This document shows, one piece after another, positions 1 to 64,000 of a stretch of 64,000 nucleotides of DNA. Source of the stretch: Candidatus Methylomirabilota bacterium (GTDB lineage: Bacteria > Methylomirabilota > Methylomirabilia > Rokubacteriales > CSP1-6); the NCBI GenBank assembly GCA_035709005.1, contig DASTFB010000077.1, forward strand, positions 1-64,000, in the 5' to 3' direction. Each line of letters opens with the position of its first letter. The stretch's first letter is position 1. The notes beneath the pieces were generated by a model, which had not been told where the DNA came from, ran no database searches, and worked only from the letters and a program-made list of their open reading frames with translations. The position numbers were made by a program, and so were the translations under genes.

Positions 1-41
1 CTGCCGATGATGGCGTCGATCGCTTCGCGGAAGATCGTCAC
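1..41 (-). CDS. Possible 5' end of a gene leaving the window at the left edge
   Basis: On the minus strand a GTG at 41-39 is preceded by a strong purine-rich ribosome-binding site (GGAGGAGG, about 50-60) and opens 13 codons reading V-T-I-F-R-E-A-I-D-A-I-I-G before the window ends. Spacing and GC-ending codons fit a real start divergent from the DUF72 gene. Too little is present to name a product. The alternative is that the purine tract is coincidental. Confidence 0.35.
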   Translation of the reverse strand, partial: MTIFREAIDAIIG

Positions 42-87
42 CGTCCCCCTCCTCCTCGTCGTGCCGGAGCGTGTACTCTCAAGCGCG

Positions 88-1071
88 ATGGGTCCTACCT
101 CGTACCGGGTCGGCTGCGCCTCGTGGCTCGACACCTCGCTGCTGGCCGAAGGCAGCTTCTACCCCGCTCCGAACATGACGGCGGATGCGCGCCTGCGCTG
201 GTACGCGCGCTTCTTCGAAGCCGTCGAGGTCAACGCCACATACTACGCGCTCCCCGCGTACGACACGAGCCGGGCGTGGGTGGAGCGCACGCCGCCGGGC
301 TTCCAGTTCGCGGTGAAGGCCTATGCCCTGATGACCGGGCACCACCCCAAGGCCCAGGCCCTCGTGAAGGAGCTCCGCACGCTGCTGCCGCGCGAGGCGT
401 CCGTGAACGCCCGGGGGGAGGTGGAACGGAAGCACTTTCCGCCCGAGGCCCTCGACCTCTGCTTCGGCTGGTTCCGTGACGCCCTGGCCCCCCTGGCTCA
501 GGCGGGCAAGCTCGGCTACGTCCTCTTCCAGCTGGCCCCGTGGATCGGCTACTCGGCGAAAGCTCTCGAGTACCTGGGCTCCCTCCCCGAGCGCCTGCCC
601 GGCTGGACCCTGGCCGTGGAGTTCCGGAACCCGTCGTGGATACCCCGGCGGACGGCCGAGGTGCTGGAGTTCCTCCGGGACCAGCGCTTGAGCTACGTGG
701 CCGTGGACTGCCCGTGGCAACCGCTCATCGCGACCGCCACCACGGACAGCGCGGTCATGCGCTTGCACGGCCGCAACGTCGAGGGATGGCGGGCGCAGAC
801 GCGCGGGCAGCACCCGTCCGTCGCCGAAAAGTACGATTATCTGTATCGGCCGGAGGAGCTCACCGCGCTGAGCGAGACGGCGCGCCGCCTGGAGGAGGAA
901 GCGGCGACCGTTCACATCACGTTCAACAACAATAATCGTGATTACCCGGTCCGCAACGGCCTGCAGTTTCGCCGGCTCCTCGGGCAGTCGCCGCCCGATC
1001 TGGAGGCGTCGACCGCGGAGTTTCTCGGCGCCCAGCGCCCCTCGGCACGGGCGCGGCGTTCGCGCCGATGA
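88..1071 (+). CDS. DUF72 (YecE-like) family protein
   Basis: A 327-residue protein of the DUF72/YecE family, a TIM-barrel-like group whose biochemical role is not established. Visible family features are the opening VGCASW segment, the YARFFEAVEVNATYY stretch near residue 45 and the late TFNNNN motif near residue 281. The frame stays open upstream to an ATG at 7, but family similarity begins at the ATG at 88 (MGPTSYRVG). The extra 27 residues would have to be translated through the control region of the divergent left-edge gene, so I prefer 88. There is no strong ribosome-binding site before 88. It is followed after 77 bases by an unrelated amidohydrolase, so it is probably monocistronic. Confidence 0.85.
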   Translation: MGPTSYRVGCASWLDTSLLAEGSFYPAPNMTADARLRWYARFFEAVEVNATYYALPAYDTSRAWVERTPPGFQFAVKAYALMTGHHPKAQALVKELRTLLPREASVNARGEVERKHFPPEALDLCFGWFRDALAPLAQAGKLGYVLFQLAPWIGYSAKALEYLGSLPERLPGWTLAVEFRNPSWIPRRTAEVLEFLRDQRLSYVAVDCPWQPLIATATTDSAVMRLHGRNVEGWRAQTRGQHPSVAEKYDYLYRPEELTALSETARRLEEEAATVHITFNNNNRDYPVRNGLQFRRLLGQSPPDLEASTAEFLGAQRPSARARRSRR

Positions 1072-1148
1072 GGTGGGCGCGCCGCGCGCTGGACGTGACC
1101 CGCCGGCGGGAGTAGGATCGCCGCACTCTCGCGTCCCAGGAGCGCGCC

Positions 1149-2309
1149 ATGCCGAACGGCCTGATCTCCGGCGACAATCACATCGACCTCACCTACTGCC
1201 CGCCCGACCTCTGGTCCTCTCGGGCGCCGGCGAAGTGGAAGCTGCTCGTGCCCCGGGTGGAAGAGCTGGAGGATGGCCGGCACTGGTTCGTGGAGGCGCA
1301 GGACCGCGGCATGTGGAACGGCGTGGGCCCGGGGTTTCTCAAGTACACGCCCGGGCTGTTCGGCCACATCGACGAGATGAAGGCGTTGGGCTTCGAGTGG
1401 GACTACCGCGCCGGCGCCCGCCCGCGGCCGACGACGCCCGAGCTCCGGCTGGCCGACCTCGACCGCGACGGCGTGGAGGCGGAGGTCGTCTACGGCTGCC
1501 TGATGATGAGCGACCTCATCGCCGACGGCGAGCGGCGCGCCTGGGCCGACGCCGTCTACAACGACTGGGCCGCCGACTTCGCCCGGAGGGCCGATCCCGA
1601 TCGGGTCTTTCCGCTGGCCATGATCCCCAACAACGATCCCCGGGCGGCGGCGGCCGAGGTGCGGCGCTGCGCCAGGCTGGGGCTGCGCGGCGGCGAGCTG
1701 GCCTTCAAGCACTTGAGCGCGCCCCTGTATCAGCGCGACTGGGATCCTCTGTGGGAGGCGGCGGCCGAGTGCCGATTCCCGATCTCGTTCCACTCCACCG
1801 GCTTCAAGGGCCTGCGGGCGCCGGACACGCCGGAGCTGGAGCAGCGGTACATGCGCCAGTGGCGGCTCGTCCGCGCCACGCTGTTCCAGCTCGACACCAT
1901 GGAAGTCCTGGTGTCCCTCATCGCCTCCGGCGCCTGCGAGCGGTACCCGGAGCTCCGGTTCGTCCTCGGGGAGTCGGGGGTGACGTGGCTGCCGTACGTC
2001 TTCGACCGGCTGGACACGGAATACGAGGACCGCGCTCGCGTGCTCGGCTTCTCGCTGAAGCCCAGCGATTACTTCCGGCGGCAGGGGTACGTCACCTATC
2101 AACAGGATCAGTACCTGGAGCCCATCATCCCCCTGATCGGGGAGGACAACATCATCTGGGGCGCCGACTATCCCCATCCCGACTGCCTGTGGCCCAACTC
2201 CCGCCTCCTGCTGGACAAGCACCTGGGGAGCCTGCCCGAGCGCATCCGGCGCAAGATCACCCACGACAACGTGGCCACCCTGTACGACCTGCCTCAGCGC
2301 TCCGCGTGA
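1149..2309 (+). CDS. Amidohydrolase-2 family metal-dependent hydrolase
   Basis: A 386-residue TIM-barrel hydrolase or decarboxylase of the amidohydrolase-2 family (related to ACMSD and gamma-resorcylate decarboxylase). Metal ligands are visible as the N-terminal DNHID motif (residues 11-15), a central FHSTG histidine and the C-terminal GADYPHPD segment. AGGAG precedes the ATG at a normal distance. The stop overlaps the GTG of the following LLM-class oxidoreductase (GTGA), so the two are translationally coupled and probably act on the same compound. Substrate cannot be read from sequence. It is one of four family members in this window. Confidence 0.85.
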   Translation: MPNGLISGDNHIDLTYCPPDLWSSRAPAKWKLLVPRVEELEDGRHWFVEAQDRGMWNGVGPGFLKYTPGLFGHIDEMKALGFEWDYRAGARPRPTTPELRLADLDRDGVEAEVVYGCLMMSDLIADGERRAWADAVYNDWAADFARRADPDRVFPLAMIPNNDPRAAAAEVRRCARLGLRGGELAFKHLSAPLYQRDWDPLWEAAAECRFPISFHSTGFKGLRAPDTPELEQRYMRQWRLVRATLFQLDTMEVLVSLIASGACERYPELRFVLGESGVTWLPYVFDRLDTEYEDRARVLGFSLKPSDYFRRQGYVTYQQDQYLEPIIPLIGEDNIIWGADYPHPDCLWPNSRLLLDKHLGSLPERIRRKITHDNVATLYDLPQRSA

Positions 2310-3220
2310 AGCTCGCGATCGAGTTCCCCAGCGTCGCGTACCGTGAGGGGCCGGACGCGGTGCGACGCCTGGCTCAGGCCATCGAGCGGATCGGCTACGA
2401 CCACATCGACGTCTTCGATCACGTGGTCATGGGCTTCCCCACCGAAGACCGCCCCGCCGGCCCCTACACGCCGACCATGCCTATCCTGGAAGCGCTGATG
2501 ACGCTCGCCCACGTGGCCGCCGTCACCTCGCGTGTGACGCTGGGCACCGAGGTGCTGGTGCTGCCGCAGCGCGAGCCCACGCTGGTGGCCAAGCAGGTGA
2601 GCACGCTGGATACCCTCTCGGGCGGCCGCGTGCGCCTGGGCGTCGGCGTGGGCTGGCAGACCTCCGAGTACGAGGCGCTCGGCGCGGACTTCTCGACCCG
2701 CGGCGCCCGCATGGACGAGGCGATCGCCCTGCTCCGCGCGTACTGGGCCGACACCCGCGTGGACTTCGCCGGCAAGCACTACCGGGCGACGGCCATGGCC
2801 ATGGAGCCCAAGCCGCCCCAGGGACGGGCGCTGCCCATCTGGATCGGCGGTAACTCCGAGGCCGCCTACCGGCGGGTGGGGCGGCTGGGCGACGGCTGGT
2901 TAGCCAGCCGGGTGAGCGAGGCCGGCGATGCCCGGCAGGCCATCGAGGCGATCCATCGCCATGCCGAGGAGGCGGGCCGCGATCCCGCGGCCATCGGCCT
3001 GCAGAGCATGGTGGCGCCGCCGCCGCGCGACGCCGAGAGCAAGCGATTCTACGCCGAGCCCGACCGCGTCGTGGCGCGCGTGGCGGCCCTGCAGGCCATG
3101 GGCTTCGCCTGGGTGTCGCTCAACGCCACGGCGGTCTTCCAGTCCGGCGCGCGCTCGGTCGCCGCGATGATCGACGCGCTGGACCGGCTGCACACGCGGC
3201 TGCGCGCAGAGGTCGGCTGA
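2306..3220 (+). CDS. LLM class (luciferase-like) F420- or flavin-dependent oxidoreductase
   Basis: A 304-residue luciferase-like monooxygenase-fold protein of the kind usually annotated as F420-dependent oxidoreductase. The GTG start overlaps the amidohydrolase stop by four bases. Typical features include HVAAVTSRVTLGTEVLVLPQ near residue 65, the VGVGWQTSEYEALG loop near residue 115 and the later WIGGNSEAAYRRV segment. Family members transfer hydride or oxygen using reduced F420 or FMN; which cofactor is used here is unknown, and no cofactor synthesis gene is present. The coupled hydrolase suggests oxidative and hydrolytic steps on one substrate. Confidence 0.85.
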   Translation: MKLAIEFPSVAYREGPDAVRRLAQAIERIGYDHIDVFDHVVMGFPTEDRPAGPYTPTMPILEALMTLAHVAAVTSRVTLGTEVLVLPQREPTLVAKQVSTLDTLSGGRVRLGVGVGWQTSEYEALGADFSTRGARMDEAIALLRAYWADTRVDFAGKHYRATAMAMEPKPPQGRALPIWIGGNSEAAYRRVGRLGDGWLASRVSEAGDARQAIEAIHRHAEEAGRDPAAIGLQSMVAPPPRDAESKRFYAEPDRVVARVAALQAMGFAWVSLNATAVFQSGARSVAAMIDALDRLHTRLRAEVG

Positions 3221-3227
3221 CCGCGGC

Positions 3228-3548
3228 TCACCGCTCCGGGCCGTGATGCTCCACCAGGTAGTCGACGATCCGCTCGCGCAGCGGCGGGTCGATCCAGGTC
3301 GCGCCGTACTTGTCGATCATGTCGTCCATCACCCACTCCCAGTTGGCCCGGTTCAGGCGCTGCTGCTCGACCAGCTGGTACGAGTGGCAGACCCCGCAGT
3401 GGCCCTGCACGACGCCGGACGCCAGCCCCGCCGGCTTCGATGGAGTGGTCGGGACGGCTTGCGCGTGAGCGGGCGCGTGGAAAAGCAGCGGGGCCCCGAA
3501 GGGCCCCGCCAGGATCGAGAGGACGGCGAGGAGCGTCGCCCGCTTCAC
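3228..3548 (-). CDS. Small monoheme c-type cytochrome, sulfite dehydrogenase subunit
   Basis: A 106-residue exported cytochrome. The GTG start overlaps the upstream oxidase stop (GTGA). Residues 1-30 form a signal peptide ending in a HAQA-like cleavage site, and a single heme site CGVCH lies at residues 51-55. The remainder (LNRANWEWVMDDMIDKYG) resembles SorB-type cytochromes, which accept electrons from a molybdenum sulfite dehydrogenase in the periplasm. Context fits this: the gene directly follows the molybdopterin subunit and would be its electron acceptor. A distal methionine ligand was not assigned. Confidence 0.8.
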   Translation of the reverse strand: MKRATLLAVLSILAGPFGAPLLFHAPAHAQAVPTTPSKPAGLASGVVQGHCGVCHSYQLVEQQRLNRANWEWVMDDMIDKYGATWIDPPLRERIVDYLVEHHGPER

Positions 3549-4864
3549 GCCGTGGCGACGACCCCGACGCGGTGCACGACGTTGCCGAGATAGCCGCGGG
3601 GGTTCCACGGCTGGCGCAGCGGCTGCGCGCCGCCTTTGTCGTCCACGGCCTGGGCCCAGATCTCATGGTAGCCCTTGCCGGGCAGGCGCACCGCGGTCTC
3701 CCACCGGGCCCACGCGTACTTCGACGGACCGGGCTTGAGCGTGGCGTCCGTCCACGTCTCGCCGTAGTCCGTGGACACGCGCACCCGCGCCACCCGGCGC
3801 TCTCCGGCCCAGGCGTGGCCCCGCACGGGCACGCTGTCGCCGGCGCGCACCTGGGCGTCGGCCGCCGGCGCCGTGACCATCGACTTGATGATCCACGAGG
3901 TGGCGATGACCATGTCCTCCTTCGGCGGAATCTTCCCGGGCACGACGGGATACGCCGGCATGCGGTAGGAGTAGCCCATCATCTTGTCGGCGTCGTGGAC
4001 CTTGTCCCGCACCCATATGCGGGTGAGCCACTTCTGCGAGCACGACCCGATCCAGCCCGGGACGACCAGGCGGACGGGGAACCCGTTGAGGGGCTCGAGC
4101 GGCTTGCCGTTCATGCGGTAGGCCACCAGGGTGTGCTCCTCCATGGCCTTGTCGATGGGCACGCCGCGCGAGAACGGCTCGGCCTTGCCGATCGGCGGGT
4201 CCTCGCCGTAGTGTCCGGTGTAGACGCCGCTCGGCTTGAGCCCCGCGCGCTGCAGGATGTCGCGCAGCCGTACCCCCGTCCACTCGCTGCAGGCGACCGC
4301 GCCCTGTCCCCACTGATTGCCGCGCACCTTCGGCTCGAACAGCCCGCGCCCGTTGCCGCCGCACTCGATGAGCGCGGGGAAGGTCGCGGCCGGCATCTTC
4401 ATGAGGTCGTCCAGCGTGAGCGTGAGCGGCTTGTGGACCTCGCCGTCCACCGTCAGCTTCCAGCCCTGGACGTCCCGCTTCTCCGCCCGGTCGGGTACCA
4501 GACCGTTGTTGCGGACGAAGTGGCGCTCGGACGGCGTGACGTCGTCGTCGAGCATGTGGGCCGGGAACTCGCCGTTGATCGGCCGCGTGTTGTGCACGAT
4601 CATGCCCGGCTTGCCCGGGATCACCTTGGGGTCCTGGGCCCAGGCCGCGGGGAGCAGCCCGCCGCCCAGCAGGCCACGGGCGGCGACGTCGGAGGCACCG
4701 AGCGTCATCAGCGCTGCGAGGGCGCTTCCCTTCCCGAGGATGCTCGCGAAGCCACGCCGCGACAGGATCGCGTCGAACCGGGCGAGGTCATGGGCGTCCG
4801 CGCCGCCCCGTGCAAAGACATCGCGCATGTAGGTCCACCGATCGGGGGAAAGGTTACCGTCCAT
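3545..4864 (-). CDS. Molybdopterin-dependent sulfite dehydrogenase, catalytic subunit (SorA/SoxC type)
   Basis: A 439-residue periplasmic molybdoenzyme of the sulfite oxidase family. The ATG at 4864 is chosen because GGAGGAGG precedes it. A twin-arginine signal (SRRGF, residues 35-39) sits after an unusually long 34-residue leader. The molybdenum-binding core follows, with the family cysteine at residue 168 in LIECGGNGR, then the immunoglobulin-like Mo-co dimerisation domain (RVSTDYGETW near residue 375). Such enzymes oxidise sulfite to sulfate, passing electrons to a cytochrome c; here the cytochrome gene is coupled downstream. A role in sulfane oxidation (SoxC-like) or another substrate cannot be excluded. 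The start overlaps the upstream ATPase end by 11 bases. Confidence 0.85.
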   Translation of the reverse strand: MDGNLSPDRWTYMRDVFARGGADAHDLARFDAILSRRGFASILGKGSALAALMTLGASDVAARGLLGGGLLPAAWAQDPKVIPGKPGMIVHNTRPINGEFPAHMLDDDVTPSERHFVRNNGLVPDRAEKRDVQGWKLTVDGEVHKPLTLTLDDLMKMPAATFPALIECGGNGRGLFEPKVRGNQWGQGAVACSEWTGVRLRDILQRAGLKPSGVYTGHYGEDPPIGKAEPFSRGVPIDKAMEEHTLVAYRMNGKPLEPLNGFPVRLVVPGWIGSCSQKWLTRIWVRDKVHDADKMMGYSYRMPAYPVVPGKIPPKEDMVIATSWIIKSMVTAPAADAQVRAGDSVPVRGHAWAGERRVARVRVSTDYGETWTDATLKPGPSKYAWARWETAVRLPGKGYHEIWAQAVDDKGGAQPLRQPWNPRGYLGNVVHRVGVVATA

Positions 4865-7286
4865 GACCTCCTCCGGCGTGTCGGGGTGGACGACCGTGAC
4901 TATGGCGTGCCGCCATTTTACCCCAGGCCACACGGGCCAGGCCGACGGGCAGGACGGCCAGCAGACCGGCCACCACGGCCAGCGTCCAGTCCTCGGCGTG
5001 CAGGGGAACGAGGTGGAGGATGCGCGCCAGCGGCGGCGTCTGGATGAGGAGGACGGCCGAGGCGACGCTGGCGACCGACACCAACCACGCCGCGGGCGTG
5101 CGAAGCCGGCTGAGCGCCGCCGTCAGGAAGCCGCTGGTCAGAGCCAGTGTGGCCAGTGCCGCGGCCCGGCCGTGCTCGACGCCACCGGGCTCGCTGGCGC
5201 TCCGCACGTAGGCCAGCAGGACGGCCACGGTGATGATCGCGCCGACCAGTGCGATCAGCAGCCAGTCGCGCGCGCGGAACAGGATCGCCCGCCGCGGCGC
5301 CATCAGCTGCTGGAGCGGGCCGGCCGGCAGCTCCTGGAACACGAGCAGCGCCGAGGGATGGATGATCAGCTCGACCCACACGATGTGCACCGGCAGGTAG
5401 AGCAGCGGGTAGCCGAACAGCGGAATCGCGAGCGCCGAGACCACGAAGGGGGCGTGGATCATCAGGAGGTACTGGAAGCTCGTCCGCAGGTTGGCGAAGA
5501 GCTGACGGCCTTCGCTGATGGCCCGGACGATCGTGCGGAAGTTGTCGTCGAGCAGCACGATGGCCGCCACCTCGCGGGCGCTCCGGGTGCCGCGCTCGCC
5601 CATCGCGATGCCCACGTCGGCGGCCTGCAGGGCCGGCACGTCGTTCACCCCGTCGCCCGTCACGGCGACGATCTCGCCGCCCCGCTGCAGTCCGCGGACG
5701 AGCGTCAGCTTCTGGACGGGGGTGGCCCGGGCGACCACGTCGATGCCCGTGAGGCCCACCACGTCCCCCCGGGCGGCCAGCGTTTCCATCTCGTCGCCCG
5801 TGATCACGCGCGCCGCCGGCGCGCCCAGGCCGATCTCCCGGGCGACCGCGCGCGCCGTCGAGGGATGATCGCCCGTGACCATGATGGCGTGAATGCCGGC
5901 CTGGCCGCACGCCGCAACTGCCTCGCTGACGCCCGGGCGGACCGGGTCCTGGAAAGCCAGCACCCCGGCCAGGCGAAAATCCGCGGCGGGCTCCTGCGGC
6001 GTGCCGTCCCGGCTCTCCAGGGGTCGCCAGGCGCAGGCGATGACCTTGTGGGCGTCCTCGGTCAGGGCGGCGACCTCGGCCAGCGCGCGCGAGCGCTCGG
6101 TTTCGCCCGCGTCGCACATGGGGAGGATCGTCTCCGTCGCGCCCTTGGTGACGGCGAGGAGCGCGCCGTCCTTGTCGCGCACGATCGCCGTCTCCCGCTT
6201 GCGGCCCTCGGTGAACGGGAAGACGGCCAGGCGCTCGGCATCGTCCGGCCGGACCTCGTTCAGCGCCGCGTCGGCGATGATGGCGAGATCGAGCGGATCG
6301 CCGCTCTCCTCGCGAGAGGCCAGGGCGGCCAGGCGGAGGAGCTCACGCTCGTCGACGCCGGGAGCCGGGCGAAGCTGGGCCAGACGCAGCCGCCCCTCGG
6401 TAATGGTCCCGGTCTTGTCCGAACAGACCGTCGTGATGCGTCCGATGTTCTCCACCGAGACCGCTCGCCGCACCAGCGCCTGCCGCCGGGCCAGGCGGTA
6501 GACGCCCACGCCGAGGAAGAACGTGAAGACGATGGGGAACTCCTCGGGCAGCGCGGCGACGGCGAGCGTCACGGCGCTCACCAGGGCGTCGAGCCAGCCG
6601 TAGCCCTGGCGGAGGCGGGCCACGGCCAGGAGCAGACAGATCACCGAGGCCACGGCGACCAGGAGCCCCACGAGGTTCTTGATGGCGGACTGCAGCGGGG
6701 TGAGCGCGCGCTGGCCTTGCACGGCCGACTGCACGATCTCGCCGTAGCGCGTCTCGGCCCCCGTGAAGACCACGCGCAGGAGCGCCTGCCCGGTCAGCAG
6801 GCGTGTGCCCGCGAAGCCCCAGTGCCGCGTGTCCACCCAGGGCTCGGGCCCCGGGCCGACGCGCTCGGGCAGCGGCTGCTTGGCCACGGGGTAGGCTTCG
6901 CCGGTGAGGGTCGACTCGTCCACCTGGAGCTCGGCGCCCGACACGATGAGGCCGTCGGCGGGAAAGGGCTCTCCCGGCACCACCACGACGAGATCCCCGG
7001 GCACCAGGTCCAGCGCGCTCACCTCGAGCCGATCGCCGTCACGCACCACCACGGCCCGCTGGGCGAGCCTGCTCCGGAGTCCCTCCGCCGAGGCCTGGCT
7101 CCGCCAGTGAAGGAACGCGTCCATCCCGACCAGCGGCACGAGCGCGACCAGCAAGATCAGCGCCTCTCCGAGCTGCCCCACCACGGCATAGAGCAGGCCG
7201 GTGGCCCCCAGGAACCAGAGCATCGGGTCCTTCGCGGTGTCGCGAGCGAGCGCCTGCCATTGCGCGGGCGGCGTCTCGACGATCAC
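4854..7286 (-). CDS. Cation-translocating P-type ATPase, PEEFP type
   Basis: An 810-residue inner-membrane ATPase as read from the GTG at 7286. It has the actuator motif LTGE (127-130), a membrane segment with PEEFP (247-251), phosphorylated Asp290 in CSDKTGT, and the hinge TGDGVNDVPAL. It resembles type II calcium/manganese pumps, but PEEFP replaces PEGLP, and the usual N-x-x-T-D of transmembrane segment 6 is replaced by E-L-I-I-H-P, so the ion is unknown. The start is doubtful: the same frame upstream (7287-7409) encodes the conserved GLTAREA...RYGAN segment without ATG, GTG or TTG. It ends inside the sulfite dehydrogenase start, suggesting one transcript. Confidence 0.85.
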   Translation of the reverse strand: MIVETPPAQWQALARDTAKDPMLWFLGATGLLYAVVGQLGEALILLVALVPLVGMDAFLHWRSQASAEGLRSRLAQRAVVVRDGDRLEVSALDLVPGDLVVVVPGEPFPADGLIVSGAELQVDESTLTGEAYPVAKQPLPERVGPGPEPWVDTRHWGFAGTRLLTGQALLRVVFTGAETRYGEIVQSAVQGQRALTPLQSAIKNLVGLLVAVASVICLLLAVARLRQGYGWLDALVSAVTLAVAALPEEFPIVFTFFLGVGVYRLARRQALVRRAVSVENIGRITTVCSDKTGTITEGRLRLAQLRPAPGVDERELLRLAALASREESGDPLDLAIIADAALNEVRPDDAERLAVFPFTEGRKRETAIVRDKDGALLAVTKGATETILPMCDAGETERSRALAEVAALTEDAHKVIACAWRPLESRDGTPQEPAADFRLAGVLAFQDPVRPGVSEAVAACGQAGIHAIMVTGDHPSTARAVAREIGLGAPAARVITGDEMETLAARGDVVGLTGIDVVARATPVQKLTLVRGLQRGGEIVAVTGDGVNDVPALQAADVGIAMGERGTRSAREVAAIVLLDDNFRTIVRAISEGRQLFANLRTSFQYLLMIHAPFVVSALAIPLFGYPLLYLPVHIVWVELIIHPSALLVFQELPAGPLQQLMAPRRAILFRARDWLLIALVGAIITVAVLLAYVRSASEPGGVEHGRAAALATLALTSGFLTAALSRLRTPAAWLVSVASVASAVLLIQTPPLARILHLVPLHAEDWTLAVVAGLLAVLPVGLARVAWGKMAARHSHGRPPRHAGGGHGR

Positions 7287-7409
7287 GTTGGCCCCGTACC
7301 GCTCGCGTCTGTCGCCGGCCTCACGGGCGGTGAGACCGCGCTGCGACCCGATCAGGTCACCGAGGCGCTCGAGCGGAACGGCGCGGCGAGTCGTCGCGTC
7401 TCTCCCGAA
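7287..7409 (-). other. Untranslated-by-convention N-terminal extension of the P-type ATPase
   Basis: In frame with the ATPase, the 41 codons between the TAG at 7412-7410 and the GTG at 7286 read as a genuine ATPase N-domain: AVPLERLGDLIG, then GLTAREAGDRRERYGANV. The only possible start codon I find is CTG at 7355-7353. Either this rare start is used, or a frameshift or base error hides the true start further upstream (an ATG lies at 7503-7501 in another frame). Confidence 0.55.
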
Positions 7410-7643
7410 CTATCCGGTCTGGCCTGTGCGCATCACGGACTCATTGCCGAGCCACTGAGGCTCTGCAACACGATTGCCAGACGCCGGGTCGCGCGGCGTC
7501 CATCGTTATAGATGGGGGGATGGCGCGGCTGGGGCGCCAGAGCCCCGCCGGGGGAGCGCGGCGTGCCATCATGCGGCATCCGCACCCCAGGGGCGCGTGA
7601 CACCCGTCAGGCAAGGCCCCGATTTTCCGTGCGGTCCGGTGGC

Positions 7644-8117
7644 ATGAAAGGCGCAGAAGCCGTCAGCATGGACATCAAGATCCCCGAGCCGTTGAAGATC
7701 GAGCACGAGGAGCTGCACGCCGAGCTGGTGGCGCTCACCAGGGCCCCGGGCAAGGTCGGCGAGGCCGCCCGCCACGTGGCGGACCTGCTGCACCCGCACT
7801 TCGTCAAGGAGGAGGAGTACGCGCTGCCGCCTCTGGGGCTGCTCGCCAGCATCGCGCGGCGGGGTGTCACGCCGGACATGCGCGCCGTGGTCGGCATGAC
7901 CGAACGCCTGAAGAAGGAGCTGTCCGAAATGCTCGACGAGCACCAGCAGGTGATCGGAGCGCTCGACGAGCTTGCCGCGGCGGGACGGGCGGAACAGCGC
8001 CAGGACGCCGAGCGCTTCGCCGGGAAGCTGAGGCTCCATGCCCAGACCGAGGAGCAGGTGCTGTATCCGGCGGCCATCCTCGTCGGCGAGCAGGTGCGGG
8101 CGCGGCTCGGGATCTGA
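7644..8117 (+). CDS. Hemerythrin-like (HHE) domain protein
   Basis: A 157-residue four-helix protein with the HHE iron-binding pattern: IEHEELHAEL near residue 19, HPHFVKEEEYALP near residue 51, DEHQQV near residue 99 and LHAQTEEQVLYP near residue 131. Such proteins bind a di-iron site and are linked to oxygen, nitric oxide or iron handling. The frame is open from 7512, but similarity begins at MDIKIPEPLK (7668); I use the ATG at 7644 with 7668 as an equal alternative, since neither has a clear ribosome-binding site. It ends flush against the convergent MIP18-like gene. Confidence 0.8.
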   Translation: MKGAEAVSMDIKIPEPLKIEHEELHAELVALTRAPGKVGEAARHVADLLHPHFVKEEEYALPPLGLLASIARRGVTPDMRAVVGMTERLKKELSEMLDEHQQVIGALDELAAAGRAEQRQDAERFAGKLRLHAQTEEQVLYPAAILVGEQVRARLGI

Positions 8118-8417
8118 CTACCAGCCGAGGATCTTCCGGCCCTGGACGCTCATCTTCTCGGGGCTCCAGGGGGGATCCCACACGAGCTGCACCCGCACGG
8201 TCTCGACGTCGCCGAGCGCCCGGATCACCCGCTCTACCTCCTGGGCCAGGAAATCGCCCACCGGGCAGCCCGGCGACGTCATGGTCATCGTCACCGTGAC
8301 GCGCCCGCCGTCCGCCGCGACGTCGTAGACCAACCCGAGGTTCACGATGTCCACGGGAATCTCGGGGTCGTAGACCTCTTTCAACGATTCCAGGATCGCC
8401 TCTCGCGTGGGCGTCAT
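8118..8417 (-). CDS. MIP18/SufT-like metal-sulfur cluster assembly factor (DUF59)
   Basis: A 99-residue single-domain protein of the DUF59 family (PaaD, SufT and MIP18 relatives), which helps deliver iron-sulfur clusters. Diagnostic features are VYDPEIPVDIVNLGLVYD (residues 15-32) and the motif MTSPGCPVGD near residue 50, where the cysteine is the conserved reactive residue. It starts three bases after the stop of the NnrS-like membrane protein, so both are probably on one transcript. The nearby hemerythrin gene is convergent. Confidence 0.88.
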   Translation of the reverse strand: MTPTREAILESLKEVYDPEIPVDIVNLGLVYDVAADGGRVTVTMTMTSPGCPVGDFLAQEVERVIRALGDVETVRVQLVWDPPWSPEKMSVQGRKILGW

Positions 8418-8420
8418 GGC

Positions 8421-9497
8421 TCAGGTCCGGCGACCGCTTCGTACCGCAAGCAGGCTGTTGACCAGGAAGAGGACGATCGCCAGCACGTTGGCCAGCCCGC
8501 TCCACGCCGGGGAGATCACAGGCCAGCCCAGGTCTCCGGCCAGCCGCGTGAGCACCGAGAGATGGAGCAGTGCGAGGTGGCCATAGAACGCCGGCCGGAA
8601 CGGCAGGGCGATGCCGAGCACCGATGGCACGATGATGGGCGCGTGACCGAAGATCATGGAGAACACGAATCCCAGGAAGATCGAGTGCAGCATGGCGTCG
8701 TAAAAGGCGCCGGCGGTGAACCGGTCGGCGTAGCCCAACCACAGGAGCCCGCCCAGGCCAAGCCAGACGTAGCCCGGCAGCAGGCAAAGCGCGATGTAAC
8801 GCGGCAGGCCCGCCTGGCGGACCGTGCGCCAGGCGATGTCGTTCCGGAGCAGCCAGACGGCAAGCGCGACGAGGCCGACCCCGGCCACCCGAACCCCCGC
8901 ATCGGGCGCGACCACGCCGGCGACCAAGCCTGCCAGGAGCACGCCGCAGGCGGCGACGAATGCGCCCCGACTCCATGCCCCCAGGCGCATCAGGCGTGAG
9001 AGCTCCAGGCGCTCTCCTGCGATCGTGAGAACGAGAAAGCCGATCCACCACGGCGCCACGCGGTACAGCGGCGCGCCCCCGTGCCAGAGCAGCGTCCCCG
9101 CCAGCCAGCTCACCGCTCCGAGCCCCATCACGGCCACGTGGAGCTCGCCGGACCTGCGATAGAGGCTCACGAAGATCGCGACCAGGACGGCGCTGCCGGC
9201 CACCGTGAGGACGTGGCCGACGTGGACCGACAGCCCCACGATCCAGGCCAGCCCGCCGAGCCCGGCCAGCAGCGGCGCCCCGTAGGGCCAGCGGCGCCGT
9301 AGCGCGACCGCCCGCTCCAGGCCGATCACCGTGCCCAGAAAGCTGCTCACCATCAGCGGTCCATGGTTCCGCGCCACCCCCGCAGTGACCGGCGGGAGCT
9401 CCCAGCCCAGACGGAGCAGGCCCGCCCACAGGGCGCCGGCGAGCGAGACGGCGCCCAGCGCCATGAACGGCATCCGGCGATGCGCGAGGGCCATCAC
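8421..9497 (-). CDS. Polytopic membrane protein, distantly NnrS-like
   Basis: A 358-residue integral membrane protein with about eleven or twelve hydrophobic segments and no soluble domain. Histidines recur at segment ends (RNHGPLM, HVGHV, LLWHGG, MLHSIFLG, IFGHAPI, YGHLALLHLS), as in NnrS-type heme-copper membrane proteins associated with nitric oxide response. Similarity is by overall pattern only, so the family call is tentative. The start is GTG at 9497 or ATG at 9494; no strong ribosome-binding site is visible. It is followed three bases later by the DUF59 gene, with hemerythrin nearby, which together hints at metal or nitrosative stress. Confidence 0.65.
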   Translation of the reverse strand: MMALAHRRMPFMALGAVSLAGALWAGLLRLGWELPPVTAGVARNHGPLMVSSFLGTVIGLERAVALRRRWPYGAPLLAGLGGLAWIVGLSVHVGHVLTVAGSAVLVAIFVSLYRRSGELHVAVMGLGAVSWLAGTLLWHGGAPLYRVAPWWIGFLVLTIAGERLELSRLMRLGAWSRGAFVAACGVLLAGLVAGVVAPDAGVRVAGVGLVALAVWLLRNDIAWRTVRQAGLPRYIALCLLPGYVWLGLGGLLWLGYADRFTAGAFYDAMLHSIFLGFVFSMIFGHAPIIVPSVLGIALPFRPAFYGHLALLHLSVLTRLAGDLGWPVISPAWSGLANVLAIVLFLVNSLLAVRSGRRT

Positions 9498-9608
9498 CGC
9501 GACGCGGCCGCCCCGATCCGGACTGGCCGGTCATAGGCACGATGGTTCATGCCCCGTCGTAACCCTGCGCGAACGCTCGTGTCAACCGGCCGGCGTCGGG
9601 AAACGCTC

Positions 9609-9637
9609 TTGACAGGCCCCCCGGGCGTTCTTAGCGT
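9609..9637 (+). promoter_or_regulatory. Sigma-70-like promoter upstream of the amidohydrolase pair
   Basis: TTGACA (9609-9614), a 17-base spacer and TAGCGT (9632-9637). The -35 is a perfect consensus and the spacing ideal. A start near 9645 would give a leader of about 50 bases containing GGGGAGGG (9681-9688) before the ATG at 9693. Confidence 0.5.
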
Positions 9638-9692
9638 ATGCGCACGTCCCATTCATAGAGCCGGGCACCTGGGGACGAACGGGGAGGGCGCG

Positions 9693-10898
9693 ATGAAGGA
9701 CGGGCTCAGATTCGTCGACTGCGACATGCACATCATGGAGCCGCCCGACCTGTTCGCGCGCTACCTGGATCCGAAGTTCAAGGACCGCGTGATCCTCCCC
9801 ATCGGCAAGGACGGCCGGCCCAAACGCGGCACCATCATCGTCGATGGCCTGCCCACCACCCGGGACGCCGAGCTGCAGCAGTACCGCAAGCGCACGCGGC
9901 CGGGTTCCGCGCACAGCACCCAGCCGCTCTCGGGCTCGCGGCTGGCCGACACGGGCCGGCTGGACTTCGCCATCACCCGTGACTACGACCCGGTGGCCCA
10001 GGTGATGGGCATGGAGATGGAGGGCGTGGACATCGCCGTGCTCTTCCCCACCACGGGGTTGAGCCTCCTGGCCCGCGACAACCTCGACCCGCAGCTCTCC
10101 CTGGCGCTGTGCCAGGCCTACAACAACTGGATCGCCGAGTTCTGCCGGCACAGCCCGGATCAGCTCAAGTTCGCGGCCATGCTGCCCGTGCACGACGTGC
10201 ACCTGGCCTGCCGCGAGCTGGTGCGCTGCGTTCGAGAGCTGGGCGCCGTCGGCTCCTTCATCCGGCCCAACCTGGTCAACGGCCACTACTGGCACTCCAA
10301 CTACTGGGAGCCGCTCTACAGCCTGCACGAGGAGCTCGACGTGACGTGGGGCTTCCACGAGGGCACCGGCGCCTGGTACTCGCACATGAACACGCTCTAC
10401 GGGGAGAACCGCTTCTACCGCCACGTGGCCAGCCACTGGATCGAGATGCAGCAGGCCCTCATCGCCATGATCATCGGTGGCGTGTTCGAGTTTCACCCCA
10501 AGCTCCGGGTCGGCTTCCTGGAGGCCCAGAACTCGTGGGTGCCCGGGCTGCTCTCCCGCATCGAGTGGGACTATCCCCAGTACCGGGACAGCCACGCGCC
10601 CTATCTGACCCTCACGCCGAAGGAATATTTCCGGCGCAACTGCTGGGCGGCGGTGGAAGGCAGCGAGCCCGAGATCGAGGCCACGGCGGGGCTCATCGGG
10701 GCCGACCGCATGTGCGTCTCCACCGACTACCCGCACTTTGACTCCAACTTCCCCCATGTCTCCAGCAATCTGCTCAAGAACGTGTCGCGCGAGACCGCGG
10801 CGCAGATCTTCCTGGGCGGCGCCCAGCTCTACGGGTTCACAGACGCCGACTTCGCGAAGGCTGACGCCGCGGCGGCGAGCCGGACCGCCGCCCGATGA
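9693..10898 (+). CDS. Amidohydrolase-2 family metal-dependent hydrolase
   Basis: A 401-residue TIM-barrel hydrolase. Metal-binding features are CDMHIMEPPDLF (from residue 10), the central WGFHEGTG histidine and STDYPHFD near the end. The ATG at 9693 is chosen because GGGGAGGG lies four bases upstream and similarity begins there, although the frame is open from 9549. Its TGA overlaps the ATG of a second amidohydrolase (ATGA). The MEPPDLF variant is close to the gene at 47666 in this window. Hydrolytic or decarboxylating activity on a cyclic or aromatic acid is likely from the family; the substrate is unknown. Confidence 0.87.
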   Translation: MKDGLRFVDCDMHIMEPPDLFARYLDPKFKDRVILPIGKDGRPKRGTIIVDGLPTTRDAELQQYRKRTRPGSAHSTQPLSGSRLADTGRLDFAITRDYDPVAQVMGMEMEGVDIAVLFPTTGLSLLARDNLDPQLSLALCQAYNNWIAEFCRHSPDQLKFAAMLPVHDVHLACRELVRCVRELGAVGSFIRPNLVNGHYWHSNYWEPLYSLHEELDVTWGFHEGTGAWYSHMNTLYGENRFYRHVASHWIEMQQALIAMIIGGVFEFHPKLRVGFLEAQNSWVPGLLSRIEWDYPQYRDSHAPYLTLTPKEYFRRNCWAAVEGSEPEIEATAGLIGADRMCVSTDYPHFDSNFPHVSSNLLKNVSRETAAQIFLGGAQLYGFTDADFAKADAAAASRTAAR

Positions 10899-12094
10899 GC
10901 TGGAACGGCATCCCGGTCATCGACCTCGACTCCCACATCGTGGAGCGGGCGGACCGCTTCTATCGCGACTACCTCGACCCCGCCTACCAGGATGCCTACC
11001 AGCAGCTCTGCGACGCCATCGCCCGGCAGGCGGAGGCGGGCAGCCCCTACTCGCTCTTCGGCAGCCGCACCTCGATCGTGGAGCCGATCGAGGCCGGGCG
11101 ACCGCTGGGACGCCGCGACACGTTCGGGCTCACCCGGCGGTCCGCCATGGAAGGGGGCCGCAAGGCCTTTCCGCCGGGACGCGACGACGCGCTTCCGCCG
11201 ATCCGCCCCGAGGTGAGCTGGGACGTCAAGGCCCGCGTGGAGGACATGGATCGGGCCCTGGTGGACATCGGCGTGCTGTATCCCACACACGTGTCGAGCT
11301 ACTGCGCCCTGCGCGACCCGGCCTTCGAGAACGCGCTATACCGCGCCTACCACCGCTGGGTGGCCGACTTCTGCGCGCAGGCTCCGCGCCGGCTCAAGTG
11401 GACGGTGGTCGCCAACATGCGTGACGTTCCGGCCGGGGTTGCCGAGGTCCGCTACTGGGCCAACCGCGATCCGAATCTGGTCGGGATCTATATCTCCCCC
11501 CAGGCGCCCGACGGCAAGCCGCTCGACAACCCCGACCTGCACCCGCTCTACGCCGTCGCCCAGGAGCTCGACCTGCCGCTGCTCGCCCACGGCGGGACCG
11601 CCCGTCCACCCTACGGACCCGGCACGTTCGATCTGGACGGCTCCTGGTTCCTGCTCCACAGCTTCTCGAACCCCTGGGCCGGCATGGCCGCGCTGGGCGC
11701 GCTGATCGGCGGCGGCGTCTTCGAGATCTTTCCGACCCTGAGAGTGGCCATCATCGAGACCGGCGGCGGCTGGCTTCCCCTGGCCCTGGATCGCCTGGAC
11801 ACGCACTACCTCATGTCGCCCAACCACGTCCCGAACCTCAAGCGCCTGCCCCGCGAGGTCCTCGCCGAGGGGCGGTATTTCCACGCCATCGACACCTGGG
11901 AGCGCTCGCTGCCGTTCTGCGTGCAGGAGCTCGGCGAGGATCTGTGGCTCTTCGCCACCGACTGGCCGCACGGCGACACCGCGTGGCCGGAGAGCGTGGA
12001 GCAGGTGGTGAAGCGCCCGGAGCTCACGGACCGGGCCAAGCGGAAGATCCTCTCCGAGAACGCGCTGCGCCTCTGCCCGCGCCTGCGCGGTTAG
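10895..12094 (+). CDS. Amidohydrolase-2 family metal-dependent hydrolase
   Basis: A 399-residue paralogue of the preceding gene, coupled to it by a four-base overlap. Features are IDLDSHIVERADRFY at residues 8-22, a LLAHGGTARPP segment in the middle and ATDWPHGDTAWP near residue 350. Divergence from its partner, including a DWPHGD instead of DYPH motif, suggests the two are not redundant and may form a heteromer or act sequentially. It ends 24 bases before a convergent alpha/beta hydrolase gene. Confidence 0.85.
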   Translation: MSWNGIPVIDLDSHIVERADRFYRDYLDPAYQDAYQQLCDAIARQAEAGSPYSLFGSRTSIVEPIEAGRPLGRRDTFGLTRRSAMEGGRKAFPPGRDDALPPIRPEVSWDVKARVEDMDRALVDIGVLYPTHVSSYCALRDPAFENALYRAYHRWVADFCAQAPRRLKWTVVANMRDVPAGVAEVRYWANRDPNLVGIYISPQAPDGKPLDNPDLHPLYAVAQELDLPLLAHGGTARPPYGPGTFDLDGSWFLLHSFSNPWAGMAALGALIGGGVFEIFPTLRVAIIETGGGWLPLALDRLDTHYLMSPNHVPNLKRLPREVLAEGRYFHAIDTWERSLPFCVQELGEDLWLFATDWPHGDTAWPESVEQVVKRPELTDRAKRKILSENALRLCPRLRG

Positions 12095-12117
12095 CCGCTA
12101 GCGAGCACAGTCCGCCG

Positions 12118-12909
12118 TCAGTGCCGCCCCAGGAACCCCATGACCGCCTCGTTGAAGGCGTCGGCTTGCTCCAGGTTCGACAGGTGGGCGGCGTGCTTCA
12201 GGATGACCAGCTCCGAGCCGGCGATGCGCTGGTGAATCGTCTCGGCCATCGGCACGGTGGTGGCCGGATCTTCCGCGCCCACGACGATCAGCGTCGGGAT
12301 CCTGATCGCCGAGATCCGGTCGGTCAGGTTGAGCTTGGCGATGGCCTGGCAACAGGCGATGTACCCGTCGGGCGGCGTCGTGCGCACCATGGAGCGGACG
12401 GCATCCGCCAGCGCCGGCCGGGTCTTCACCGTGTCAGCGGTGAGGAAGCGCGCCACCGTGGCCTCGACCAGGGCTTCCATGCCTCCGCCGGCCTTGATGG
12501 CGTCGATGCGCTGCTGCCAGAGCGCGGGATCGCCTAGCGGGTCCCGGCTGGTCGTGTCGCAGAGCACGAGCGTGCGCAGCACGTCGGGCTTCCGCAAGGC
12601 CATCGTCATGCCGGTCATGCCGCCCATGGAGAGCCCGACGAAGTGGGTCTGGGTGATCCCCAGCGCGTCGAGCAGGCCCAGCACGTCGTCGGCCAGGAGC
12701 TCGAAGCTGTAGGGCCCTGGCGCGACGTCCGTCTCCCCATGGCCGCGCTTGTCGTAGCGAAGGACGCGATACTTCTGCGTGAACGCCTGGATCTGGGGAT
12801 CCCACATGCGATGGGTCGTGGCCAGGGAGTTGCTCATCGTGACCCAGGGTGCGCTCTCCGGGCCGTCGATCCGGTAGTTGATCTGGATGCCGTTGGCCTT
12901 GATCTTCAT
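12118..12909 (-). CDS. Alpha/beta hydrolase, 3-oxoadipate enol-lactonase-like
   Basis: A 263-residue alpha/beta hydrolase with the layout of PcaD: the RGHGET segment near residue 55, nucleophile Ser94 in GLSMGGMTG, the acid in the VVGAEDPATT turn and the histidine in LKHAAHLSNLEQ near residue 240. Enol-lactonases cleave beta-ketoadipate enol-lactone in protocatechuate and catechol catabolism; many relatives hydrolyse other esters. No other ortho-cleavage gene is in the window, so the specific activity is uncertain. GGAGAG lies just upstream of the ATG. Confidence 0.8.
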   Translation of the reverse strand: MKIKANGIQINYRIDGPESAPWVTMSNSLATTHRMWDPQIQAFTQKYRVLRYDKRGHGETDVAPGPYSFELLADDVLGLLDALGITQTHFVGLSMGGMTGMTMALRKPDVLRTLVLCDTTSRDPLGDPALWQQRIDAIKAGGGMEALVEATVARFLTADTVKTRPALADAVRSMVRTTPPDGYIACCQAIAKLNLTDRISAIRIPTLIVVGAEDPATTVPMAETIHQRIAGSELVILKHAAHLSNLEQADAFNEAVMGFLGRH

Positions 12910-12994
12910 GGGCTCTCCTCGCTGGTGTGCCGGTCAGTCGCGTTCATAGCACGGCGGCGATCCCTGCGGCAATGCGCCGGACCGGCAGCGGCGC

Positions 12995-14386
12995 TCAGCC
13001 TTTGTCGCCCGCGCCCCGCGGATAGCAGCGCGCCAGCCATTCGGGCACCCCGCCCGCCGCAACCAGCCGGACCGGGATGCCAACGCGGTCGAGGAGACTG
13101 GCCGCCATCGAGGCGCGGTGACCGCTGGCGCACGTCGTCCACACTTCCCTGTCCGCTGGAATCTCCGCCAGCCGGGCCGGAAGGTCGCCGAGATGGATGC
13201 GAAGGCTGCCGGGAACATACCCGGCCTCCCATTCCACCGGCTGCCGCACGTCGAGCACCCGGATCGGCTGGCCGGCCAGGTACGCGTGGCAGAGATCATC
13301 GATGCTGGCGGTCGGAAACGAGCGGATCGCCCGCCGCTCGGACTGCCACGCCTCGAGCCCCCCGGCGGCGTAGCCGACGATGCGCTCGTAGCCGATGCGA
13401 ATGAGCTGGGTGACCGCTTCGGCCAGCGCCTCCGGGACGGGATCGGGCAACAGCAGCAGGAGCCGCGCGTTGAACGGCGTGAGCCAGCCGACGTAGGTTC
13501 CGAAGGTGGAGTCGAGCTCGATGTTGACCGACCCGGGCACGTGGGCGGCGGCGAAGGCCCGGCGGTCGCGAGCGTCGATGAGCCAGGCGCCGTCCTCCAG
13601 GCGGCGGGCGACGTCGGCCGGCCCCAGCGCCGGCACGGTGGGCAGACGGCCCAGCACCGGCGGCCCGGCGCGATTGATCGCGGCCATGTGCGCGTAGTAG
13701 GCGGGGTAGGCCCGGAGCCCGGCGAGCTGCTGGCGGACGAAGCTCTCCTCGTCACGCGTGGATAGCGCAGGATTCGAGCGGAGCTCGGCGCCGATGGTGC
13801 TGGTCCGCTCCATGGAGCCCACGCTCGTGGTACAGAAGCTGCCTGCCCCATGTGTGGGCAGCAGTTGCACGTCCCGGGGCAGCTCGGCCAGGCGCCGGAG
13901 GGAGCGGAACTGGGCCCGCGTCAGCTCGTCGGCCACGCCCGGACCGAGCAGATCCGTCCGGCCCGCGCTCCCCACGATGAGGCTTCCGCCGCCGAACACG
14001 GCGACGGGATCGCGACGGCCGTCCTCGTACACGAGCCAGGCGAGGTGCTCGGGGGTGTGGCCGGGCGTCTCCCAGGCCACGACCCGGAGCGCGCCGATGC
14101 GGACCTCTTCGCCTTCGGTCATGGCGCGGTGAGGAAATTCGTACTTGCCCCTGGCGGGGGCCGCGATCTCGGCCCCCGCGGCCGACCGGAGCTCCAGGGC
14201 GCCAGAGACGTAGTCGTTGTGCACGTGGGTCTCGAGGACGTAGCGGACCCGCAGCTTGCGCGCCTCGGCGGCGGCCAGGAAGCGCCAGGCGTCGCGCTGG
14301 GGATCCACCACGACCGCCTCGCCGGCGGCAATGAGCAGATAGCTGTTGTCGCCGAGCCCCGGGGTCACGAACAGCTCGTACTCCAT
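12995..14386 (-). CDS. Metallo-beta-lactamase-fold protein with two rhodanese domains, persulfide dioxygenase-like
   Basis: A 463-residue protein. The first ~245 residues are an ETHE1/Blh-type metallo-beta-lactamase domain with THVHNDY (His54, His56, Asp58), WETPGHTPEH near residue 105 and the LPTHGAGS histidine. Two rhodanese domains follow: the first (about 250-350) lacks an active-site cysteine, while the second carries Cys419 in CASGHRA. Relatives oxidise persulfides to sulfite with a mononuclear iron, while the rhodanese transfers sulfane sulfur. This fits the sulfite dehydrogenase at 3.5 kb. It lies 15 bases after the DUF523/DUF1722 gene on the same strand. Confidence 0.85.
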   Translation of the reverse strand: MEYELFVTPGLGDNSYLLIAAGEAVVVDPQRDAWRFLAAAEARKLRVRYVLETHVHNDYVSGALELRSAAGAEIAAPARGKYEFPHRAMTEGEEVRIGALRVVAWETPGHTPEHLAWLVYEDGRRDPVAVFGGGSLIVGSAGRTDLLGPGVADELTRAQFRSLRRLAELPRDVQLLPTHGAGSFCTTSVGSMERTSTIGAELRSNPALSTRDEESFVRQQLAGLRAYPAYYAHMAAINRAGPPVLGRLPTVPALGPADVARRLEDGAWLIDARDRRAFAAAHVPGSVNIELDSTFGTYVGWLTPFNARLLLLLPDPVPEALAEAVTQLIRIGYERIVGYAAGGLEAWQSERRAIRSFPTASIDDLCHAYLAGQPIRVLDVRQPVEWEAGYVPGSLRIHLGDLPARLAEIPADREVWTTCASGHRASMAASLLDRVGIPVRLVAAGGVPEWLARCYPRGAGDKG

Positions 14387-14401
14387 CGCCGCTCTCCTTG
14401 C

Positions 14402-15355
14402 TCACACGTGGTTGCGCAGCATCAGCTCCTTGGGGTGCGGATGCAAATAGACCTGAGTCGCCAGATAGGCGATGTCGAAGCGGCGCCCGTGATGCCTGAC
14501 CAGGGTGACGGGTACGACCAGCGGCACCAGCCCGCGCCGGTAGTCGTCGATGACTTCCCCGAGCTCCGCTCGCTCGTCCGGGTCCAGGTCGCGCTTGAAA
14601 TAGCCGGCCAGATGCTGCAGCACGTTGGCGTGGCGGCCGCGGGTGGCGCGCACCGCCAGCGCCTGCATGAGGAGCCGGCCGTATTCCTCGAGCCGCTCGC
14701 GCGGGAGCGCGCGGCCCGCTGCCGCCACCAGGCGGCCCAGACGCACGTAGTGGGCCGGGCTGTGGGCGAGCACCGCGAATTTCTGGGCGGTGTGGAAGGC
14801 CACGAGGTCGCGGGTCCGCGGGCGAGCTGCCGTGAAGGTCCGCCACCGCGCCACCGCGAACACGCGCTCGATGAAGTTCTCGCGGATGCCGGCATCGGTC
14901 AGCCGTCCTTCCTCCTCGACGGGCAGCATCGGCAGCCGCTCGACGAGCGCCGCGGCGAACAGGCCCCGGCCGTCGGCGCGGGGCCCGCCGTCCTCCCGGT
15001 AGACCCGGACGCGGAAAAGCCCGCAGGAGGGCGAGGCGCGCTTGAGGACGTACCCGTCCAGCTCCAGCCGCTCCAGCTCGCGCACCCGCCCCTCGGCGTA
15101 GGCGCGCATGCGCTCCGTGAGGTCTGCCCCCGAGGCCTCCTGCACGAGTCGCGGCGCGGCCGGACGCCCGACGAGACGCAGCGTGGGCCGCGGGACGCCG
15201 AGCCCGACCTCGACCTCGGGGCACACCGGCACCCACTCGACGTAGTGGCCGAGCACGTCGGTGAGGAAGCTGTCTCGCTTGTGCCCGCCGTCATAGCGGA
15301 CGGTTTCGCCCAGCAGGCACGCCGACACGCCCAGGCGAATTCGCGTCGCGCCCAT
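14402..15355 (-). CDS. DUF523-DUF1722 fusion protein (YbbK/YbgA type)
   Basis: A 317-residue two-domain protein. The N-terminal DUF523 half carries GVSACLLGETVRYDG (residues 9-23), VPVCPEVEVGLGVPR near residue 42 and a KRASPSCGLFRV cysteine near residue 110. The C-terminal DUF1722 half begins around residue 190 with the VAFHTAQKF segment. The three conserved cysteines suggest metal or cluster binding; the function is not established. It is the first gene of a two-gene unit with the persulfide dioxygenase-like protein and is divergent from the ABC transporter at 15427. Confidence 0.85.
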   Translation of the reverse strand: MGATRIRLGVSACLLGETVRYDGGHKRDSFLTDVLGHYVEWVPVCPEVEVGLGVPRPTLRLVGRPAAPRLVQEASGADLTERMRAYAEGRVRELERLELDGYVLKRASPSCGLFRVRVYREDGGPRADGRGLFAAALVERLPMLPVEEEGRLTDAGIRENFIERVFAVARWRTFTAARPRTRDLVAFHTAQKFAVLAHSPAHYVRLGRLVAAAGRALPRERLEEYGRLLMQALAVRATRGRHANVLQHLAGYFKRDLDPDERAELGEVIDDYRRGLVPLVVPVTLVRHHGRRFDIAYLATQVYLHPHPKELMLRNHV

Positions 15356-15412
15356 GGCTGCACCTTACTCCCTCGAGCAGGCGGAGGCGAATGCCCGGCG
15401 CTCATGCGCGGG

Positions 15413-15418
15413 TACAAT
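15413..15418 (+). promoter_or_regulatory. -10 element (TACAAT) giving a near-leaderless start
   Basis: TACAAT lies nine bases before the ATG at 15427, so transcription from it would begin within a few bases of the start codon. No convincing -35 is present and no ribosome-binding site lies between, both consistent with a leaderless or very short-leader mRNA. Confidence 0.35.
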
Positions 15419-15426
15419 GGCGGCGC

Positions 15427-16124
<698 letters not shown>

Positions 16125-16128
<4 letters not shown>

Positions 16129-18692
16129 CGCGCCAGATCGCCCGCCTCATCGGCCGGCATCTGGGGCGCCACCCCTGGCAGATCGGCCTGGCCGTGCTGG
16201 GCATCGCGCTCGGCGTGGCGGTGGCCGTGTCGGTCGACCTCGCCAACGAGAGCACCCGGCGCGCCTTCATCCTGGCCACCGAGGCCACCACCGGCCGCGC
16301 CACCCATCAGATCGTCGGCGGCCCATCGGGCGTGCCGGAAGATGTCTATCGCGCCCTGCGCGTCGAGCTGGGCGCGCGGCCCAGCGCCCCTGTCGTCGCC
16401 GGCGACGTGGCCGCTGTCGACTACCCGGGCCGTGCCTTGCACGTGCTGGGCGTCGATCCATTCGCCGAGGCGCCCTTTCGCCCGTACCTGGGGGAGGGCG
16501 CGCGGGAGTCCCGCGGCGCCCGTGAGCGGCTGTCCCTCGTCGCCGGGCTGGTGACGCGGCCGGGCGCGGCGGTCATGGCGGCGCCCACCGCCCGCGATCT
16601 GGGGTTGTCGGTCGGCGGCACCCTCGCCGTTCGCGTGGCCGGCCATCGGCATCGCCTCACTGTGGTGGGCCTGCTGGATCCCGTCGATCGGCTCAGCGCC
16701 CGCGCCCTCGAGAGCGTGCTGATCACCGACATCGCCACCGCGCAGGAGATGTTCGGCGCCGCCGGCCACCTCAGCCGCATCGACCTGATCGTCGAGGACG
16801 ACGACGCCGGCCGGGCTCTGCTGGCGCGCATCCGGGCCCTCTTGCCTGCCGGCGCCGAGGTCGTGGCCGCCGGGGCCCGCGCCGGGACGACCGCGCAGAT
16901 GATCCAGGCGTTTCAGTGGAACCTCACCGCGCTGTCGCTCCTGGCGCTGGTCGTCGGCATGTTTCTGATCTACCAGACGATGACGTTCTCGGTGGTCCAG
17001 CGCCGGCCTCTCATCGGCACCCTGCGGGCGCTCGGCATGACCCGGCGGGAGATCTTCGGGCTGGTGATGACGGAGGCGCTGGCGATCGGTGTGGCCGGCA
17101 CTCTGGCCGGCCTCGCCCTCGGCGTCGGCATGGCCCACGGGCTCCTGCGTCTGGTCACCCGCACGGTCAACGATCTGTATTTCGTCCTGGCGGTCCGTGA
17201 CGTCGCGCTCGACCCGAGCTCGCTCGCCCGGGGCATTCTGCTCGGCATCGGCGCCACGGCCCTCGCCGCCCTGGCGCCGGCCGTGGAGGCGACGGGCGCG
17301 CCGCCGCGGGCGGTGATGAGCCGGGCCGCCCTCGAGACGCGGGCCCGCCGAGCGCTCGGGCGCGCGCCCTGGCTCGGACTCGGCCTCATCGGGGCCGGCG
17401 CGGCCGTGCTGGCCTGGCCCCGAGGAGGGATCGCCGGCGGCTTCGCCGGCCTGTTTCTGGTGGTGGTCGGCTACGCGCTCCTCACGCCGGGCGCCGCGGT
17501 CTTAATGTTGCGAGGCCTGCAGCCCGCCGCGGCGGCCGGCTTCGGGATGCTCGGCCGGCTCGCCACCCGCGGCATCGTCGCGGCGCTCTCGCGCACCTCG
17601 GTGGCCGTGGCGGCGCTGACGGTCGCGGTCGCCGCGGCCATCGGCGTGGGAGTGATGGTGGCGAGCTTCCGCGAGGCGGTGACCCGCTGGCTGGACGGCA
17701 CGCTGCACGCCGACATCTACGTCTCGGCGCCCAGCCTGGTCGGCAATCGTCCGGACGCCGTGCTGGATCCCGCGCTGGCCGCGCGCCTGGCCGCCACCCC
17801 CGGGGTCGGGCGCGTGAGCACCTCTCGCGGCGTGCTGGTCCCGGGCCCGCGGGGGCCCGTGCGGCTCGTGGCCCTGGAGCTGGACCCGGCGCGCCGGCCG
17901 CGCTGGCGCCTGCGCGAGGGAAGCGCAGACGCCCTCTGGGGGAGCGATACCGACTCGGTGCTGGTCTCCGAGCCTTACGCCAACCGTCACGGCACCCGGG
18001 TCGGCAGCGAGGTGCGCCTGCGCACGGACCGGGGCGAGCGCGACTTCGCCGTGGCCGGCGTCTTCTACGATTACGGCTCCAGCGCCGGGGTGGTCCTCAT
18101 GAGCCGCCTGACCTACGAGCGGTACTGGGACGACAGGAAGATCTCGAGCCTCGCCATCGACGTGGCGCCCGGAGCGAGCGCGGAGGCCGTGATGCAGGCG
18201 CTGCGTGAGCGGACGGCCGGCGGGCCGGACGTCATCGTCCGATCCAATCGCGCGTTACGCGAGGCCTCGCTGGAGATTTTCGACCGCACCTTCGCCATCA
18301 CCGGTGTCGTCCGGACCCTCACGATCGCGGTGGCCTTCATCGGTATGCTCGCCGCGCTCATGGCCCTGCAGCTCGAGCGCGGCCGCGAGATCGGCGTGCT
18401 GCGCGCGCTGGGCCTGACCCCGCGCGAGGTCTGGGGCCTCGTCACCGCCCAGACGGGCCTGATGGGCGCCCTCGCCGGAGTCCTCGCCGTGCCCTGCGGC
18501 CTGGCCCTCGCCGGCGTGCTGGTCTTCGTGATCAACCGCCGCTCCTTCGGATGGACGATGCCGCTCGATCCCTCGCCGGCGATTCTGCTCCAGGCCGTGG
18601 CGCTGTCGATCGCCGCCGCCCTCTTGGCCGGGCTGTACCCGGCGTGGCGGATGGCCACCGCCCTACCCGCAGATGCGCTGCGCGATGAGTGA
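16125..18692 (+). CDS. FtsX-family ABC transporter permease, two-domain
   Basis: An 855-residue membrane protein with two FtsX units: an N-terminal transmembrane helix, a large periplasmic domain (about 40-260), three helices (about 265-400), further helices (about 415-520), a second periplasmic domain (about 520-730) and a final three-helix bundle. The cytoplasmic segments RALGMTRREIFGLV and RALGLTPREVWGLV are the FtsX coupling motifs, one per half, so a single chain replaces the AttF/AttG or LolC/LolE pair. It overlaps the ATPase by four bases and is followed after 15 bases by an AttH-like lipocalin. Confidence 0.88.
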
Positions 18693-18707
18693 GCGGCCGA
18701 GGGGCCT

Positions 18708-19880
18708 GTGAGCGGGCGCGCCACCGCGGCCCTCGTGACCGCGCTCGTCCTGGGGGCCGGCGCGCTCGCCGCCGCCGCATGGCTGGGGGGGGGCGATGGT
18801 GGAGCCCGCGGCATTCGCGCGACGATGGCGGTGCGCGAAGCGCTGGGCGGCGACGACGCCGGCTTCGCCCGTGCCCTGGTGCCGCGGCCATTCGCGTTTC
18901 CCCAGGATCACGGCCCTCACCCGGACTACCGCACCGAATGGTGGTACTACACAGGGAATCTGCAGACACCGGTCGGACGGCACTTCGGCTTTCAGCTCAC
19001 GTTTTTCAGGAATGCGCTGACTGCCGGGCCCGACGGCGCCGCGGCCGGTCGCCCCTCGGCCTGGGCCGCGCGCCAGCTCTACCTCGCCCACTTCGCGCTC
19101 ACGGACACGGCGGGCGCGCGCTTTCACACCGCCAGCCGGCTGACGCGTCAGGCCCTGGGGCTGGCCGGCGCCCAGGCCTCGCCGTTTCGGGTGTGGGTGG
19201 AGGACTGGTCCGCCGAGGGGCAGGCTCCCGGCGGGCTGCCGATGCGGCTGCGCGCGGCCGACGGCGACGTGGCCATCGACCTGCTGCTCGCTGCGGACAA
19301 ACGGCCGGTACCTCAGGGCGACCAGGGACTCAGCCGCAAGGGCCCGGAGCCCGGCAACGCGTCCTATTACTACTCCATCACGAGGATGACGGTGCGCGGC
19401 ACCGTTCGCCGGGGCGGCGAGACGCTGGCGGTGTCGGGCCAGGCCTGGATGGACCGGGAGTGGAGCACGAGCGCCCTCGGCCGGGACCTGGTCGGCTGGG
19501 ACTGGTTCGCGCTGCAGCTGGAGGACCGGCGCGAGCTCATGTTCTACGTCCTGCGTCGCCGGGACGGCGCGCCCGGCGCGTTCAGCGCGGGCAGCATCGT
19601 CGCCGCGGATGGCGGCACGCGGCCCCTGGCAGGCGGCGACGTCGCCATCGAGGCGCTCGCGCACTGGACCAGTCCGCGCAGCGGCGTCCGCTATCCAGCC
19701 CGCTGGCGGGTCACCGTGCCCGCCTCCGGCCTGCGTCTGGAGCTGGCTCCGCGGCTGGCCGACCAGGAGCTGATCGTGGGCACGCGGTACTGGGAGGGCG
19801 CGGTGACGGTCGCGGGATTGGCGGGTGACCGGCCCATCGCGGGGCAGGGCTACGTCGAGCTCGTCGGGTACGGCGAGTGA
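18708..19880 (+). CDS. AttH/CrtC-like lipocalin-fold protein
   Basis: A 390-residue exported protein. Residues 1-25 form a hydrophobic signal or anchor (no clear lipobox), then the AttH/CrtC tandem beta-barrel begins with HPDYRTEWWYYTGNL near residue 72 and FGFQLTFFRNA, continuing with AWMDREWSTS near residue 246 and DWFALQL. CrtC members hydrate carotenoids, while AttH members travel with ABC transporters. The ABC ATPase and FtsX permease immediately upstream favour the AttH role. GTG start with GAGGGG upstream. Confidence 0.85.
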   Translation: MSGRATAALVTALVLGAGALAAAAWLGGGDGGARGIRATMAVREALGGDDAGFARALVPRPFAFPQDHGPHPDYRTEWWYYTGNLQTPVGRHFGFQLTFFRNALTAGPDGAAAGRPSAWAARQLYLAHFALTDTAGARFHTASRLTRQALGLAGAQASPFRVWVEDWSAEGQAPGGLPMRLRAADGDVAIDLLLAADKRPVPQGDQGLSRKGPEPGNASYYYSITRMTVRGTVRRGGETLAVSGQAWMDREWSTSALGRDLVGWDWFALQLEDRRELMFYVLRRRDGAPGAFSAGSIVAADGGTRPLAGGDVAIEALAHWTSPRSGVRYPARWRVTVPASGLRLELAPRLADQELIVGTRYWEGAVTVAGLAGDRPIAGQGYVELVGYGE

Positions 19881-19889
19881 CAACCGGGG

Positions 19890-21137
19890 CTACGTCCGCG
19901 GGGCGATCCTCCAGAGCTGTCCGTTCGCCTCGTCGGTGACGACGTACAGCGCGCCGTCTGGGCCCTGCCGCACGTCGCGCACGCGCTGGCCGCGGTCGGC
20001 GAGCAGGTGCTCCTCGCCGATGACCCTGCCGTTCTCGAGCACGAGGCGCACGAGCGCGGTATCGACGAGGCTGCCCGTGAAGAGACTGCCGCGCCAGCCC
20101 GGGAACGCGTCGCCCGTGTAGAACTGCGCGCCGGACGGCGCGATCACCGGATCCCAGTAGTAGCGCGGCTGCTCGTAGCCGGGACGGGCCGTGACCGCGC
20201 CCCGGATGGAGAAGCCCGAGTACTCCTCGCCATAGGCCACCAGCGGCCAGCCGTAGTTCTTGCCGCGCTCGATCAGGTTGAGCTCGTCGCCGCCCTTCGC
20301 CCCGTGCTCCACCACCCAGAATCGCCCCTGCGGATCGAAGGCCGTGGCTTGCACGTTCCGGTGCCCGAGCGTCCAGATCTCCGGTCGGACACCGGTCTGC
20401 CCCACGAACGGGTTGTCGGGGGGAGCCGAGCCGTCCGGCTTGATTCTGAGGATCTTGCCCAGGTGGCTGTCGAGCTGCTGCGCGTACTTCCGCATCGGCG
20501 TGTCCGAGCGCTCGCCCGTCGAGATGTAGAGCATGCCGTCGGGGCCGAAGGCCACCCGGGAGCCGTAGTGCTTGGTGCCGTCGTAGGTCGGCAGCGCCCG
20601 GAAGATCACCCGAACGTCGTCGAGGCTGCGCTGGTCGGGTGAGAGGGCCCCGCGGGCGACGGCGGTGCCGTTACCGCCTTGCCGCGGCTCGGCGTAGCTC
20701 CAGTAGATCGTCCGGTCGGACTCGAAGGTGGGGCTCAACGTGACGTCGAGCAACCCGCCTTGGCCGCGCGCGTCGACGGGCGGCACGCCGGCGATCGGCG
20801 GCCCCAGCTCGCCCGTCGACGAGACGACGCGAAGGCGACCGGGCTTCTCGGTGACCAGGAGAGCACCGTCAGGCAGCGGCTCCACCGCCCACGGCCGCTG
20901 CAGCCCTTTGGCCACCACGGCCACGTCGAACCGGACGCTGGACTGGACGGCGCAGGCTCGGGTCTGGCCGGGAAACGCCGGCCGCTGGTCGGGCGCGTTG
21001 GGCTCGCGCGTCTCCAGCGGGGCGCAGCCGGCGCGGCCAGCCCCGCTTCCGTCGGGGGCTTGAGACCACACAGTGGCCGCCACCGCAACCCCGGCGACCG
21101 CTACCGTCGTCACGAACGCGACACGCGGTGTCCGCAT
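19890..21137 (-). CDS. PQQ-dependent sugar dehydrogenase-type beta-propeller, periplasmic
   Basis: A 415-residue secreted six-bladed propeller of the glucose/sorbosone dehydrogenase family (aldose sugar dehydrogenase, YliI-like). A signal peptide covers residues 1-26. Family blocks are GLQRPWAVEPLPDG near residue 80, YWSYAEPRQGG near residue 146, SRVAFGPDGMLYISTGERSD near residue 190, HRNVQATAFDP, and ERGKNYGWPLV near residue 285. Such enzymes oxidise aldoses using PQQ and calcium; no PQQ synthesis genes are in the window, so cofactor supply is unknown. GAAGGAGGG precedes the ATG. It is convergent with AttH-like and divergent from the AI-2E transporter. Confidence 0.88.
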   Translation of the reverse strand: MRTPRVAFVTTVAVAGVAVAATVWSQAPDGSGAGRAGCAPLETREPNAPDQRPAFPGQTRACAVQSSVRFDVAVVAKGLQRPWAVEPLPDGALLVTEKPGRLRVVSSTGELGPPIAGVPPVDARGQGGLLDVTLSPTFESDRTIYWSYAEPRQGGNGTAVARGALSPDQRSLDDVRVIFRALPTYDGTKHYGSRVAFGPDGMLYISTGERSDTPMRKYAQQLDSHLGKILRIKPDGSAPPDNPFVGQTGVRPEIWTLGHRNVQATAFDPQGRFWVVEHGAKGGDELNLIERGKNYGWPLVAYGEEYSGFSIRGAVTARPGYEQPRYYWDPVIAPSGAQFYTGDAFPGWRGSLFTGSLVDTALVRLVLENGRVIGEEHLLADRGQRVRDVRQGPDGALYVVTDEANGQLWRIAPRT

Positions 21138-21175
21138 GCTCCCTCCTTCACGCGCGCTGGGACCTCAGGTCGCAC

Positions 21176-21189
21176 CGGTTCGCAAACCG
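21176..21189. repeat. Short inverted repeat in a divergent promoter region
   Basis: CGGTT and AACCG flank a four-base loop between the divergent sugar dehydrogenase and AI-2E transporter genes. It could be an operator, but it is short and GC-rich, so chance is a real possibility. Confidence 0.25.
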
Positions 21190-21222
21190 CATGCCATGGA
21201 GATGTGCTAGACATAGACCGCG

Positions 21223-22287
21223 ATGCCTCTCGACCGGATCGAAGACAAGACCTTCCTGGCGCTGTTGATCGCGGTATCGCTGATCTTCGCCTGGATCCTC
21301 TGGCCGTTCGCCGTCGCCATCCTCTGGGCCACCATCGTGGCGATTCTCTTCGCGCCGCTCAACCGACGGCTGACCGCCGCCATGCGGCAGCGGCAGACCC
21401 TGGCGGCGCTCGCCACGCTGGCGATCATCGTGGTGATGGTCATTCTGCCATTGACGCTCATCACCGCCTCCCTGGTGGAGGAGGCGGCTAACGTGTACGT
21501 GAGAATCCAGTCGGGGGAGCTGAACTTCGGCCAGTATTTCCGGCAGGTCGTCGAGGCCTTGCCCCCCTGGGCCGACGAGCTGTTGACCCGCTCGGGATTG
21601 ACGACCCTCGGCGCGCTGCAGGAGCGGCTCTCCGCTGGCCTGATGCGGGCCAGCCAGTTCCTGGCCACCCAGGCCGTCGGCATCGGCCAGCGCACCTTCG
21701 ACTTCATCGTCAACCTGTTCGTCATGCTGTACCTGCTGTTCTTCCTGTTGCGCGATGGCGAAGCGCTGGTTAGCCGCATCAAGGACGCCACCCCCCTGCG
21801 GGCCGAGCAGCAGCGCCAGCTCGCCGACAAGTTCGCGGTCGTCATCCGGGCCACGATCAAGGGCAGCATCGTGGTGGCCGTCCTGCAAGGCGCGCTGGGC
21901 GGCCTGATGTTCTGGCTGCTCGGCATCCGCGCCCCGCTGCTGTGGGGGGTCCTGATGGCCGCGCTCTCGCTGCTCCCCGCGGTGGGACCAGCCCTGGTGT
22001 GGTTGCCGGTCGCCCTGTACTTGTTCGTCACGGGGTCGGTGTGGCAAGGGATCGTGCTGACCGCCTACGGCGTGCTCGTGATCGGACTGGTGGACAATGT
22101 CGTGCGCCCGCTCATGGTCGGCACGGACACCAAGATCCCCGACTACGTGGTGCTGGTCTCCACCCTGGGCGGCATCGCGCTGTTCGGCATCAACGGCTTC
22201 GTCATCGGGCCCCTGATCGCGGCGATCTTCATCGCCGCCTGGGACATCTTCGCCGCCGCCCGGTCGAACCCCGGCGACCGACGGTAA
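21223..22287 (+). CDS. AI-2E family transporter (PerM/TqsA-like)
   Basis: A 354-residue inner-membrane protein with about eight transmembrane helices in the family arrangement: two at the N-terminus (16-55), one at about 65-85, a long amphipathic periplasmic region (about 88-160), then helices from LFVMLYLLFFLL near residue 166 to the C-terminus. The signature VDNVVRPLMVGTDTKIPD lies near residue 290, followed by LGGIALFGINGFVIGPLI. Family members export autoinducer-2 or act as sodium/proton antiporters; the substrate here is unknown. It is convergent with FtsH. Confidence 0.88.
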   Translation: MPLDRIEDKTFLALLIAVSLIFAWILWPFAVAILWATIVAILFAPLNRRLTAAMRQRQTLAALATLAIIVVMVILPLTLITASLVEEAANVYVRIQSGELNFGQYFRQVVEALPPWADELLTRSGLTTLGALQERLSAGLMRASQFLATQAVGIGQRTFDFIVNLFVMLYLLFFLLRDGEALVSRIKDATPLRAEQQRQLADKFAVVIRATIKGSIVVAVLQGALGGLMFWLLGIRAPLLWGVLMAALSLLPAVGPALVWLPVALYLFVTGSVWQGIVLTAYGVLVIGLVDNVVRPLMVGTDTKIPDYVVLVSTLGGIALFGINGFVIGPLIAAIFIAAWDIFAAARSNPGDRR

Positions 22288-22310
22288 CGCCGGCGCTGCT
22301 GCCCCTTCGA

Positions 22311-24365
22311 TCAGGCCTTGACGGGCACCGGCCGGGTCTCTAGCGCCGGAGCAGGCGGCAGCCCGGTCACCTCGAGGATCTCCTGCTCGTTGAGCGTCTC
22401 GCGCGCCACCAGCGCCTCGGCCAGCGCGTCGAGCTCCTTGCGATGCGCGCTCAGCAGACGCCGGGCCTCCTCGTAGCTCTCGTTGATGATGCGGAGGACC
22501 TCGGCGTCGACGGCGGCCGCGGTGGCCTCGCTGAACGGCCGGGCGGCGCCGTAACCGGCGGGGCCGCTCAAGTAGGGGTTGTCCCGCGGCGCCAGTTGTA
22601 CCAGCCCGAGCCGCTCACTCATTCCCCAGCGCGTGACCATGCGGCGGGCCAGGCCGGTGGCTTGCTCGATATCGCTCTCGGCCCCGGTGGTCTTGGTGCC
22701 GTAGACGATCTCTTCGGCCGCCCGGCCGCCCAGCATGCCCACGATCCGCGCCCGCAGATACGCTTCGGGATAGTTATAGCGGTCGCTGTCGGGGCGCTGG
22801 TAAGTCAAGCCGAGCGCCTGGCCGCGCGGGACGATGGTCACCCGGTGCACCGGATCGGCGCCGGGCATCACCAGGCCCAGGATGGCGTGCCCACCCTCGT
22901 GATAGGCGATGCGCTCCTTGTCGGCGCGAGTCAAGAGCAGCGGACGCTCGGGACCGAGCACGATCTTTTCCAGAGCGTCCAGGAAGTCCTTGTGCCGGAC
23001 GTCGCTCTGCTCGCGGCGCGCCGCCAGCAGCGCCGCCTCGTTGACCAGGTTCCTCAGATCCGCTCCCGAGAACCCCGGCGTCACCGCGGCGAGCTCCTCC
23101 AGATCGGCCTCAGCGGCCAGCGGTACCCGGCGGGTGTGGACCTTCAGGATCGCGGCGCGCCCGGTCTTGTCGGGAAGGTTCACGACCACGCGCCGATCGA
23201 AGCGCCCGGGCCGCAGGAGCGCCTTGTCGAGCACGTCGGGCTGGTTGGTCGCGGCCAGCACGATGATGCCCTCCCGGCTGGAAAAGCCGTCCATCTCGGT
23301 GAGGATCTGGTTCAGGGTCTGCTCCTGCTCGTTGGTGCCCCCGATCGCCACCTGGCCCCGCGCGCGGCCGATGGCGTCCAGCTCGTCGATGAACACGATG
23401 GCCGGCGCGTTCTCCCGCGCCTGCTTGAACAGGTCGCGGACCCGAGCCGCGCCCACCCCCACGATCATCTCCACGAACTCCGCGGCACTCATCGAGAAGA
23501 ACGGCACCCCCGCCTCCCCCGCCACCGCCCGGGCCAGCAGCGTCTTGCCGGTGCCGGGCGCGCCCACCAGCAAGACCCCTTTGGGAGCGGTGCCGCCGAG
23601 CCGGGTGTACTTCTGGGGGTTCTTGAGGAACTCCACGATCTCCACGAGCTCGTTCTCGGCTTCGTCGATGCCGGCCACGTCGTCGAAGGTCACTTTCGTG
23701 TCCTTCTCCTGGTCGTAGCGCCGCGCTCGGCTCTTGCCGATGCCCATGAGCCCGCCGCCCAGGCCGCCGCCCTGCTGGGCCCGCCGGAACATCCACACGT
23801 AGAAGGCGATGAAGAGCAGGGCCGGCCCGAACCCGTAGAGCAGCGTCGCCAGGGGGCCGCGGCCCTCCTGGATCGGCTTGGCGCTGATCTCCACCTGGTG
23901 CTCGACGAGGAACGCTTCCAGCCCCGGGTCCACGAACGACGGCACAGTCGTCGTGAACGCCGTCACCGCCTGGGACGCCTCCTGCTCGGCGCCGCGCTGG
24001 GCGGGGGCCGGCCGGCCACTGCGGGACGCGGCGCTCGAATCGTCCCTCGGCGCATAGGTGACCGGGGTCTTGAAGCGGCCGGTGATGGTGTCGGCGCGGC
24101 TGTAGATGGCCTGGACGTTGCCCTTGGCGACTTCCTGCTTGAACAAGGTATAGGGCACGGTGACCGGCGCGTCGGGATCCGGCAAGAGCATGGTCACCAG
24201 GAAGTAGTTGACGATCAGGGCGAGCACGAACCAGAGCCACGTCTTGCGCGGAGGCATCGTCGCCTGTCGGGTGGACGGGGGGCGCCCGGGCCCGTCGCCC
24301 GGCTCGGCTCGGCCGGCCGCACCAGCGCTACTCTGGCGATGTTTCGGTTGGCCTATCCAGCTCAT
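22311..24365 (-). CDS. ftsH: ATP-dependent zinc metalloprotease FtsH
   Basis: A 684-residue membrane AAA protease that degrades misfolded and regulatory membrane proteins. One transmembrane helix lies at about 43-60 and a second at about 177-193, with a periplasmic domain holding a Ser/Ala/Pro/Gln-rich insertion (about 106-140). Walker A GAPGTGKT is at 268-275, Walker [12 protein letters not shown] near 323, the second region of homology near 372-390 and the zinc site HEGGH at 489-493. The ATG at 24365 is preceded by GGGGAG at good spacing; the alternative ATG at 24257 would remove a 36-residue tail but has a weaker site. Confidence 0.93.
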
Positions 24366-24453
24366 GGTCGTCTCCCCATTCGCGTCGGGACCGCGCGGGC
24401 ACGCGGCGTTCCAGGTCCACTCCCGGATCGGGCGCCAGCTCCGGCCGCCCGGG

Positions 24454-26958
24454 TCAGCGTTGCCACAGGATCTCGGGCGCCTCGAGCGGGATTGCGGCGA
24501 TCGGATGCCACGGGACCAGACGGGGCGTGTAGTGGGCGAGCGGACGCGTCGCCGGAAGCTTCACCGAGTACTCATAACCCGGCGCGGGGCCTTCGAGCGC
24601 CCGCCCCCGTTCCATGACGTGCCGCTCGGGCTCGCCGTGGTCGATCGGGTCGGCGTACAGCTCGACCCGCACCGCGTCGGCATCGAGGCCGCCCAGGCGG
24701 ACCTCCACGGTCACACGATGCGCGGCGCCGTCAGTTTCCGCGGTCATGGCCCCGAAGCGCGCCTGGGGCCAGTGCGCGGCGAGCGCCTGCCGCCACGCGC
24801 TCAGCTCCCTCCCGCGCCGGCCGCCGTCGGCGGCGCGGGCGCGGTACGCGGCCGCCGCCGGCACGTAGTAGCGCTCCGTGTACTCCCGCACGACCCGGTT
24901 GGTCGAGAATCTCGGCGTGAGCCGCGTCATGCTCGCGCGCATCCTGGCGATCCAGCCGGTCGGCATCCCGAGGGCGTCCCGCGTGTAGAAGGCGGGGATC
25001 ACCTCGCGCTCCAGGAGGGTATAGAGCGCCCGGGCCTCGGCGGCGTCCCAGGCGGGGTCGTCGCCATGCTCCTGGCCGTCCCCGAGCGCCCACCCGACAT
25101 CCGGTGCATACGCCTCCGCCCACCAGCCGTCGAGCTCCGACAGGTTGAGGCCGCCGTTGACGAGGACCTTCATGCCGCTGGTGCCGCTCGCCTCCCACGG
25201 CCGCCGCGGCGTATTGAGCCACAGATCGGCCCCCTGCACGAGCCGCTCGGCCAGGAGCAGGTCGTAATCCGGGAAGAAGATCACGCGCCCGCGCACCTCG
25301 GGCCGACGCATGAAGGCGATCCAGGCCTTGATCATCTCCTGACCGGCCTCATCGGCGGGATGAGCCTTGCCGGCGAGGACGAGCTGCACCGGACGGTCAC
25401 GATCGGTCAGGATCCGGATCAGTCGGTCCCGGTCGTGGAGCAGCAAGGCGGGACGCTTGTACGTGGCGAAGCGCCGGGCCCACCCGATGGTGAGCGCGTC
25501 CGGGTTCAAGCACTGGCCCATCACGGCGGCTTCGTCCGGGTCCATGCCCATGGAGGCCGCCTGCAGGGCCGCGCGCTCGCGGGCATAGGTGACGAAGCTC
25601 TTCCGGGCGCGGGCCCGCATGGCCCACAGCTCGGCGTCGGCGACGCAGGCCAGATCCTGCTCGACGGTGGCCATGGTGCCACGCCAGCGCTCGAGTCCAC
25701 AGCTCTTCGTCCACAGCGCATCGGCCTCGACGGAGTCCCAGGAGGGCGTGTGCACGCCGTTGGTGACGTGCCCGATCGGGATCTCGGGCTCGGGCCAGCG
25801 GGGAAAGCACGATCGAAAGAGGCGACGGCTCACCTGCCCGTGCAAGCGACTGACGCCATTGATCGCGCCGCTGCCCCGGATCGCGAGATACGCCATGTTG
25901 AACGGCTCGTTCGGGTTCTCCGGATGCTCACGGCCGAGCGCCAGCAGGTCATGAAGGCCGAGCCCCAGGCCATCCTCGGCGTACCGGCGCAGGTAGAGAT
26001 CGATCAGGCGGGGGGCGAAGCGGTCGAACCCGGCGGCGACCGGGGTGTGGGTAGTGAACAGGTTTCCCGCGCGCGTGACCGTCAACGCCACCGCGAAGGA
26101 GCACCGGTTGTCCTCCATGAAGCTCCGGGCCCGCTCCAGCACGGCGAAGGCCGCGTGGCCCTCGTTCAGGTGGCAGACCTCGGGCTCGAGGCGGAGCGCG
26201 CGCAGCAGGCGCCAGCCGGCGATGCCCAGGACGAGCTCCTGTCGGAGGCGGAGCTCCGGGCCGCCGCCGTAGAGCTCGCTGGCGATGCCGCGCGCGGCCG
26301 GCGGATTGGCGGGATCGTTGCTGTCGAGCAGGTAGAGCGCGAGCCGACCGACCTGCACCTGCCAGGCGCGGAACCAGAGCTTTCGACCCGGCAGCTCGAT
26401 CGGGATGCGGATCCACTCGCCGCTGTCATTCCGCACCGGGCTGATGGGGAGCTGGGCGGGCTCGTTGTACGGATAGAGCTCTTCCTGGCTGCCGTCCGGG
26501 CCGATGGCCTGCCGGAAGTACCCGCGCTGATACAGCAGACCGACGGCGACGACGGGGACGCCTAGATCGCTGGCCGCCTTGAGCTGATCCCCGGCCACGT
26601 TGCCCAGCCCGCCGGAGTAGATGGGCAGGGCCTCGCTGAGCTCGAACTCCATGCAGAAGTACGCCACCCGCGTGAGCGGCGAGCCCGGGTGGTTGTGCTG
26701 GAACCAGGCGGGCGAGGCCAGATACTCGCGTCGCTCGGCGAGCAGCCGCGTCACCCGCGTCCGATACTCGGGGCGCGCCAGCACGCGCCGCAGCTTGCTC
26801 CGCGACACCGTCTGCAGCACCACCCAGGGATTGTGGGTCAGCGCCCAGAGCTCGGGATCGAGCTCGGTCCACAGCTCGTCGGTCCCGTGGTGCCAGGCCC
26901 AGCGCACGTTCAGCGTGAGCTCGGCGAGCGCGTCGACCGCGATGTCGGCCTCGGTCAT
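24454..26958 (-). CDS. glgP: Alpha-glucan phosphorylase (GT35)
   Basis: An 834-residue phosphorylase of the short bacterial/archaeal type, with an N-terminal DUF3417 domain ([20 protein letters not shown] near residue 10). It cleaves alpha-1,4-glucan with phosphate to give glucose-1-phosphate. The [20 protein letters not shown] block lies near residue 95, HLNEGHAAF near residue 268, and the pyridoxal-phosphate lysine motif EASGTSGMK near residue 597. The start overlaps the phosphoglucomutase stop by four bases, linking glucose-1-phosphate production to its conversion. A C-terminal beta-sandwich-like extension (about 730-834) follows the catalytic core. Confidence 0.92.
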
Positions 26959-28622
26959 GCCTGGCCTCGCCGCCGGCCCTGGCCCGCGAAGACGGCCTGA
27001 ATCGCCGCCTGCGCCTCCTCCTGGATCCGGCGCAGGTGGTCCTCCCCCTTGAAGCTCTCCGCGTAGAGCTTGTAGACCGCCTCGGTCCCGGACGGCCGCG
27101 CGGCGCACCAGCCGTGCTCGGTGACGATCTTGACGCCCCCGATCGGCTGGCCGCCATCGGGCGCCGCCGTCAGCACGGCCTGGATCGGCTCGCCGGCGAG
27201 CTCGGTCAGTCCGAGGGTCTCGGCGGTCAACTCCTGGAGCACGGCCTTCTCCTCGGGCGAGGCCGGGGCGTCGATCCGCTCGTAGGCTGGCTCGCCCAGC
27301 TCGCGCGTCAGATCCCGGTAGTGCTCGGCGGGATCTCGGCCGGTCCTGGCCGTGATCTCCGCCGCCAGCAACCCCATGAGCAGGCCGTCCTTGTCGGTGG
27401 CCCACACCGAGCCGTCCCGAGCCAGGAACGAGGCGCCGGCGCTCTCCTCCCCCGCGAAGCCGAGCGTGCCGTCCAGCAGCCCGTGGACGAAGTACTTGAA
27501 GCCGACGGGGACCTCGACCAGGCGCCGGCCCAGCCGCGCGGCCACGCGATCGATCATGCTGCTGCTCACGATGGTCTTGCCGACCGCGGCCGTCGGTGGC
27601 CACCCCGGGCGATGCCGAAACAGATACCAGATGGCCGCGGCCAGATAGTGGTTGGGAGGGAGCAGCCCCCGACCTCGGGTCACGATGCCGTGCCGGTCCG
27701 CGTCGGGATCGGCGGCGAAGGCCACGTCGAACCGGTCGCGGAGCCCGATCAACCGGGCCATCGCGTACGGCGACGAGGGATCCATGCGGATCTTTCCATC
27801 CCAGTCCACCGTCATGAAGCGGAACGTGGGATCGACGTCCGGGTTCACGACGTCGAGAGAAACGCCGTAACGCCCGCCGATCGCCTCCCAGAAGCCGACG
27901 CTGGCACCGCCCAGCGGATCGACCCCGAACCGCAGCTTCGTCCCCCGCAGCACGTCCGTGTCGATCACCGTTGACAGCGCGCCGACGTACGACTCGACGT
28001 AATCGAAGGGATGGATCGTGCCCGCCCGCCGGACCTGCTCGTACGGGACGCGCCGGACGGCGTGCAGCCCCTCAGCGAGCAGCACGTTGGCCCGCTTCTC
28101 GATCCAGCGGGTGACGTCCGTGTCGGCCGGCCCGCCCGATGGCGGGTCGTACTTGAAGCCGCCGTACTCGGGCGGGTTGTGCGAGGGCGTGATCACGATC
28201 CCGTCGGCGAGCCCCTGCCCGCGGCCCCGGTTGTAGGCCAGGATCGCCTGCGAGATCGCCGGCGTGGGCGTGAACCGGCCGTGCGCGTCCTGCATGACGT
28301 CGACCTCGTTGGCGGCCAGGACCTCGAGCGCCGCCACCCGCGCCGGCTCGGACAGGGCGTGCGTGTCCCAGCCCAAAAAGAGCGGTCCGTCGACGCCGTG
28401 CTCCCGTCGGTAGTAACAGATCGCCTGCGTGATGGCCAGGATGTGGCCTTCGTTGAAGCCCAGGTCCAGCGAGGTTCCGCGATGGCCCGACGTGCCGAAG
28501 GCCACACGCTGAGCGGGCACCGACGGGTCGGGCCGCTCCGTGTAGAAGGCCGTCACCAGCCTGGGCACGTTCACCAGGAGGGAGGCTGGCGCCGGATGTC
28601 CCGCCATCGGGTGGACCTTCAT
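26955..28622 (-). CDS. pgm: Phosphoglucomutase, alpha-D-glucose phosphate-specific
   Basis: A 555-residue enzyme of the E. coli Pgm type that interconverts glucose-1-phosphate and glucose-6-phosphate. FGTSGHRG (about 43-50) binds substrate, the catalytic serine lies in ITPSHNP near residue 146, the metal-binding DPDADRHG near residue 308 and the sugar-binding GEESAGASF near residue 382. A C-terminal phosphate-binding RPSGTE closes the active site. It sits between the GH65 phosphorylase (88 bases upstream) and GlgP (four-base overlap), where it would receive the product of both phosphorylases directly or through beta-PGM. Confidence 0.93.
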
Positions 28623-28709
28623 GTCGTTTCGCCCATCTCAGGACCGATCACGAGGGGATCGAGCTTGCCATTGTACGCCTCCGTCCACTCGCGCGGACCT
28701 CGAGGACGG

Positions 28710-31133
28710 TCACGTCAGTCTGATGCGGCGGCGTTCCGACGGGGCGATCTCGTACATCTTGCCGTTGACGGCGATGCGGATGGATGGGGCCTGACAGTGC
28801 ATGGCCTTCACCCGGACGGCGTCCGGGGTCAACTCGAGGTCGAGCGACTGGCCGCGGTAGCGCACGAACAGCCGCAGGCGATGGAGCGGCTTGGGCAAGC
28901 GCGGGTCGAGCCGAAGCACGTCGCCGCGCAGCTCGATGCCGGTGTAACAGCGCTGCAGCACATCCACCGTCCCCGCCATGGCCCCCAGATGGATGCCCTC
29001 CGGCGTGGTTCCGCCCTGGATGTCGGCCACGTCGGTCACCAGGCCCTCCATGAAGACGTCCCAGGAGGCCGGGCGGTCGGCGCGGGCCAGGACCCAGGAG
29101 TCCGCCACCCGGCTGAGGGAAGAGTCGTGGGCGCTGCGCGCATAGTAGTAGTTGATGTTCCGGGCGATGGTCTGGGCGTCGAACGGATAGCCCAGGCGCT
29201 CGAACAACGACCGGAGCTCGGCGGCCGAGAAGAGGTAGAACAGCATGAGGACGTCGGGCTGCTTGGACAGCTTGTAGTTGATCGTGCTGTCGCCCTCCGC
29301 CTCCAGGATGAAGTCGAGCCGGTACAGGTGCCCGTAGCGCTTCCGGTAGGCCTCCCAGTCGAACTCCTTGAGCACCTCGTAGCCCTCGAACTGGCTGAGG
29401 ATCCCGTCCTCGTGGAACACCAGACGCATCCGCCGGCTGATGGTGTCCCACTCGCCGATCTCCTGATCCGTGAGCGCCAGCCGGTCGACGATCCGGCGGC
29501 GCACGTGAGCCGGGAGCAGGTCGAACACGGCCCGCGCGTGCACCAGCACCCAGACGGCCATGACGTTCGTGTAGGCGTTGTTGTTCAACCCGGGACGATC
29601 GGCGCCGGGGTAGCGGTCGTGGTACTCGTCCGGCCCCATCACCCCCCGGATCTCGTACCGCTCCAGAGCGGGATCGTACGTGGTCGCGCTGGCCCAGAAC
29701 CGGGCCATGTCGAGCAGCATCTCGGCGCCGTAATCCACGAGGAACTCCAGGTCGCCGGTCACCTCGTAGTACTGCCAGATGTTGTAGGCGATCGCCGCCC
29801 CCACGTGCCGCTGCAGGTGGGTGTGATCCGGCATCCAGCGCCCCGAGCGGGGGTTGAAGAACTGGGTGTCGGTCTCCTCACGCCCGTTGCTGCCGCTCTG
29901 CCAGGGGAACATGGCGCCGCGGTAGCCGGCGGCGCGGGCCGCCACCCGGGCCTCCTCGAGCCGCCGATAGCGGTAGAGCAGCAGGGCCCGGCTGATCTCC
30001 GGCATGCGCAGGTTCAAGAACGGAAAGATGAACACCTCGTCCCAGAAGACGTGACCGCGGTAGGCCTCCCCGTGCAAGCCTCGGGCCGGCACCCCCACGT
30101 CGAGATCCCGCGTCTGCGGAGAGACCGTCTGCAAGAGGTGAAAGATGTGCAGCCGCACGAGGGCCGCGGTGGCGACGGCGCCGTTCCGGGGGGTGATGGG
30201 GTCGACGTCCACGTCCAGGTTCATACCGAAGGTCCGCCACAGGTGCTTCCAGGCGCGCGCGTGGGTCTGGAGCAGGGCCGCGAAGGCGCCTGCCCGCGTG
30301 ATCGCCGTCCGCGCCTCGAGCCCGCATTCGCTGATGGCCCGGTCCCGCGAGGTGTAGAGGGCCACGATCTTCTCGATCCGGACCGGCGTCCCGGCCGTGA
30401 CGTCCACCACGGTGTCCCGGGCGATGTACCGCGGCTCCGCGATGGGCGGACCGGTCTCGCCGACCTGCCGGTCACCCTCGAATACCTGGATCCGCGCCGC
30501 CTGGGCGATCACGATCTCCGACTGCCGGGTGCGGATCTTGAGCGCGATCCCGTCGCTGCCGACCGCCGCCGTCTCCAGCCCGTCCAGGTGCTCTTTCGTG
30601 AGATGGCGATAGCGCGCGACCAGGTCGTTGACGACACGACCGTCGAGCGCGGCCCGGATCTCCAGCGGGCCGGTCCAGTCCTCCGGGGTGATCGTGGTCT
30701 CGAGCGCAGCCAGGTGCGGCGCCGCCATGGACACCAGCCGCACGCTCCGCACCCGGGTCGTGCGACCCCCGGTGTCCCGCACCCGGACGTCACGGACGAG
30801 GACGCCCCGGCGGAGATCGAGCGCTTGCCGGTACGACAAGATCTCGACGGCCTGCAGCGTGAACCACGGGTCTCCAGGTCTCCGGAACGTCAGAGGCAGC
30901 CAGTTGGGCGCATTGACGAGGTCTTCGTGCTCCAGGGTGCGGCCCTCGACGACGCTGGGCTGCCGGTCGTAGCACCCTGCGATGTACGTGCCGGGATAGT
31001 GCGTGGGGCCGGCGACGCTTTCGGGCGCGGCGCCCCGCGTGGCGAAGAAGCCGTTGCCCAGCGTGCACAGGGATTCGCGCAGCCGCTCCTGGGCCGGGTC
31101 GAACCCCTCGTAGACCAGCGACCATCCTTTCAT
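28710..31133 (-). CDS. Glycoside hydrolase family 65 disaccharide phosphorylase
   Basis: An 807-residue GH65 enzyme, matching maltose, trehalose and kojibiose phosphorylases, which split an alpha-disaccharide with phosphate to glucose and beta-glucose-1-phosphate. The N-terminal beta-sandwich starts with LCTLGNGFFATRG, the (alpha/alpha)6 barrel begins near residue 330, and the general acid Glu lies in MGPDEYHDRY near residue 500. The last ~50 residues form the usual beta-sheet cap. The start overlaps a beta-phosphoglucomutase stop (ATGA); that partner is the expected consumer of the beta-anomer. Trehalose versus maltose specificity cannot be read from sequence. Confidence 0.9.
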   Translation of the reverse strand: MKGWSLVYEGFDPAQERLRESLCTLGNGFFATRGAAPESVAGPTHYPGTYIAGCYDRQPSVVEGRTLEHEDLVNAPNWLPLTFRRPGDPWFTLQAVEILSYRQALDLRRGVLVRDVRVRDTGGRTTRVRSVRLVSMAAPHLAALETTITPEDWTGPLEIRAALDGRVVNDLVARYRHLTKEHLDGLETAAVGSDGIALKIRTRQSEIVIAQAARIQVFEGDRQVGETGPPIAEPRYIARDTVVDVTAGTPVRIEKIVALYTSRDRAISECGLEARTAITRAGAFAALLQTHARAWKHLWRTFGMNLDVDVDPITPRNGAVATAALVRLHIFHLLQTVSPQTRDLDVGVPARGLHGEAYRGHVFWDEVFIFPFLNLRMPEISRALLLYRYRRLEEARVAARAAGYRGAMFPWQSGSNGREETDTQFFNPRSGRWMPDHTHLQRHVGAAIAYNIWQYYEVTGDLEFLVDYGAEMLLDMARFWASATTYDPALERYEIRGVMGPDEYHDRYPGADRPGLNNNAYTNVMAVWVLVHARAVFDLLPAHVRRRIVDRLALTDQEIGEWDTISRRMRLVFHEDGILSQFEGYEVLKEFDWEAYRKRYGHLYRLDFILEAEGDSTINYKLSKQPDVLMLFYLFSAAELRSLFERLGYPFDAQTIARNINYYYARSAHDSSLSRVADSWVLARADRPASWDVFMEGLVTDVADIQGGTTPEGIHLGAMAGTVDVLQRCYTGIELRGDVLRLDPRLPKPLHRLRLFVRYRGQSLDLELTPDAVRVKAMHCQAPSIRIAVNGKMYEIAPSERRRIRLT

Positions 31134-31900
31134 GACGCCGCCCTGGCGCGCGGGATCAGGCGAATCGTCCCCAGTTCGGCGACGACGACGTCGGCGCCGT
31201 GCTCGCGCAGGCGTTGAGCCTGATCGCCATCGCCGACCCCGATCACCAGGCCGAAGCCGCCCCGGCGCCCGGCCTCCACGCCGGCGGTGGCGTCCTCGAA
31301 GACGACGCCGTGGGCCGGTGGGACGCCCAGCCGCCGGGCCGCCTCCAGGAACATCGCCGGATCGGGCTTGCCCGGCAGACCCAGGCGCGCGAGCTCGACC
31401 CCGTCGACCCGGATCTGGAACAGGTCGGTCAGCCGGGCCACGCGCAGGATGGCAGCGGTATTCCGGCTGGAGGACACCACCGCGGTCTTCACCCCGAGCG
31501 CACGGGCCTGGCGCACCAGCGCGACCGCCGGCTGGTACACCCGCACGCCCTCCTGCTCGAGCAAGGCGAGAAAGTACCGGTTCTTGCGCTTGCCCAGGCC
31601 GTGCACGGTCTCCTCGCTCGCGTCGTCCTGTGGCGTCCCCTCGGGCAGCCGGAGCCCCCGGGAGGCCAGGAAGTCCCGAATGCCGGCGTGGCGGGGCTTG
31701 CCGTCCACGTAGGAGCGGTAGTCGGTGACGATGTCGAAGGGCTCGAACGGCACGCCGGTGCGCGCGGCCTGCGCCGTGAGGTGATCGTCGAAGAGCTGCT
31801 TCCAGGCCGAGGCGTGCAGCCCGGCCGTTCTCGTGATCACGCCGTCCAGATCGAACAGGAACGCTTCGAACCGGGACAGATCGATGACGACGGTATCCAC
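31130..31900 (-). CDS. Beta-phosphoglucomutase family HAD phosphatase/mutase
   Basis: A 256-residue HAD-superfamily protein. The nucleophile and acid/base pair are Asp17 and Asp19 in FDLDGVITRT, the conserved serine lies in VVSSSRN near residue 140, the lysine in GLPGKPDPAMF near residue 177, and the metal acid in VVFEDATAGVEA near residue 200. Beta-PGM converts beta-glucose-1-phosphate to glucose-6-phosphate, completing the reaction of the overlapping GH65 gene. The cap insertion (about 25-105) is longer than in lactococcal PgmB. It begins three bases after the copper ATPase stop. Confidence 0.88.
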   Translation of the reverse strand: MDTVVIDLSRFEAFLFDLDGVITRTAGLHASAWKQLFDDHLTAQAARTGVPFEPFDIVTDYRSYVDGKPRHAGIRDFLASRGLRLPEGTPQDDASEETVHGLGKRKNRYFLALLEQEGVRVYQPAVALVRQARALGVKTAVVSSSRNTAAILRVARLTDLFQIRVDGVELARLGLPGKPDPAMFLEAARRLGVPPAHGVVFEDATAGVEAGRRGGFGLVIGVGDGDQAQRLREHGADVVVAELGTIRLIPRARAAS

Positions 31901-31903
31901 GCG

Positions 31904-34168
31904 CTAGAGGGCGACGCGCCGCAGGCGCAGCGCGTTGGCGATCACCGAGACCGAGCTGAACGTCATGGCGGCGCTGGCGATGATGGGGCTCAGCAGGATG
32001 CCGGCGAACGGATAGAGCACGCCGGCCGCGATGGGCACCCCGAGCGCATTGTAGACGAACGCGAAGAACAGGTTCTCGCGGATGTTGCGCATGGTGGCCT
32101 GGCTCAGCCGCCGGGCCCGCACGATCCCGCGCAGATCGCCCTTGACCAGCGTGATGTCGGCGCTCTCGATGGCCACGTCGGTGCCCGTCCCCATCGCGAT
32201 GCCGACGTCGGCCTGGGCCAGCGCGGGGGCGTCGTTGACACCGTCCCCGGCCATGATCACGCGCCGTCCCTGCGCCTGCATGGTCTTCACGATGGCGAGC
32301 TTGGCCTCGGGGAGCACCTCGGCCTCGAACTCGTCGATCCCGAGCTTGCGGGCCACGGCCTCCGCGGTGCGTCGGCTGTCTCCGGTCACCATGACGATCC
32401 GCAAGCCGGATTCCCGCAGCGCGCGCAGGGCCTCGGGCGTGGAGGGCTTGATCGGGTCGGCGACGCCGATCAGGCCGGCCAGACGCGTGTCCACGGCGAC
32501 GAACATCACGGTTTGCCCGTCGCCGCGCAGGGCGTCGGCCTCCGCGGCCAGGACGTCGACGTCGACGCCCGGCTCCTGCATGAGACGGCGGTTGCCGATC
32601 GCGACCCGGACGCCGTCGACCCGGCCTTCGACGCCCTTGCCGGTGACGGAGCGAAAGTCCTCGCTGCCCGGCACCGTCACCCCCCGCTCGGCCGCGCCGG
32701 CCAGGATGGCCGCGGCCAGCGGATGCTCGCTGCCCCGCTCGAGGCTCGCCGCCCACCGCAAGACCGCGGCCTCATCGTGCGGCCCCGCGGTCTGCACCGC
32801 CGTCAGTCGCGGCTTGCCTTCGGTCAGCGTGCCGGTCTTGTCCGCGACCAGCGTGTCGGCCTTCTCCGTGGTCTCGAGCGCCTCGGCGTTCTTGACGAGC
32901 ACGCCGGCCAGCGCGCCGCGTCCCGTGCCCACCATGATCGACATCGGAGTGGCCAGGCCCAGGGCGCACGGACAGGCGATGATGAGGACGGCGACGGCGT
33001 TCACCAGGCCATACACGAATCGGGGCTCGGGCCCCCAGAGCCCCCAGCCGATGAAGGTCAGCACGGCCGCGATCACCACGGCCGGCACGAACCACGCCGA
33101 CACCTGGTCGGCGAGCTTCTGGATGGGGGCCCGCGTCCGCTGCGCCTCGCCGACCATCTGGACGATCCGGGCCAGCAGCGTCTCACTGCCCACGCGCTCG
33201 GCGCGCATGACGAAGGTGCCGGTGCCGTTCACCGTCCCGCCAATGACGCGGCTGCCCGCGGTCTTCTCGACCGGGATCGACTCGCCCGTCACCATCGACT
33301 CGTCGACCGCGCTGGCGCCCTCCACCAGCGCGCCGTCGACGGGCACGCGCTCGCCGGGACGCACCCGCAGGAGGTCGCCGACCTGCACCGCATCCAGCGG
33401 CACGTCCTCTTCGTGGCCGTCCGGCCCGACACGCCGTGCCGTGGGCGGCGTCAGGTCGAGCAGCGCCTTGATCGCGCTGCTCGTCTGGCTGCGCGCCCGG
33501 AGCTCCAGCACCTGACCGAGCAGCACGAGCACGGTGATGACCGCCGCCGCCTCGAAGTAGAGGCCCACCTCGCCTCCGTGGGTCCGGAACGAGGCCGGAA
33601 ACACTCCGGGCGCGACGGTGGCGGCGAGGCTGTACACGTACGCCGTCCCGGTGCCCAGGGCGATCAGGGTGAACATGTTCAGGCTGCGATTGACGATCGA
33701 GTTCCAGGCCCGGACGAAGAACGGCCAGCCGGCCCCGAGGACGATGGGCGTTGCCAGCACGAGCTGCATCCACGCGGCGACGCGGCCGGGGATGAGGTGG
33801 CGCAGGGGTGCGCCGGGAAGCATGTCGCCGACCATGAAGGCCAGCAGGGGCAGCGTCAGCGCGAGACCGATCCAGAATCGCCGCGTCATGTCGACGAGCT
33901 CGGGATCGGGGCCGTCGTCGGGCCCGACGGTCATCGGCTCCAGGGCCATGCCGCAGATCGGGCAGCTCCCTGGCGCGTCGCGGACGATCTCCGGGTGCAT
34001 GGGGCACGTCCACTGCGTGCGCGTCGGCGCCGGGGCCAGCGGCTCCAGCGCCATACCGCACTTGGGACACGTGCCCGACCCGACCTGGCGAACCTCGGGA
34101 TGCATAGGACAGGTGTACAGGGCGCCCTCTGGCGGGGACGGCGGTCGAGGCAGCGTAGGCCGCTTCAT
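31904..34168 (-). CDS. Copper-translocating P-type ATPase with two N-terminal MHP metal-binding motifs
   Basis: A 754-residue P1B ATPase for copper or silver export. Instead of HMA domains it carries two short cysteine-rich repeats, TCPMHPE with CPKCGM (19-39) and TCPMHPE with CPICGM (54-74). The membrane CPC motif lies in [12 protein letters not shown], followed by [11 protein letters not shown] and the TGD and [10 protein letters not shown] hinge motifs, with a C-terminal helix pair. I use the ATG at 34168; a GTG at 34201 would add 11 residues. It heads the run of carbohydrate phosphorylase genes three bases away, an unusual pairing. Confidence 0.9.
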
Positions 34169-34246
34169 AGGTGTCCGCTCGGGGAATCTCGACGCTCTCA
34201 CCGCGGTCAGGGCTTGTCAAGGCGCCGGGCTGGTAGGCTGAGCGTG

Positions 34247-35047
34247 ATGGCCGAACGCCTGGCTCGCGAGCTCGCCCGACTCCACGCCGTCCCGCTCACC
34301 GACTTCGTCAAGACCAGGGACGCCCTGGCCCGCGAGCTGCGCGCCGCCCGGCGCACGGCCGAGGCGGATGCCGTAGCAAAGCTCCGGAAGCCGACGCCGG
34401 CCGTGTGGGCGATCAACCGGGTGGCTCGCGAAGACCCCGACGCGGTTGCCCGGCTCGTCGCGGTCGTGGACAGTCTCAAGCGCGCCCACTTCGGCGAGCC
34501 TGGGCCGCTGGCCGAGGCCACCGAGGCCCAGCGGTCGACCCTCGAGCACGTCCTCGAGCGGGCCAAGGCGGTCCTGGCGAACGCCGGCCTCGGGGTATCG
34601 GCGACCGTCCTGGGCCGCATGTCGGCGACACTCCTGGGCGCCGCCGCCGACCCCGAGGCCACCGCGGCCCTCCGCCAGGGACGATTGACGCACGAGCTGC
34701 CGGCCCCGGGGTTCGAGGCCCTCGGAGGAGCCCCGAGAGCGCGCACGGCTCGGCGTGACGAGGCAGCAGCCGAGTCGCGAGGATCGCGGGTCCGCGACGC
34801 CCGGCGCGCGGCCGAATCCCGAGCGCGCGAGGCCGAGCAACGCGCCCGGCAGGCCGAGCAGGTAGCGTCCGAGCGCCGCCAGGCCGCCGAGCAGGCGGCC
34901 CGCGAAGTGCACGACCTGAGGCAGCGCCTGCGCGAGGCCGAGCGGCGCGCCCGGGACGCGCGCCGGGCCGCGAAAGAGGCCGAGGCTGCGGCCAGCCGCG
35001 TCCGGCGGCAGGCCGACCAGGCCGATCCGACAGCCCGCTGGCATTGA
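34247..35047 (+). CDS. Uncharacterised protein with long C-terminal coiled coil, Ku-linked
   Basis: A 266-residue soluble protein I do not assign to a characterised family. Residues 1-150 form a helical globular region with a conserved-looking LRKPTPAVWAINRVARE segment near 46-62. Residues 165-260 are almost entirely Ala, Arg, Glu and Gln in a heptad-like pattern, predicting a continuous coiled coil of about 90 residues. The start is the ATG at 34247 (or GTG at 34244); TAGGCT at 34234-34239 would give a near-leaderless transcript. Ku starts 19 bases downstream on the same strand, so an NHEJ or DNA-end role is possible but unproven. Confidence 0.75.
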   Translation: MAERLARELARLHAVPLTDFVKTRDALARELRAARRTAEADAVAKLRKPTPAVWAINRVAREDPDAVARLVAVVDSLKRAHFGEPGPLAEATEAQRSTLEHVLERAKAVLANAGLGVSATVLGRMSATLLGAAADPEATAALRQGRLTHELPAPGFEALGGAPRARTARRDEAAAESRGSRVRDARRAAESRAREAEQRARQAEQVASERRQAAEQAAREVHDLRQRLREAERRARDARRAAKEAEAAASRVRRQADQADPTARWH

Positions 35048-35066
35048 CGTTGCACTGCCGTCACTC

Positions 35067-35924
35067 ATGCCGAGGGCCATCTGGAGCGGCGCCGTCGCGT
35101 TCGGGCTGGTCAGTGTCCCCGTCAAGCTCTATTCGGCCACCGAGCGGCGGGCCGAGCTGGCGTTCCGGCAGCTTCACAAGAAAGATCACGCCCCCATCGA
35201 CTACCGGCGCTTCTGCAGCAAGGAAGATATCGAAGTCGACTGGAAGGACATCGCGCGGGGCTACGAGTACGCGAAAGGCCGGTTCGTCGTCTTGACCGAG
35301 GGGGACTTCGAGCGGGCCAAGACCCCGGCCACCCAGACCCTGGAGATCCGCGACTTCGTGCCGGGCGACCAGATCGACTTCGCGTTCTTCGAGACGCCCT
35401 ACTGGCTGGAGCCGACCCGGCCCGGCCGCAAGGCGTACGGCCTCCTCCGGGACGCCCTCGCCGAGACCGGCCGGGTGGGCATCGGTACCTTCGTGATGCG
35501 CCAGCGCGAGCACCTGGCCGCCCTCCGCCCCTCGGGCAAGGCCCTCCTGCTCACCACGATGCGCTTCGCCGACGAGATCCGCCCGGCCACGCAGCTGGAT
35601 CTGCCGAACGGAGTCGGGGCCACGCGGGAGAAGAAGCTGGCCTTGCAGCTGATCGACACGCTGGCCTCGGACTGGGAACCCAAGAAGTATCGCGACACCT
35701 ACCGCGAGGTGCTACGGGCCGCGATCGAGCAGAAGGTCGAGGGCAAGGAGATCGTGATGCCCGAAGCGCCGAAGCCTCCCAAGGTCGTCGACCTCATGGA
35801 AGCGTTGCAGGCCAGCCTCAAGGCTCCGCGGCGGGACCTGGCCAAGGCGGCCGGCCGGATGGATCGGCGAAGCGCGACCGCCGGGCGACGCCGCAAGTCG
35901 GTCCGGGCAGCCAAGGCCGCGTAG
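35067..35924 (+). CDS. ku: Bacterial Ku protein (non-homologous end joining)
   Basis: A 285-residue Ku homodimer subunit that binds DNA ends and recruits LigD. The start IWSGAVAFGLVSVPVKLYSAT (residues 4-24) is diagnostic, followed by the LHKKDHAPIDYRRFC block and the DNA-encircling core with IRDFVPGDQIDFAFFETPY. The last ~45 residues are Lys/Arg/Ala-rich, the usual minimal C-terminal tail. No ligase D gene is in the window. The only same-strand neighbour is the coiled-coil protein 19 bases upstream. Confidence 0.95.
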   Translation: MPRAIWSGAVAFGLVSVPVKLYSATERRAELAFRQLHKKDHAPIDYRRFCSKEDIEVDWKDIARGYEYAKGRFVVLTEGDFERAKTPATQTLEIRDFVPGDQIDFAFFETPYWLEPTRPGRKAYGLLRDALAETGRVGIGTFVMRQREHLAALRPSGKALLLTTMRFADEIRPATQLDLPNGVGATREKKLALQLIDTLASDWEPKKYRDTYREVLRAAIEQKVEGKEIVMPEAPKPPKVVDLMEALQASLKAPRRDLAKAAGRMDRRSATAGRRRKSVRAAKAA

Positions 35925-35938
35925 CCGGCCGGCCGCCC

Positions 35939-37657
35939 TCAGCGACCGAACACCTCCGTGGCCTGGAGCCGGCGGGCGCTGGCCAGGGCATCCGCGGTGC
36001 CATCGGCCAGGACCTGCCTGAGGTGCGCGGCCGTCAGCATGGCCGGCAAGAAGACATAGTCCGCTCCACCGGCATACAGCCGCTCGGCGTCCTTCATGTT
36101 GTCCGCCGTGACGACCAGGCGCGCGTTGGCGTTCAGGGCCCGGACCCGGCGCAGCAACTGCAGATTGCTCGTGCCCTTCAGAAACCAGTCCGAGATCCCC
36201 GAGACCACGACGGCCGCCTTCTCGATCCCCGCCTGACGAAGCGTCTCGGCGTTCGAGATGTCGCCGTAATAGGCCTCGATGCCATGGCGGCGGAGCCGCT
36301 CGAGCATCCCGGTGTCGACGTCGATCACGACGAGCCGGCGCAGGCTGGGGGCGTGACGCCGGAGGTGGTCCACCAGACTGACGCCCTCGCCGGACACGCC
36401 CAGGAAGAACACTTCGTCGCCGCGCCGCTGCCCCGGATGCCCGGTGTCGGCCTCCACCTCCGCGGCCGGGGCGGATCCGAACCAGCGGGCCAGGCCCAGG
36501 CGGTGCAGGGTGCTTGCCAGGGCGCCGGCCAACTGCTGGTTGCGCTGGATGCTGTAGGTCGAGATGACCGCCGTCATGAGCAGCGTGTACAGCACGAGCG
36601 ATGCCGCGTCCGGGCTCACGTGTCCCAAGCTGACACCGAGGGTGAACAGGATCAGCGAAAACTCGCTGATCTGCCCCAGGTTGATGCCCACGACGCTGGC
36701 GGTCTTCACATCCACACGCAGGGCGGCACACAGCGGATACGTCGCCACGAACTGCACGAGGATCACGAACGCCGACACGGCGCCGGCGAGCAGCAGAAGG
36801 TGCAGGGAGGGGCTGGGGACCTTCAGGCCCAGGGCGACGAAGAACAGGGTAAGGAAGACGTCGCGGATTTCGGTGACCCTCGGCACCACCTCGGTGCCGT
36901 ACGGAAATGACGCGATGAGCACGCCGGCGACGAGCGCCCCCATTTCCTTGGAGAGGCCCGCCCAGCCGGCCGCGCCGGACATCAGGAAACACCAGGCCAT
37001 CGTCGTGACCAGCATCAGCTCGGAGGACATGGCGACGGCGCGGAACAGCGGCGCCAGGAGGAAGCGCCCGGCCAGCATCGCGGCGCCCAGGAGGGCGGCG
37101 CCGGTCCCCAGCGACACGAGGAGCGGCCCGGCCTGCAAGTGCGTGAGGTTCGGCTGTAACGCGAGGAAGGCGATCGCGTAGAGATCCTCGAACACGAGGA
37201 TGCCCAGCGTCACGCGGCCGGCAAAGGTCGTCAGCTCCCGCTTGTCGGACAAGAGCTTCACGAGGATCAGCGTGGAGGCGAAGCCGGTGCCGATCGCCAG
37301 GTACAACCGGTCGAACGGGCCCCCGGTGACCGCCGCGATCGGGGAGAGAACGAACCAGGCGGCCGCGGCACAGATCGGGACCTTGAGGAGACCGCTCACC
37401 GTGATGATGCGGCCGGCCTGCAGCAGGCGCGGCAAACTGAGCTCGAGCCCGATCAGGAAGAGGAGCAGGACCAGGCCGATCTCGGCGATGTGCTCGATGT
37501 TCGCTTCGTCGTGGACCAAGCCCAGGCCCACCTGCGGGCCCAGCAAGGCCCCGGCCACGATGTACCCGATGAGCAGTGGCTGCCCGAGGCGTTGGGCGAG
37601 ACCGGCCAGCGCCGCCGCGACGATGATGCAGATCCCGATGGCCCCGACGAGATCCAT
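35939..37657 (-). CDS. Kef-type monovalent cation:proton antiporter with TrkA-N domain
   Basis: A 572-residue CPA2 antiporter. The first ~390 residues hold about twelve transmembrane helices with IGYIVAGALLGPQVGL near residue 31 and LLLFLIGLELSL near residue 65. After a linker, a TrkA-N/RCK nucleotide-binding domain follows (about 420-550) with FFLGVSGEGVS, VVIDVDTG and AYYGDISNAETLRQAG. Such proteins exchange potassium or sodium for protons and respond to NAD(H) or thiol signals. I start at the ATG at 37657 where the first helix begins. A universal stress protein lies 110 bases upstream on the same strand. Confidence 0.9.
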   Translation of the reverse strand: MDLVGAIGICIIVAAALAGLAQRLGQPLLIGYIVAGALLGPQVGLGLVHDEANIEHIAEIGLVLLLFLIGLELSLPRLLQAGRIITVSGLLKVPICAAAAWFVLSPIAAVTGGPFDRLYLAIGTGFASTLILVKLLSDKRELTTFAGRVTLGILVFEDLYAIAFLALQPNLTHLQAGPLLVSLGTGAALLGAAMLAGRFLLAPLFRAVAMSSELMLVTTMAWCFLMSGAAGWAGLSKEMGALVAGVLIASFPYGTEVVPRVTEIRDVFLTLFFVALGLKVPSPSLHLLLLAGAVSAFVILVQFVATYPLCAALRVDVKTASVVGINLGQISEFSLILFTLGVSLGHVSPDAASLVLYTLLMTAVISTYSIQRNQQLAGALASTLHRLGLARWFGSAPAAEVEADTGHPGQRRGDEVFFLGVSGEGVSLVDHLRRHAPSLRRLVVIDVDTGMLERLRRHGIEAYYGDISNAETLRQAGIEKAAVVVSGISDWFLKGTSNLQLLRRVRALNANARLVVTADNMKDAERLYAGGADYVFLPAMLTAAHLRQVLADGTADALASARRLQATEVFGR

Positions 37658-37767
37658 GAACCTAGAAGGCGCGCCCGCACACGGGGGCTGAGCCCGCCAT
37701 CGCTCCTGAACGGCAGGGCATACGCCATCATGCCCGATGCCGACGGCCGCGACCAAGTATCGGCGAT

Positions 37768-38244
37768 CTAGGCCTTGCGGGCGGCCGCGCTCCCGGGCGG
37801 TGTCTGCACCGGCGCGCTCTGATCCCGCACCAGCAGGATCGGCGTGCGCGTACCGCGGAGGACGGATTCGGCGACCGATCCCAGGATGAGGCGGCCGATG
37901 CCGCTGCGTCCGTGCGTGCTCATCACGACGAGGTCGGCGTGCGCCACGCGCGCGGCCTCCACGATCGCCGGCGCCGCCGCGCCGTACCATACCGACGTCC
38001 GCACCGGCTCGACGCCCTGGCGCCGGAGCCGGCTCGCCACCGACTCGAGGTACTCCTCGGCCTCACGCACCACGGCCACCTGGGCGTCGATCGGGTCGGC
38101 CCCGGGTAGCGTCGTGGCCTCGGCGGCTCGCAGCAGGATCAGCGAAGCCCCGGGATTGTCCTTGACGACCTCGACGGCCTTGGCGACGGCCACCTCGGCC
38201 AGCGGAGAACCATCGAGCGGAACCAGGACGGACGTGACCTTCAT
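37768..38244 (-). CDS. Universal stress protein, UspA family
   Basis: A 158-residue cytoplasmic Usp-domain protein. The start VLVPLDGSPLAEVAVAKA is typical, and the nucleotide-binding motif GRSGIGRLILGSVAESVL (residues 117-134) matches the ATP-binding G-2X-G-9X-G pattern. AAGGAGGAG precedes the ATG. It is likely cotranscribed with the Kef-type antiporter downstream, a common pairing in ion or pH stress. Confidence 0.92.
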   Translation of the reverse strand: MKVTSVLVPLDGSPLAEVAVAKAVEVVKDNPGASLILLRAAEATTLPGADPIDAQVAVVREAEEYLESVASRLRRQGVEPVRTSVWYGAAAPAIVEAARVAHADLVVMSTHGRSGIGRLILGSVAESVLRGTRTPILLVRDQSAPVQTPPGSAAARKA

Positions 38245-38281
38245 GCTCTCCTCCTTATCGCGCGCGCCATCTCGGCGGCCG

Positions 38282-39772
38282 TCATCCGCGGGCGCGCCGC
38301 CAGGCCCAGGCTCCGACGGGCAGCGCGAGGTAGAGCACCACGGCGCCCACCAGCGTGGCCGCGATCGGCCGGTCGAGGAAGAACCACCAGTCGCCGCGCG
38401 AGAGGATCAACGCGCGCCGGAAGTGGGTCTCCAGCATCGGGCCCAGGATGAGGCCCAGGACGACGGGCGCCACCGGGAAGCCGTGGCGCTGCAAGGCCCA
38501 GCCGACCACGCCGAAGGTGGCCAGCACGTACAGGTCGAAGACGTTGTTGCTGACGGCGTAGGTGCCTGTGAAGCAGAAGATCAGGATCAGCGGCAACAGC
38601 ACCCGCGGGGGGACGCGGGCCAGCCGGACCCACAGGCCGATGAGCGGCAGGTTGAGGACCAGCAGCAGGACGTTGCCGATGTACATGCTGGCGATGAGCC
38701 CCCACACGAGGTCGGGGTTCTTCTCGAAGAGCAAGGGCCCCGGCCGAAGCCCGTAGAGCATCAGGGCGCCCAGGAGGACCGCCGTCGTCCCCGACCCGGG
38801 GACGCCCAGCGTCAGCAGCGGGACCATCGCCCCGCCGCTGGCCGCATTGTTGGCCGTCTCCGGCGCGGCCACGCCCTCGATGACGCCCGTGCCGAACCGC
38901 TCCGGGTGCCGGGAGACTCGCTTCTCGGCCATGTAGGCCAGAATGGAGGCCAGCGTGGCGCCGGCGCCGGGCAGGACGCCGACGATGAACCCGATCAGAG
39001 TGGCCCGGGGCAGCGTGAACCGGCAGGCGCGCCAGTCCGCGCGCGTGGGCCAGATGCCGGTGATCGGACGATCGTAGATCTGCTGACGCAACGATCCCTC
39101 GGCCGTCGTGAGCACCTCGGCGACGGCGAACAGGCCCAGCGTGACCGGCAGGAAGTCGAGGCCATCCAGCAGGCTCGGGATTTCGAACGTGAACCGCGGC
39201 GAGCCGGTCATGGGGTCGCTGCCGATCGTGCCCAGGAGCAGGCCGAAGGCCGCCATGAGGAGGCCTTTGGCGACGGACTCCCCTACGATGCCGCCCAGGG
39301 TGCACAGGGCGAGCAGCATGAGGGCGAAGTACTCCGCCGGGCCGAAACCGAGCGCGACCTTCACGAGCGGCCGGGCCAGGAGCATCAGGAGGATGACGCT
39401 GGCCGTGCCGGCCACGAACGAGCCGATTGCCGCCATGCCCAGCGCCGGACCCGCGCGGCCCTGGCGGGCCATGCGATAACCGTCGAGACAGGTCATGACC
39501 GACGACGTCTCGCCGGGCGTGTTGATCAAGATCGCGGTGGTGGACCCGCCATACTGCGAGCCGTAGTAGATCCCGGCCAGCATGATCAGCGCCGAGGTCG
39601 GGTTCATGCCGAAGGTGAGCGGCAACAGGATGGCGACCGTCGTCACCGGGCCGATGCCCGGCAGCACGCCGATGAGTGTTCCGCCGGCCACGCCGAGCAG
39701 GCAGTAGAACAGATTGGTGGGCGTGAGGGCCACGCTGAACCCCAGCGCCAGGCTCTGGACGATCTCCGTCAC
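38282..39772 (-). CDS. Tripartite tricarboxylate transporter large permease, TctA family
   Basis: A 496-residue membrane protein with about eleven helices. TctA signatures are [18 protein letters not shown] near residue 21, [22 protein letters not shown] near residue 65 and a second [16 protein letters not shown] block near residue 318. The GTG at 39772 is used because it overlaps the TctB stop (GTGA); an in-frame ATG lies 21 bases upstream. With TctB and TctC it forms a proton- or sodium-driven, binding-protein-dependent carboxylate importer. Confidence 0.92.
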
Positions 39773-40197
39773 GGCAGCGGCACCTTCAGCCACACGGCGA
39801 AGACCAGGTAGGTCAGCACAGTGGCCCCCGCCGCCACGGCGCCCACGACCGGCCAGCGGCGCTCGCCGTAGGCGCCGAGGAGCCCGGCCAGGAACAGCGT
39901 GCTGGTCGCCAGAAAACCCAGTCGCTCGAAGAGCACGATGTAGAGGACGATGGCGAGCGCGGTGGCCAGGAGACGGCGCCAGCGCCCCGGGTCCGCGTCG
40001 GTGGCGCGCGCCTGGCCCCCCGGGCGGAACGCGACGGCAGCCCCCAGGATGGCCATGACGAGCCCCAGCAGAATCGGCAGGAACCGGGTCCCGGGCCCCT
40101 CGTCGATGAGCGCTTCGGGTAGCCTGAGGGCCCCGGCGACGGCGATGACGCCCAGGAGCGCCATCGCCGCGCCCATGACCCGCTCTCCCGCGCCCAT
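39769..40197 (-). CDS. Tripartite tricarboxylate transporter small subunit, TctB family
   Basis: A 142-residue protein with four transmembrane helices (about 9-27, 39-56, 78-104 and 110-136). The conserved LPEALIDEGPGTRFLPILLG segment follows helix 1. It lies between the binding protein (23 bases upstream) and the large permease (four-base overlap), the standard tctCBA order. Confidence 0.88.
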   Translation of the reverse strand: MGAGERVMGAAMALLGVIAVAGALRLPEALIDEGPGTRFLPILLGLVMAILGAAVAFRPGGQARATDADPGRWRRLLATALAIVLYIVLFERLGFLATSTLFLAGLLGAYGERRWPVVGAVAAGATVLTYLVFAVWLKVPLP

Positions 40198-40219
40198 CGC
40201 GCCGGGGTCCCGAATCTCG

Positions 40220-41203
40220 CTACTTCTTCTTCAGCATGCCGAGCTCGGCGAAGACCGCCTTGTAGTTCTCGTACTCCTCCTCCACGAACTTCGAAAAGTC
40301 CTCACCGGTGAGCCAGCCGTCCTCCAGCACGCTCTTTTCGAGGTACCCCTTCCGCCACTCCGGGCTCTTGCGCACCTTGCCCAGGACGTCGACCCAGTAG
40401 TCCACGATCTGCTTGGGCAAGTTCCCCGGCCCGCCGACCGCCCGCCACTGCGTGCTGATGACGTTCACGCCGCTCTCGCGCATGGTCGGCACGTCCTTCA
40501 GCAGGCCCAGCCGCTGCTCGGCGGCCACGCCGAGCGCTTTGACCTGGCCGCTCTCCAGCTGACCGATGCACTCGTTGGGGTTGGCCCAGGCGGCGTTGGT
40601 GTGGCCGCCCAGGAGGTTGGTCAACACCTCGCCGCCGCTCTTGAACGGCACGTAGGTCAGGTCGACCTTGGTGGCCCGGTTCAGCGAGATGTTCGCGATG
40701 TGGTCCACCGTGCCCGACCCGGTCCCCCCGACGGACAGCCCGCCCTTGCCCTTGCTGCGCGCGGCGCCGAGGAACTCGGCGAGCGTGTTGTAGGGCGAGT
40801 CCTTGCGGACAATCAACAAATTCACGTCGGTGACCATGCGGGCGATGTAGGTGAAGTTCTTCTTGTAGTTCCAGGTGGCGTGGCCCAGCAGCTCCTGCTG
40901 GCCGTTGCCCTGGTCCACCGCCACCAGCGTGTAACCGTCGGCGGGCTTGTTGATCGCGTAAGACTTGCCCACGACTCCGCTGCCGCCCGACCGGTTGTTC
41001 ACGGTGAGCGCGAAGGGTACGAGCTTCTCCTGCTCGATGACCTTCACGATGTGCCGGTACATGATGTCGGTGCCGCCACCCGGCGCGTAGGGCACCACCA
41101 GCTCGATGGGGCGCGTCGGGTAGTTGGCCGCATCGCCGAGGGTGGCGCCGCCGGCCGCCAGCACCATCGCCCCGAGCACTGCCGCTGCGAGGAACTTGCG
41201 CAT
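40220..41203 (-). CDS. Tripartite tricarboxylate transporter substrate-binding protein, TctC/Bug family
   Basis: A 327-residue periplasmic binding protein. Residues 1-25 form a signal peptide, then YPTRPIELVVPYAPGGGTDI opens the Bug fold. The two water-mediated carboxylate-binding loops are visible as PYAPGGGTD and the VGGTGSGTVDH segment. The ATG at 41203 is chosen because AAGGAGG lies just upstream. The ligand is probably a carboxylate or aromatic acid; two CoA transferases start 25 bases upstream on the same strand and suggest the imported acid is activated to a CoA thioester. Confidence 0.92.
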   Translation of the reverse strand: MRKFLAAAVLGAMVLAAGGATLGDAANYPTRPIELVVPYAPGGGTDIMYRHIVKVIEQEKLVPFALTVNNRSGGSGVVGKSYAINKPADGYTLVAVDQGNGQQELLGHATWNYKKNFTYIARMVTDVNLLIVRKDSPYNTLAEFLGAARSKGKGGLSVGGTGSGTVDHIANISLNRATKVDLTYVPFKSGGEVLTNLLGGHTNAAWANPNECIGQLESGQVKALGVAAEQRLGLLKDVPTMRESGVNVISTQWRAVGGPGNLPKQIVDYWVDVLGKVRKSPEWRKGYLEKSVLEDGWLTGEDFSKFVEEEYENYKAVFAELGMLKKK

Positions 41204-41228
41204 CGCTGCCTCCTTGATCGTCACGGGA

Positions 41229-42413
41229 CTAAATCACACCCTTGTCGCGCAGCGCCGCCTGGTCGGCATCGCTGACGCCCAGCTCGGCGAGGATCTCCGC
41301 CGTGTGCTGGCCCAGGAGCGGCGCCGGGCGGTCGACGGCGCCCGGCGTGTCGGAGAGCTTCACCGGGATGCCCAGGGCCTTGATGGGCCCGGCGCCGGGA
41401 TGGACGAGGTCGACGACCATGCCGCGGGCCAGCGTGTGGGGATCGCCAAGCGTCTCCGGGTACGTGTTGATGGGGCCGCAGGGCACGCCGCTCCGGTCCA
41501 GGCGCTCGAGCCACCACCCGCGATCCCGCATGACCGTGACGGCCTCGATCTCCGCGATGAGCGCCTTACGGTTGTCGAGACGCCCCCCGGCGGTGGCGAA
41601 GCGCGGGTCGCGCAGAAGCTCCGGCCGCCCGATGACCTCGCAGAGCGCAGAGAACAGCTTGTCGTTGGCGGCGCCGATCGTGAAGTACCCGTCACGCGCG
41701 CGCACGGCCTGATAGGGCGCCGTCAAGCGGTGCGCGGAGCCGAGGGGGCCGGGTACCCGGCCGGTCGTCCAGTACTCCGTCGACTCCCACACGGTCAGCG
41801 CCAGGGCCGCCTCCAGCAGCGAAGTGTCGACGCGCTGGCCTTCGCCCGTCCGATCCCGGTGCTCCAGCGCGGCCAGGATCCCATAGGCGCCGAAGAGCCC
41901 GGCCGCCAGGTCGCTCACCGGAATGCCGGCCTTGGCCGGCGGGCCGTCCTCCTCGCCGGTGACGCTGATGATGCCGCTCATGCCCTGGGCGATCAGGTCG
42001 TAGCCGCCGCGCGCGGCGTAGGGCCCCGTCTGGCCGAACCCGCTGATCGAGCAGTAGACCAGGCGCGGGTTCACGGCGCGCAGCGCCTCCCAGCCCAGGC
42101 CGAGGCGCTCGGCCACGCCGGCGCGGTAGTTCTCGACGAAGACGTCGGCCGTAGCCACCAGGCGCTTCATGAGCGCAACGCCCTCCGGCTGCTTGAGGTC
42201 GAGCGTCAGGCTCCGCTTGTTCCGGTTGACGGCCATGAAGGTCCCGCTGTGGCCGTGGCGTTGCGCGGGGCCCGGCCGCCGCATCGATTCGCCGGTGCCC
42301 GGCGGCTCCACCTTGATGACGTCGGCGCCCATGTCGGCCAGGTTCATGGCGCAGAACGGGCCGGCCATGGCCTGGGTGAGGTCGACCACGCGCACGCCGG
42401 CGAGCGCCTTCAC
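41229..42413 (-). CDS. CaiB/BaiF family (class III) CoA transferase
   Basis: A 394-residue class III CoA transferase, moving CoA between carboxylates. The start LAGVRVVDLTQAMAGPFC is canonical, with GADVIKVEPPGTGE near residue 36, FMAVNRNKRSLTLDLK near residue 59 and the segment GIPVSDLAAGLFG near residue 166 that carries the family's catalytic aspartate. The GTG start overlaps the stop of a second CoA transferase (GTGA). The two could form a heteromer, as in several class III pairs, or handle donor and acceptor separately. Confidence 0.92.
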   Translation of the reverse strand: MKALAGVRVVDLTQAMAGPFCAMNLADMGADVIKVEPPGTGESMRRPGPAQRHGHSGTFMAVNRNKRSLTLDLKQPEGVALMKRLVATADVFVENYRAGVAERLGLGWEALRAVNPRLVYCSISGFGQTGPYAARGGYDLIAQGMSGIISVTGEEDGPPAKAGIPVSDLAAGLFGAYGILAALEHRDRTGEGQRVDTSLLEAALALTVWESTEYWTTGRVPGPLGSAHRLTAPYQAVRARDGYFTIGAANDKLFSALCEVIGRPELLRDPRFATAGGRLDNRKALIAEIEAVTVMRDRGWWLERLDRSGVPCGPINTYPETLGDPHTLARGMVVDLVHPGAGPIKALGIPVKLSDTPGAVDRPAPLLGQHTAEILAELGVSDADQAALRDKGVI

Positions 42414-43597
42414 GAGCGCACGATCCCTCGCGCCTCCAGGGCGGCGATCTCGTCGGCTGCATAGCCGGCTTCGCCGAGGACGCCCCGCGTGTCCTCGCCG
42501 AGGCGCGGCGCCGTCTTGCGCAGCCTGGCCGGGGTGCGCGAGAGCTTCACCGGGTTGCCCAGGCCCTGGACGCTGCCGGCTTCCGGGTGGCGAAGCTCCT
42601 GCACCATCCCGCGGGCTCGCACGTGGGGATCGGCCAGCGCCTCGGGCACGGAGTAGATCGGCCCCGCGGGAATCCCCGCCGCCTCGCACCGCTCGAGCCA
42701 GTGGGCCCGGGTCTTGCCGACCGTCACCGCCTCGATGAGGGCCTGAAGCTCGGCGCGGTACCGCACGCGCCCGGCGTTGTCGGTGAAGCGCGGATCGTCG
42801 ACCAGGTCGGGCCGCCCCACCAGCGCGGCGAGGCGCTGCCAGAGTCGCTCGGTGTTGGCGCCGACGGTAAAGTGCCCATCGCGAGCCCGCAAGGCCTGGT
42901 AGGGGCCGTTCATGCGGTGAGCCGTCCCCAGCCGCTGGGGCACCTGCCCCGTGAGCCACCACTCGGTCGCCTCCCACGCCGACAGCGCCACGCCCGCCTC
43001 GTACAGCGAGGTGTCGACGAGCTGCCCGCGTCCGGTCCGGTGGCGGGCGCGCAGCGCGCAGAGGATGCCGAAGACGGCGAACAGCCCGGCGCCCAGGTCG
43101 GTGATGGGGACGCCGACCTTGACCGGAGGGCCGTCGGGCGCGCCCGTCACGCTCATGATCCCGCTCATGGCCTGGGCGATCAGATCGTAGCCGCCCCGGG
43201 AGGCGTAGGGACCGGTCTGCCCGAAGCCCGAGATCGAGCAGTAGACGAGTCGGGGGTTGACCGCGGCCAGAGTCTCGTAGTCCACGCCCAGGCGCCGGGC
43301 CACGCCGGGCCGGTAGTTCTCGACGAGCACGTCGGCGCTCTTCACCAGCCGCTCGAGGACGGCGACGCCCTCGGGCCGCCGGAGATCCAGGGCCAGCCCG
43401 CGCTTGTTGCGATTCACGGCCAGGAACGGGCCCGACAGCCCGGGCGACAGCTCCGGCTCCATCCGTCGCGAATGCTCGCCGTCGAGCGGCTCCACCTTGA
43501 TGACGTCGGCGCCCAGGTCGGCCAGGAGCATGCTGCAGAAGGGACCGGCCATCACCTGCGTCTGGTCGATCACGCGGAGGCCGGCGAGCGCATCCAT
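42410..43597 (-). CDS. CaiB/BaiF family (class III) CoA transferase
   Basis: A 395-residue paralogue of the downstream gene, with LAGLRVIDQTQVMAGPFC at the start, GADVIKVEPLDGEHSRR near residue 33 and the catalytic-Asp segment GVPITDLGAGLFA near residue 165. I use ATG 43597; ATG 43609 is possible but overlaps the palindrome at 43606. Neither has a ribosome-binding site. This gene heads a minus-strand unit of two CoA transferases and tctCBA, and is divergent from an enoyl-CoA hydratase, together resembling uptake and beta-oxidation-like processing of an acid. Confidence 0.92.
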   Translation of the reverse strand: MDALAGLRVIDQTQVMAGPFCSMLLADLGADVIKVEPLDGEHSRRMEPELSPGLSGPFLAVNRNKRGLALDLRRPEGVAVLERLVKSADVLVENYRPGVARRLGVDYETLAAVNPRLVYCSISGFGQTGPYASRGGYDLIAQAMSGIMSVTGAPDGPPVKVGVPITDLGAGLFAVFGILCALRARHRTGRGQLVDTSLYEAGVALSAWEATEWWLTGQVPQRLGTAHRMNGPYQALRARDGHFTVGANTERLWQRLAALVGRPDLVDDPRFTDNAGRVRYRAELQALIEAVTVGKTRAHWLERCEAAGIPAGPIYSVPEALADPHVRARGMVQELRHPEAGSVQGLGNPVKLSRTPARLRKTAPRLGEDTRGVLGEAGYAADEIAALEARGIVRS

Positions 43598-43605
43598 GGC
43601 GCCGG

Positions 43606-43619
43606 GCATGCTAGCATGC
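43606..43619. promoter_or_regulatory. Perfect 14-base palindrome between divergent genes
   Basis: GCATGCTAGCATGC is its own reverse complement and lies between the divergent CoA transferase and enoyl-CoA hydratase starts. It contains TAGCAT on both strands, each usable as a -10 (TANNNT). It could be an operator or a bidirectional core promoter. No good -35 is seen on either side. Confidence 0.4.
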
Positions 43620-43650
43620 GCCGACGGAGTTTCCGAGAGGGAGGCGCCCA

Positions 43651-44427
43651 GTGAGCGACGAGGTCCTGGTCTCGCGCGACGGGCCGGTCGTCACGCTGAC
43701 CTTCAACCGGCCCCAGGCGCGCAACGCCCTGACGTGGGCGATGTACGAGCGGCTCTACCAGACCTGCGAGGAGGTGGACGCCGACGACAGCGTCCGGGTC
43801 CTGGTGCTGCGCGGGGCCGGCGGCCAGGCGTTCGTCGCCGGCACGGACATCAGCCAGTTCACGCAGTTCCGCTCCGCCGAGGACGGCCTGGCCTACGAGC
43901 GAGACGGCGACCGCCACCTGGGCCGGCTCGAGCGCGTGCGCAAGCCCGTCATCGCGCAGATCCAGGGCTACGCGGTGGGCGGCGGCTTCGCCATCGCCGC
44001 GGTGGCCGACCTGCGGATCGCCACGCCGGACTCCCGCTTCGGGCTGCCGATCGCCCGAACCCTCGGCAACTGCCTCTCGATGGAGGCGTACTCGCGCTTG
44101 CTGGACCTCTTCGGCCCGTCCCGGCTCAAGGAGCTCATCTTCACGGCCCGGCTGCTCGCCGCCGACGAGGCCCGGGCCGCAGGCTTCGTGCACGAGATCG
44201 TGGGGCCGGAGGCGATCGAGGCCCGCGTCCGCGACCTGGCCCAGCAGATCGCCGGGCATGCCCCGATCACGCTGCAGGTCACCAAGGAAGCCATCCGCCG
44301 GATCCTGGAGCAGCGGCGGGCCCACGGGGGCGAGGACCTCATCGCCCGCACGTATGGCAGCGCCGACTTCCAGGAGGGGGTCCAGGCGTTCCTGGCGAAG
44401 CGCCAGCCGAACTGGACGGGGCGGTGA
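43651..44427 (+). CDS. Enoyl-CoA hydratase/isomerase (crotonase) family protein
   Basis: A 258-residue crotonase. Oxyanion-hole motifs are visible as AFVAGTDISQF near residue 60 and GYAVGGGFAIAAVADLRIA near residue 108, with FGLPIARTLGNCLS following. The GTG start has GAGGGAGG upstream. Its TGA overlaps a GTG of the next gene, an alpha/beta hydrolase. It probably hydrates, isomerises or hydrolyses a CoA thioester made by the divergent CoA transferases. Confidence 0.92.
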   Translation: MSDEVLVSRDGPVVTLTFNRPQARNALTWAMYERLYQTCEEVDADDSVRVLVLRGAGGQAFVAGTDISQFTQFRSAEDGLAYERDGDRHLGRLERVRKPVIAQIQGYAVGGGFAIAAVADLRIATPDSRFGLPIARTLGNCLSMEAYSRLLDLFGPSRLKELIFTARLLAADEARAAGFVHEIVGPEAIEARVRDLAQQIAGHAPITLQVTKEAIRRILEQRRAHGGEDLIARTYGSADFQEGVQAFLAKRQPNWTGR

Positions 44428-44435
44428 TAACCGGC

Positions 44436-45596
44436 ATGGCCGACCACAGCCGCCGCAGTCACAAGTGGATCACCGAAGAGTTCTACAAGGTTCACGACGT
44501 CTACGGCTTCCGCGCCGCGATGTTCGTGGAGTGGGGCTTCCGCCCGGCCGATGTGAAGCGGACCACGGAGCGGATCAAGGTCCCCGAGGCGGCGTCCAAG
44601 GAGTGGGCCCGCACCGCCGCCCAGGAGGAGGAGCTGGCCCGGAAGGCCGAGGCCGCGGGCCACCGCGAGAGCGCGGCCGAGTTCTACCATCGCGCGGCCC
44701 TCTACTACGGCCCCGCCGGCGGCATGCTCCACGCCAACACTCCGCGGAAGCGCGACCTCTACGCGCGGCTGGTCCACTGCTATGCGAAGTTCACCGAGCT
44801 GTACGACGAGGCGCCGGTACAGCGCGTGGAGATTCCCTTCGAGCCGGGCAAGACCATCCCTGGCATTCTCCAGACGGTCCCGGGCAAACAGGCGCCCTGC
44901 ATCCTCGTCGTGCCCGGCATGGACACCATCAAGGAGTACATGCCCAACCCGTACCACAACCACTTCCGCCGGCGGGGCCTGGCCACCCTGAGCATCGACG
45001 GCCCCGGGCAGGGTGAGAGCAATGTGCGCGAGACCTGGGTGACGCTCGACAACTTCGAGCGCGCCGGCTCGGCGGCCATCGATTTTCTGAGCGGGCGGCC
45101 CGAGATCGACGCCTCGCGGATCGGCCTCTACGGCTGGAGCATGGGCAGCTACTGGGGGCCGCGCATCGCGGCCCACGATCCCCGCCTCAAGGCCTGCGCC
45201 GCCGCCATGGGCGTGTACATGCAGAAGAACACCATCTTCAAGCACGGCAAGCCGGCCTACCGCGCCAACTACATGTACATGTCGAACGTCCACGACGAGG
45301 ACGCCTTCGACGCCATGGCCGAGCAGATGACGCTCGAGCCTCTGGTCGGGCGCCTGCGCTGCCCGATGCTCCTGGCCATGGGCGAGTTCGACGAGCTCTG
45401 CCCGCTGGAGGACGCCGAGCGGCTCTACGAGATGCTACCGGGGCCGAAGGAGCTGTGGGTCTACGAGAACGAGACCCACACTCTGGGTGGGCGGCTTCCC
45501 GACTTCCACCTCGCGGTGGCGGACTGGCTGCGGGACGCCCTGGACAGCAAGCTCAAGCCGGGCTACGCCCAGAAGCGATTCTTCCCGGCGCGCTGA
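44436..45596 (+). CDS. Alpha/beta hydrolase, DHPN hydrolase/FrsA-like C-C or ester hydrolase
   Basis: A 386-residue protein with a ~130-residue helical N-terminal lid domain, then an alpha/beta hydrolase core. The nucleophile serine lies in YGWSMGSYWG near residue 235, after LSIDGPGQGES near residue 187; the acid is in MGEFDELCPLED and the histidine in ENETHTLGG. This layout matches 2,6-dihydropseudooxynicotine hydrolase and FrsA relatives, which cleave C-C or ester bonds. A GTG at 44424 overlaps the crotonase stop and may be the true start; I use the ATG at 44436. Confidence 0.85.
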   Translation: MADHSRRSHKWITEEFYKVHDVYGFRAAMFVEWGFRPADVKRTTERIKVPEAASKEWARTAAQEEELARKAEAAGHRESAAEFYHRAALYYGPAGGMLHANTPRKRDLYARLVHCYAKFTELYDEAPVQRVEIPFEPGKTIPGILQTVPGKQAPCILVVPGMDTIKEYMPNPYHNHFRRRGLATLSIDGPGQGESNVRETWVTLDNFERAGSAAIDFLSGRPEIDASRIGLYGWSMGSYWGPRIAAHDPRLKACAAAMGVYMQKNTIFKHGKPAYRANYMYMSNVHDEDAFDAMAEQMTLEPLVGRLRCPMLLAMGEFDELCPLEDAERLYEMLPGPKELWVYENETHTLGGRLPDFHLAVADWLRDALDSKLKPGYAQKRFFPAR

Positions 45597-45611
45597 GGGG
45601 ACCGGGCCCGC

Positions 45612-46559
45612 TCAGGCCAGCCCGATCACGCGCTTGTCGACCATGGCGTGGATGCCCTTCACGTTGTTCACCGTCTGCGTCACGTGCAGGTCGCAGACGA
45701 AGCTACAGAGGTGGTACGCGTCCTGCCGGGACAGCCCGAGCCGGGCCCCCAGCCAGTCGAGCATGGTGCGCAGCGCCTGCTGCACCGCCGTGTCGAGGTC
45801 CCAGTCGAGCCCGAAGGTGATGAGGTGCTCCGGCGTTTCTGCGCGGGGGAACCGCCAGTCGAGATCCCGGCGCACGACGAACTCGAACGTTCCCGTCAGC
45901 GCCGTCTCGATGGCGGTGCCGCACACCTCGCCGTCCCCTTGCAACGCATGGCCGTCCCCGGTGGAGAACAGCGCGCCGGCCGTCCACACCGGCAGATAGA
46001 GGGTGCTGCCGGCCTGGAGGTCCTTGCAGTCCAGGTTGCCGCCGAACTCGCGCGGCTCCTTGCTGTTCTGCCGCCCGAACTCCGGCCGGGGCGCCACCGC
46101 CAGCTGGCCGAAGAAGGGACGGATCGGCAGCTTCAGCCCCCAGGGCGTGGTGGCCTGCCGGGCCCGCCGATCGAGCGCCAGGTGGATCACGTGCGTGTAC
46201 GGGAAGTCGTCGGGCAACGTCCCCACCAGGGGCCGGAACGCATTCCAGCCCCAGTCCTGGCGGAGCTGGATGTCGAGCACGCGCACCTCGAGGACGTTGC
46301 CGGGCTCGGCCCCGTTCACGGAGATCGGCCCCGTGTAGATGTGGTTCCCCGACCCCTTGGGCACCTTGCGATGGATCTCCAGGTGCTCGGGCAGGATCGT
46401 GAAGCCCCGTTCTCTCGGCGGCAGATGGGCGGGATTGCCCGAGACGGTGTCGATGGTGACCCGATCGCCGGAGTCGATGGTCAGCACCGGCTTGAGCTCG
46501 GGGTCGAGGAAGCCCCAGTGCGCGGTGTCCGGTGAGGCCGGCAGGTGATGCTCGCTCAT
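45612..46559 (-). CDS. Acetamidase/formamidase family protein
   Basis: A 315-residue member of the FmdA/AmdA family of metal-dependent amidases, releasing ammonia from short amides. Recognisable blocks are HWGFLDPELKPVLTIDSGDRV (about 13-33, opening), GPISVNGAEPGNVLEVRVLD near residue 78, and the core GGNLDCKDLQAGSTLYLPVW with GDGHALQGDGEVCGTAIET near residues 170-215, which holds metal-binding residues. It is 13 bases downstream of a deacetylase-fold gene, so both are one unit. Confidence 0.9.
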   Translation of the reverse strand: MSEHHLPASPDTAHWGFLDPELKPVLTIDSGDRVTIDTVSGNPAHLPPRERGFTILPEHLEIHRKVPKGSGNHIYTGPISVNGAEPGNVLEVRVLDIQLRQDWGWNAFRPLVGTLPDDFPYTHVIHLALDRRARQATTPWGLKLPIRPFFGQLAVAPRPEFGRQNSKEPREFGGNLDCKDLQAGSTLYLPVWTAGALFSTGDGHALQGDGEVCGTAIETALTGTFEFVVRRDLDWRFPRAETPEHLITFGLDWDLDTAVQQALRTMLDWLGARLGLSRQDAYHLCSFVCDLHVTQTVNNVKGIHAMVDKRVIGLA

Positions 46560-46572
46560 GGTCGCGCTCCTT

Positions 46573-47478
46573 TCAGCTCCCCAGGAGGGTACCCTTCGGC
46601 AGCTTGAAGCAGTAGTCCGCGATGTCGCCGGCCCGCGTGTACCACACCCGATCCTTCAACGGGTGCTGCACGCAGTGGGTGAGGGCTTCCCGCAGCGGGC
46701 GGAGCCGGAAGGGCTGGCCCACGATGTACCCGTGCAGCGAGACACCCATGACCAGCGGCTGGCGCGCGCTGGCCTCCACCTGCTCGTCGAAGTGGTCCAT
46801 GATCATCTGGGCGAACTCCCGCCCGGTGTGATCCCGCTGGGCCAGCGCGCCGGCGTCGTTGAGCTCCATCGGATAGGGCACGGACAGGAGCGGGCCGGAG
46901 CGGGTCCGCATCCACACCGGCTGGTCGTCCATCGGCCAGTCCAGGCTGTGGGTGTACCCGGCTTCCTTGAGCAGATCCGGCGTGACGTTCGACTCGGCGG
47001 CGCCCGGACCCATCCAGCCCGTCGGTCGCACGCCGAAGTGCTTGGTGATCGACTCCGTCGTCTCGGCGATGATGCGGGCCTCGTCGTGCTCCCAGCGGCC
47101 GCTGAGCAGCTCGCTGTTGGTGCGCCCGTGGCCCAGCACGTCGTCGCCGCGGGCCTTGATCTTCTCGACCAGGTCGGGATAGAGCTCGGCGACCTGCCCG
47201 TTGAGGAGGATCGACGCGGGCAGCCCGAGCTGATCGAGGATCGCGAACACGCGCCAGATCCCCACGCGGTTGCCGTAGTCCAGCCAGGCGAAGTTACGCG
47301 AGGTGGAGGTCGGGTTGTTGCGGTTCGTCGGGTCCAAAACCCGGCCGGTCCCCCACGCGAAGTGCTCGATGTTCAGGGCCACGTAGAAGGCCAGCCGCTT
47401 GCCGGTCGGCCAGCTGTAGTCGCGGCGCTTTTCGATGCAGGAGAAGTCGTAGCGATTCTGGCCCGGCAACGTGAGCAT
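46573..47478 (-). CDS. Polysaccharide deacetylase-fold (NodB-like, PuuE-type) protein
   Basis: A 301-residue protein of the NodB/PuuE polysaccharide deacetylase superfamily. It begins with KRRDYSWPTGKRLAFYVALNIEHF and contains VLGHGRTNSE near residue 140 and the MGPGAAESNVTPDLLKEAGY motif near residue 180. The canonical TFDDG is replaced by LNIEHF, as in the allantoinase-like PuuE branch, which acts on small amides rather than polysaccharide. The adjacent acetamidase supports a nitrogen-compound substrate. Confidence 0.82.
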   Translation of the reverse strand: MLTLPGQNRYDFSCIEKRRDYSWPTGKRLAFYVALNIEHFAWGTGRVLDPTNRNNPTSTSRNFAWLDYGNRVGIWRVFAILDQLGLPASILLNGQVAELYPDLVEKIKARGDDVLGHGRTNSELLSGRWEHDEARIIAETTESITKHFGVRPTGWMGPGAAESNVTPDLLKEAGYTHSLDWPMDDQPVWMRTRSGPLLSVPYPMELNDAGALAQRDHTGREFAQMIMDHFDEQVEASARQPLVMGVSLHGYIVGQPFRLRPLREALTHCVQHPLKDRVWYTRAGDIADYCFKLPKGTLLGS

Positions 47479-47612
47479 CGCTGTCCTCCACCGTCTTCGG
47501 TTGGCTGCTCGTCGCTCGCGCCGGCGAGGGCGCGCGCCGGCGGCCCCACCATTGTGCAGACCGGAGCGGGAAGTTCAAGGCGGCTGGCCGGCGCCGGGCC
47601 GCCCGGCCGCGC

Positions 47613-47642
47613 TTGACACGTTGCGGCGCTGGACTCTAGCAT
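47613..47642 (+). promoter_or_regulatory. Sigma-70-like promoter upstream of an amidohydrolase
   Basis: TTGACA (47613-47618), an 18-base spacer and TAGCAT (47637-47642). It is followed by a short leader with GGAGGACAG before the ATG at 47666. The -10 hexamer is the one found twice in the palindrome at 43606. Confidence 0.5.
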
Positions 47643-47665
47643 CGCCGGCAGGAGGACAGGCCCTC

Positions 47666-48826
47666 ATGAAGAACGGGTTCAAGGTGATGGACAGCGACTT
47701 GCACACGATGGAGCCGGACGGCCTGTGGGAGAAGTATCTGGCCGAGCCGTTCAAGAAATTCGCCCCGCAGTTCACGCGCGGCAGCGACGCCGCGCCCAAC
47801 CAGCCCGTGATCAAGGTGGGCGCCCTGGAGATCGGCGAGATGTCCCGGCGTCCCCGCACGGCCGTCGTGGGCAAGGACCTGCAGCGCCGCGCCTTCGCCC
47901 GGCACCCCCACTACGAGGTCGCCCACGGGCGAGGGTACGACGCCGAGAGCCACGTGCAAGCGATGGACATCGAGGGCATCGACGTGGCCGTCATCTACGG
48001 GACGCGGGGCCGCCAGGTGCTGATGCACGACGATCTCGATCCCGACGTGGCCGCCGCGCTGGCGCGGGCTCACAACGACTGGACCTACGATTACTGCCAG
48101 CACAACCCGCGCCGCCTGAAGTTCGCCGCCCAGCTGGCGTTCCACAACATTCCGGCCGCCGTGCAGGAGGCCCGGCGCGCCGTGCGGGAGCTGGGCGCCG
48201 TCGCCGTGGTCGGCAATCCCAACCCGATCCGGGGCCGCCACGTCCACGATCCCGCGCTGGAGCCCCTGTGGGCGGCGATCGAGGAGCTCGGCGTCCCGGT
48301 CGGCTTCCATCCCACCGGGCAGTCCTCGCTGCGCGACGATCTGGCCCGCCGCTACCTCGACACCCCGAACGGCCGGGTGATCGGCGTGGCCGGGCGCAAC
48401 CCGGTGGAGCTGATGATGGCGTTCGCCAGCATGGCTGCCGGTGGCGTGCTGGAGCGCCACCCGCGCCTGCGCTGCGCCTTCCTGGAAGGCACCTGTGGCT
48501 ACCTGCCGTGGTGGCTCTGGCGCCTGGACGAGGCGTGGGAGAAGTTCGGTCCCGGTTCCGAGGTCCAGATCTCCCAGCTGCCCAGCCAGTACTTCTTCCG
48601 CCAGTGTTACATCGCCACCGACGCCGACGAAAAACCGCTCCGGCAGGTCATCGAGGCCATCGGCGACGACGCCATCGTGGTATCCACCGATTATCCGCAC
48701 TCCGACGGCCTCTTCCCCACGGCCATCGAGGAGTTCACCCGGCTGGAGGGGGTCGCCGACAAGTCCAAGGCCAAGATCCTCTGGGACAACTGCGCGCGCC
48801 TGTACAACCTGGTAGGGGCTGCCTAG
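47666..48826 (+). CDS. Amidohydrolase-2 family metal-dependent hydrolase
   Basis: A 386-residue TIM-barrel hydrolase. MDSDLHTMEPDGLW (from residue 8) holds the DxH metal motif, GFHPTGQSS the central histidine, and VSTDYPHSDGLF the C-terminal aspartate and histidine. It closely resembles the gene at 9693. GGAGGACAG precedes the ATG, although the frame is open from 47471. A cupin-fold gene follows after 13 bases, so the two are likely cotranscribed and may act on one ring-derived compound. Confidence 0.87.
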   Translation: MKNGFKVMDSDLHTMEPDGLWEKYLAEPFKKFAPQFTRGSDAAPNQPVIKVGALEIGEMSRRPRTAVVGKDLQRRAFARHPHYEVAHGRGYDAESHVQAMDIEGIDVAVIYGTRGRQVLMHDDLDPDVAAALARAHNDWTYDYCQHNPRRLKFAAQLAFHNIPAAVQEARRAVRELGAVAVVGNPNPIRGRHVHDPALEPLWAAIEELGVPVGFHPTGQSSLRDDLARRYLDTPNGRVIGVAGRNPVELMMAFASMAAGGVLERHPRLRCAFLEGTCGYLPWWLWRLDEAWEKFGPGSEVQISQLPSQYFFRQCYIATDADEKPLRQVIEAIGDDAIVVSTDYPHSDGLFPTAIEEFTRLEGVADKSKAKILWDNCARLYNLVGAA

Positions 48827-48839
48827 AAAGGAGCCCGTC

Positions 48840-49397
48840 ATGGCTGCGGAGGCGTACACGCTCGATCGGTTCCTGGCCGACACGCGGGCGACCATCAAGA
48901 GCAAGGGTATTCCCGCGGGACTCGCGGAGATCCGTGAACATCTGGAAAAGCTGCTGGGCAACCCCGAGCTTCTGACCAAGCACCTGGGTGACCCGCCGCC
49001 CTACACCCAGCTCACTACCATCGGCCACGACCCGGAGACCGACGTCCACGTGCTCGTCCACGGCCGGGAGAAGGCGGGCAAGTCTTCCGTCCACGATCAC
49101 GGCCCCTGCTGGGTCGTGTACGGCAATTACCGGAACCCCACACGGATGCGCCGCTGGCGCCGGCTCGACGACGGCAGCCGGCCGGGCTACGCGGAGCTGG
49201 CGCTGCAGCGCGCGTTCCTGAACGAGCCCGGCCACGCGGCGGTGTTCGCCGTCGGCGACATCCACTCCATCGAGTACGGCGACGATACCTTCTTCATCCG
49301 CGTGACCGGGGGCGACGTCGAGACGAAGGAGACCCTGCGCTTCGACGTCGACAAGAAGACCGTCGAGATCGCCAACCGGGCCAAGGGGCAGCACTGA
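48840..49397 (+). CDS. Cupin-fold, cysteine dioxygenase-like protein
   Basis: A 185-residue small metal-binding cupin. The metal site is SSVHDHGPCW (HxH, about residues 82-91) with the partner histidine in VGDIHSIEY near residue 140; the helical N-terminal ~60 residues match the cysteine dioxygenase-like arrangement. Such proteins bind iron and oxidise thiols or related substrates. No thiol substrate can be inferred beyond fold. AAAGGAG precedes the ATG, 13 bases after the amidohydrolase. Confidence 0.8.
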   Translation: MAAEAYTLDRFLADTRATIKSKGIPAGLAEIREHLEKLLGNPELLTKHLGDPPPYTQLTTIGHDPETDVHVLVHGREKAGKSSVHDHGPCWVVYGNYRNPTRMRRWRRLDDGSRPGYAELALQRAFLNEPGHAAVFAVGDIHSIEYGDDTFFIRVTGGDVETKETLRFDVDKKTVEIANRAKGQH

Positions 49398-49466
49398 CGC
49401 TCGCCAGATAGCGGACGCGACCATCCAGGAGCCGAGATTGAGCCGGTCTGGGATCCGACCTACGTG

Positions 49467-49663
49467 CTACACGACCGCGGGCACGCTCAGATCGACTCGG
49501 GGCGGCAGCTCGAGCGGCAGTTCGTTGCGATCCGGAAAGCGCAGGCCACAGCGCGCCATGACCGGCCGGATGCTGTCGAGGTAGGCGGCCGCGACGTCGC
49601 CGCTGTCCCGCGTCTTCAGGCGTCTGGGATCTCCTCCTTCGAGCGCACAGTCAGCGTGGTCAT
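49467..49663 (-). pseudogene. Small gene with an apparent one-base deletion, downstream of the MerB-like selenoprotein
   Basis: A strong site (AAGGAGG) precedes an ATG at 49663 that reads MTTLTVRSKEEIPDA and then a TGA (49618-49616). One frame back, from CTG at 49619, coding continues smoothly with GC-ending codons: LKTRDSGDVAAAYLDSIRP, then a stretch ending LSVPAVV at a TAG (49469-49467). Joining the two gives a coherent 66-residue helical protein, and a missing C in the CC(C)TG run would explain the break. This is either a sequencing or assembly error or a real inactivation. I do not recognise the family. It starts 38 bases after the MerB-like stop, so it is in the same unit. Confidence 0.6.
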
Positions 49664-49700
49664 GAGTGTCCTCCTTCCGCGCCGAGGTTCTCGACAGGGG

Positions 49701-50426
49701 CTACCGGCGGTCCTCGGCGTCCGCGGTGCCAAGCCAGAACGGACTGCTCTTGCCAATCTGCTCGAGGTACGCGCGACGCTCCGCCGCCCGGCGCGGGTAC
49801 CAGGTCGAAAGGTAGTTCGCGTCCAGCATGTGGCGCCGCGACTCCGTGCCGAAGAAGCCGGCGAGGGCGGCCAGCGGAATGAAGCCCTCCTCGGCGCGCG
49901 GCTGGAACGCCGGCCACCGGCGGGCGTGGTCTTCCGACCGGAAGAGGTTCATGCCCGTTCAGAGAAACGGTGGCCGGCCGCGGGACGGCCCGAAGCCGTA
50001 GTTGAGGTGCCCGACCACGCCGGGCGGGTCGACACCCACGAGGCGACCATCGCGCATCTCCACGCGCACCGGGTCGCCGCAGTCCAGACACGGGGCGTCG
50101 ATACGAACCGTCTGGCCGGGAAAGAGCCACGTCACCGAGGTGGCCTCGAATCCACACTGCGCGAACCAGTGCTGGACGCCGCGCACGTTGATCCGGTACT
50201 GCGTGGGCAGGTTGTTGAGCGGCGGGAACGAGGCGATGTAGTCCGTATCGGGATGCAGCCAGCCGATCGGGTAGGCCTGCATCACGTCGTGGAGCAGCCG
50301 GCGCCCCTCCTCGACGCTCAGCCCCAGCGCGCGAGCCAGCTCGGCGTAGTGGGGCGCTCGGCCCGCCTCGATGAGACCGCCCATGATGCGCTGGAACATC
50401 CGGTCCATGAGCAGCGGATCGCCCAT
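49701..50426 (-). CDS. MerB-like (organomercurial lyase family) protein, candidate selenoprotein with in-frame TGA
   Basis: Two reading frames (50426-49962 and 49952-49701) share one frame and are split only by TGA at 49961-49959. Read through, they give 241 residues: a winged-helix N-terminus (APHYAELARALGLSVEEGRR, about 24-43), then a MerB core. Cys91 in WFAQCGFE matches E. coli MerB Cys96 and Glu94 the position of Asp99; the TGA is codon 156 and aligns with MerB Cys159, which precedes HFFAS (here NLFRS). A SECIS-like hairpin follows. MerB enzymes protonolyse carbon-mercury bonds using these two thiols. The ATG at 50426 has AAGGGAG upstream. The alternative is two truncated proteins. Confidence 0.75.
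49921..49961 (-). promoter_or_regulatory. Candidate bacterial SECIS element directly after an in-frame UGA
   Basis: On the minus strand the UGA (49961-49959) is followed by a stem-loop: lower stem CGGGC (49957-49953) with GCCCG (49925-49921), an internal loop, then a perfect six-base upper stem UCUUCC (49945-49940) with GGAAGA (49935-49930) closing a GGUC loop (49939-49936). The loop starts 20 bases after the UGA, close to E. coli fdhF, whose SelB-bound loop is also GGUC. The bulged U of E. coli is not seen; it is not universal. Confidence 0.75.
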
Positions 50427-50468
50427 CGCTCTATCTCCCTTCACTGTGGAGACACCCGGCCGACAGAG

Positions 50469-50496
50469 AGAATATCGCCACGTTCGAGGAGGTCAA
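50469..50496 (-). promoter_or_regulatory. Sigma-70-like promoter for the MerB-like gene
   Basis: On the minus strand TTGACC (50496-50491), a 16-base spacer and TATTCT (50474-50469). It points at the ATG at 50426 and would give a leader of about 35 bases with AAGGGAG before the start. It is divergent from, and adjacent to, the promoter at 50509. Confidence 0.45.
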
Positions 50497-50508
50497 TGCC
50501 GGGCCCGA

Positions 50509-50537
50509 TTGACAAAGCCGGACCGACTCTCTACTGT
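50509..50537 (+). promoter_or_regulatory. Sigma-70-like promoter of the branched-chain-type ABC transporter operon
   Basis: TTGACA (50509-50514), a 17-base spacer and TACTGT (50532-50537), followed by about 35 bases to the ATG at 50578, which has GGGGAGG upstream. The perfect -35 and optimal spacing make it the strongest promoter I see in the window. Confidence 0.55.
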
Positions 50538-50577
50538 GCGCCCACGATCGCCAGCCGCCCTCGTCGGGGAGGCAGAC

Positions 50578-51759
50578 ATGAGAGCTGTCCTGATCGCCCT
50601 GGTCCTGCTCGTCTTCACCGGCAGCGCGACGGCGGCGCCCTCGGGGTCTCCGATCCGGATCGGCAGCACGCTGGCCCTGACCGGACCGCTGGCGCCCACG
50701 GCGCTGCTGCACAAGATCGCCGGCGAGATCTACGTGGAAGAGCTGAACAAGGCCAACGGCCTGCTCGGCCGGCCGGTGGAATGGGTGCTGCTCGACGACC
50801 AGTCCAAGCCCGACGTCGCGCGCAGCCTGTACGAGAAGCTCATCACCGTGGACAAGGTGGATCTCCTGATGGGCCCGTACGCCACGAGCGGGATCCTCGC
50901 CGCGATGGGCGTGGCCCAGCGCTACCACAAGCTGCTGCCCCATCACACCTTCGGCATGCCGCACCTGGCGAAGTACGAGATGCACTTCCCCACCGCCGCC
51001 TTCGGGCCCGAGCCGCAGCGGACGGTGGCGACGACGGTCTTCGACGCCCTGGCCGCCACCAGCAAGCCCCCCCGGTCGGTCGCGATCGTCACGAACAAGT
51101 TCCCTTCCACCCAGCACCTGTCGTCGGGGGCCCGCCGGGTGGCCGAGCAGCGTGGTCTGAAGGTTCCGCTCTATCTCGAGTACGAGTTCGGCACGCGCGA
51201 TTTCGGCGCCATCGCCGCGCGCATCAAGGACGCCAACGCCGACTTGCTGTGGATCGGCGCCCTGGGTCTCGACGGCAACCAGATCCTCGAGGCGCTGAAG
51301 AAGCTCGACTACACGCCGCCGCGGCACTTCCATCTGTTCCCCGCCCCGGGGCCGCTGGCCGTGGCCCCCGACGGCAAGCTGGCGCTCTCCACGACCGTCT
51401 TCGAGGAGCACCCGCCGTTCCTGAACAACGCGGGCGCGACCCGGCTGGTACCGCTCTTCCGCGAGCGCGCCATCCGGGCCAACGTGCCCTACCCGCACGT
51501 GGACACCCAGGCCGGCGGCTCGTTCGCCGCCTGGCAGATCCTCGAAGCCGCGGTGACGGCGACCCGGAGCCTGGACGACAAGGTCCTGGCCCGGTGGCTG
51601 CGCAAGAACCGCGTCGACACGATCATCGGCCAGCTCCGCTTCGACGGTCCCAACAACTACGGAGACGACCTCTTCAAGGTGAAGCAGGTGCAGGACGGCA
51701 AGTGGGTGGTCGTGTGGCCCAGGGAGTTCGCCGCGCCCGGCGCCCGGCTCCTGCCCTGA
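50578..51759 (+). CDS. Branched-chain-amino-acid-type ABC transporter substrate-binding protein
   Basis: A 393-residue periplasmic binding protein of the LivK-type family. A signal peptide (1-20, ending TATAAP) is followed by IRIGSTLALTGPLAPTA, the start of the first lobe, and DQSKPDVARSLYEKLI near residue 75. Members bind amino acids, urea, or aromatic acids. It heads an operon with two permeases and two ATPases; neighbouring LigAB, cupin and acyl-CoA dehydrogenase genes suggest an aromatic acid, but the ligand is not determined. Confidence 0.92.
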   Translation: MRAVLIALVLLVFTGSATAAPSGSPIRIGSTLALTGPLAPTALLHKIAGEIYVEELNKANGLLGRPVEWVLLDDQSKPDVARSLYEKLITVDKVDLLMGPYATSGILAAMGVAQRYHKLLPHHTFGMPHLAKYEMHFPTAAFGPEPQRTVATTVFDALAATSKPPRSVAIVTNKFPSTQHLSSGARRVAEQRGLKVPLYLEYEFGTRDFGAIAARIKDANADLLWIGALGLDGNQILEALKKLDYTPPRHFHLFPAPGPLAVAPDGKLALSTTVFEEHPPFLNNAGATRLVPLFRERAIRANVPYPHVDTQAGGSFAAWQILEAAVTATRSLDDKVLARWLRKNRVDTIIGQLRFDGPNNYGDDLFKVKQVQDGKWVVVWPREFAAPGARLLP

Positions 51760-51778
51760 TCGCTCGCCGCGCGGGCGC

Positions 51779-52630
51779 ATGCCGAGCCTGACCCTGCTCG
51801 GGCAGGCGCTGGTGTCGGGCCTGCTGGCGGGGGGAATCTACGGGCTGCTCGCGCTCGGCCTGAGCCTGTCCTGGGGCCTCCTGCGCGTGGTGAACCTGGC
51901 CCACTTCGCGCTCGCGCTGCTGGGCGCCTATCTGACCTACCAGCTCGGTAGCGCCTGGGACGTCTCGCCCTGGCTGGCCGCCGCAGCCATCGTCCCGGCC
52001 TTCTTCGTCCTGGGTCTCGGGCTGCACGCGGCGTTCAACTACTTCCGGGTCACCGAGTTCACCTCGCTGCTGGTGACCTTCGGCCTGGCCGTCATCCTCG
52101 AGTCGATCATCCAGTGGTTCTGGACGGCGGACTACCGTCGGTACGAGACCCCGTACGCCACAGTCTCCGGACGCGTCGGCCCCCTGTACATCCCCCTCCT
52201 CGAGTTGCTGGCCTGCCTGACGGCGGCGGTGCTGGCCCTGGCCACCTGGGCGTGGCTGCGCTTCACCTACGTGGGCAAGGCGCTCCGGGCCAGCGCCGAG
52301 GATCCCGCCATCGCCGCGGCCTTCGGCGTGAACCACCGCCTCCAGGGCTTCCTGCTCGCCGGCCTGAGCGCAGCCTACGCCGCCATCGCCGGCGCCTTCA
52401 TCGCCCTGGTCTCGACGCTGGCTCCCGCCCAGATCTGGGCGTGGGTCGGGGTCGTGTTCGCGGTGGTCATCATCGGCGGCCTGGCCAATCCCATCGGGGC
52501 CCTGCTGGCCGGCCTCCTGATCGGCGTCAGCGAGTCCCTCACCATGGCGGTGGTGACGCCGGCCTGGGCGCCGCTGGTCTCGTTCTCGGTGCTAATTGTC
52601 TTGTTGATCGCCAGGCCGGGCCGGGTGTGA
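51779..52630 (+). CDS. ABC transporter permease, LivH type
   Basis: A 283-residue membrane protein with about eight transmembrane segments and the LivH family blocks LAGGIYGLLALGLSLSWG near residue 16, GKALRASAEDPAIAAAFGVN near residue 163 and GGLANPIGALLAGLLIGVSES near residue 238. It forms the inner-membrane channel with the LivM domain of the next gene, which overlaps it by four bases (GTGA). Confidence 0.92.
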   Translation: MPSLTLLGQALVSGLLAGGIYGLLALGLSLSWGLLRVVNLAHFALALLGAYLTYQLGSAWDVSPWLAAAAIVPAFFVLGLGLHAAFNYFRVTEFTSLLVTFGLAVILESIIQWFWTADYRRYETPYATVSGRVGPLYIPLLELLACLTAAVLALATWAWLRFTYVGKALRASAEDPAIAAAFGVNHRLQGFLLAGLSAAYAAIAGAFIALVSTLAPAQIWAWVGVVFAVVIIGGLANPIGALLAGLLIGVSESLTMAVVTPAWAPLVSFSVLIVLLIARPGRV

Positions 52631-54381
52631 GCCCGGCGGCGCGCCGCGTCGCCGTCGGGCTGGCCTGTGCCGGACTGGGGCTGGGCGCGCTGGCGCTGCT
52701 CGGCCTGCCCGCCTTCTACGAGTCGTTTCTGTACCTGCTGTTCTCGTGGATCGCGCTGGCCACCAGCTGGGCCCTGCTGAGCGGCTACGCCGGTTACTTC
52801 AGCTTCGGCCACGGCGCCTTCTTCGGTGCCGGCATGTACACCACGGCCACCCTCACCACCGCGCTGGAGGTGCCGTTCCTCTGGACGCTGCCCGTCGCCG
52901 GCGCCCTGGCTGCGCTGCTCGGGGCGGGGATCGGCGCGGTGGTGTTCCGCGTGAAGCGGCTACGGGGCGAGTTGTTCGCGCTGCTCACGCTGGCCATCAC
53001 CTTCGTGCTGGCGACCGTCGTGTTGAACACGCGCATCGACGGGGGCCCCGGCGTGTACCTGAGCGCCGTTCCCCTGCCGGCCTGGCTGGCGTCCCCCACC
53101 GGCACGCTGTACTGCCTGGGGCTGGCGCTCGCGGTCGGCACGGTGGGCGCCGCCTATGCGATCGCCCGTTCCCGCCTGGGGCTGGGCCTCTTCGCCATCC
53201 ACGACGACGAGGATGTGGCCGAGGTCGAGGGCGTCCCGACGTTCCGCTACAAGCTCGTGGCCTTCGCGCTGTCGGCGGGCATCGCCGGCGTCGCCGGCGC
53301 CGTCCACGCGATGTACGTGACCTACGTGACGGTCGGCGAGACGTTCTCGATCACCGTGCCCCTGTACGTGGTGCTCATGAGCGTGCTCGGCGGCGCCCGC
53401 CACTGGCTGGGCCCGGCCGTGGGCGCGATCGTCATCGGCGCCTCGCTGTTCGTGTTCACCGGCGGCCAGCAGGCCGTGCTCGGGCGGGCGGTCGTGGCCC
53501 TGGCGCTGGTGCTGGCGATCCTGCTCTTGCCTGAGGGATTGGTGCCGGCGCTCGTCCGCCGCGCGCGGGCCTGGCGCCGCTCGCCGCCGGCGCTCGAGGC
53601 GGGGCCGGCGCAGGTGAGCGCCGTCCCGTCGGACGGCCAGCCGTCTCCGCCGGCGGCCGCGCTCGAGTGTCGGGACGTGGCAAAGACGTTCGGCGGAATC
53701 CAGGCGTTGCGCGGGGTGAGCCTCACCGTGGCGCCGGGTGAGATCGTCGGCCTCGTGGGCCCCAACGGCTCCGGCAAAACCACGCTGATCAACGCCATCA
53801 GCGGCCACTACCAGCCGGACCGCGGCCGGATCACGCTCGGCGGGGCCGAGCTCTCCGGACGCCCGGCACACGAGATCGCCGCGTTGGGCATTACCCGCAC
53901 GTACCAGATCCCGCGGCCGTTCGCCCATCTGACCGTGCTCGACAACGTGGCGGTTGCGGCGACCTTCGGAGCGGCCCGCTGCCCGCCGCCCCGGGCCCGG
54001 GTGGAGGCGCGCCGCTGGCTGGCCTTCACCGGCCTGGGCCGCCGGGCCGCCTCCCTGCCCCACGAGCTGAACCTGCACGAGCGCAAGTTCCTGGAACTGG
54101 CCCGCGCCCTGGCCGGGCGCCCGCGGGTGATCCTGCTCGACGAGGTGCTGTCGGGACTGACGCCCGCCGAGATCGCCGGCGCCATCCGGCTCGTCCGGGC
54201 CATCCACGCCGACGGCGTGGCCATCCTGTTCGTCGAGCACCTCATGCGCGCCGTGCTCGACCTCTCGCACCGGGTCGTGGTGCTCAACGAGGGCGAGGTC
54301 ATCGCCGAGGGCCGCCCGCACGAGGCGATGCGGGACCCCCGGGTCGTCGACGTCTACCTGGGCAAGAGCCATGTTGCTTGA
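52627..54381 (+). CDS. Fused ABC transporter permease (LivM) and ATPase (LivG)
   Basis: A 584-residue fusion. Residues 1-315 form the LivM permease (LLSGYAGYFSFGHGAFFGAG near residue 51); a basic and Pro/Ala-rich linker (about 318-345) leads to a LivG-type ATPase (about 346-584). Walker A GPNGSGKTT is near residue 378 and Walker B VILLDEVLSGL near residue 500. The ABC signature is atypical: LNLHERKFLELARAL replaces the LSGGQ-type sequence before Walker B. The GTG start overlaps the LivH stop. Fusing permease and ATPase fixes a 1:1 ratio; the atypical signature may use the second ATPase (LivF) for full activity. Confidence 0.9.
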   Translation: MSPAARRVAVGLACAGLGLGALALLGLPAFYESFLYLLFSWIALATSWALLSGYAGYFSFGHGAFFGAGMYTTATLTTALEVPFLWTLPVAGALAALLGAGIGAVVFRVKRLRGELFALLTLAITFVLATVVLNTRIDGGPGVYLSAVPLPAWLASPTGTLYCLGLALAVGTVGAAYAIARSRLGLGLFAIHDDEDVAEVEGVPTFRYKLVAFALSAGIAGVAGAVHAMYVTYVTVGETFSITVPLYVVLMSVLGGARHWLGPAVGAIVIGASLFVFTGGQQAVLGRAVVALALVLAILLLPEGLVPALVRRARAWRRSPPALEAGPAQVSAVPSDGQPSPPAAALECRDVAKTFGGIQALRGVSLTVAPGEIVGLVGPNGSGKTTLINAISGHYQPDRGRITLGGAELSGRPAHEIAALGITRTYQIPRPFAHLTVLDNVAVAATFGAARCPPPRARVEARRWLAFTGLGRRAASLPHELNLHERKFLELARALAGRPRVILLDEVLSGLTPAEIAGAIRLVRAIHADGVAILFVEHLMRAVLDLSHRVVVLNEGEVIAEGRPHEAMRDPRVVDVYLGKSHVA

Positions 54382-55102
54382 GGCGCGGCGGCTGGCCATC
54401 GCTTACGGCGACGCCCCCGCCGTGTGGGACGCCTCGCTGGACGTGGCCGCCGGGGAGATCGTCGCCGTCATCGGGCCGAACGGAGCGGGCAAGAGCACGC
54501 TCGTGAACACGATCGCCGGGCTGCAGCGAGCGCACGCCGGCGAGCTGCGCTGCGAGAGCGTCGACCTCAGGAAGGTGCCCTCCCACCTGGTGTGCCGCCA
54601 GGGCATCGCGCTGGTGCCCGAGGGCCGCCGGCTCTTCACCCGCATGTCCGTCCAGGAGAACCTCGAGATGGGGTGCTACCGCGGCGAAGCGCGCCGAGTA
54701 CGGACGCAGAGCCTGGAGCGCGTCCACCGGCTGTTTCCCATCCTGCGCGAGCGCCGGCACCAGCTGGCCGGCTCGCTCTCGGGCGGACAGCAGCAGATGT
54801 TGGCCATCGGGCGGGCCCTGATGGCCCGACCGCGCCTGCTGCTGCTGGACGAGCCGTCGCTGGGACTGGCGCCGGCGGTGGTCGACGCCATGTTCGACGT
54901 CATCCGCGCCATCCACGCCGAAGGCGTGGCGATCCTGCTGGTGGAGCAGAACGTCATGCGGGCGCTCGACATCGCCGACCGCGCCTACGTGCTGGAAGAG
55001 GGCCGGATCGTGGCGGCCGGGCCACCCGCCGTCCTGCGCGAGCAGTCCGGTATCCGGCAGGCCTATCTGGGCCTCGGCGCCGGCACCGAACAGGCCCCGT
55101 GA
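54371..55102 (+). CDS. ABC transporter ATP-binding protein, LivF type
   Basis: A 243-residue ATPase with Walker A GPNGAGKST near residue 36, signature LSGGQQQML near residue 136, Walker B LLLLDEPSLGLAP and switch histidine-less VEQNVMRALD, the usual LivF variant. It overlaps the LivM-LivG fusion by 11 bases and completes a five-domain importer. It is convergent with the LigA-like gene, 27 bases away. Confidence 0.93.
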   Translation: MLLEARRLAIAYGDAPAVWDASLDVAAGEIVAVIGPNGAGKSTLVNTIAGLQRAHAGELRCESVDLRKVPSHLVCRQGIALVPEGRRLFTRMSVQENLEMGCYRGEARRVRTQSLERVHRLFPILRERRHQLAGSLSGGQQQMLAIGRALMARPRLLLLDEPSLGLAPAVVDAMFDVIRAIHAEGVAILLVEQNVMRALDIADRAYVLEEGRIVAAGPPAVLREQSGIRQAYLGLGAGTEQAP

Positions 55103-55129
55103 AGAGGGCGGGACCTCAGGAGTTGTCCC

Positions 55130-55354
55130 TCAGTGCCCGCCGTGCGTGCCGATCTTCGGGATGGACATCACCAGGTGGAGATAGCCACCGAGCTCGTTGA
55201 TCTTCCGCATGTCGCCGGCGATGAAGGCGGCCCGCTCCACGTCGGTGAGGTCGGCGTCGGCGATCGCCGCCCGCCGATCCGCGATGAAGCGGGCGCGCAG
55301 GTCCGGATCCTTCTTCAAGCGGTACAGCAGGCTGTTGACCGCGTACCGGCTCAT
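55130..55354 (-). CDS. LigA-like small subunit of extradiol aromatic ring dioxygenase
   Basis: A 74-residue helical protein of the protocatechuate 4,5-dioxygenase alpha-subunit family, VNSLLYRLKKDPDLRARFIAD and LTDVERAAFIAGD being typical. The alpha subunit helps form the active site lid of LigB. It is coupled to the LigB-like gene upstream by a four-base overlap (ATGA), the partner order beta then alpha. The final IPKIGTHGGH is a characteristic tail. Confidence 0.88.
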   Translation of the reverse strand: MSRYAVNSLLYRLKKDPDLRARFIADRRAAIADADLTDVERAAFIAGDMRKINELGGYLHLVMSIPKIGTHGGH

Positions 55355-56196
55355 CGTACGTCCCATTCCACGGCCGCCAGGTTGATGCGCGGCAGCTCGC
55401 CGAAATAGCGGACCTGGGCCCGGGCCGGCGTCACGGCGCCCAGCAGGACCATCCAGTTGAGGAACTCGTGGCTGCCCGTCTTGTGGAGCTCGTCGGCGGT
55501 CAACTCCAGCAGCGGCTCGTGCTCGCCACGTTCCATCCAGTGGATCAGCTTCCGGTCGAAGACGGTGTCGGTCTCGCCGACGCGGCTCAGCAGCAGCTCG
55601 GGGAAGTGCGACAGCCCGCCCGTCGCGATGAGACCCACCCGCCAGGGACTCTTCGCCACCACCCGCGCGATGTGCTGGCCGAACTGGAAGCAGCGTCGGG
55701 CCGTCGGCTGTGGCGCGATGAAGGCGTTCACGAAGATGGGGACGAGCGGCGGTATGCGCCGCTGGCCCAGCATGGTGTTCACCGGGCTCAGGAACGCATG
55801 GTCGACGGGCGCTTCCCACGAGAGGGCGAGGTCGAACCCATTCTGGACGCCCTGCTCGAGGATCTGGCCGGCGAGCGCCTCGTGCAGGGGGTACTCCGCC
55901 GGCATGTGCTCGAGCACCTTGTCGAAGGCTTCTGCGGCGTCCTGCATCATGCGCGGGACCGTTTTGCCGATGCGCACGCAGATGGCCGGCACGCAATTGA
56001 ACGAGAACGCGTTCAGGTGATCGTCGGCGACCACGATGAGCGCGTCGGCCGTCTGCGCGGCGAAGCGCTCGCCCATCCCCTCGATGGCCGCCATCGCCGC
56101 CGTGACCTTCTGCCGGCCGACGTCGCCGCAGGCCGCCTGGTAGTAGTCGGGATCGAGCACGTGGGACATCGCACCGGCGAACACGATCTGACCCAT
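55351..56196 (-). CDS. LigB-like extradiol ring-cleavage dioxygenase, catalytic subunit
   Basis: A 281-residue type II extradiol dioxygenase. Iron-ligand and catalytic histidines are visible as His12 in MSHVLDPD, His60 in VADDHLNAF and the later GGLSHFPE near residue 198. Such enzymes open a catecholic ring next to the diol using iron(II) and oxygen. Protocatechuate, gallate or a related acid is plausible. It pairs with the LigA-like gene and lies next to an aromatic-acid-type ABC importer and a divergent cupin. Confidence 0.88.
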   Translation of the reverse strand: MGQIVFAGAMSHVLDPDYYQAACGDVGRQKVTAAMAAIEGMGERFAAQTADALIVVADDHLNAFSFNCVPAICVRIGKTVPRMMQDAAEAFDKVLEHMPAEYPLHEALAGQILEQGVQNGFDLALSWEAPVDHAFLSPVNTMLGQRRIPPLVPIFVNAFIAPQPTARRCFQFGQHIARVVAKSPWRVGLIATGGLSHFPELLLSRVGETDTVFDRKLIHWMERGEHEPLLELTADELHKTGSHEFLNWMVLLGAVTPARAQVRYFGELPRINLAAVEWDVR

Positions 56197-56290
56197 GGCG
56201 GCGGCCTCCCGTCCCCACGATCGATCTCACGCCGCGCCCTGTCAAGGGCCCGGCAGTGGTGCTAGAGTGCGCGCCGGAAGGAGATGCCAC

Positions 56291-56755
56291 GTGCCTGCCA
56301 CCATCCGCATCGATCGACTGGTCTCGGGCCCCATCCCGCCGCAGTCGGCGAACCCGACGTTGCCGAACGTGCTCCACACCCGCATCGCCGACGTCGTCGC
56401 CCAGATGGGCCCGCCGCCGTGGTCGCGGCGGATCATCGCCGATGAGCGCCAACTGGTGACGTTGATCGCGAGCCCGCCGAGCGGGGGGAACCGCCCGCAC
56501 TGGCACCGGGAGTTCGACGAGTGGTGGGTGGTCCTCGCCGGGCGCTTGCAATGGGAGTTGACCGGCGGCCTCGTGGTGCAGGCCGGCAAGGACGACATCG
56601 TGTGGGTGCCTCGCGGCACCGTCCACCACATCGTCAACGTCGGCGAGGACCTGTCGTTGCGTCTGGCCGTCGCCATGCCGCCGGCGACGCATTACTTCAG
56701 CCCCTGCGAGCAGTGCGGCTTCACCGACGACGGCCCCCGCGAGTGGTGCGCGTGA
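56291..56755 (+). CDS. Small cupin-domain protein
   Basis: A 154-residue single-domain cupin. The metal motif is PHWHREFDEWWVVLAG (residues 67-82) and the second motif VPRGTVHHIVNVGE near residue 105. The GTG at 56291 has GGAAGGAG upstream and beats the upstream ATG frame. It ends with CEQCGFTDDG, a paired cysteine segment near residue 140 reminiscent of the rubredoxin-like tail of 3-hydroxyanthranilate dioxygenase. A ring-dioxygenase or isomerase role is possible. It is divergent from LigAB. Confidence 0.82.
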   Translation: MPATIRIDRLVSGPIPPQSANPTLPNVLHTRIADVVAQMGPPPWSRRIIADERQLVTLIASPPSGGNRPHWHREFDEWWVVLAGRLQWELTGGLVVQAGKDDIVWVPRGTVHHIVNVGEDLSLRLAVAMPPATHYFSPCEQCGFTDDGPREWCA

Positions 56756-56760
56756 GCTGA

Positions 56761-57951
56761 TCAGCCCCTAGGCAGGCCGAGCACGCGCTCACCGATGATG
56801 TTGCGCTGGATCTCGCTGGTCCCCGCCGAGATCGTGTACTGCCGCGCGGCGAGCACCCGGTTGAACCAGCGGGGCGCGTCGGGGACGATCTCCGAAGGCC
56901 GGTTGACCAGCGCGTGCAGGCCGAGCAGCTCGCCGGCCACGTCGCCGATTCGCACGCCCAGCTCGGAGCCGCTGAGCTTCAGGATGGACCCCTCGGGCCC
57001 GGGCGGCTCGCCCCGGAGCTGACGGGTCAGGCTCCGGAGCCGGGTGTATTTGAGCGCCGCGGACTCGATGACGAGCTGCGCGAGCCGCTGGCGGAGGCGC
57101 GGATCCTCCCAGGCCGGGTGCTCGTCCACCCGCACGCGCCGGGCCAGCGCCAGGAGCCGCTCGATTTGCGCGGCATGGTTCCGGCCTCCCGCGGAGTGGC
57201 GCTCGTGCATGAGCGTGGTCGTCGCCACCTTCCAGCCCTGATCGAGCGGGCCGAGCAGGTTCGCCTTCGGCACGACCACGTCGGTCAGGAAGACCTCGTT
57301 GAAATGGTGGTGGCCGGTCATGAGGACGAGCGGGCGCACGGTGATCCCGGGCGTCGTCATGGGAATGAGCAGGCACGAGATCCCCTGGTGCTTCGGCGCC
57401 TCCGGGTTGGTGCGGGCGAGCAGGATGATCCAGTGGGCGAAGTGGGCCCCCGACGTCCACACCTTCTGGCCGTTGACCACGAAGTGATCGCCCCGATCCA
57501 CGGCCCGCGTCCCGAGGCTGGCCAGGTCGGAGCCCGCGCCCGGCTCGGAGAAGCCCTGGCACCAGATCTCGTCGGCGGCGAGGATGGCCGGCAGGTGCCG
57601 CCGCTTCTGCTCGTCGGTGCCCCAGTGGATGATGGTCGGCCCGACGAGATTCAGGGCCATATTGCCCGGGAGCACCGGGGCGCGCGCGGCCGTGTACTCC
57701 TCCTCCCAGATGACGCGCTCGATCACCCCGGCCTCGCGGCCCCCATACTGCCGCGGCCACGTGATGCCGACCCAACCGGCGGCGTGCATCGTCTTCTGCC
57801 AGGCCCGGCGGCGCTCAAACGTCGCGTGGTCGGAGGCCACCCGATCGTCGCTGGCGTCGTCCAGGCACAGCTCGGGCGACAGGTGCGCGGCGAGCCAACC
57901 ACGGAACTCCTGACGAAACGCCTCGTGCTCGGGAGCGTATTCGAAGTCCAT
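56761..57951 (-). CDS. Acyl-CoA dehydrogenase family protein
   Basis: A 396-residue flavoprotein. The FAD-binding WCQGFSEPGAGSDLASLGTRA block lies near residue 132 and the hydrophobic core KVWTSGAHFAHW near residue 163. The C-terminal SAGTSEIQRNIIGERVLGLPRG is canonical. These enzymes introduce an alpha-beta double bond into an acyl-CoA and pass electrons to ETF. It is the last gene of a unit with a metC-like enzyme, an enolase-superfamily enzyme and a cupin, 10 bases after metC. Confidence 0.92.
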   Translation of the reverse strand: MDFEYAPEHEAFRQEFRGWLAAHLSPELCLDDASDDRVASDHATFERRRAWQKTMHAAGWVGITWPRQYGGREAGVIERVIWEEEYTAARAPVLPGNMALNLVGPTIIHWGTDEQKRRHLPAILAADEIWCQGFSEPGAGSDLASLGTRAVDRGDHFVVNGQKVWTSGAHFAHWIILLARTNPEAPKHQGISCLLIPMTTPGITVRPLVLMTGHHHFNEVFLTDVVVPKANLLGPLDQGWKVATTTLMHERHSAGGRNHAAQIERLLALARRVRVDEHPAWEDPRLRQRLAQLVIESAALKYTRLRSLTRQLRGEPPGPEGSILKLSGSELGVRIGDVAGELLGLHALVNRPSEIVPDAPRWFNRVLAARQYTISAGTSEIQRNIIGERVLGLPRG

Positions 57952-57961
57952 GCTGCTCCAG

Positions 57962-59137
57962 TCAGGCCGACGCGGTGGCGAGGCGGGCGAAGCCGTCCTC
58001 GAGGTCGGCGATCAGGTCCTCCACCGCTTCGAGGCCGACGTGCACGCGCACCAGCGTGCCGCGTTCGCGCCACGGTCGCACCGTGCGGGTGTCGGCGGCC
58101 CGGGCCGGGATGATCAGGCTCTCGAAGCCGCCGAAGCTCGCCCCCATCTTGAACAGGCGAAGCCCTTCGAGCATCGCTGCCACGGCCGGCGGCGAGGTCG
58201 TGCGCAGCAGCACGGAGAAGAGGCTGGACGCCCCGAGAAAGTCGCGCTTCCACAGGGCGTGACCGGGATCGGTCGGCAGCGCCGGGTAGAGGACCCGGGC
58301 CACCTCGGGCCGTCGCTCGAGCCAGGTGGTGACGGCCAGGGCTGACCGCTCGTGATGGCGCAGGCGCACGGCCAGGGTGCGCAGGCCACGCAGCGTCTCG
58401 TAGCAGACGTCAGGCGCGACACAGTCCCCGAAGGCGGCCACCCCGTCCTTGACGGTGCGGAAGAGCGCCTCGTCGCGGATGGTGATCGCGCCCACGAGCA
58501 GATCGGAGTGGCCGGCCAGGTACTTGGTGCCGGCCTGAATCTCGATGTCCACGCCGTGCTCGAAGGCGTGGAAGTTGAGCGGCGTCGCCCAGGTGTTGTC
58601 CATGATGACGAGGGCGCCCCTGGCGTGGGCCGCGCGGGCGATGGCCGGAACGTCCTGGACCTCGAAGGTCTGCGAGCCCGGCGACTCCACGTACACGACA
58701 CGGGTCGTGTCGCGGATCAGCCCCGCGATGCCGGCCCCGACGAGCGGGTCGTAGAAGGTCACCTCCACGCCCAGCCGGGCCAGCACCGTGGTGGCGAAGT
58801 TCCGGGTCGGCCCGTACGCGGAATCGGGGGCGAGCAGATGATCGCCCTGCCGCAGAACGGCCGTCAGGGTCTGGGTAATGGCCGCCAGCCCCGAGGAGAC
58901 GATGATCGCGTGCCGTCCGCCCGACAGCTCGGCCACCGCCTCGGCCAGCGCGAACGTAGTCGGCGTGCCGTGCATGCCGTAGGAGGTCTGGTGCGTGTAG
59001 CGGCGGGCCTGGCGCGCATCGAACTCGGCGACGGTCTGGTAGAGGATCGTCGAGGCCCGGTAGATCGGCGGGTTCACGACTCCGAAGTGACGCTCGGGAT
59101 GCCGACCGGCGTGTACCACCTGCGTGTCTGGTTGCAT
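57962..59137 (-). CDS. Cystathionine beta-lyase-like PLP enzyme (MetC/Cys-Met gamma family)
   Basis: A 391-residue PLP-dependent C-S lyase family protein. It begins with QVVHAGRHPERHFGVVNPPIYRAST, with the YESPGSQTFEV block near residue 150 and the PLP lysine in AGTKYLAGHSD near residue 203. MetC breaks cystathionine to homocysteine. Its context is a catabolic-looking operon rather than methionine biosynthesis, so a C-S lyase acting on a sulfur compound, or a related elimination, is equally possible. It lies 12 bases after the enolase-superfamily gene. Confidence 0.88.
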   Translation of the reverse strand: MQPDTQVVHAGRHPERHFGVVNPPIYRASTILYQTVAEFDARQARRYTHQTSYGMHGTPTTFALAEAVAELSGGRHAIIVSSGLAAITQTLTAVLRQGDHLLAPDSAYGPTRNFATTVLARLGVEVTFYDPLVGAGIAGLIRDTTRVVYVESPGSQTFEVQDVPAIARAAHARGALVIMDNTWATPLNFHAFEHGVDIEIQAGTKYLAGHSDLLVGAITIRDEALFRTVKDGVAAFGDCVAPDVCYETLRGLRTLAVRLRHHERSALAVTTWLERRPEVARVLYPALPTDPGHALWKRDFLGASSLFSVLLRTTSPPAVAAMLEGLRLFKMGASFGGFESLIIPARAADTRTVRPWRERGTLVRVHVGLEAVEDLIADLEDGFARLATASA

Positions 59138-59149
59138 TGGGTCCTCCGA

Positions 59150-60274
59150 CTAGGCCACCCGGTAGCGCCGGATCATCGCGTCGTCGAGCGCGAGGCCGAA
59201 CCCGGGGTCGGGCGGTACGTCGATCATGCCATCCTTGACGGCGGGGCGGTTGCTCCACAGAGCCTGCCAGACCGGGTCGCGCTCGGGGTCGGCGAAGCAC
59301 TCGACGTAGGTGCCGTGCGGCACCGCCGCCAGGAGCTGCCGGGCGATCTGGGGCTCCTCGTGGTGGGCCATCTGGACGCCGGCCACGCTGCAGAGGGCGG
59401 CGGCCCGGCGCCACTCGGTCACGCCGCCACCTTCCGAGGCGTCGAAGTTGACGAGATCCACGGCCCCGGCCTCGAGGAGCCGCCGCACGCCGTGGCTGGT
59501 GATCTCGCTCTGGCCGGCCGTGATGGGAATACGGGTCGACGCGCGCACCCGCGCCATCATGGCGGCATCGTCCTGCCAGTGGCAGGGCTCCTCGAACCAT
59601 CGGATGTCCAGGGGCTCGACGAGCCGGGCGAAGCGCACCGCCTCGGCCACCGACCAGCCGCGGTTGGCATCCACGGCGATGGCGAAGTCGGGCCCGGCGG
59701 CCCGGCGCGCGGCTTCGACCCGCCGGGCATCCTCCTCGGGCGCGAGGCCACCTACCTTGAACTTGCACCCCGCCATTCCGGCCCGGCGATAGGCCTCCAT
59801 CTCGGCGCCGATGTCGGTAAGGGTCTTGCCCGGCATGTAGTACCCGCCGATGGTGATGATCGAGAGCCGGCGGCGATGGCCCCCGAGCAGGGCGCACACG
59901 CTCTGGCCGACGGCCTTGCCGGCCAGGTCCCAGATCGCGCAGTCCACACAGGCGATGGCCTCGAGCAGGGCCTTTCGGCGGCGGCTGGCGTGGGTGAGCG
60001 CGAACAGGCGCTCCCAGATCTGCTCGCCCTCGAAGAGGCCGAGCCCGCGCACGCGCGGGGCGAGCACCTCCTTGATCAGAGCGACGATCTCGGGCCCGTC
60101 CTCGCGGTTGTCGCCGTTGTAGACCTCGCTGACGAGGCCCCCCTCGGTGCGGAGTCGCGTGATGACGGTGGAGCGCTTGAGCACGGCGTAGGTGCTGCCG
60201 CCGAAGTTGCGGGCGAGCGGAATGTCGACGGCGAGGGCCTCGATGCTGTGGATGCGCAGGTCGCCGTCGATCAC
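59150..60274 (-). CDS. Enolase-superfamily enzyme, mandelate racemase/muconate lactonizing type
   Basis: A 374-residue MR/MLE-type enzyme. Catalytic features are GCKFKVGG (KxK lysines near residue 170), AVDANRG (metal Asp near residue 200), WFEEP (Glu), the ITAGQSE third metal ligand and MAHHEEP near residue 310. Such enzymes abstract a proton alpha to a carboxylate. Likely substrate is a hydroxy acid or sugar acid, undefined here. It starts three bases after the cupin stop, so the four-gene unit reads cupin, MR/MLE, metC-like, acyl-CoA dehydrogenase. Confidence 0.9.
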   Translation of the reverse strand: MIDGDLRIHSIEALAVDIPLARNFGGSTYAVLKRSTVITRLRTEGGLVSEVYNGDNREDGPEIVALIKEVLAPRVRGLGLFEGEQIWERLFALTHASRRRKALLEAIACVDCAIWDLAGKAVGQSVCALLGGHRRRLSIITIGGYYMPGKTLTDIGAEMEAYRRAGMAGCKFKVGGLAPEEDARRVEAARRAAGPDFAIAVDANRGWSVAEAVRFARLVEPLDIRWFEEPCHWQDDAAMMARVRASTRIPITAGQSEITSHGVRRLLEAGAVDLVNFDASEGGGVTEWRRAAALCSVAGVQMAHHEEPQIARQLLAAVPHGTYVECFADPERDPVWQALWSNRPAVKDGMIDVPPDPGFGLALDDAMIRRYRVA

Positions 60275-60277
60275 GGT

Positions 60278-60805
60278 CTAGCTCAGCGGCCGGGCGCTGA
60301 TCAGGATGAACGCGACCAGGCACGGCCGGTCGCTCCGGTTGCTCCACGCGTGGTTGGTCCCTCGCTGCACGAGACAGTCGCCGGCGTGGAGCAGCGTCTC
60401 ACCTTCGTCCATGAGGGCCCAGATCTCGCCGGAGAGGACGATGGCGTAGTCGACCGTGGCCGTCTTGTGCATCCCCGGGTGCCGGGAGGCGTCGGGGTCC
60501 ATGGCGTGATCGGCCCCCATCGACGCGAACGCCGCCTTGCGGTCGAAGCCGCCCTTGTCCGGCGGAAACTCGACGACGCGAAAGATGGAGCCGCCCGCCG
60601 GTGGCTCCAGCACCACCGGCCGCGCGGCGGCGTCGGCCTGGCCCTCGTTGCTGGCCGGGCTCGCGTCCGTCACCCAGAGATTGGTGAGTCCGAAGTCCGC
60701 GCGGCCGGGAATCGTGAGCACGTGGGGCGCCGGCCCGTCGCTCGCGATGACGGACTTGCCTCGGGCATTGTGACCGGTCACGACGCGCCGGATCGGCTTG
60801 AGCAT
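60278..60805 (-). CDS. Cupin-domain protein heading a catabolic operon
   Basis: A 175-residue cupin. The N-terminal PIRRVVTGHNARGKSVIASDG is typical of cupins related to aromatic-compound regulators or isomerases. The second half has KTATVDYAIVLSGEIW (near residue 114) and GTNHAWSNRSDRPC (near 150). Only the final NHAW histidine and a degraded first motif are seen, so metal binding is uncertain. The ATG at 60805 is preceded by GGGAGAG. Upstream frame extension to 60925 lacks similarity. Confidence 0.82.
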   Translation of the reverse strand: MLKPIRRVVTGHNARGKSVIASDGPAPHVLTIPGRADFGLTNLWVTDASPASNEGQADAAARPVVLEPPAGGSIFRVVEFPPDKGGFDRKAAFASMGADHAMDPDASRHPGMHKTATVDYAIVLSGEIWALMDEGETLLHAGDCLVQRGTNHAWSNRSDRPCLVAFILISARPLS

Positions 60806-60918
60806 GGGATCTCTCCCTTCGAGGTGCCTGGCCCGGCATTCTATGCGATCGTTCGGCTCGCGGCATTCGGTTTGCACGGCCGGTCCGATCCCTGGAGGGC
60901 CGTCAGGAGGACTGAAAA

Positions 60919-61635
60919 ATGGCACGAGCCGACGCGGGCGCGTCCCGTCACCCGGAACGGCATCACACCGGTCGGAGCGGCTGGCTGCGCGCCGGAGTGC
61001 TGGGCGCCAACGATGGGCTGATCTCCACGAGCAGCCTGCTGGTCGGCGTGGCGGCAGCGCAGGCGGCGCGCGAGCCGCTGCTGATCACCGGGCTGGCCGG
61101 GCTGTTGTCGGGCGCCCTGTCGATGGCAGCGGGCGAATACGTGTCGGTCAGCTCCCAGGCCGACACCGAGCGCGCCGACCTCGAACAGGAGGCCCGCGAG
61201 CTGGCCACCCAGCCCGGCGCCGAGCGCGCCGAGCTGGCCGCGATCTACGTTCGGCGCGGGCTGGCGCCCGAGCTGGCCGCACAGGTCGCCGAGCAGCTGT
61301 CGGCTCACGATGCGCTGGCCGCCCACGCGCGTGACGAGCTGGGCATCTCCCGGGCCACGCGGGCGCGGCCGATTCAGGCCGCGCTGGCCTCGGCGGTGGC
61401 CTTTTCCCTGGGCGCGGCGGCGCCGGTGCTGATCGTGCTGCTGCTGCCGGTTGGATTTCTGGTGCCGGCGATCTCGGCCTCCACGCTGGTGCTGCTGGCG
61501 GTGCTCGGCGCCGTCGCTGCCCGGCTGGGCGGCGCCCCCCGGCTGAAAGGAAGTCTGCGGGTGGCGTTCTGGGGCGCCGCCGCGATGATCGTCACAGGAA
61601 TGGTCGGGCGGCTCTTCGACTCGAGCGGCGGCTAG
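60919..61635 (+). CDS. VIT1/CCC1 family (DUF125) iron or manganese transporter
   Basis: A 238-residue membrane protein with a short soluble N-terminus and five helices. LRAGVLGANDGLISTSSLLVG (residues 23-43) is the first-helix signature with the metal-sensing Asp, followed by LSGALSMAAGEYVSVSSQADTE near residue 63. The charged cytoplasmic domain (ERADLEQEARELA...) binds metal in relatives. These proteins move Fe2+ or Mn2+. GGAGGACTG precedes the ATG. Confidence 0.9.
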   Translation: MARADAGASRHPERHHTGRSGWLRAGVLGANDGLISTSSLLVGVAAAQAAREPLLITGLAGLLSGALSMAAGEYVSVSSQADTERADLEQEARELATQPGAERAELAAIYVRRGLAPELAAQVAEQLSAHDALAAHARDELGISRATRARPIQAALASAVAFSLGAAAPVLIVLLLPVGFLVPAISASTLVLLAVLGAVAARLGGAPRLKGSLRVAFWGAAAMIVTGMVGRLFDSSGG

Positions 61636-61646
61636 CCGTCCGTGAC

Positions 61647-61683
61647 GCCCGGAGCTCGGGCTCATGGCCTCGCGATTACGAGG
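61647..61683. terminator. Possible stem-loop pair in a convergent gap
   Basis: Two short stem-loops lie between the convergent VIT-like and phosphatase genes: GCCCG/CGGGC (61647-61661) and CCTCG/CGAGG (61668-61683). Neither has a U-tract, so they would act, if at all, as a weak bidirectional barrier. Confidence 0.25.
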
Positions 61684-61749
61684 GCTCGCGGGCCCGGACG
61701 TCATCGACCGACCGGTGCGTTCCACCGTCGAATGGCCGGGGCCTCCCGA

Positions 61750-62286
61750 CTACGCGCTCAACACGCTCACGGTGCCGGTGTCGAGCAGGAAGTGACGGCC
61801 CGCGGCGACCGGCCACCCCAACCACCGAGCCGCGAGCGCCCGGAGCAGATGCCCGTGACCGAACATCGCCACGTTGCCCGGCGTGGCCCGCGCCCGGGTG
61901 ATCACGCGGTCGACCCGGCGGCCCACGTCCTCCGGCCGCTCCCCGCCCGGCGCCCCGTCCGTGAACAGGAGCCACCCGGGCCTGCGCTCGTGGATCGCCG
62001 CGGTCGTCAACCCTTCGTACTCACCGTAGTTCCACTCGACGAGGTCCGGCTCCAGCTCGGCGCGGTCGCCGAGCCCGGTGAGCTCACACGTCTCACGCGC
62101 CCGCCTCAGGGGGCTCGTCAGCACGAGCGCGAACGTCTCTGCGGCCAGAATGGGAGCGAGGCCTTTCGCGACTCGACGCCCGGTCACCGTCAGCGGCAGG
62201 TCGGTCAGCCCCGTGTGCTGCCCGGTCCGGCTCCATTCCGCCTCGCCGTGGCGGATCAGCCATACCTCGATGGTGGTCCTGCCCAT
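61750..62286 (-). CDS. Histidine phosphatase (phosphoglycerate-mutase-like) family protein
   Basis: A 178-residue histidine phosphatase. The catalytic histidine is in WLIRHGEAEW near residue 11, with arginine in SPLRRARET near residue 63, and the second histidine in MFGHGHLLRAL near residue 145. Whether it acts on a phosphoglycerate, a sugar phosphate, or a cofactor precursor is not defined. The start ATG at 62286 has GCGAGGACGGTGGAG upstream. It stands alone on the minus strand between two plus-strand genes. Confidence 0.85.
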   Translation of the reverse strand: MGRTTIEVWLIRHGEAEWSRTGQHTGLTDLPLTVTGRRVAKGLAPILAAETFALVLTSPLRRARETCELTGLGDRAELEPDLVEWNYGEYEGLTTAAIHERRPGWLLFTDGAPGGERPEDVGRRVDRVITRARATPGNVAMFGHGHLLRALAARWLGWPVAAGRHFLLDTGTVSVLSA

Positions 62287-62442
62287 CTCCACCGTCCTCG
62301 CAGGTTCGCCCGCCGGCTTCTGGCTCGCCGTCATTGTCCCACGAGGTCTGCGAGACGCCGGATGTCCGGCCGCCAGATGCGTTGTCATCGGCACGGTGGT
62401 TGCACGCCCCCATGCCGCGCGCGTGGCGCCGGAGGTGCCGAC

Positions 62443-63063
62443 ATGGAACAGACGGCGAGCAGCTACGGTCGGACGGCGTGGGGCCCGGGCAGGGACGCGG
62501 ACCTGCTGGCCAGGAACTGGTGGGCCGTCGTGCTGCGGGGGGTCGCCGGGATCATCTTCGGCATCGTCGCACTGGTCCTGCCGGCGGCCACCATCGCGGC
62601 GCTCGTCCTGCTGTTCGGCGCCTACGCGCTGGTGGACGGCATCTTCAACATCGTCGCCGCGGTGACCGGACGCACCGGCGAGCGCCCCTGGTGGACCCTG
62701 CTCCTGGCGGGCCTCGTCGGCATCGGCGCCGGCCTGGCGACCTTCTTCCTGCCCGGGCTGACCGCGCTCACGCTGCTCTACGTCATCGCGGCCTGGGCCA
62801 TCGTGATCGGTGTGCTCGAGATCGCGGCGGCGGTGCGGTTGCGCCGGGTCATCACGAACGAGTGGTGGCTGGGGCTCGGCGGGGCGCTGTCCATCGTCTT
62901 CGGCGTCTTGATCATGCTCGCCCCCGGGGCCGGGGCGCTGGCCATGGTGCTCTGGATCGGCGCATTCGCGGTGGTCTACGGCATCGCGCTGGTCGTGCTC
63001 GGCCTGCGACTGCGCGGACGGCGTACCGGGTCGCGCAGGGAAACGGTCCACCGCGCCGCCTGA
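62443..63063 (+). CDS. HdeD family (DUF308) membrane protein
   Basis: A 206-residue protein with six transmembrane helices grouped in three pairs. LARNWWAVVLRGVAGIIFGIV near residue 22 and the GIGAGLATFFLPG and GGALSIVFGVLIML repeats give the triple-pair pattern of HdeD, an acid-stress membrane protein. The ATG has GGAGGTG upstream and was selected over the frame opening at 61642. Function in this organism is unknown. Confidence 0.87.
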   Translation: MEQTASSYGRTAWGPGRDADLLARNWWAVVLRGVAGIIFGIVALVLPAATIAALVLLFGAYALVDGIFNIVAAVTGRTGERPWWTLLLAGLVGIGAGLATFFLPGLTALTLLYVIAAWAIVIGVLEIAAAVRLRRVITNEWWLGLGGALSIVFGVLIMLAPGAGALAMVLWIGAFAVVYGIALVVLGLRLRGRRTGSRRETVHRAA

Positions 63064-63323
63064 CGCGCTCGGGCTGACTGCGGCCCCGCTGACCTCGTTC
63101 GCTCCGACCTCGTTCGCGTTCATCCTCGGCATCGTGCCGCTCGTCATCGCCAGCGGGGCCGGGCCGGCGGCGCGGCGTCGGCGGGGAGGTCGAGGCGGTC
63201 CGGCAATGAAAGGCGGCGGGGCCGCCTATCATTGCCGCGGGCCCTGTTGTATTGTCGTCCGGCGCCGCCCGGCGCCGGTCGGGCGCCGCGGACGCAGCCC
63301 ACGGACAACGCGCGAGGAAGCCC

Positions 63324-64000
63324 ATGAAGCTGCTGGACGGCAAGGTGGCGGTGGTGACGGGCGGGGGGACGGGCATCGGGCGCGCGGTGTCACTCGGTCT
63401 GGCGGCGGCAGGCGCGCGGGTCGTGGTCAACGACTACGGCGTCAGCGTGGACGGCCGCGATCCCTCCAGCGCGCCGGCCAATCAAGTCGTGGACGAGATC
63501 GTGAAGGCCGGGGGCCAGGCGATCGCCAGCCCGGAGAGCGTGGCCACGATGGCCGGCGGCCGGAACGTCATCGACCTCGCGCTCAAGGAGTTCGGCGACC
63601 TCCACATCCTCGTCTGCTGCGCGGGGATCCTGCGCGAGCGGATGATCTTCAACATGACCGAGGACGAATGGGACGCGGTCATCGCCGTCCATCTCAAGGG
63701 CCACTTCACGGTCATGCAGCCGGCCACGGCTCACATGCGCCAGAAGAAGACCGGCTCCATCACGACCTTCACGTCCGCGGCCGGTCTCGAGGGCTCCCCC
63801 GGTCAGCCGAACTACTCGGCGGCCAAAGAAGGGATCGTGGGTCTCACACGCTCCACGGCCCTCGCCATGGCCCGTTACGGGGTCCGCTGCAACGCGATCT
63901 CGCCCACCGCCGACACCCGGATGACCCGCCGGCTGCCCGACGATCGGCGCGCCGCGTCCACCGCCACCCCTCCCGAAGCGATCGCTCCGGTGGCGGTGTT
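63324..64000 (+). CDS. Short-chain dehydrogenase/reductase (SDR), truncated by the window end
   Basis: The first 225 residues of a classical SDR. TGGGTGIGRA near residue 12 binds NAD(P), the following NDYG supports cofactor selectivity, the CCAGILRE element stabilises the core, and YSAAKEG near residue 166 carries the catalytic Tyr and Lys. The ATG has GAGGAAG upstream. The product oxidises or reduces a hydroxyl or keto group; the substrate is unknown and the C-terminus is missing. Confidence 0.9.
   Translation, partial: MKLLDGKVAVVTGGGTGIGRAVSLGLAAAGARVVVNDYGVSVDGRDPSSAPANQVVDEIVKAGGQAIASPESVATMAGGRNVIDLALKEFGDLHILVCCAGILRERMIFNMTEDEWDAVIAVHLKGHFTVMQPATAHMRQKKTGSITTFTSAAGLEGSPGQPNYSAAKEGIVGLTRSTALAMARYGVRCNAISPTADTRMTRRLPDDRRAASTATPPEAIAPVAV

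Follow-up and report, generated by a model that had tools for sequence, protein, structure and literature searches.

The window analyzed here is a 64,000-nt stretch of contig DASTFB010000077.1 (GCA_035709005.1) from Candidatus Methylomirabilota bacterium (Rokubacteriales, CSP1-6). A first-pass annotation had proposed that two open reading frames separated by a TGA form a single MerB-like gene with selenocysteine (Sec) at a catalytic cysteine position. Both frames lie on the minus strand, on which the annotation was silent, and they do constitute one gene: with its only internal TGA read as Sec, the frame encodes 241 residues with Sec at position 156. The features of the locus are as follows.

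49701..50426, minus strand: MerB-like selenoprotein gene, 241 codons plus TAG stop, predicted Sec at codon 156
50424-50426, minus strand: ATG start of the MerB-like gene
49701-49703, minus strand: TAG stop of the MerB-like gene
50444, minus strand: alternative in-frame GTG start of the MerB-like gene
50154..50156, minus strand: codon for Cys91, equivalent to MerB Cys96; TGA/Sec in double-Sec relatives
50145..50147, minus strand: codon for Glu94, equivalent to MerB Asp99; proposed proton donor
50079..50090, minus strand: C-x-x-C motif, Cys113 (equivalent to MerB Cys117) and Cys116
49959..49961, minus strand: TGA codon 156, read as Sec, equivalent to MerB Cys159
49930..49945, minus strand: candidate bacterial Sec insertion (bSECIS) hairpin UCUUCC-GGUC-GGAAGA, 6-bp stem
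50435..50441, minus strand: ribosome-binding site AAGGGAG, read from the sequence
50469..50496, minus strand: weak sigma-70-like promoter match, TTGACC-16-TATTCT

The gene had also been credited with its own promoter and ribosome-binding site. The latter is present, 8 nt from the ATG; the promoter is a single sigma-70-like match (mean of 0.0 in shuffled sequences), which is weak evidence. Of nine genes checked in the window, eight have TGA as their regular stop, indicating no general change of the genetic code.

Decoding of UGA156

The genome that carries the gene encodes tRNA-Sec, selA, selB and selD, all scoring above cut-offs. Contig 64 carries both tRNA-Sec and selA, separated by 1.3 kb; selB and selD map to contigs 94 and 87, respectively. 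The selD match itself (G000:C87:189561-190505, L063) contains a single in-frame TGA, a feature shared with known SelD proteins that contain Sec. selA was also present in all five hosts of relatives (records titled Chloroflexi, Actinomycetes, Deltaproteobacteria and Burkholderiales); within the phylum, selA is so common (83 of 95 genomes) that its co-occurrence with the gene carries no information.

Relatives of the protein are encoded at 17 loci from named records, the majority of them Candidatus Rokuibacteriota, and all 16 that cover the site have TGA there; the seventeenth (L022) ends short of it. Further relatives emerged when we extended the search to 95 genomes of the same phylum and to the phyla of L026 (400 genomes) and L023 (395 genomes). 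Among genomes of the same family, 22 of 57 had a match, some of them fragmentary. UGA156 was retained in every site-covering member of the clade, spanning records titled Rokuibacteriota, Deltaproteobacteria, Actinomycetes and Chloroflexi, and cysteine at this position was found in no clade member. Elsewhere in the superfamily, natural cysteine-containing relatives align at the UGA column, as is characteristic of selenoproteins. A second TGA noted in five genomes (G007, G056, G026, G042 and G030) proved to be the terminal stop, leaving one in-frame TGA in each. The pN/pS ratio was 0.25 upstream of the UGA and 0.32 downstream, the latter indicating that coding continues past it.

We examined the candidate bSECIS hairpin, which starts 13 nt past UGA156. 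Published limits call for an apical loop of 3-9 nt with a G in its first two positions, located 16-37 nt after the UGA, a stem of 4-16 bp and a minimum free energy of -7.5 kcal/mol or lower. The hairpin has a 4-nt loop (GGUC) at 19 nt, a 6-bp stem and a folding energy of -16.9 kcal/mol for a 44-nt stretch. On its own it is only modestly unusual, a comparable hairpin with a 4-nt loop following 0.9% of the TGAs in the window. The single-sequence fold z-score was likewise modest, from -0.29 to -2.26 depending on the stretch chosen, and the case for the hairpin accordingly rests on comparison. Across the superfamily, the stem is complete, with all six pairs, in 77 of 79 distinct UGA-containing sequences and in 0 of 21 distinct cysteine-containing ones; the related sequences in these counts are not independent events, and the tree requires at least six changes between UGA and Cys at the Cys159 site. 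One cysteine-containing relative (L099) encodes the same FFRSED peptide, but its TCC and GAG codons break the stem. Compensatory stem changes occur in L179 (U-A to G-C) and L158 (C-G to U-A). In the alignment, codons 161, 162 and 165 are invariant; a fixed codon is seen at none of the 35 other conserved residues. We regard this comparison across the superfamily as decisive for the predicted Sec-directing role of the hairpin. An Rfam scan of the window returned nothing at gathering scores; we did not count this against the hairpin because bacterial SECIS elements are too diverse. Apart from this gene, only two weak candidates for a hairpin-linked in-frame TGA turned up in a scan of the window.

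Taken at the level of sequence, all tests run very strongly support reading TGA156 as Sec, and we predict with near certainty that UGA156 of the MerB-like gene encodes this residue. The first-pass annotation had named three observations that would speak against Sec, namely homologues with neither Cys nor Sec at the site, missing machinery and a sequencing error; each was pursued and none did so.

MerB fold, ligand positions and predicted double-Sec relatives

The protein belongs to the MerB superfamily, scoring 54.4 bits against Pfam MerB (PF03243; cut-off 27, E=1.6e-14). All 11 PDB matches at E<=0.001 were MerB entries, placing it in the MerB fold. An AlphaFold model built with 14 homologues had a mean pLDDT of 83, falling below 50 at residues 147-154, directly before Sec. 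In MerB, Cys96 and Cys159 hold mercury and Asp99 handles protons (PMC4525700). By phmmer and profile alignments and solved structures, residue 156 aligns with the catalytic cysteine of MerB and MerB2, as the annotation had placed it; its hand alignment around the TGA was correct except that a one-residue gap is required. Alignment to solved MerB structures put Cys91 on Cys96 and Glu94 on Asp99, again as first read, and Cys113 on Cys117. The canonical signature Cys96/Asp99/Cys159 is thus replaced by Cys/Glu/Sec, and the protein falls short of the NCBIfam equivalog cut-offs for canonical MerB (28.2 and 24 bits against 193 and 200). Across the relatives, the positions equivalent to Cys96 and Cys159 are always Cys or Sec and position 94 is acidic throughout; within the clade the Asp99 position is mostly Glu and the additional C-x-x-C is invariant. 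A second PF03243 match in the same genome (contig 23) was below cut-off, resembled an unrelated ATPase-type gene and was set aside.

The clade containing the protein had an SH-aLRT of 99 in a quick tree of 134 columns in which many forks are open. Its sister group (L187-L191) has Cys96/Glu99/Cys159, lacks the second cysteine of the CxxC and appears to represent the cysteine version of the Sec clade. In several clade members the Cys96 position is also TGA (L023, L025, L026 and L048). Genomes with this feature number 22 of the 395 in the "deltaproteobacterial" phylum of L023 and 3 of the 400 in the phylum of L026, and some Chloroflexi members share it. A second hairpin, GCUGGC-GGUCU-GCUGGC or a variant, with two G-U pairs, follows this UGA in 30 of 30 distinct sequences, compared with 2 of 82 sequences with Cys96 at the corresponding place; among Cys96 members of the clade itself, 2 of 20 have it. 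In these double-Sec relatives, both mercury ligands are predicted to be replaced by Sec. Both replacements are predicted in most deltaproteobacterial and some Chloroflexi members, and one in Rokubacteria. The lineage of the window gene, with Cys at 96, is nested inside the clade, and the tree needs at least five changes at this position; reversion from Sec to Cys at 96 in this lineage is plausible.

Two double-Sec MerB-like domains occur in fusions, one with a class III adenylate/guanylate cyclase domain (L025:5001-6188) and one with an AAA ATPase domain (L026:5004-6557).

Gene context and possible function

No mer genes lie beside the MerB-like gene, and no conserved gene partner was found in Rokubacteria or beside the double-Sec genes. 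The Rokubacterial neighbors encode an amidohydrolase, acetamidase, LigB dioxygenase, luciferase-like monooxygenase and solute transporters, and include no metal genes. MerA scored above cut-off in 1 of 57 genomes of the family, which is not the genome carrying the window; merA is likewise missing from about half of the merB genomes in the literature (PMC8261052). In other Rokubacterial genomes, matches to MerA-like/pyridine-nucleotide disulfide reductases have one or two in-frame TGAs (among them G051:C77:745-2106 and G052:C127:14620-15984) and are possible further selenoproteins. By eye only, short frames adjoining the MerB-like gene in two relatives (L016:3381-5014 and L018:3359-4998) resemble UGSC-like and AhpD/CMD-like selenoproteins.

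The annotation had offered a distinct organomercurial lyase or a mercury sensor as possible roles. The nearest reading, in our view, is a Sec-containing lyase acting on organomercurials or other organometals. In this scheme SelB and Sec-tRNA would decode UGA156, guided by the downstream hairpin. Within the MerB-like fold, Cys91 and Sec156 would then serve as paired soft-metal ligands, with Glu94 as the nearby acid. An organomercurial or similar organometal would be bound through Sec156 and Cys91, its carbon-metal bond protonated with the help of Glu94, and the metal passed to cellular thiols. The gene, the Sec machinery, the hairpin, the conservation, the fold family and the ligand positions come from the data; the identity of the metal, cleavage of the bond, the proton donor and the release route are inferred. 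The MerB family and fold, the presence of Cys or Sec at both ligand positions and the invariably acidic residue at position 94 support a lyase. Glu in place of Asp99, the two fused relatives and the MerB and SaoL scores below cut-off count against it. So do the lack of mer genes and of a conserved neighborhood and the missing above-cut-off MerA in the genome; these, with the rarity of MerA in the family, also argue against a textbook resistance role. On balance, we consider lyase activity on organomercury or a similar organometal somewhat probable, and hold the full account, a Sec-containing MerB-superfamily protein that binds and cleaves such compounds, with the same modest confidence.

A sensor or binding module, in which the selenolate and thiol hold organomercury, Hg2+ or another soft electrophile for signaling or storage without cleavage, is unlikely. 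The cyclase and ATPase fusions favor sensing in at least some members, and both the orphan status of the gene in every context seen and the Glu at the Asp99 position fit this idea; however, most members are stand-alone proteins that retain the acid and both catalytic ligand positions of MerB. More doubtful still is a selenoenzyme that uses the MerB scaffold in general catabolism for a non-metal reaction such as redox chemistry or cleavage of a different carbon-heteroatom bond. The catabolic and transport genes nearby and the extra invariant C-x-x-C point in this direction, but the neighborhood is unconserved and hence says little, and the Sec/Cys swaps fall precisely on the two metal ligands. 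Finally, although TGA ends most checked genes in the window and the hairpin alone is modest, it is very improbable that TGA156 ends translation as an ordinary stop, or reflects a sequencing error or pseudogene lesion, leaving the downstream frame untranslated, since the same TGA recurs in independent assemblies from several phyla, the downstream protein is conserved under purifying selection and the hairpin is tied to UGA and lost in cysteine homologues; on TGA conservation, pN/pS, the frozen hairpin codons and the use of TGA stops, we rejected these explanations together with an altered genetic code.

Returning to the lyase, we tentatively extend it to the clade, whose members, with Sec in place of a mercury-binding cysteine, may be selenium-based organomercury or organometal lyases outside the mer operon, the fused forms acting as sensors. 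The affinity of selenium for mercury is discussed mostly as a cause of toxicity. Sec at one or both ligand positions of a MerB fold would instead point to enzymatic selenium-mercury or selenium-organometal chemistry, and cleavage of carbon-mercury or similar bonds by means of selenium may occur in nature. The family is spread over bacteria of soil, groundwater and sediment, and annotation hides its genes by truncating them at the UGA, which would affect merB surveys that predict methylmercury demethylation. With natural Cys/Sec pairs available at the same residues, the advantage conferred by selenium can be tested directly.

Comparison with known MerB-type proteins

The first-pass annotation was not aware of a described Sec-dependent MerB, a view that does not hold. 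SaoL (NF040728), the MerB-like organometallic lyase of the Sec-assisted organometal (SAO) system, is a selenoprotein with a CU motif and one Sec (PMC13188914, PMC9312934), and "organic mercuric lyase MerB2" appears in a list of predicted prokaryotic selenoproteins (PMC7435645), where the comparison is by listed name only. A Sec-MerB as such is therefore not wholly new. In the literature searched, whose coverage is incomplete and does not include the primary description of SaoL, we found neither a Glu99 Sec clade nor a two-Sec MerB. Like SaoL, the window protein is a MerB-like selenoprotein, and it matches the SaoL profile weakly (34.2 bits against a cut-off of 140; relatives, 33-87 bits). Unlike SaoL, it has LUTG rather than a CU motif, no clade member has Cys before Sec, and no SAO-type neighborhood was seen at the gene. 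The profile match stops before Sec156.

With MerB (PF03243; PDB 3F2F, 3F0O; MerB2, 5C17), the protein shares the fold, the profile, the equivalents of Cys96 and Cys117, an acidic residue at the Asp99 position and alignment of Sec156 with Cys159. It differs in having Sec for Cys159, Glu for Asp99 and the extra Cys116, in lying outside a mer operon, in its identity of ~20% (structure alignment) and in scoring below curated MerB cut-offs.

UGA at the Cys159 position also occurs in lineages of Rokubacteria (L096, L101-L108, L110-L121), of other Methylomirabilota (L088, L090-L093, L122) and of the phylum of L026 (L142-L146 and others). The L096-type group is absent from the window's own genome; its close relatives L097 and L099 have Cys159 and no hairpin. 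The L096, L088 and L142 groups resemble the window protein in having a hairpin built to the same plan after the UGA, and differ from it in keeping Cys96 and Asp99, so that they combine the canonical MerB residues with a predicted Sec159.
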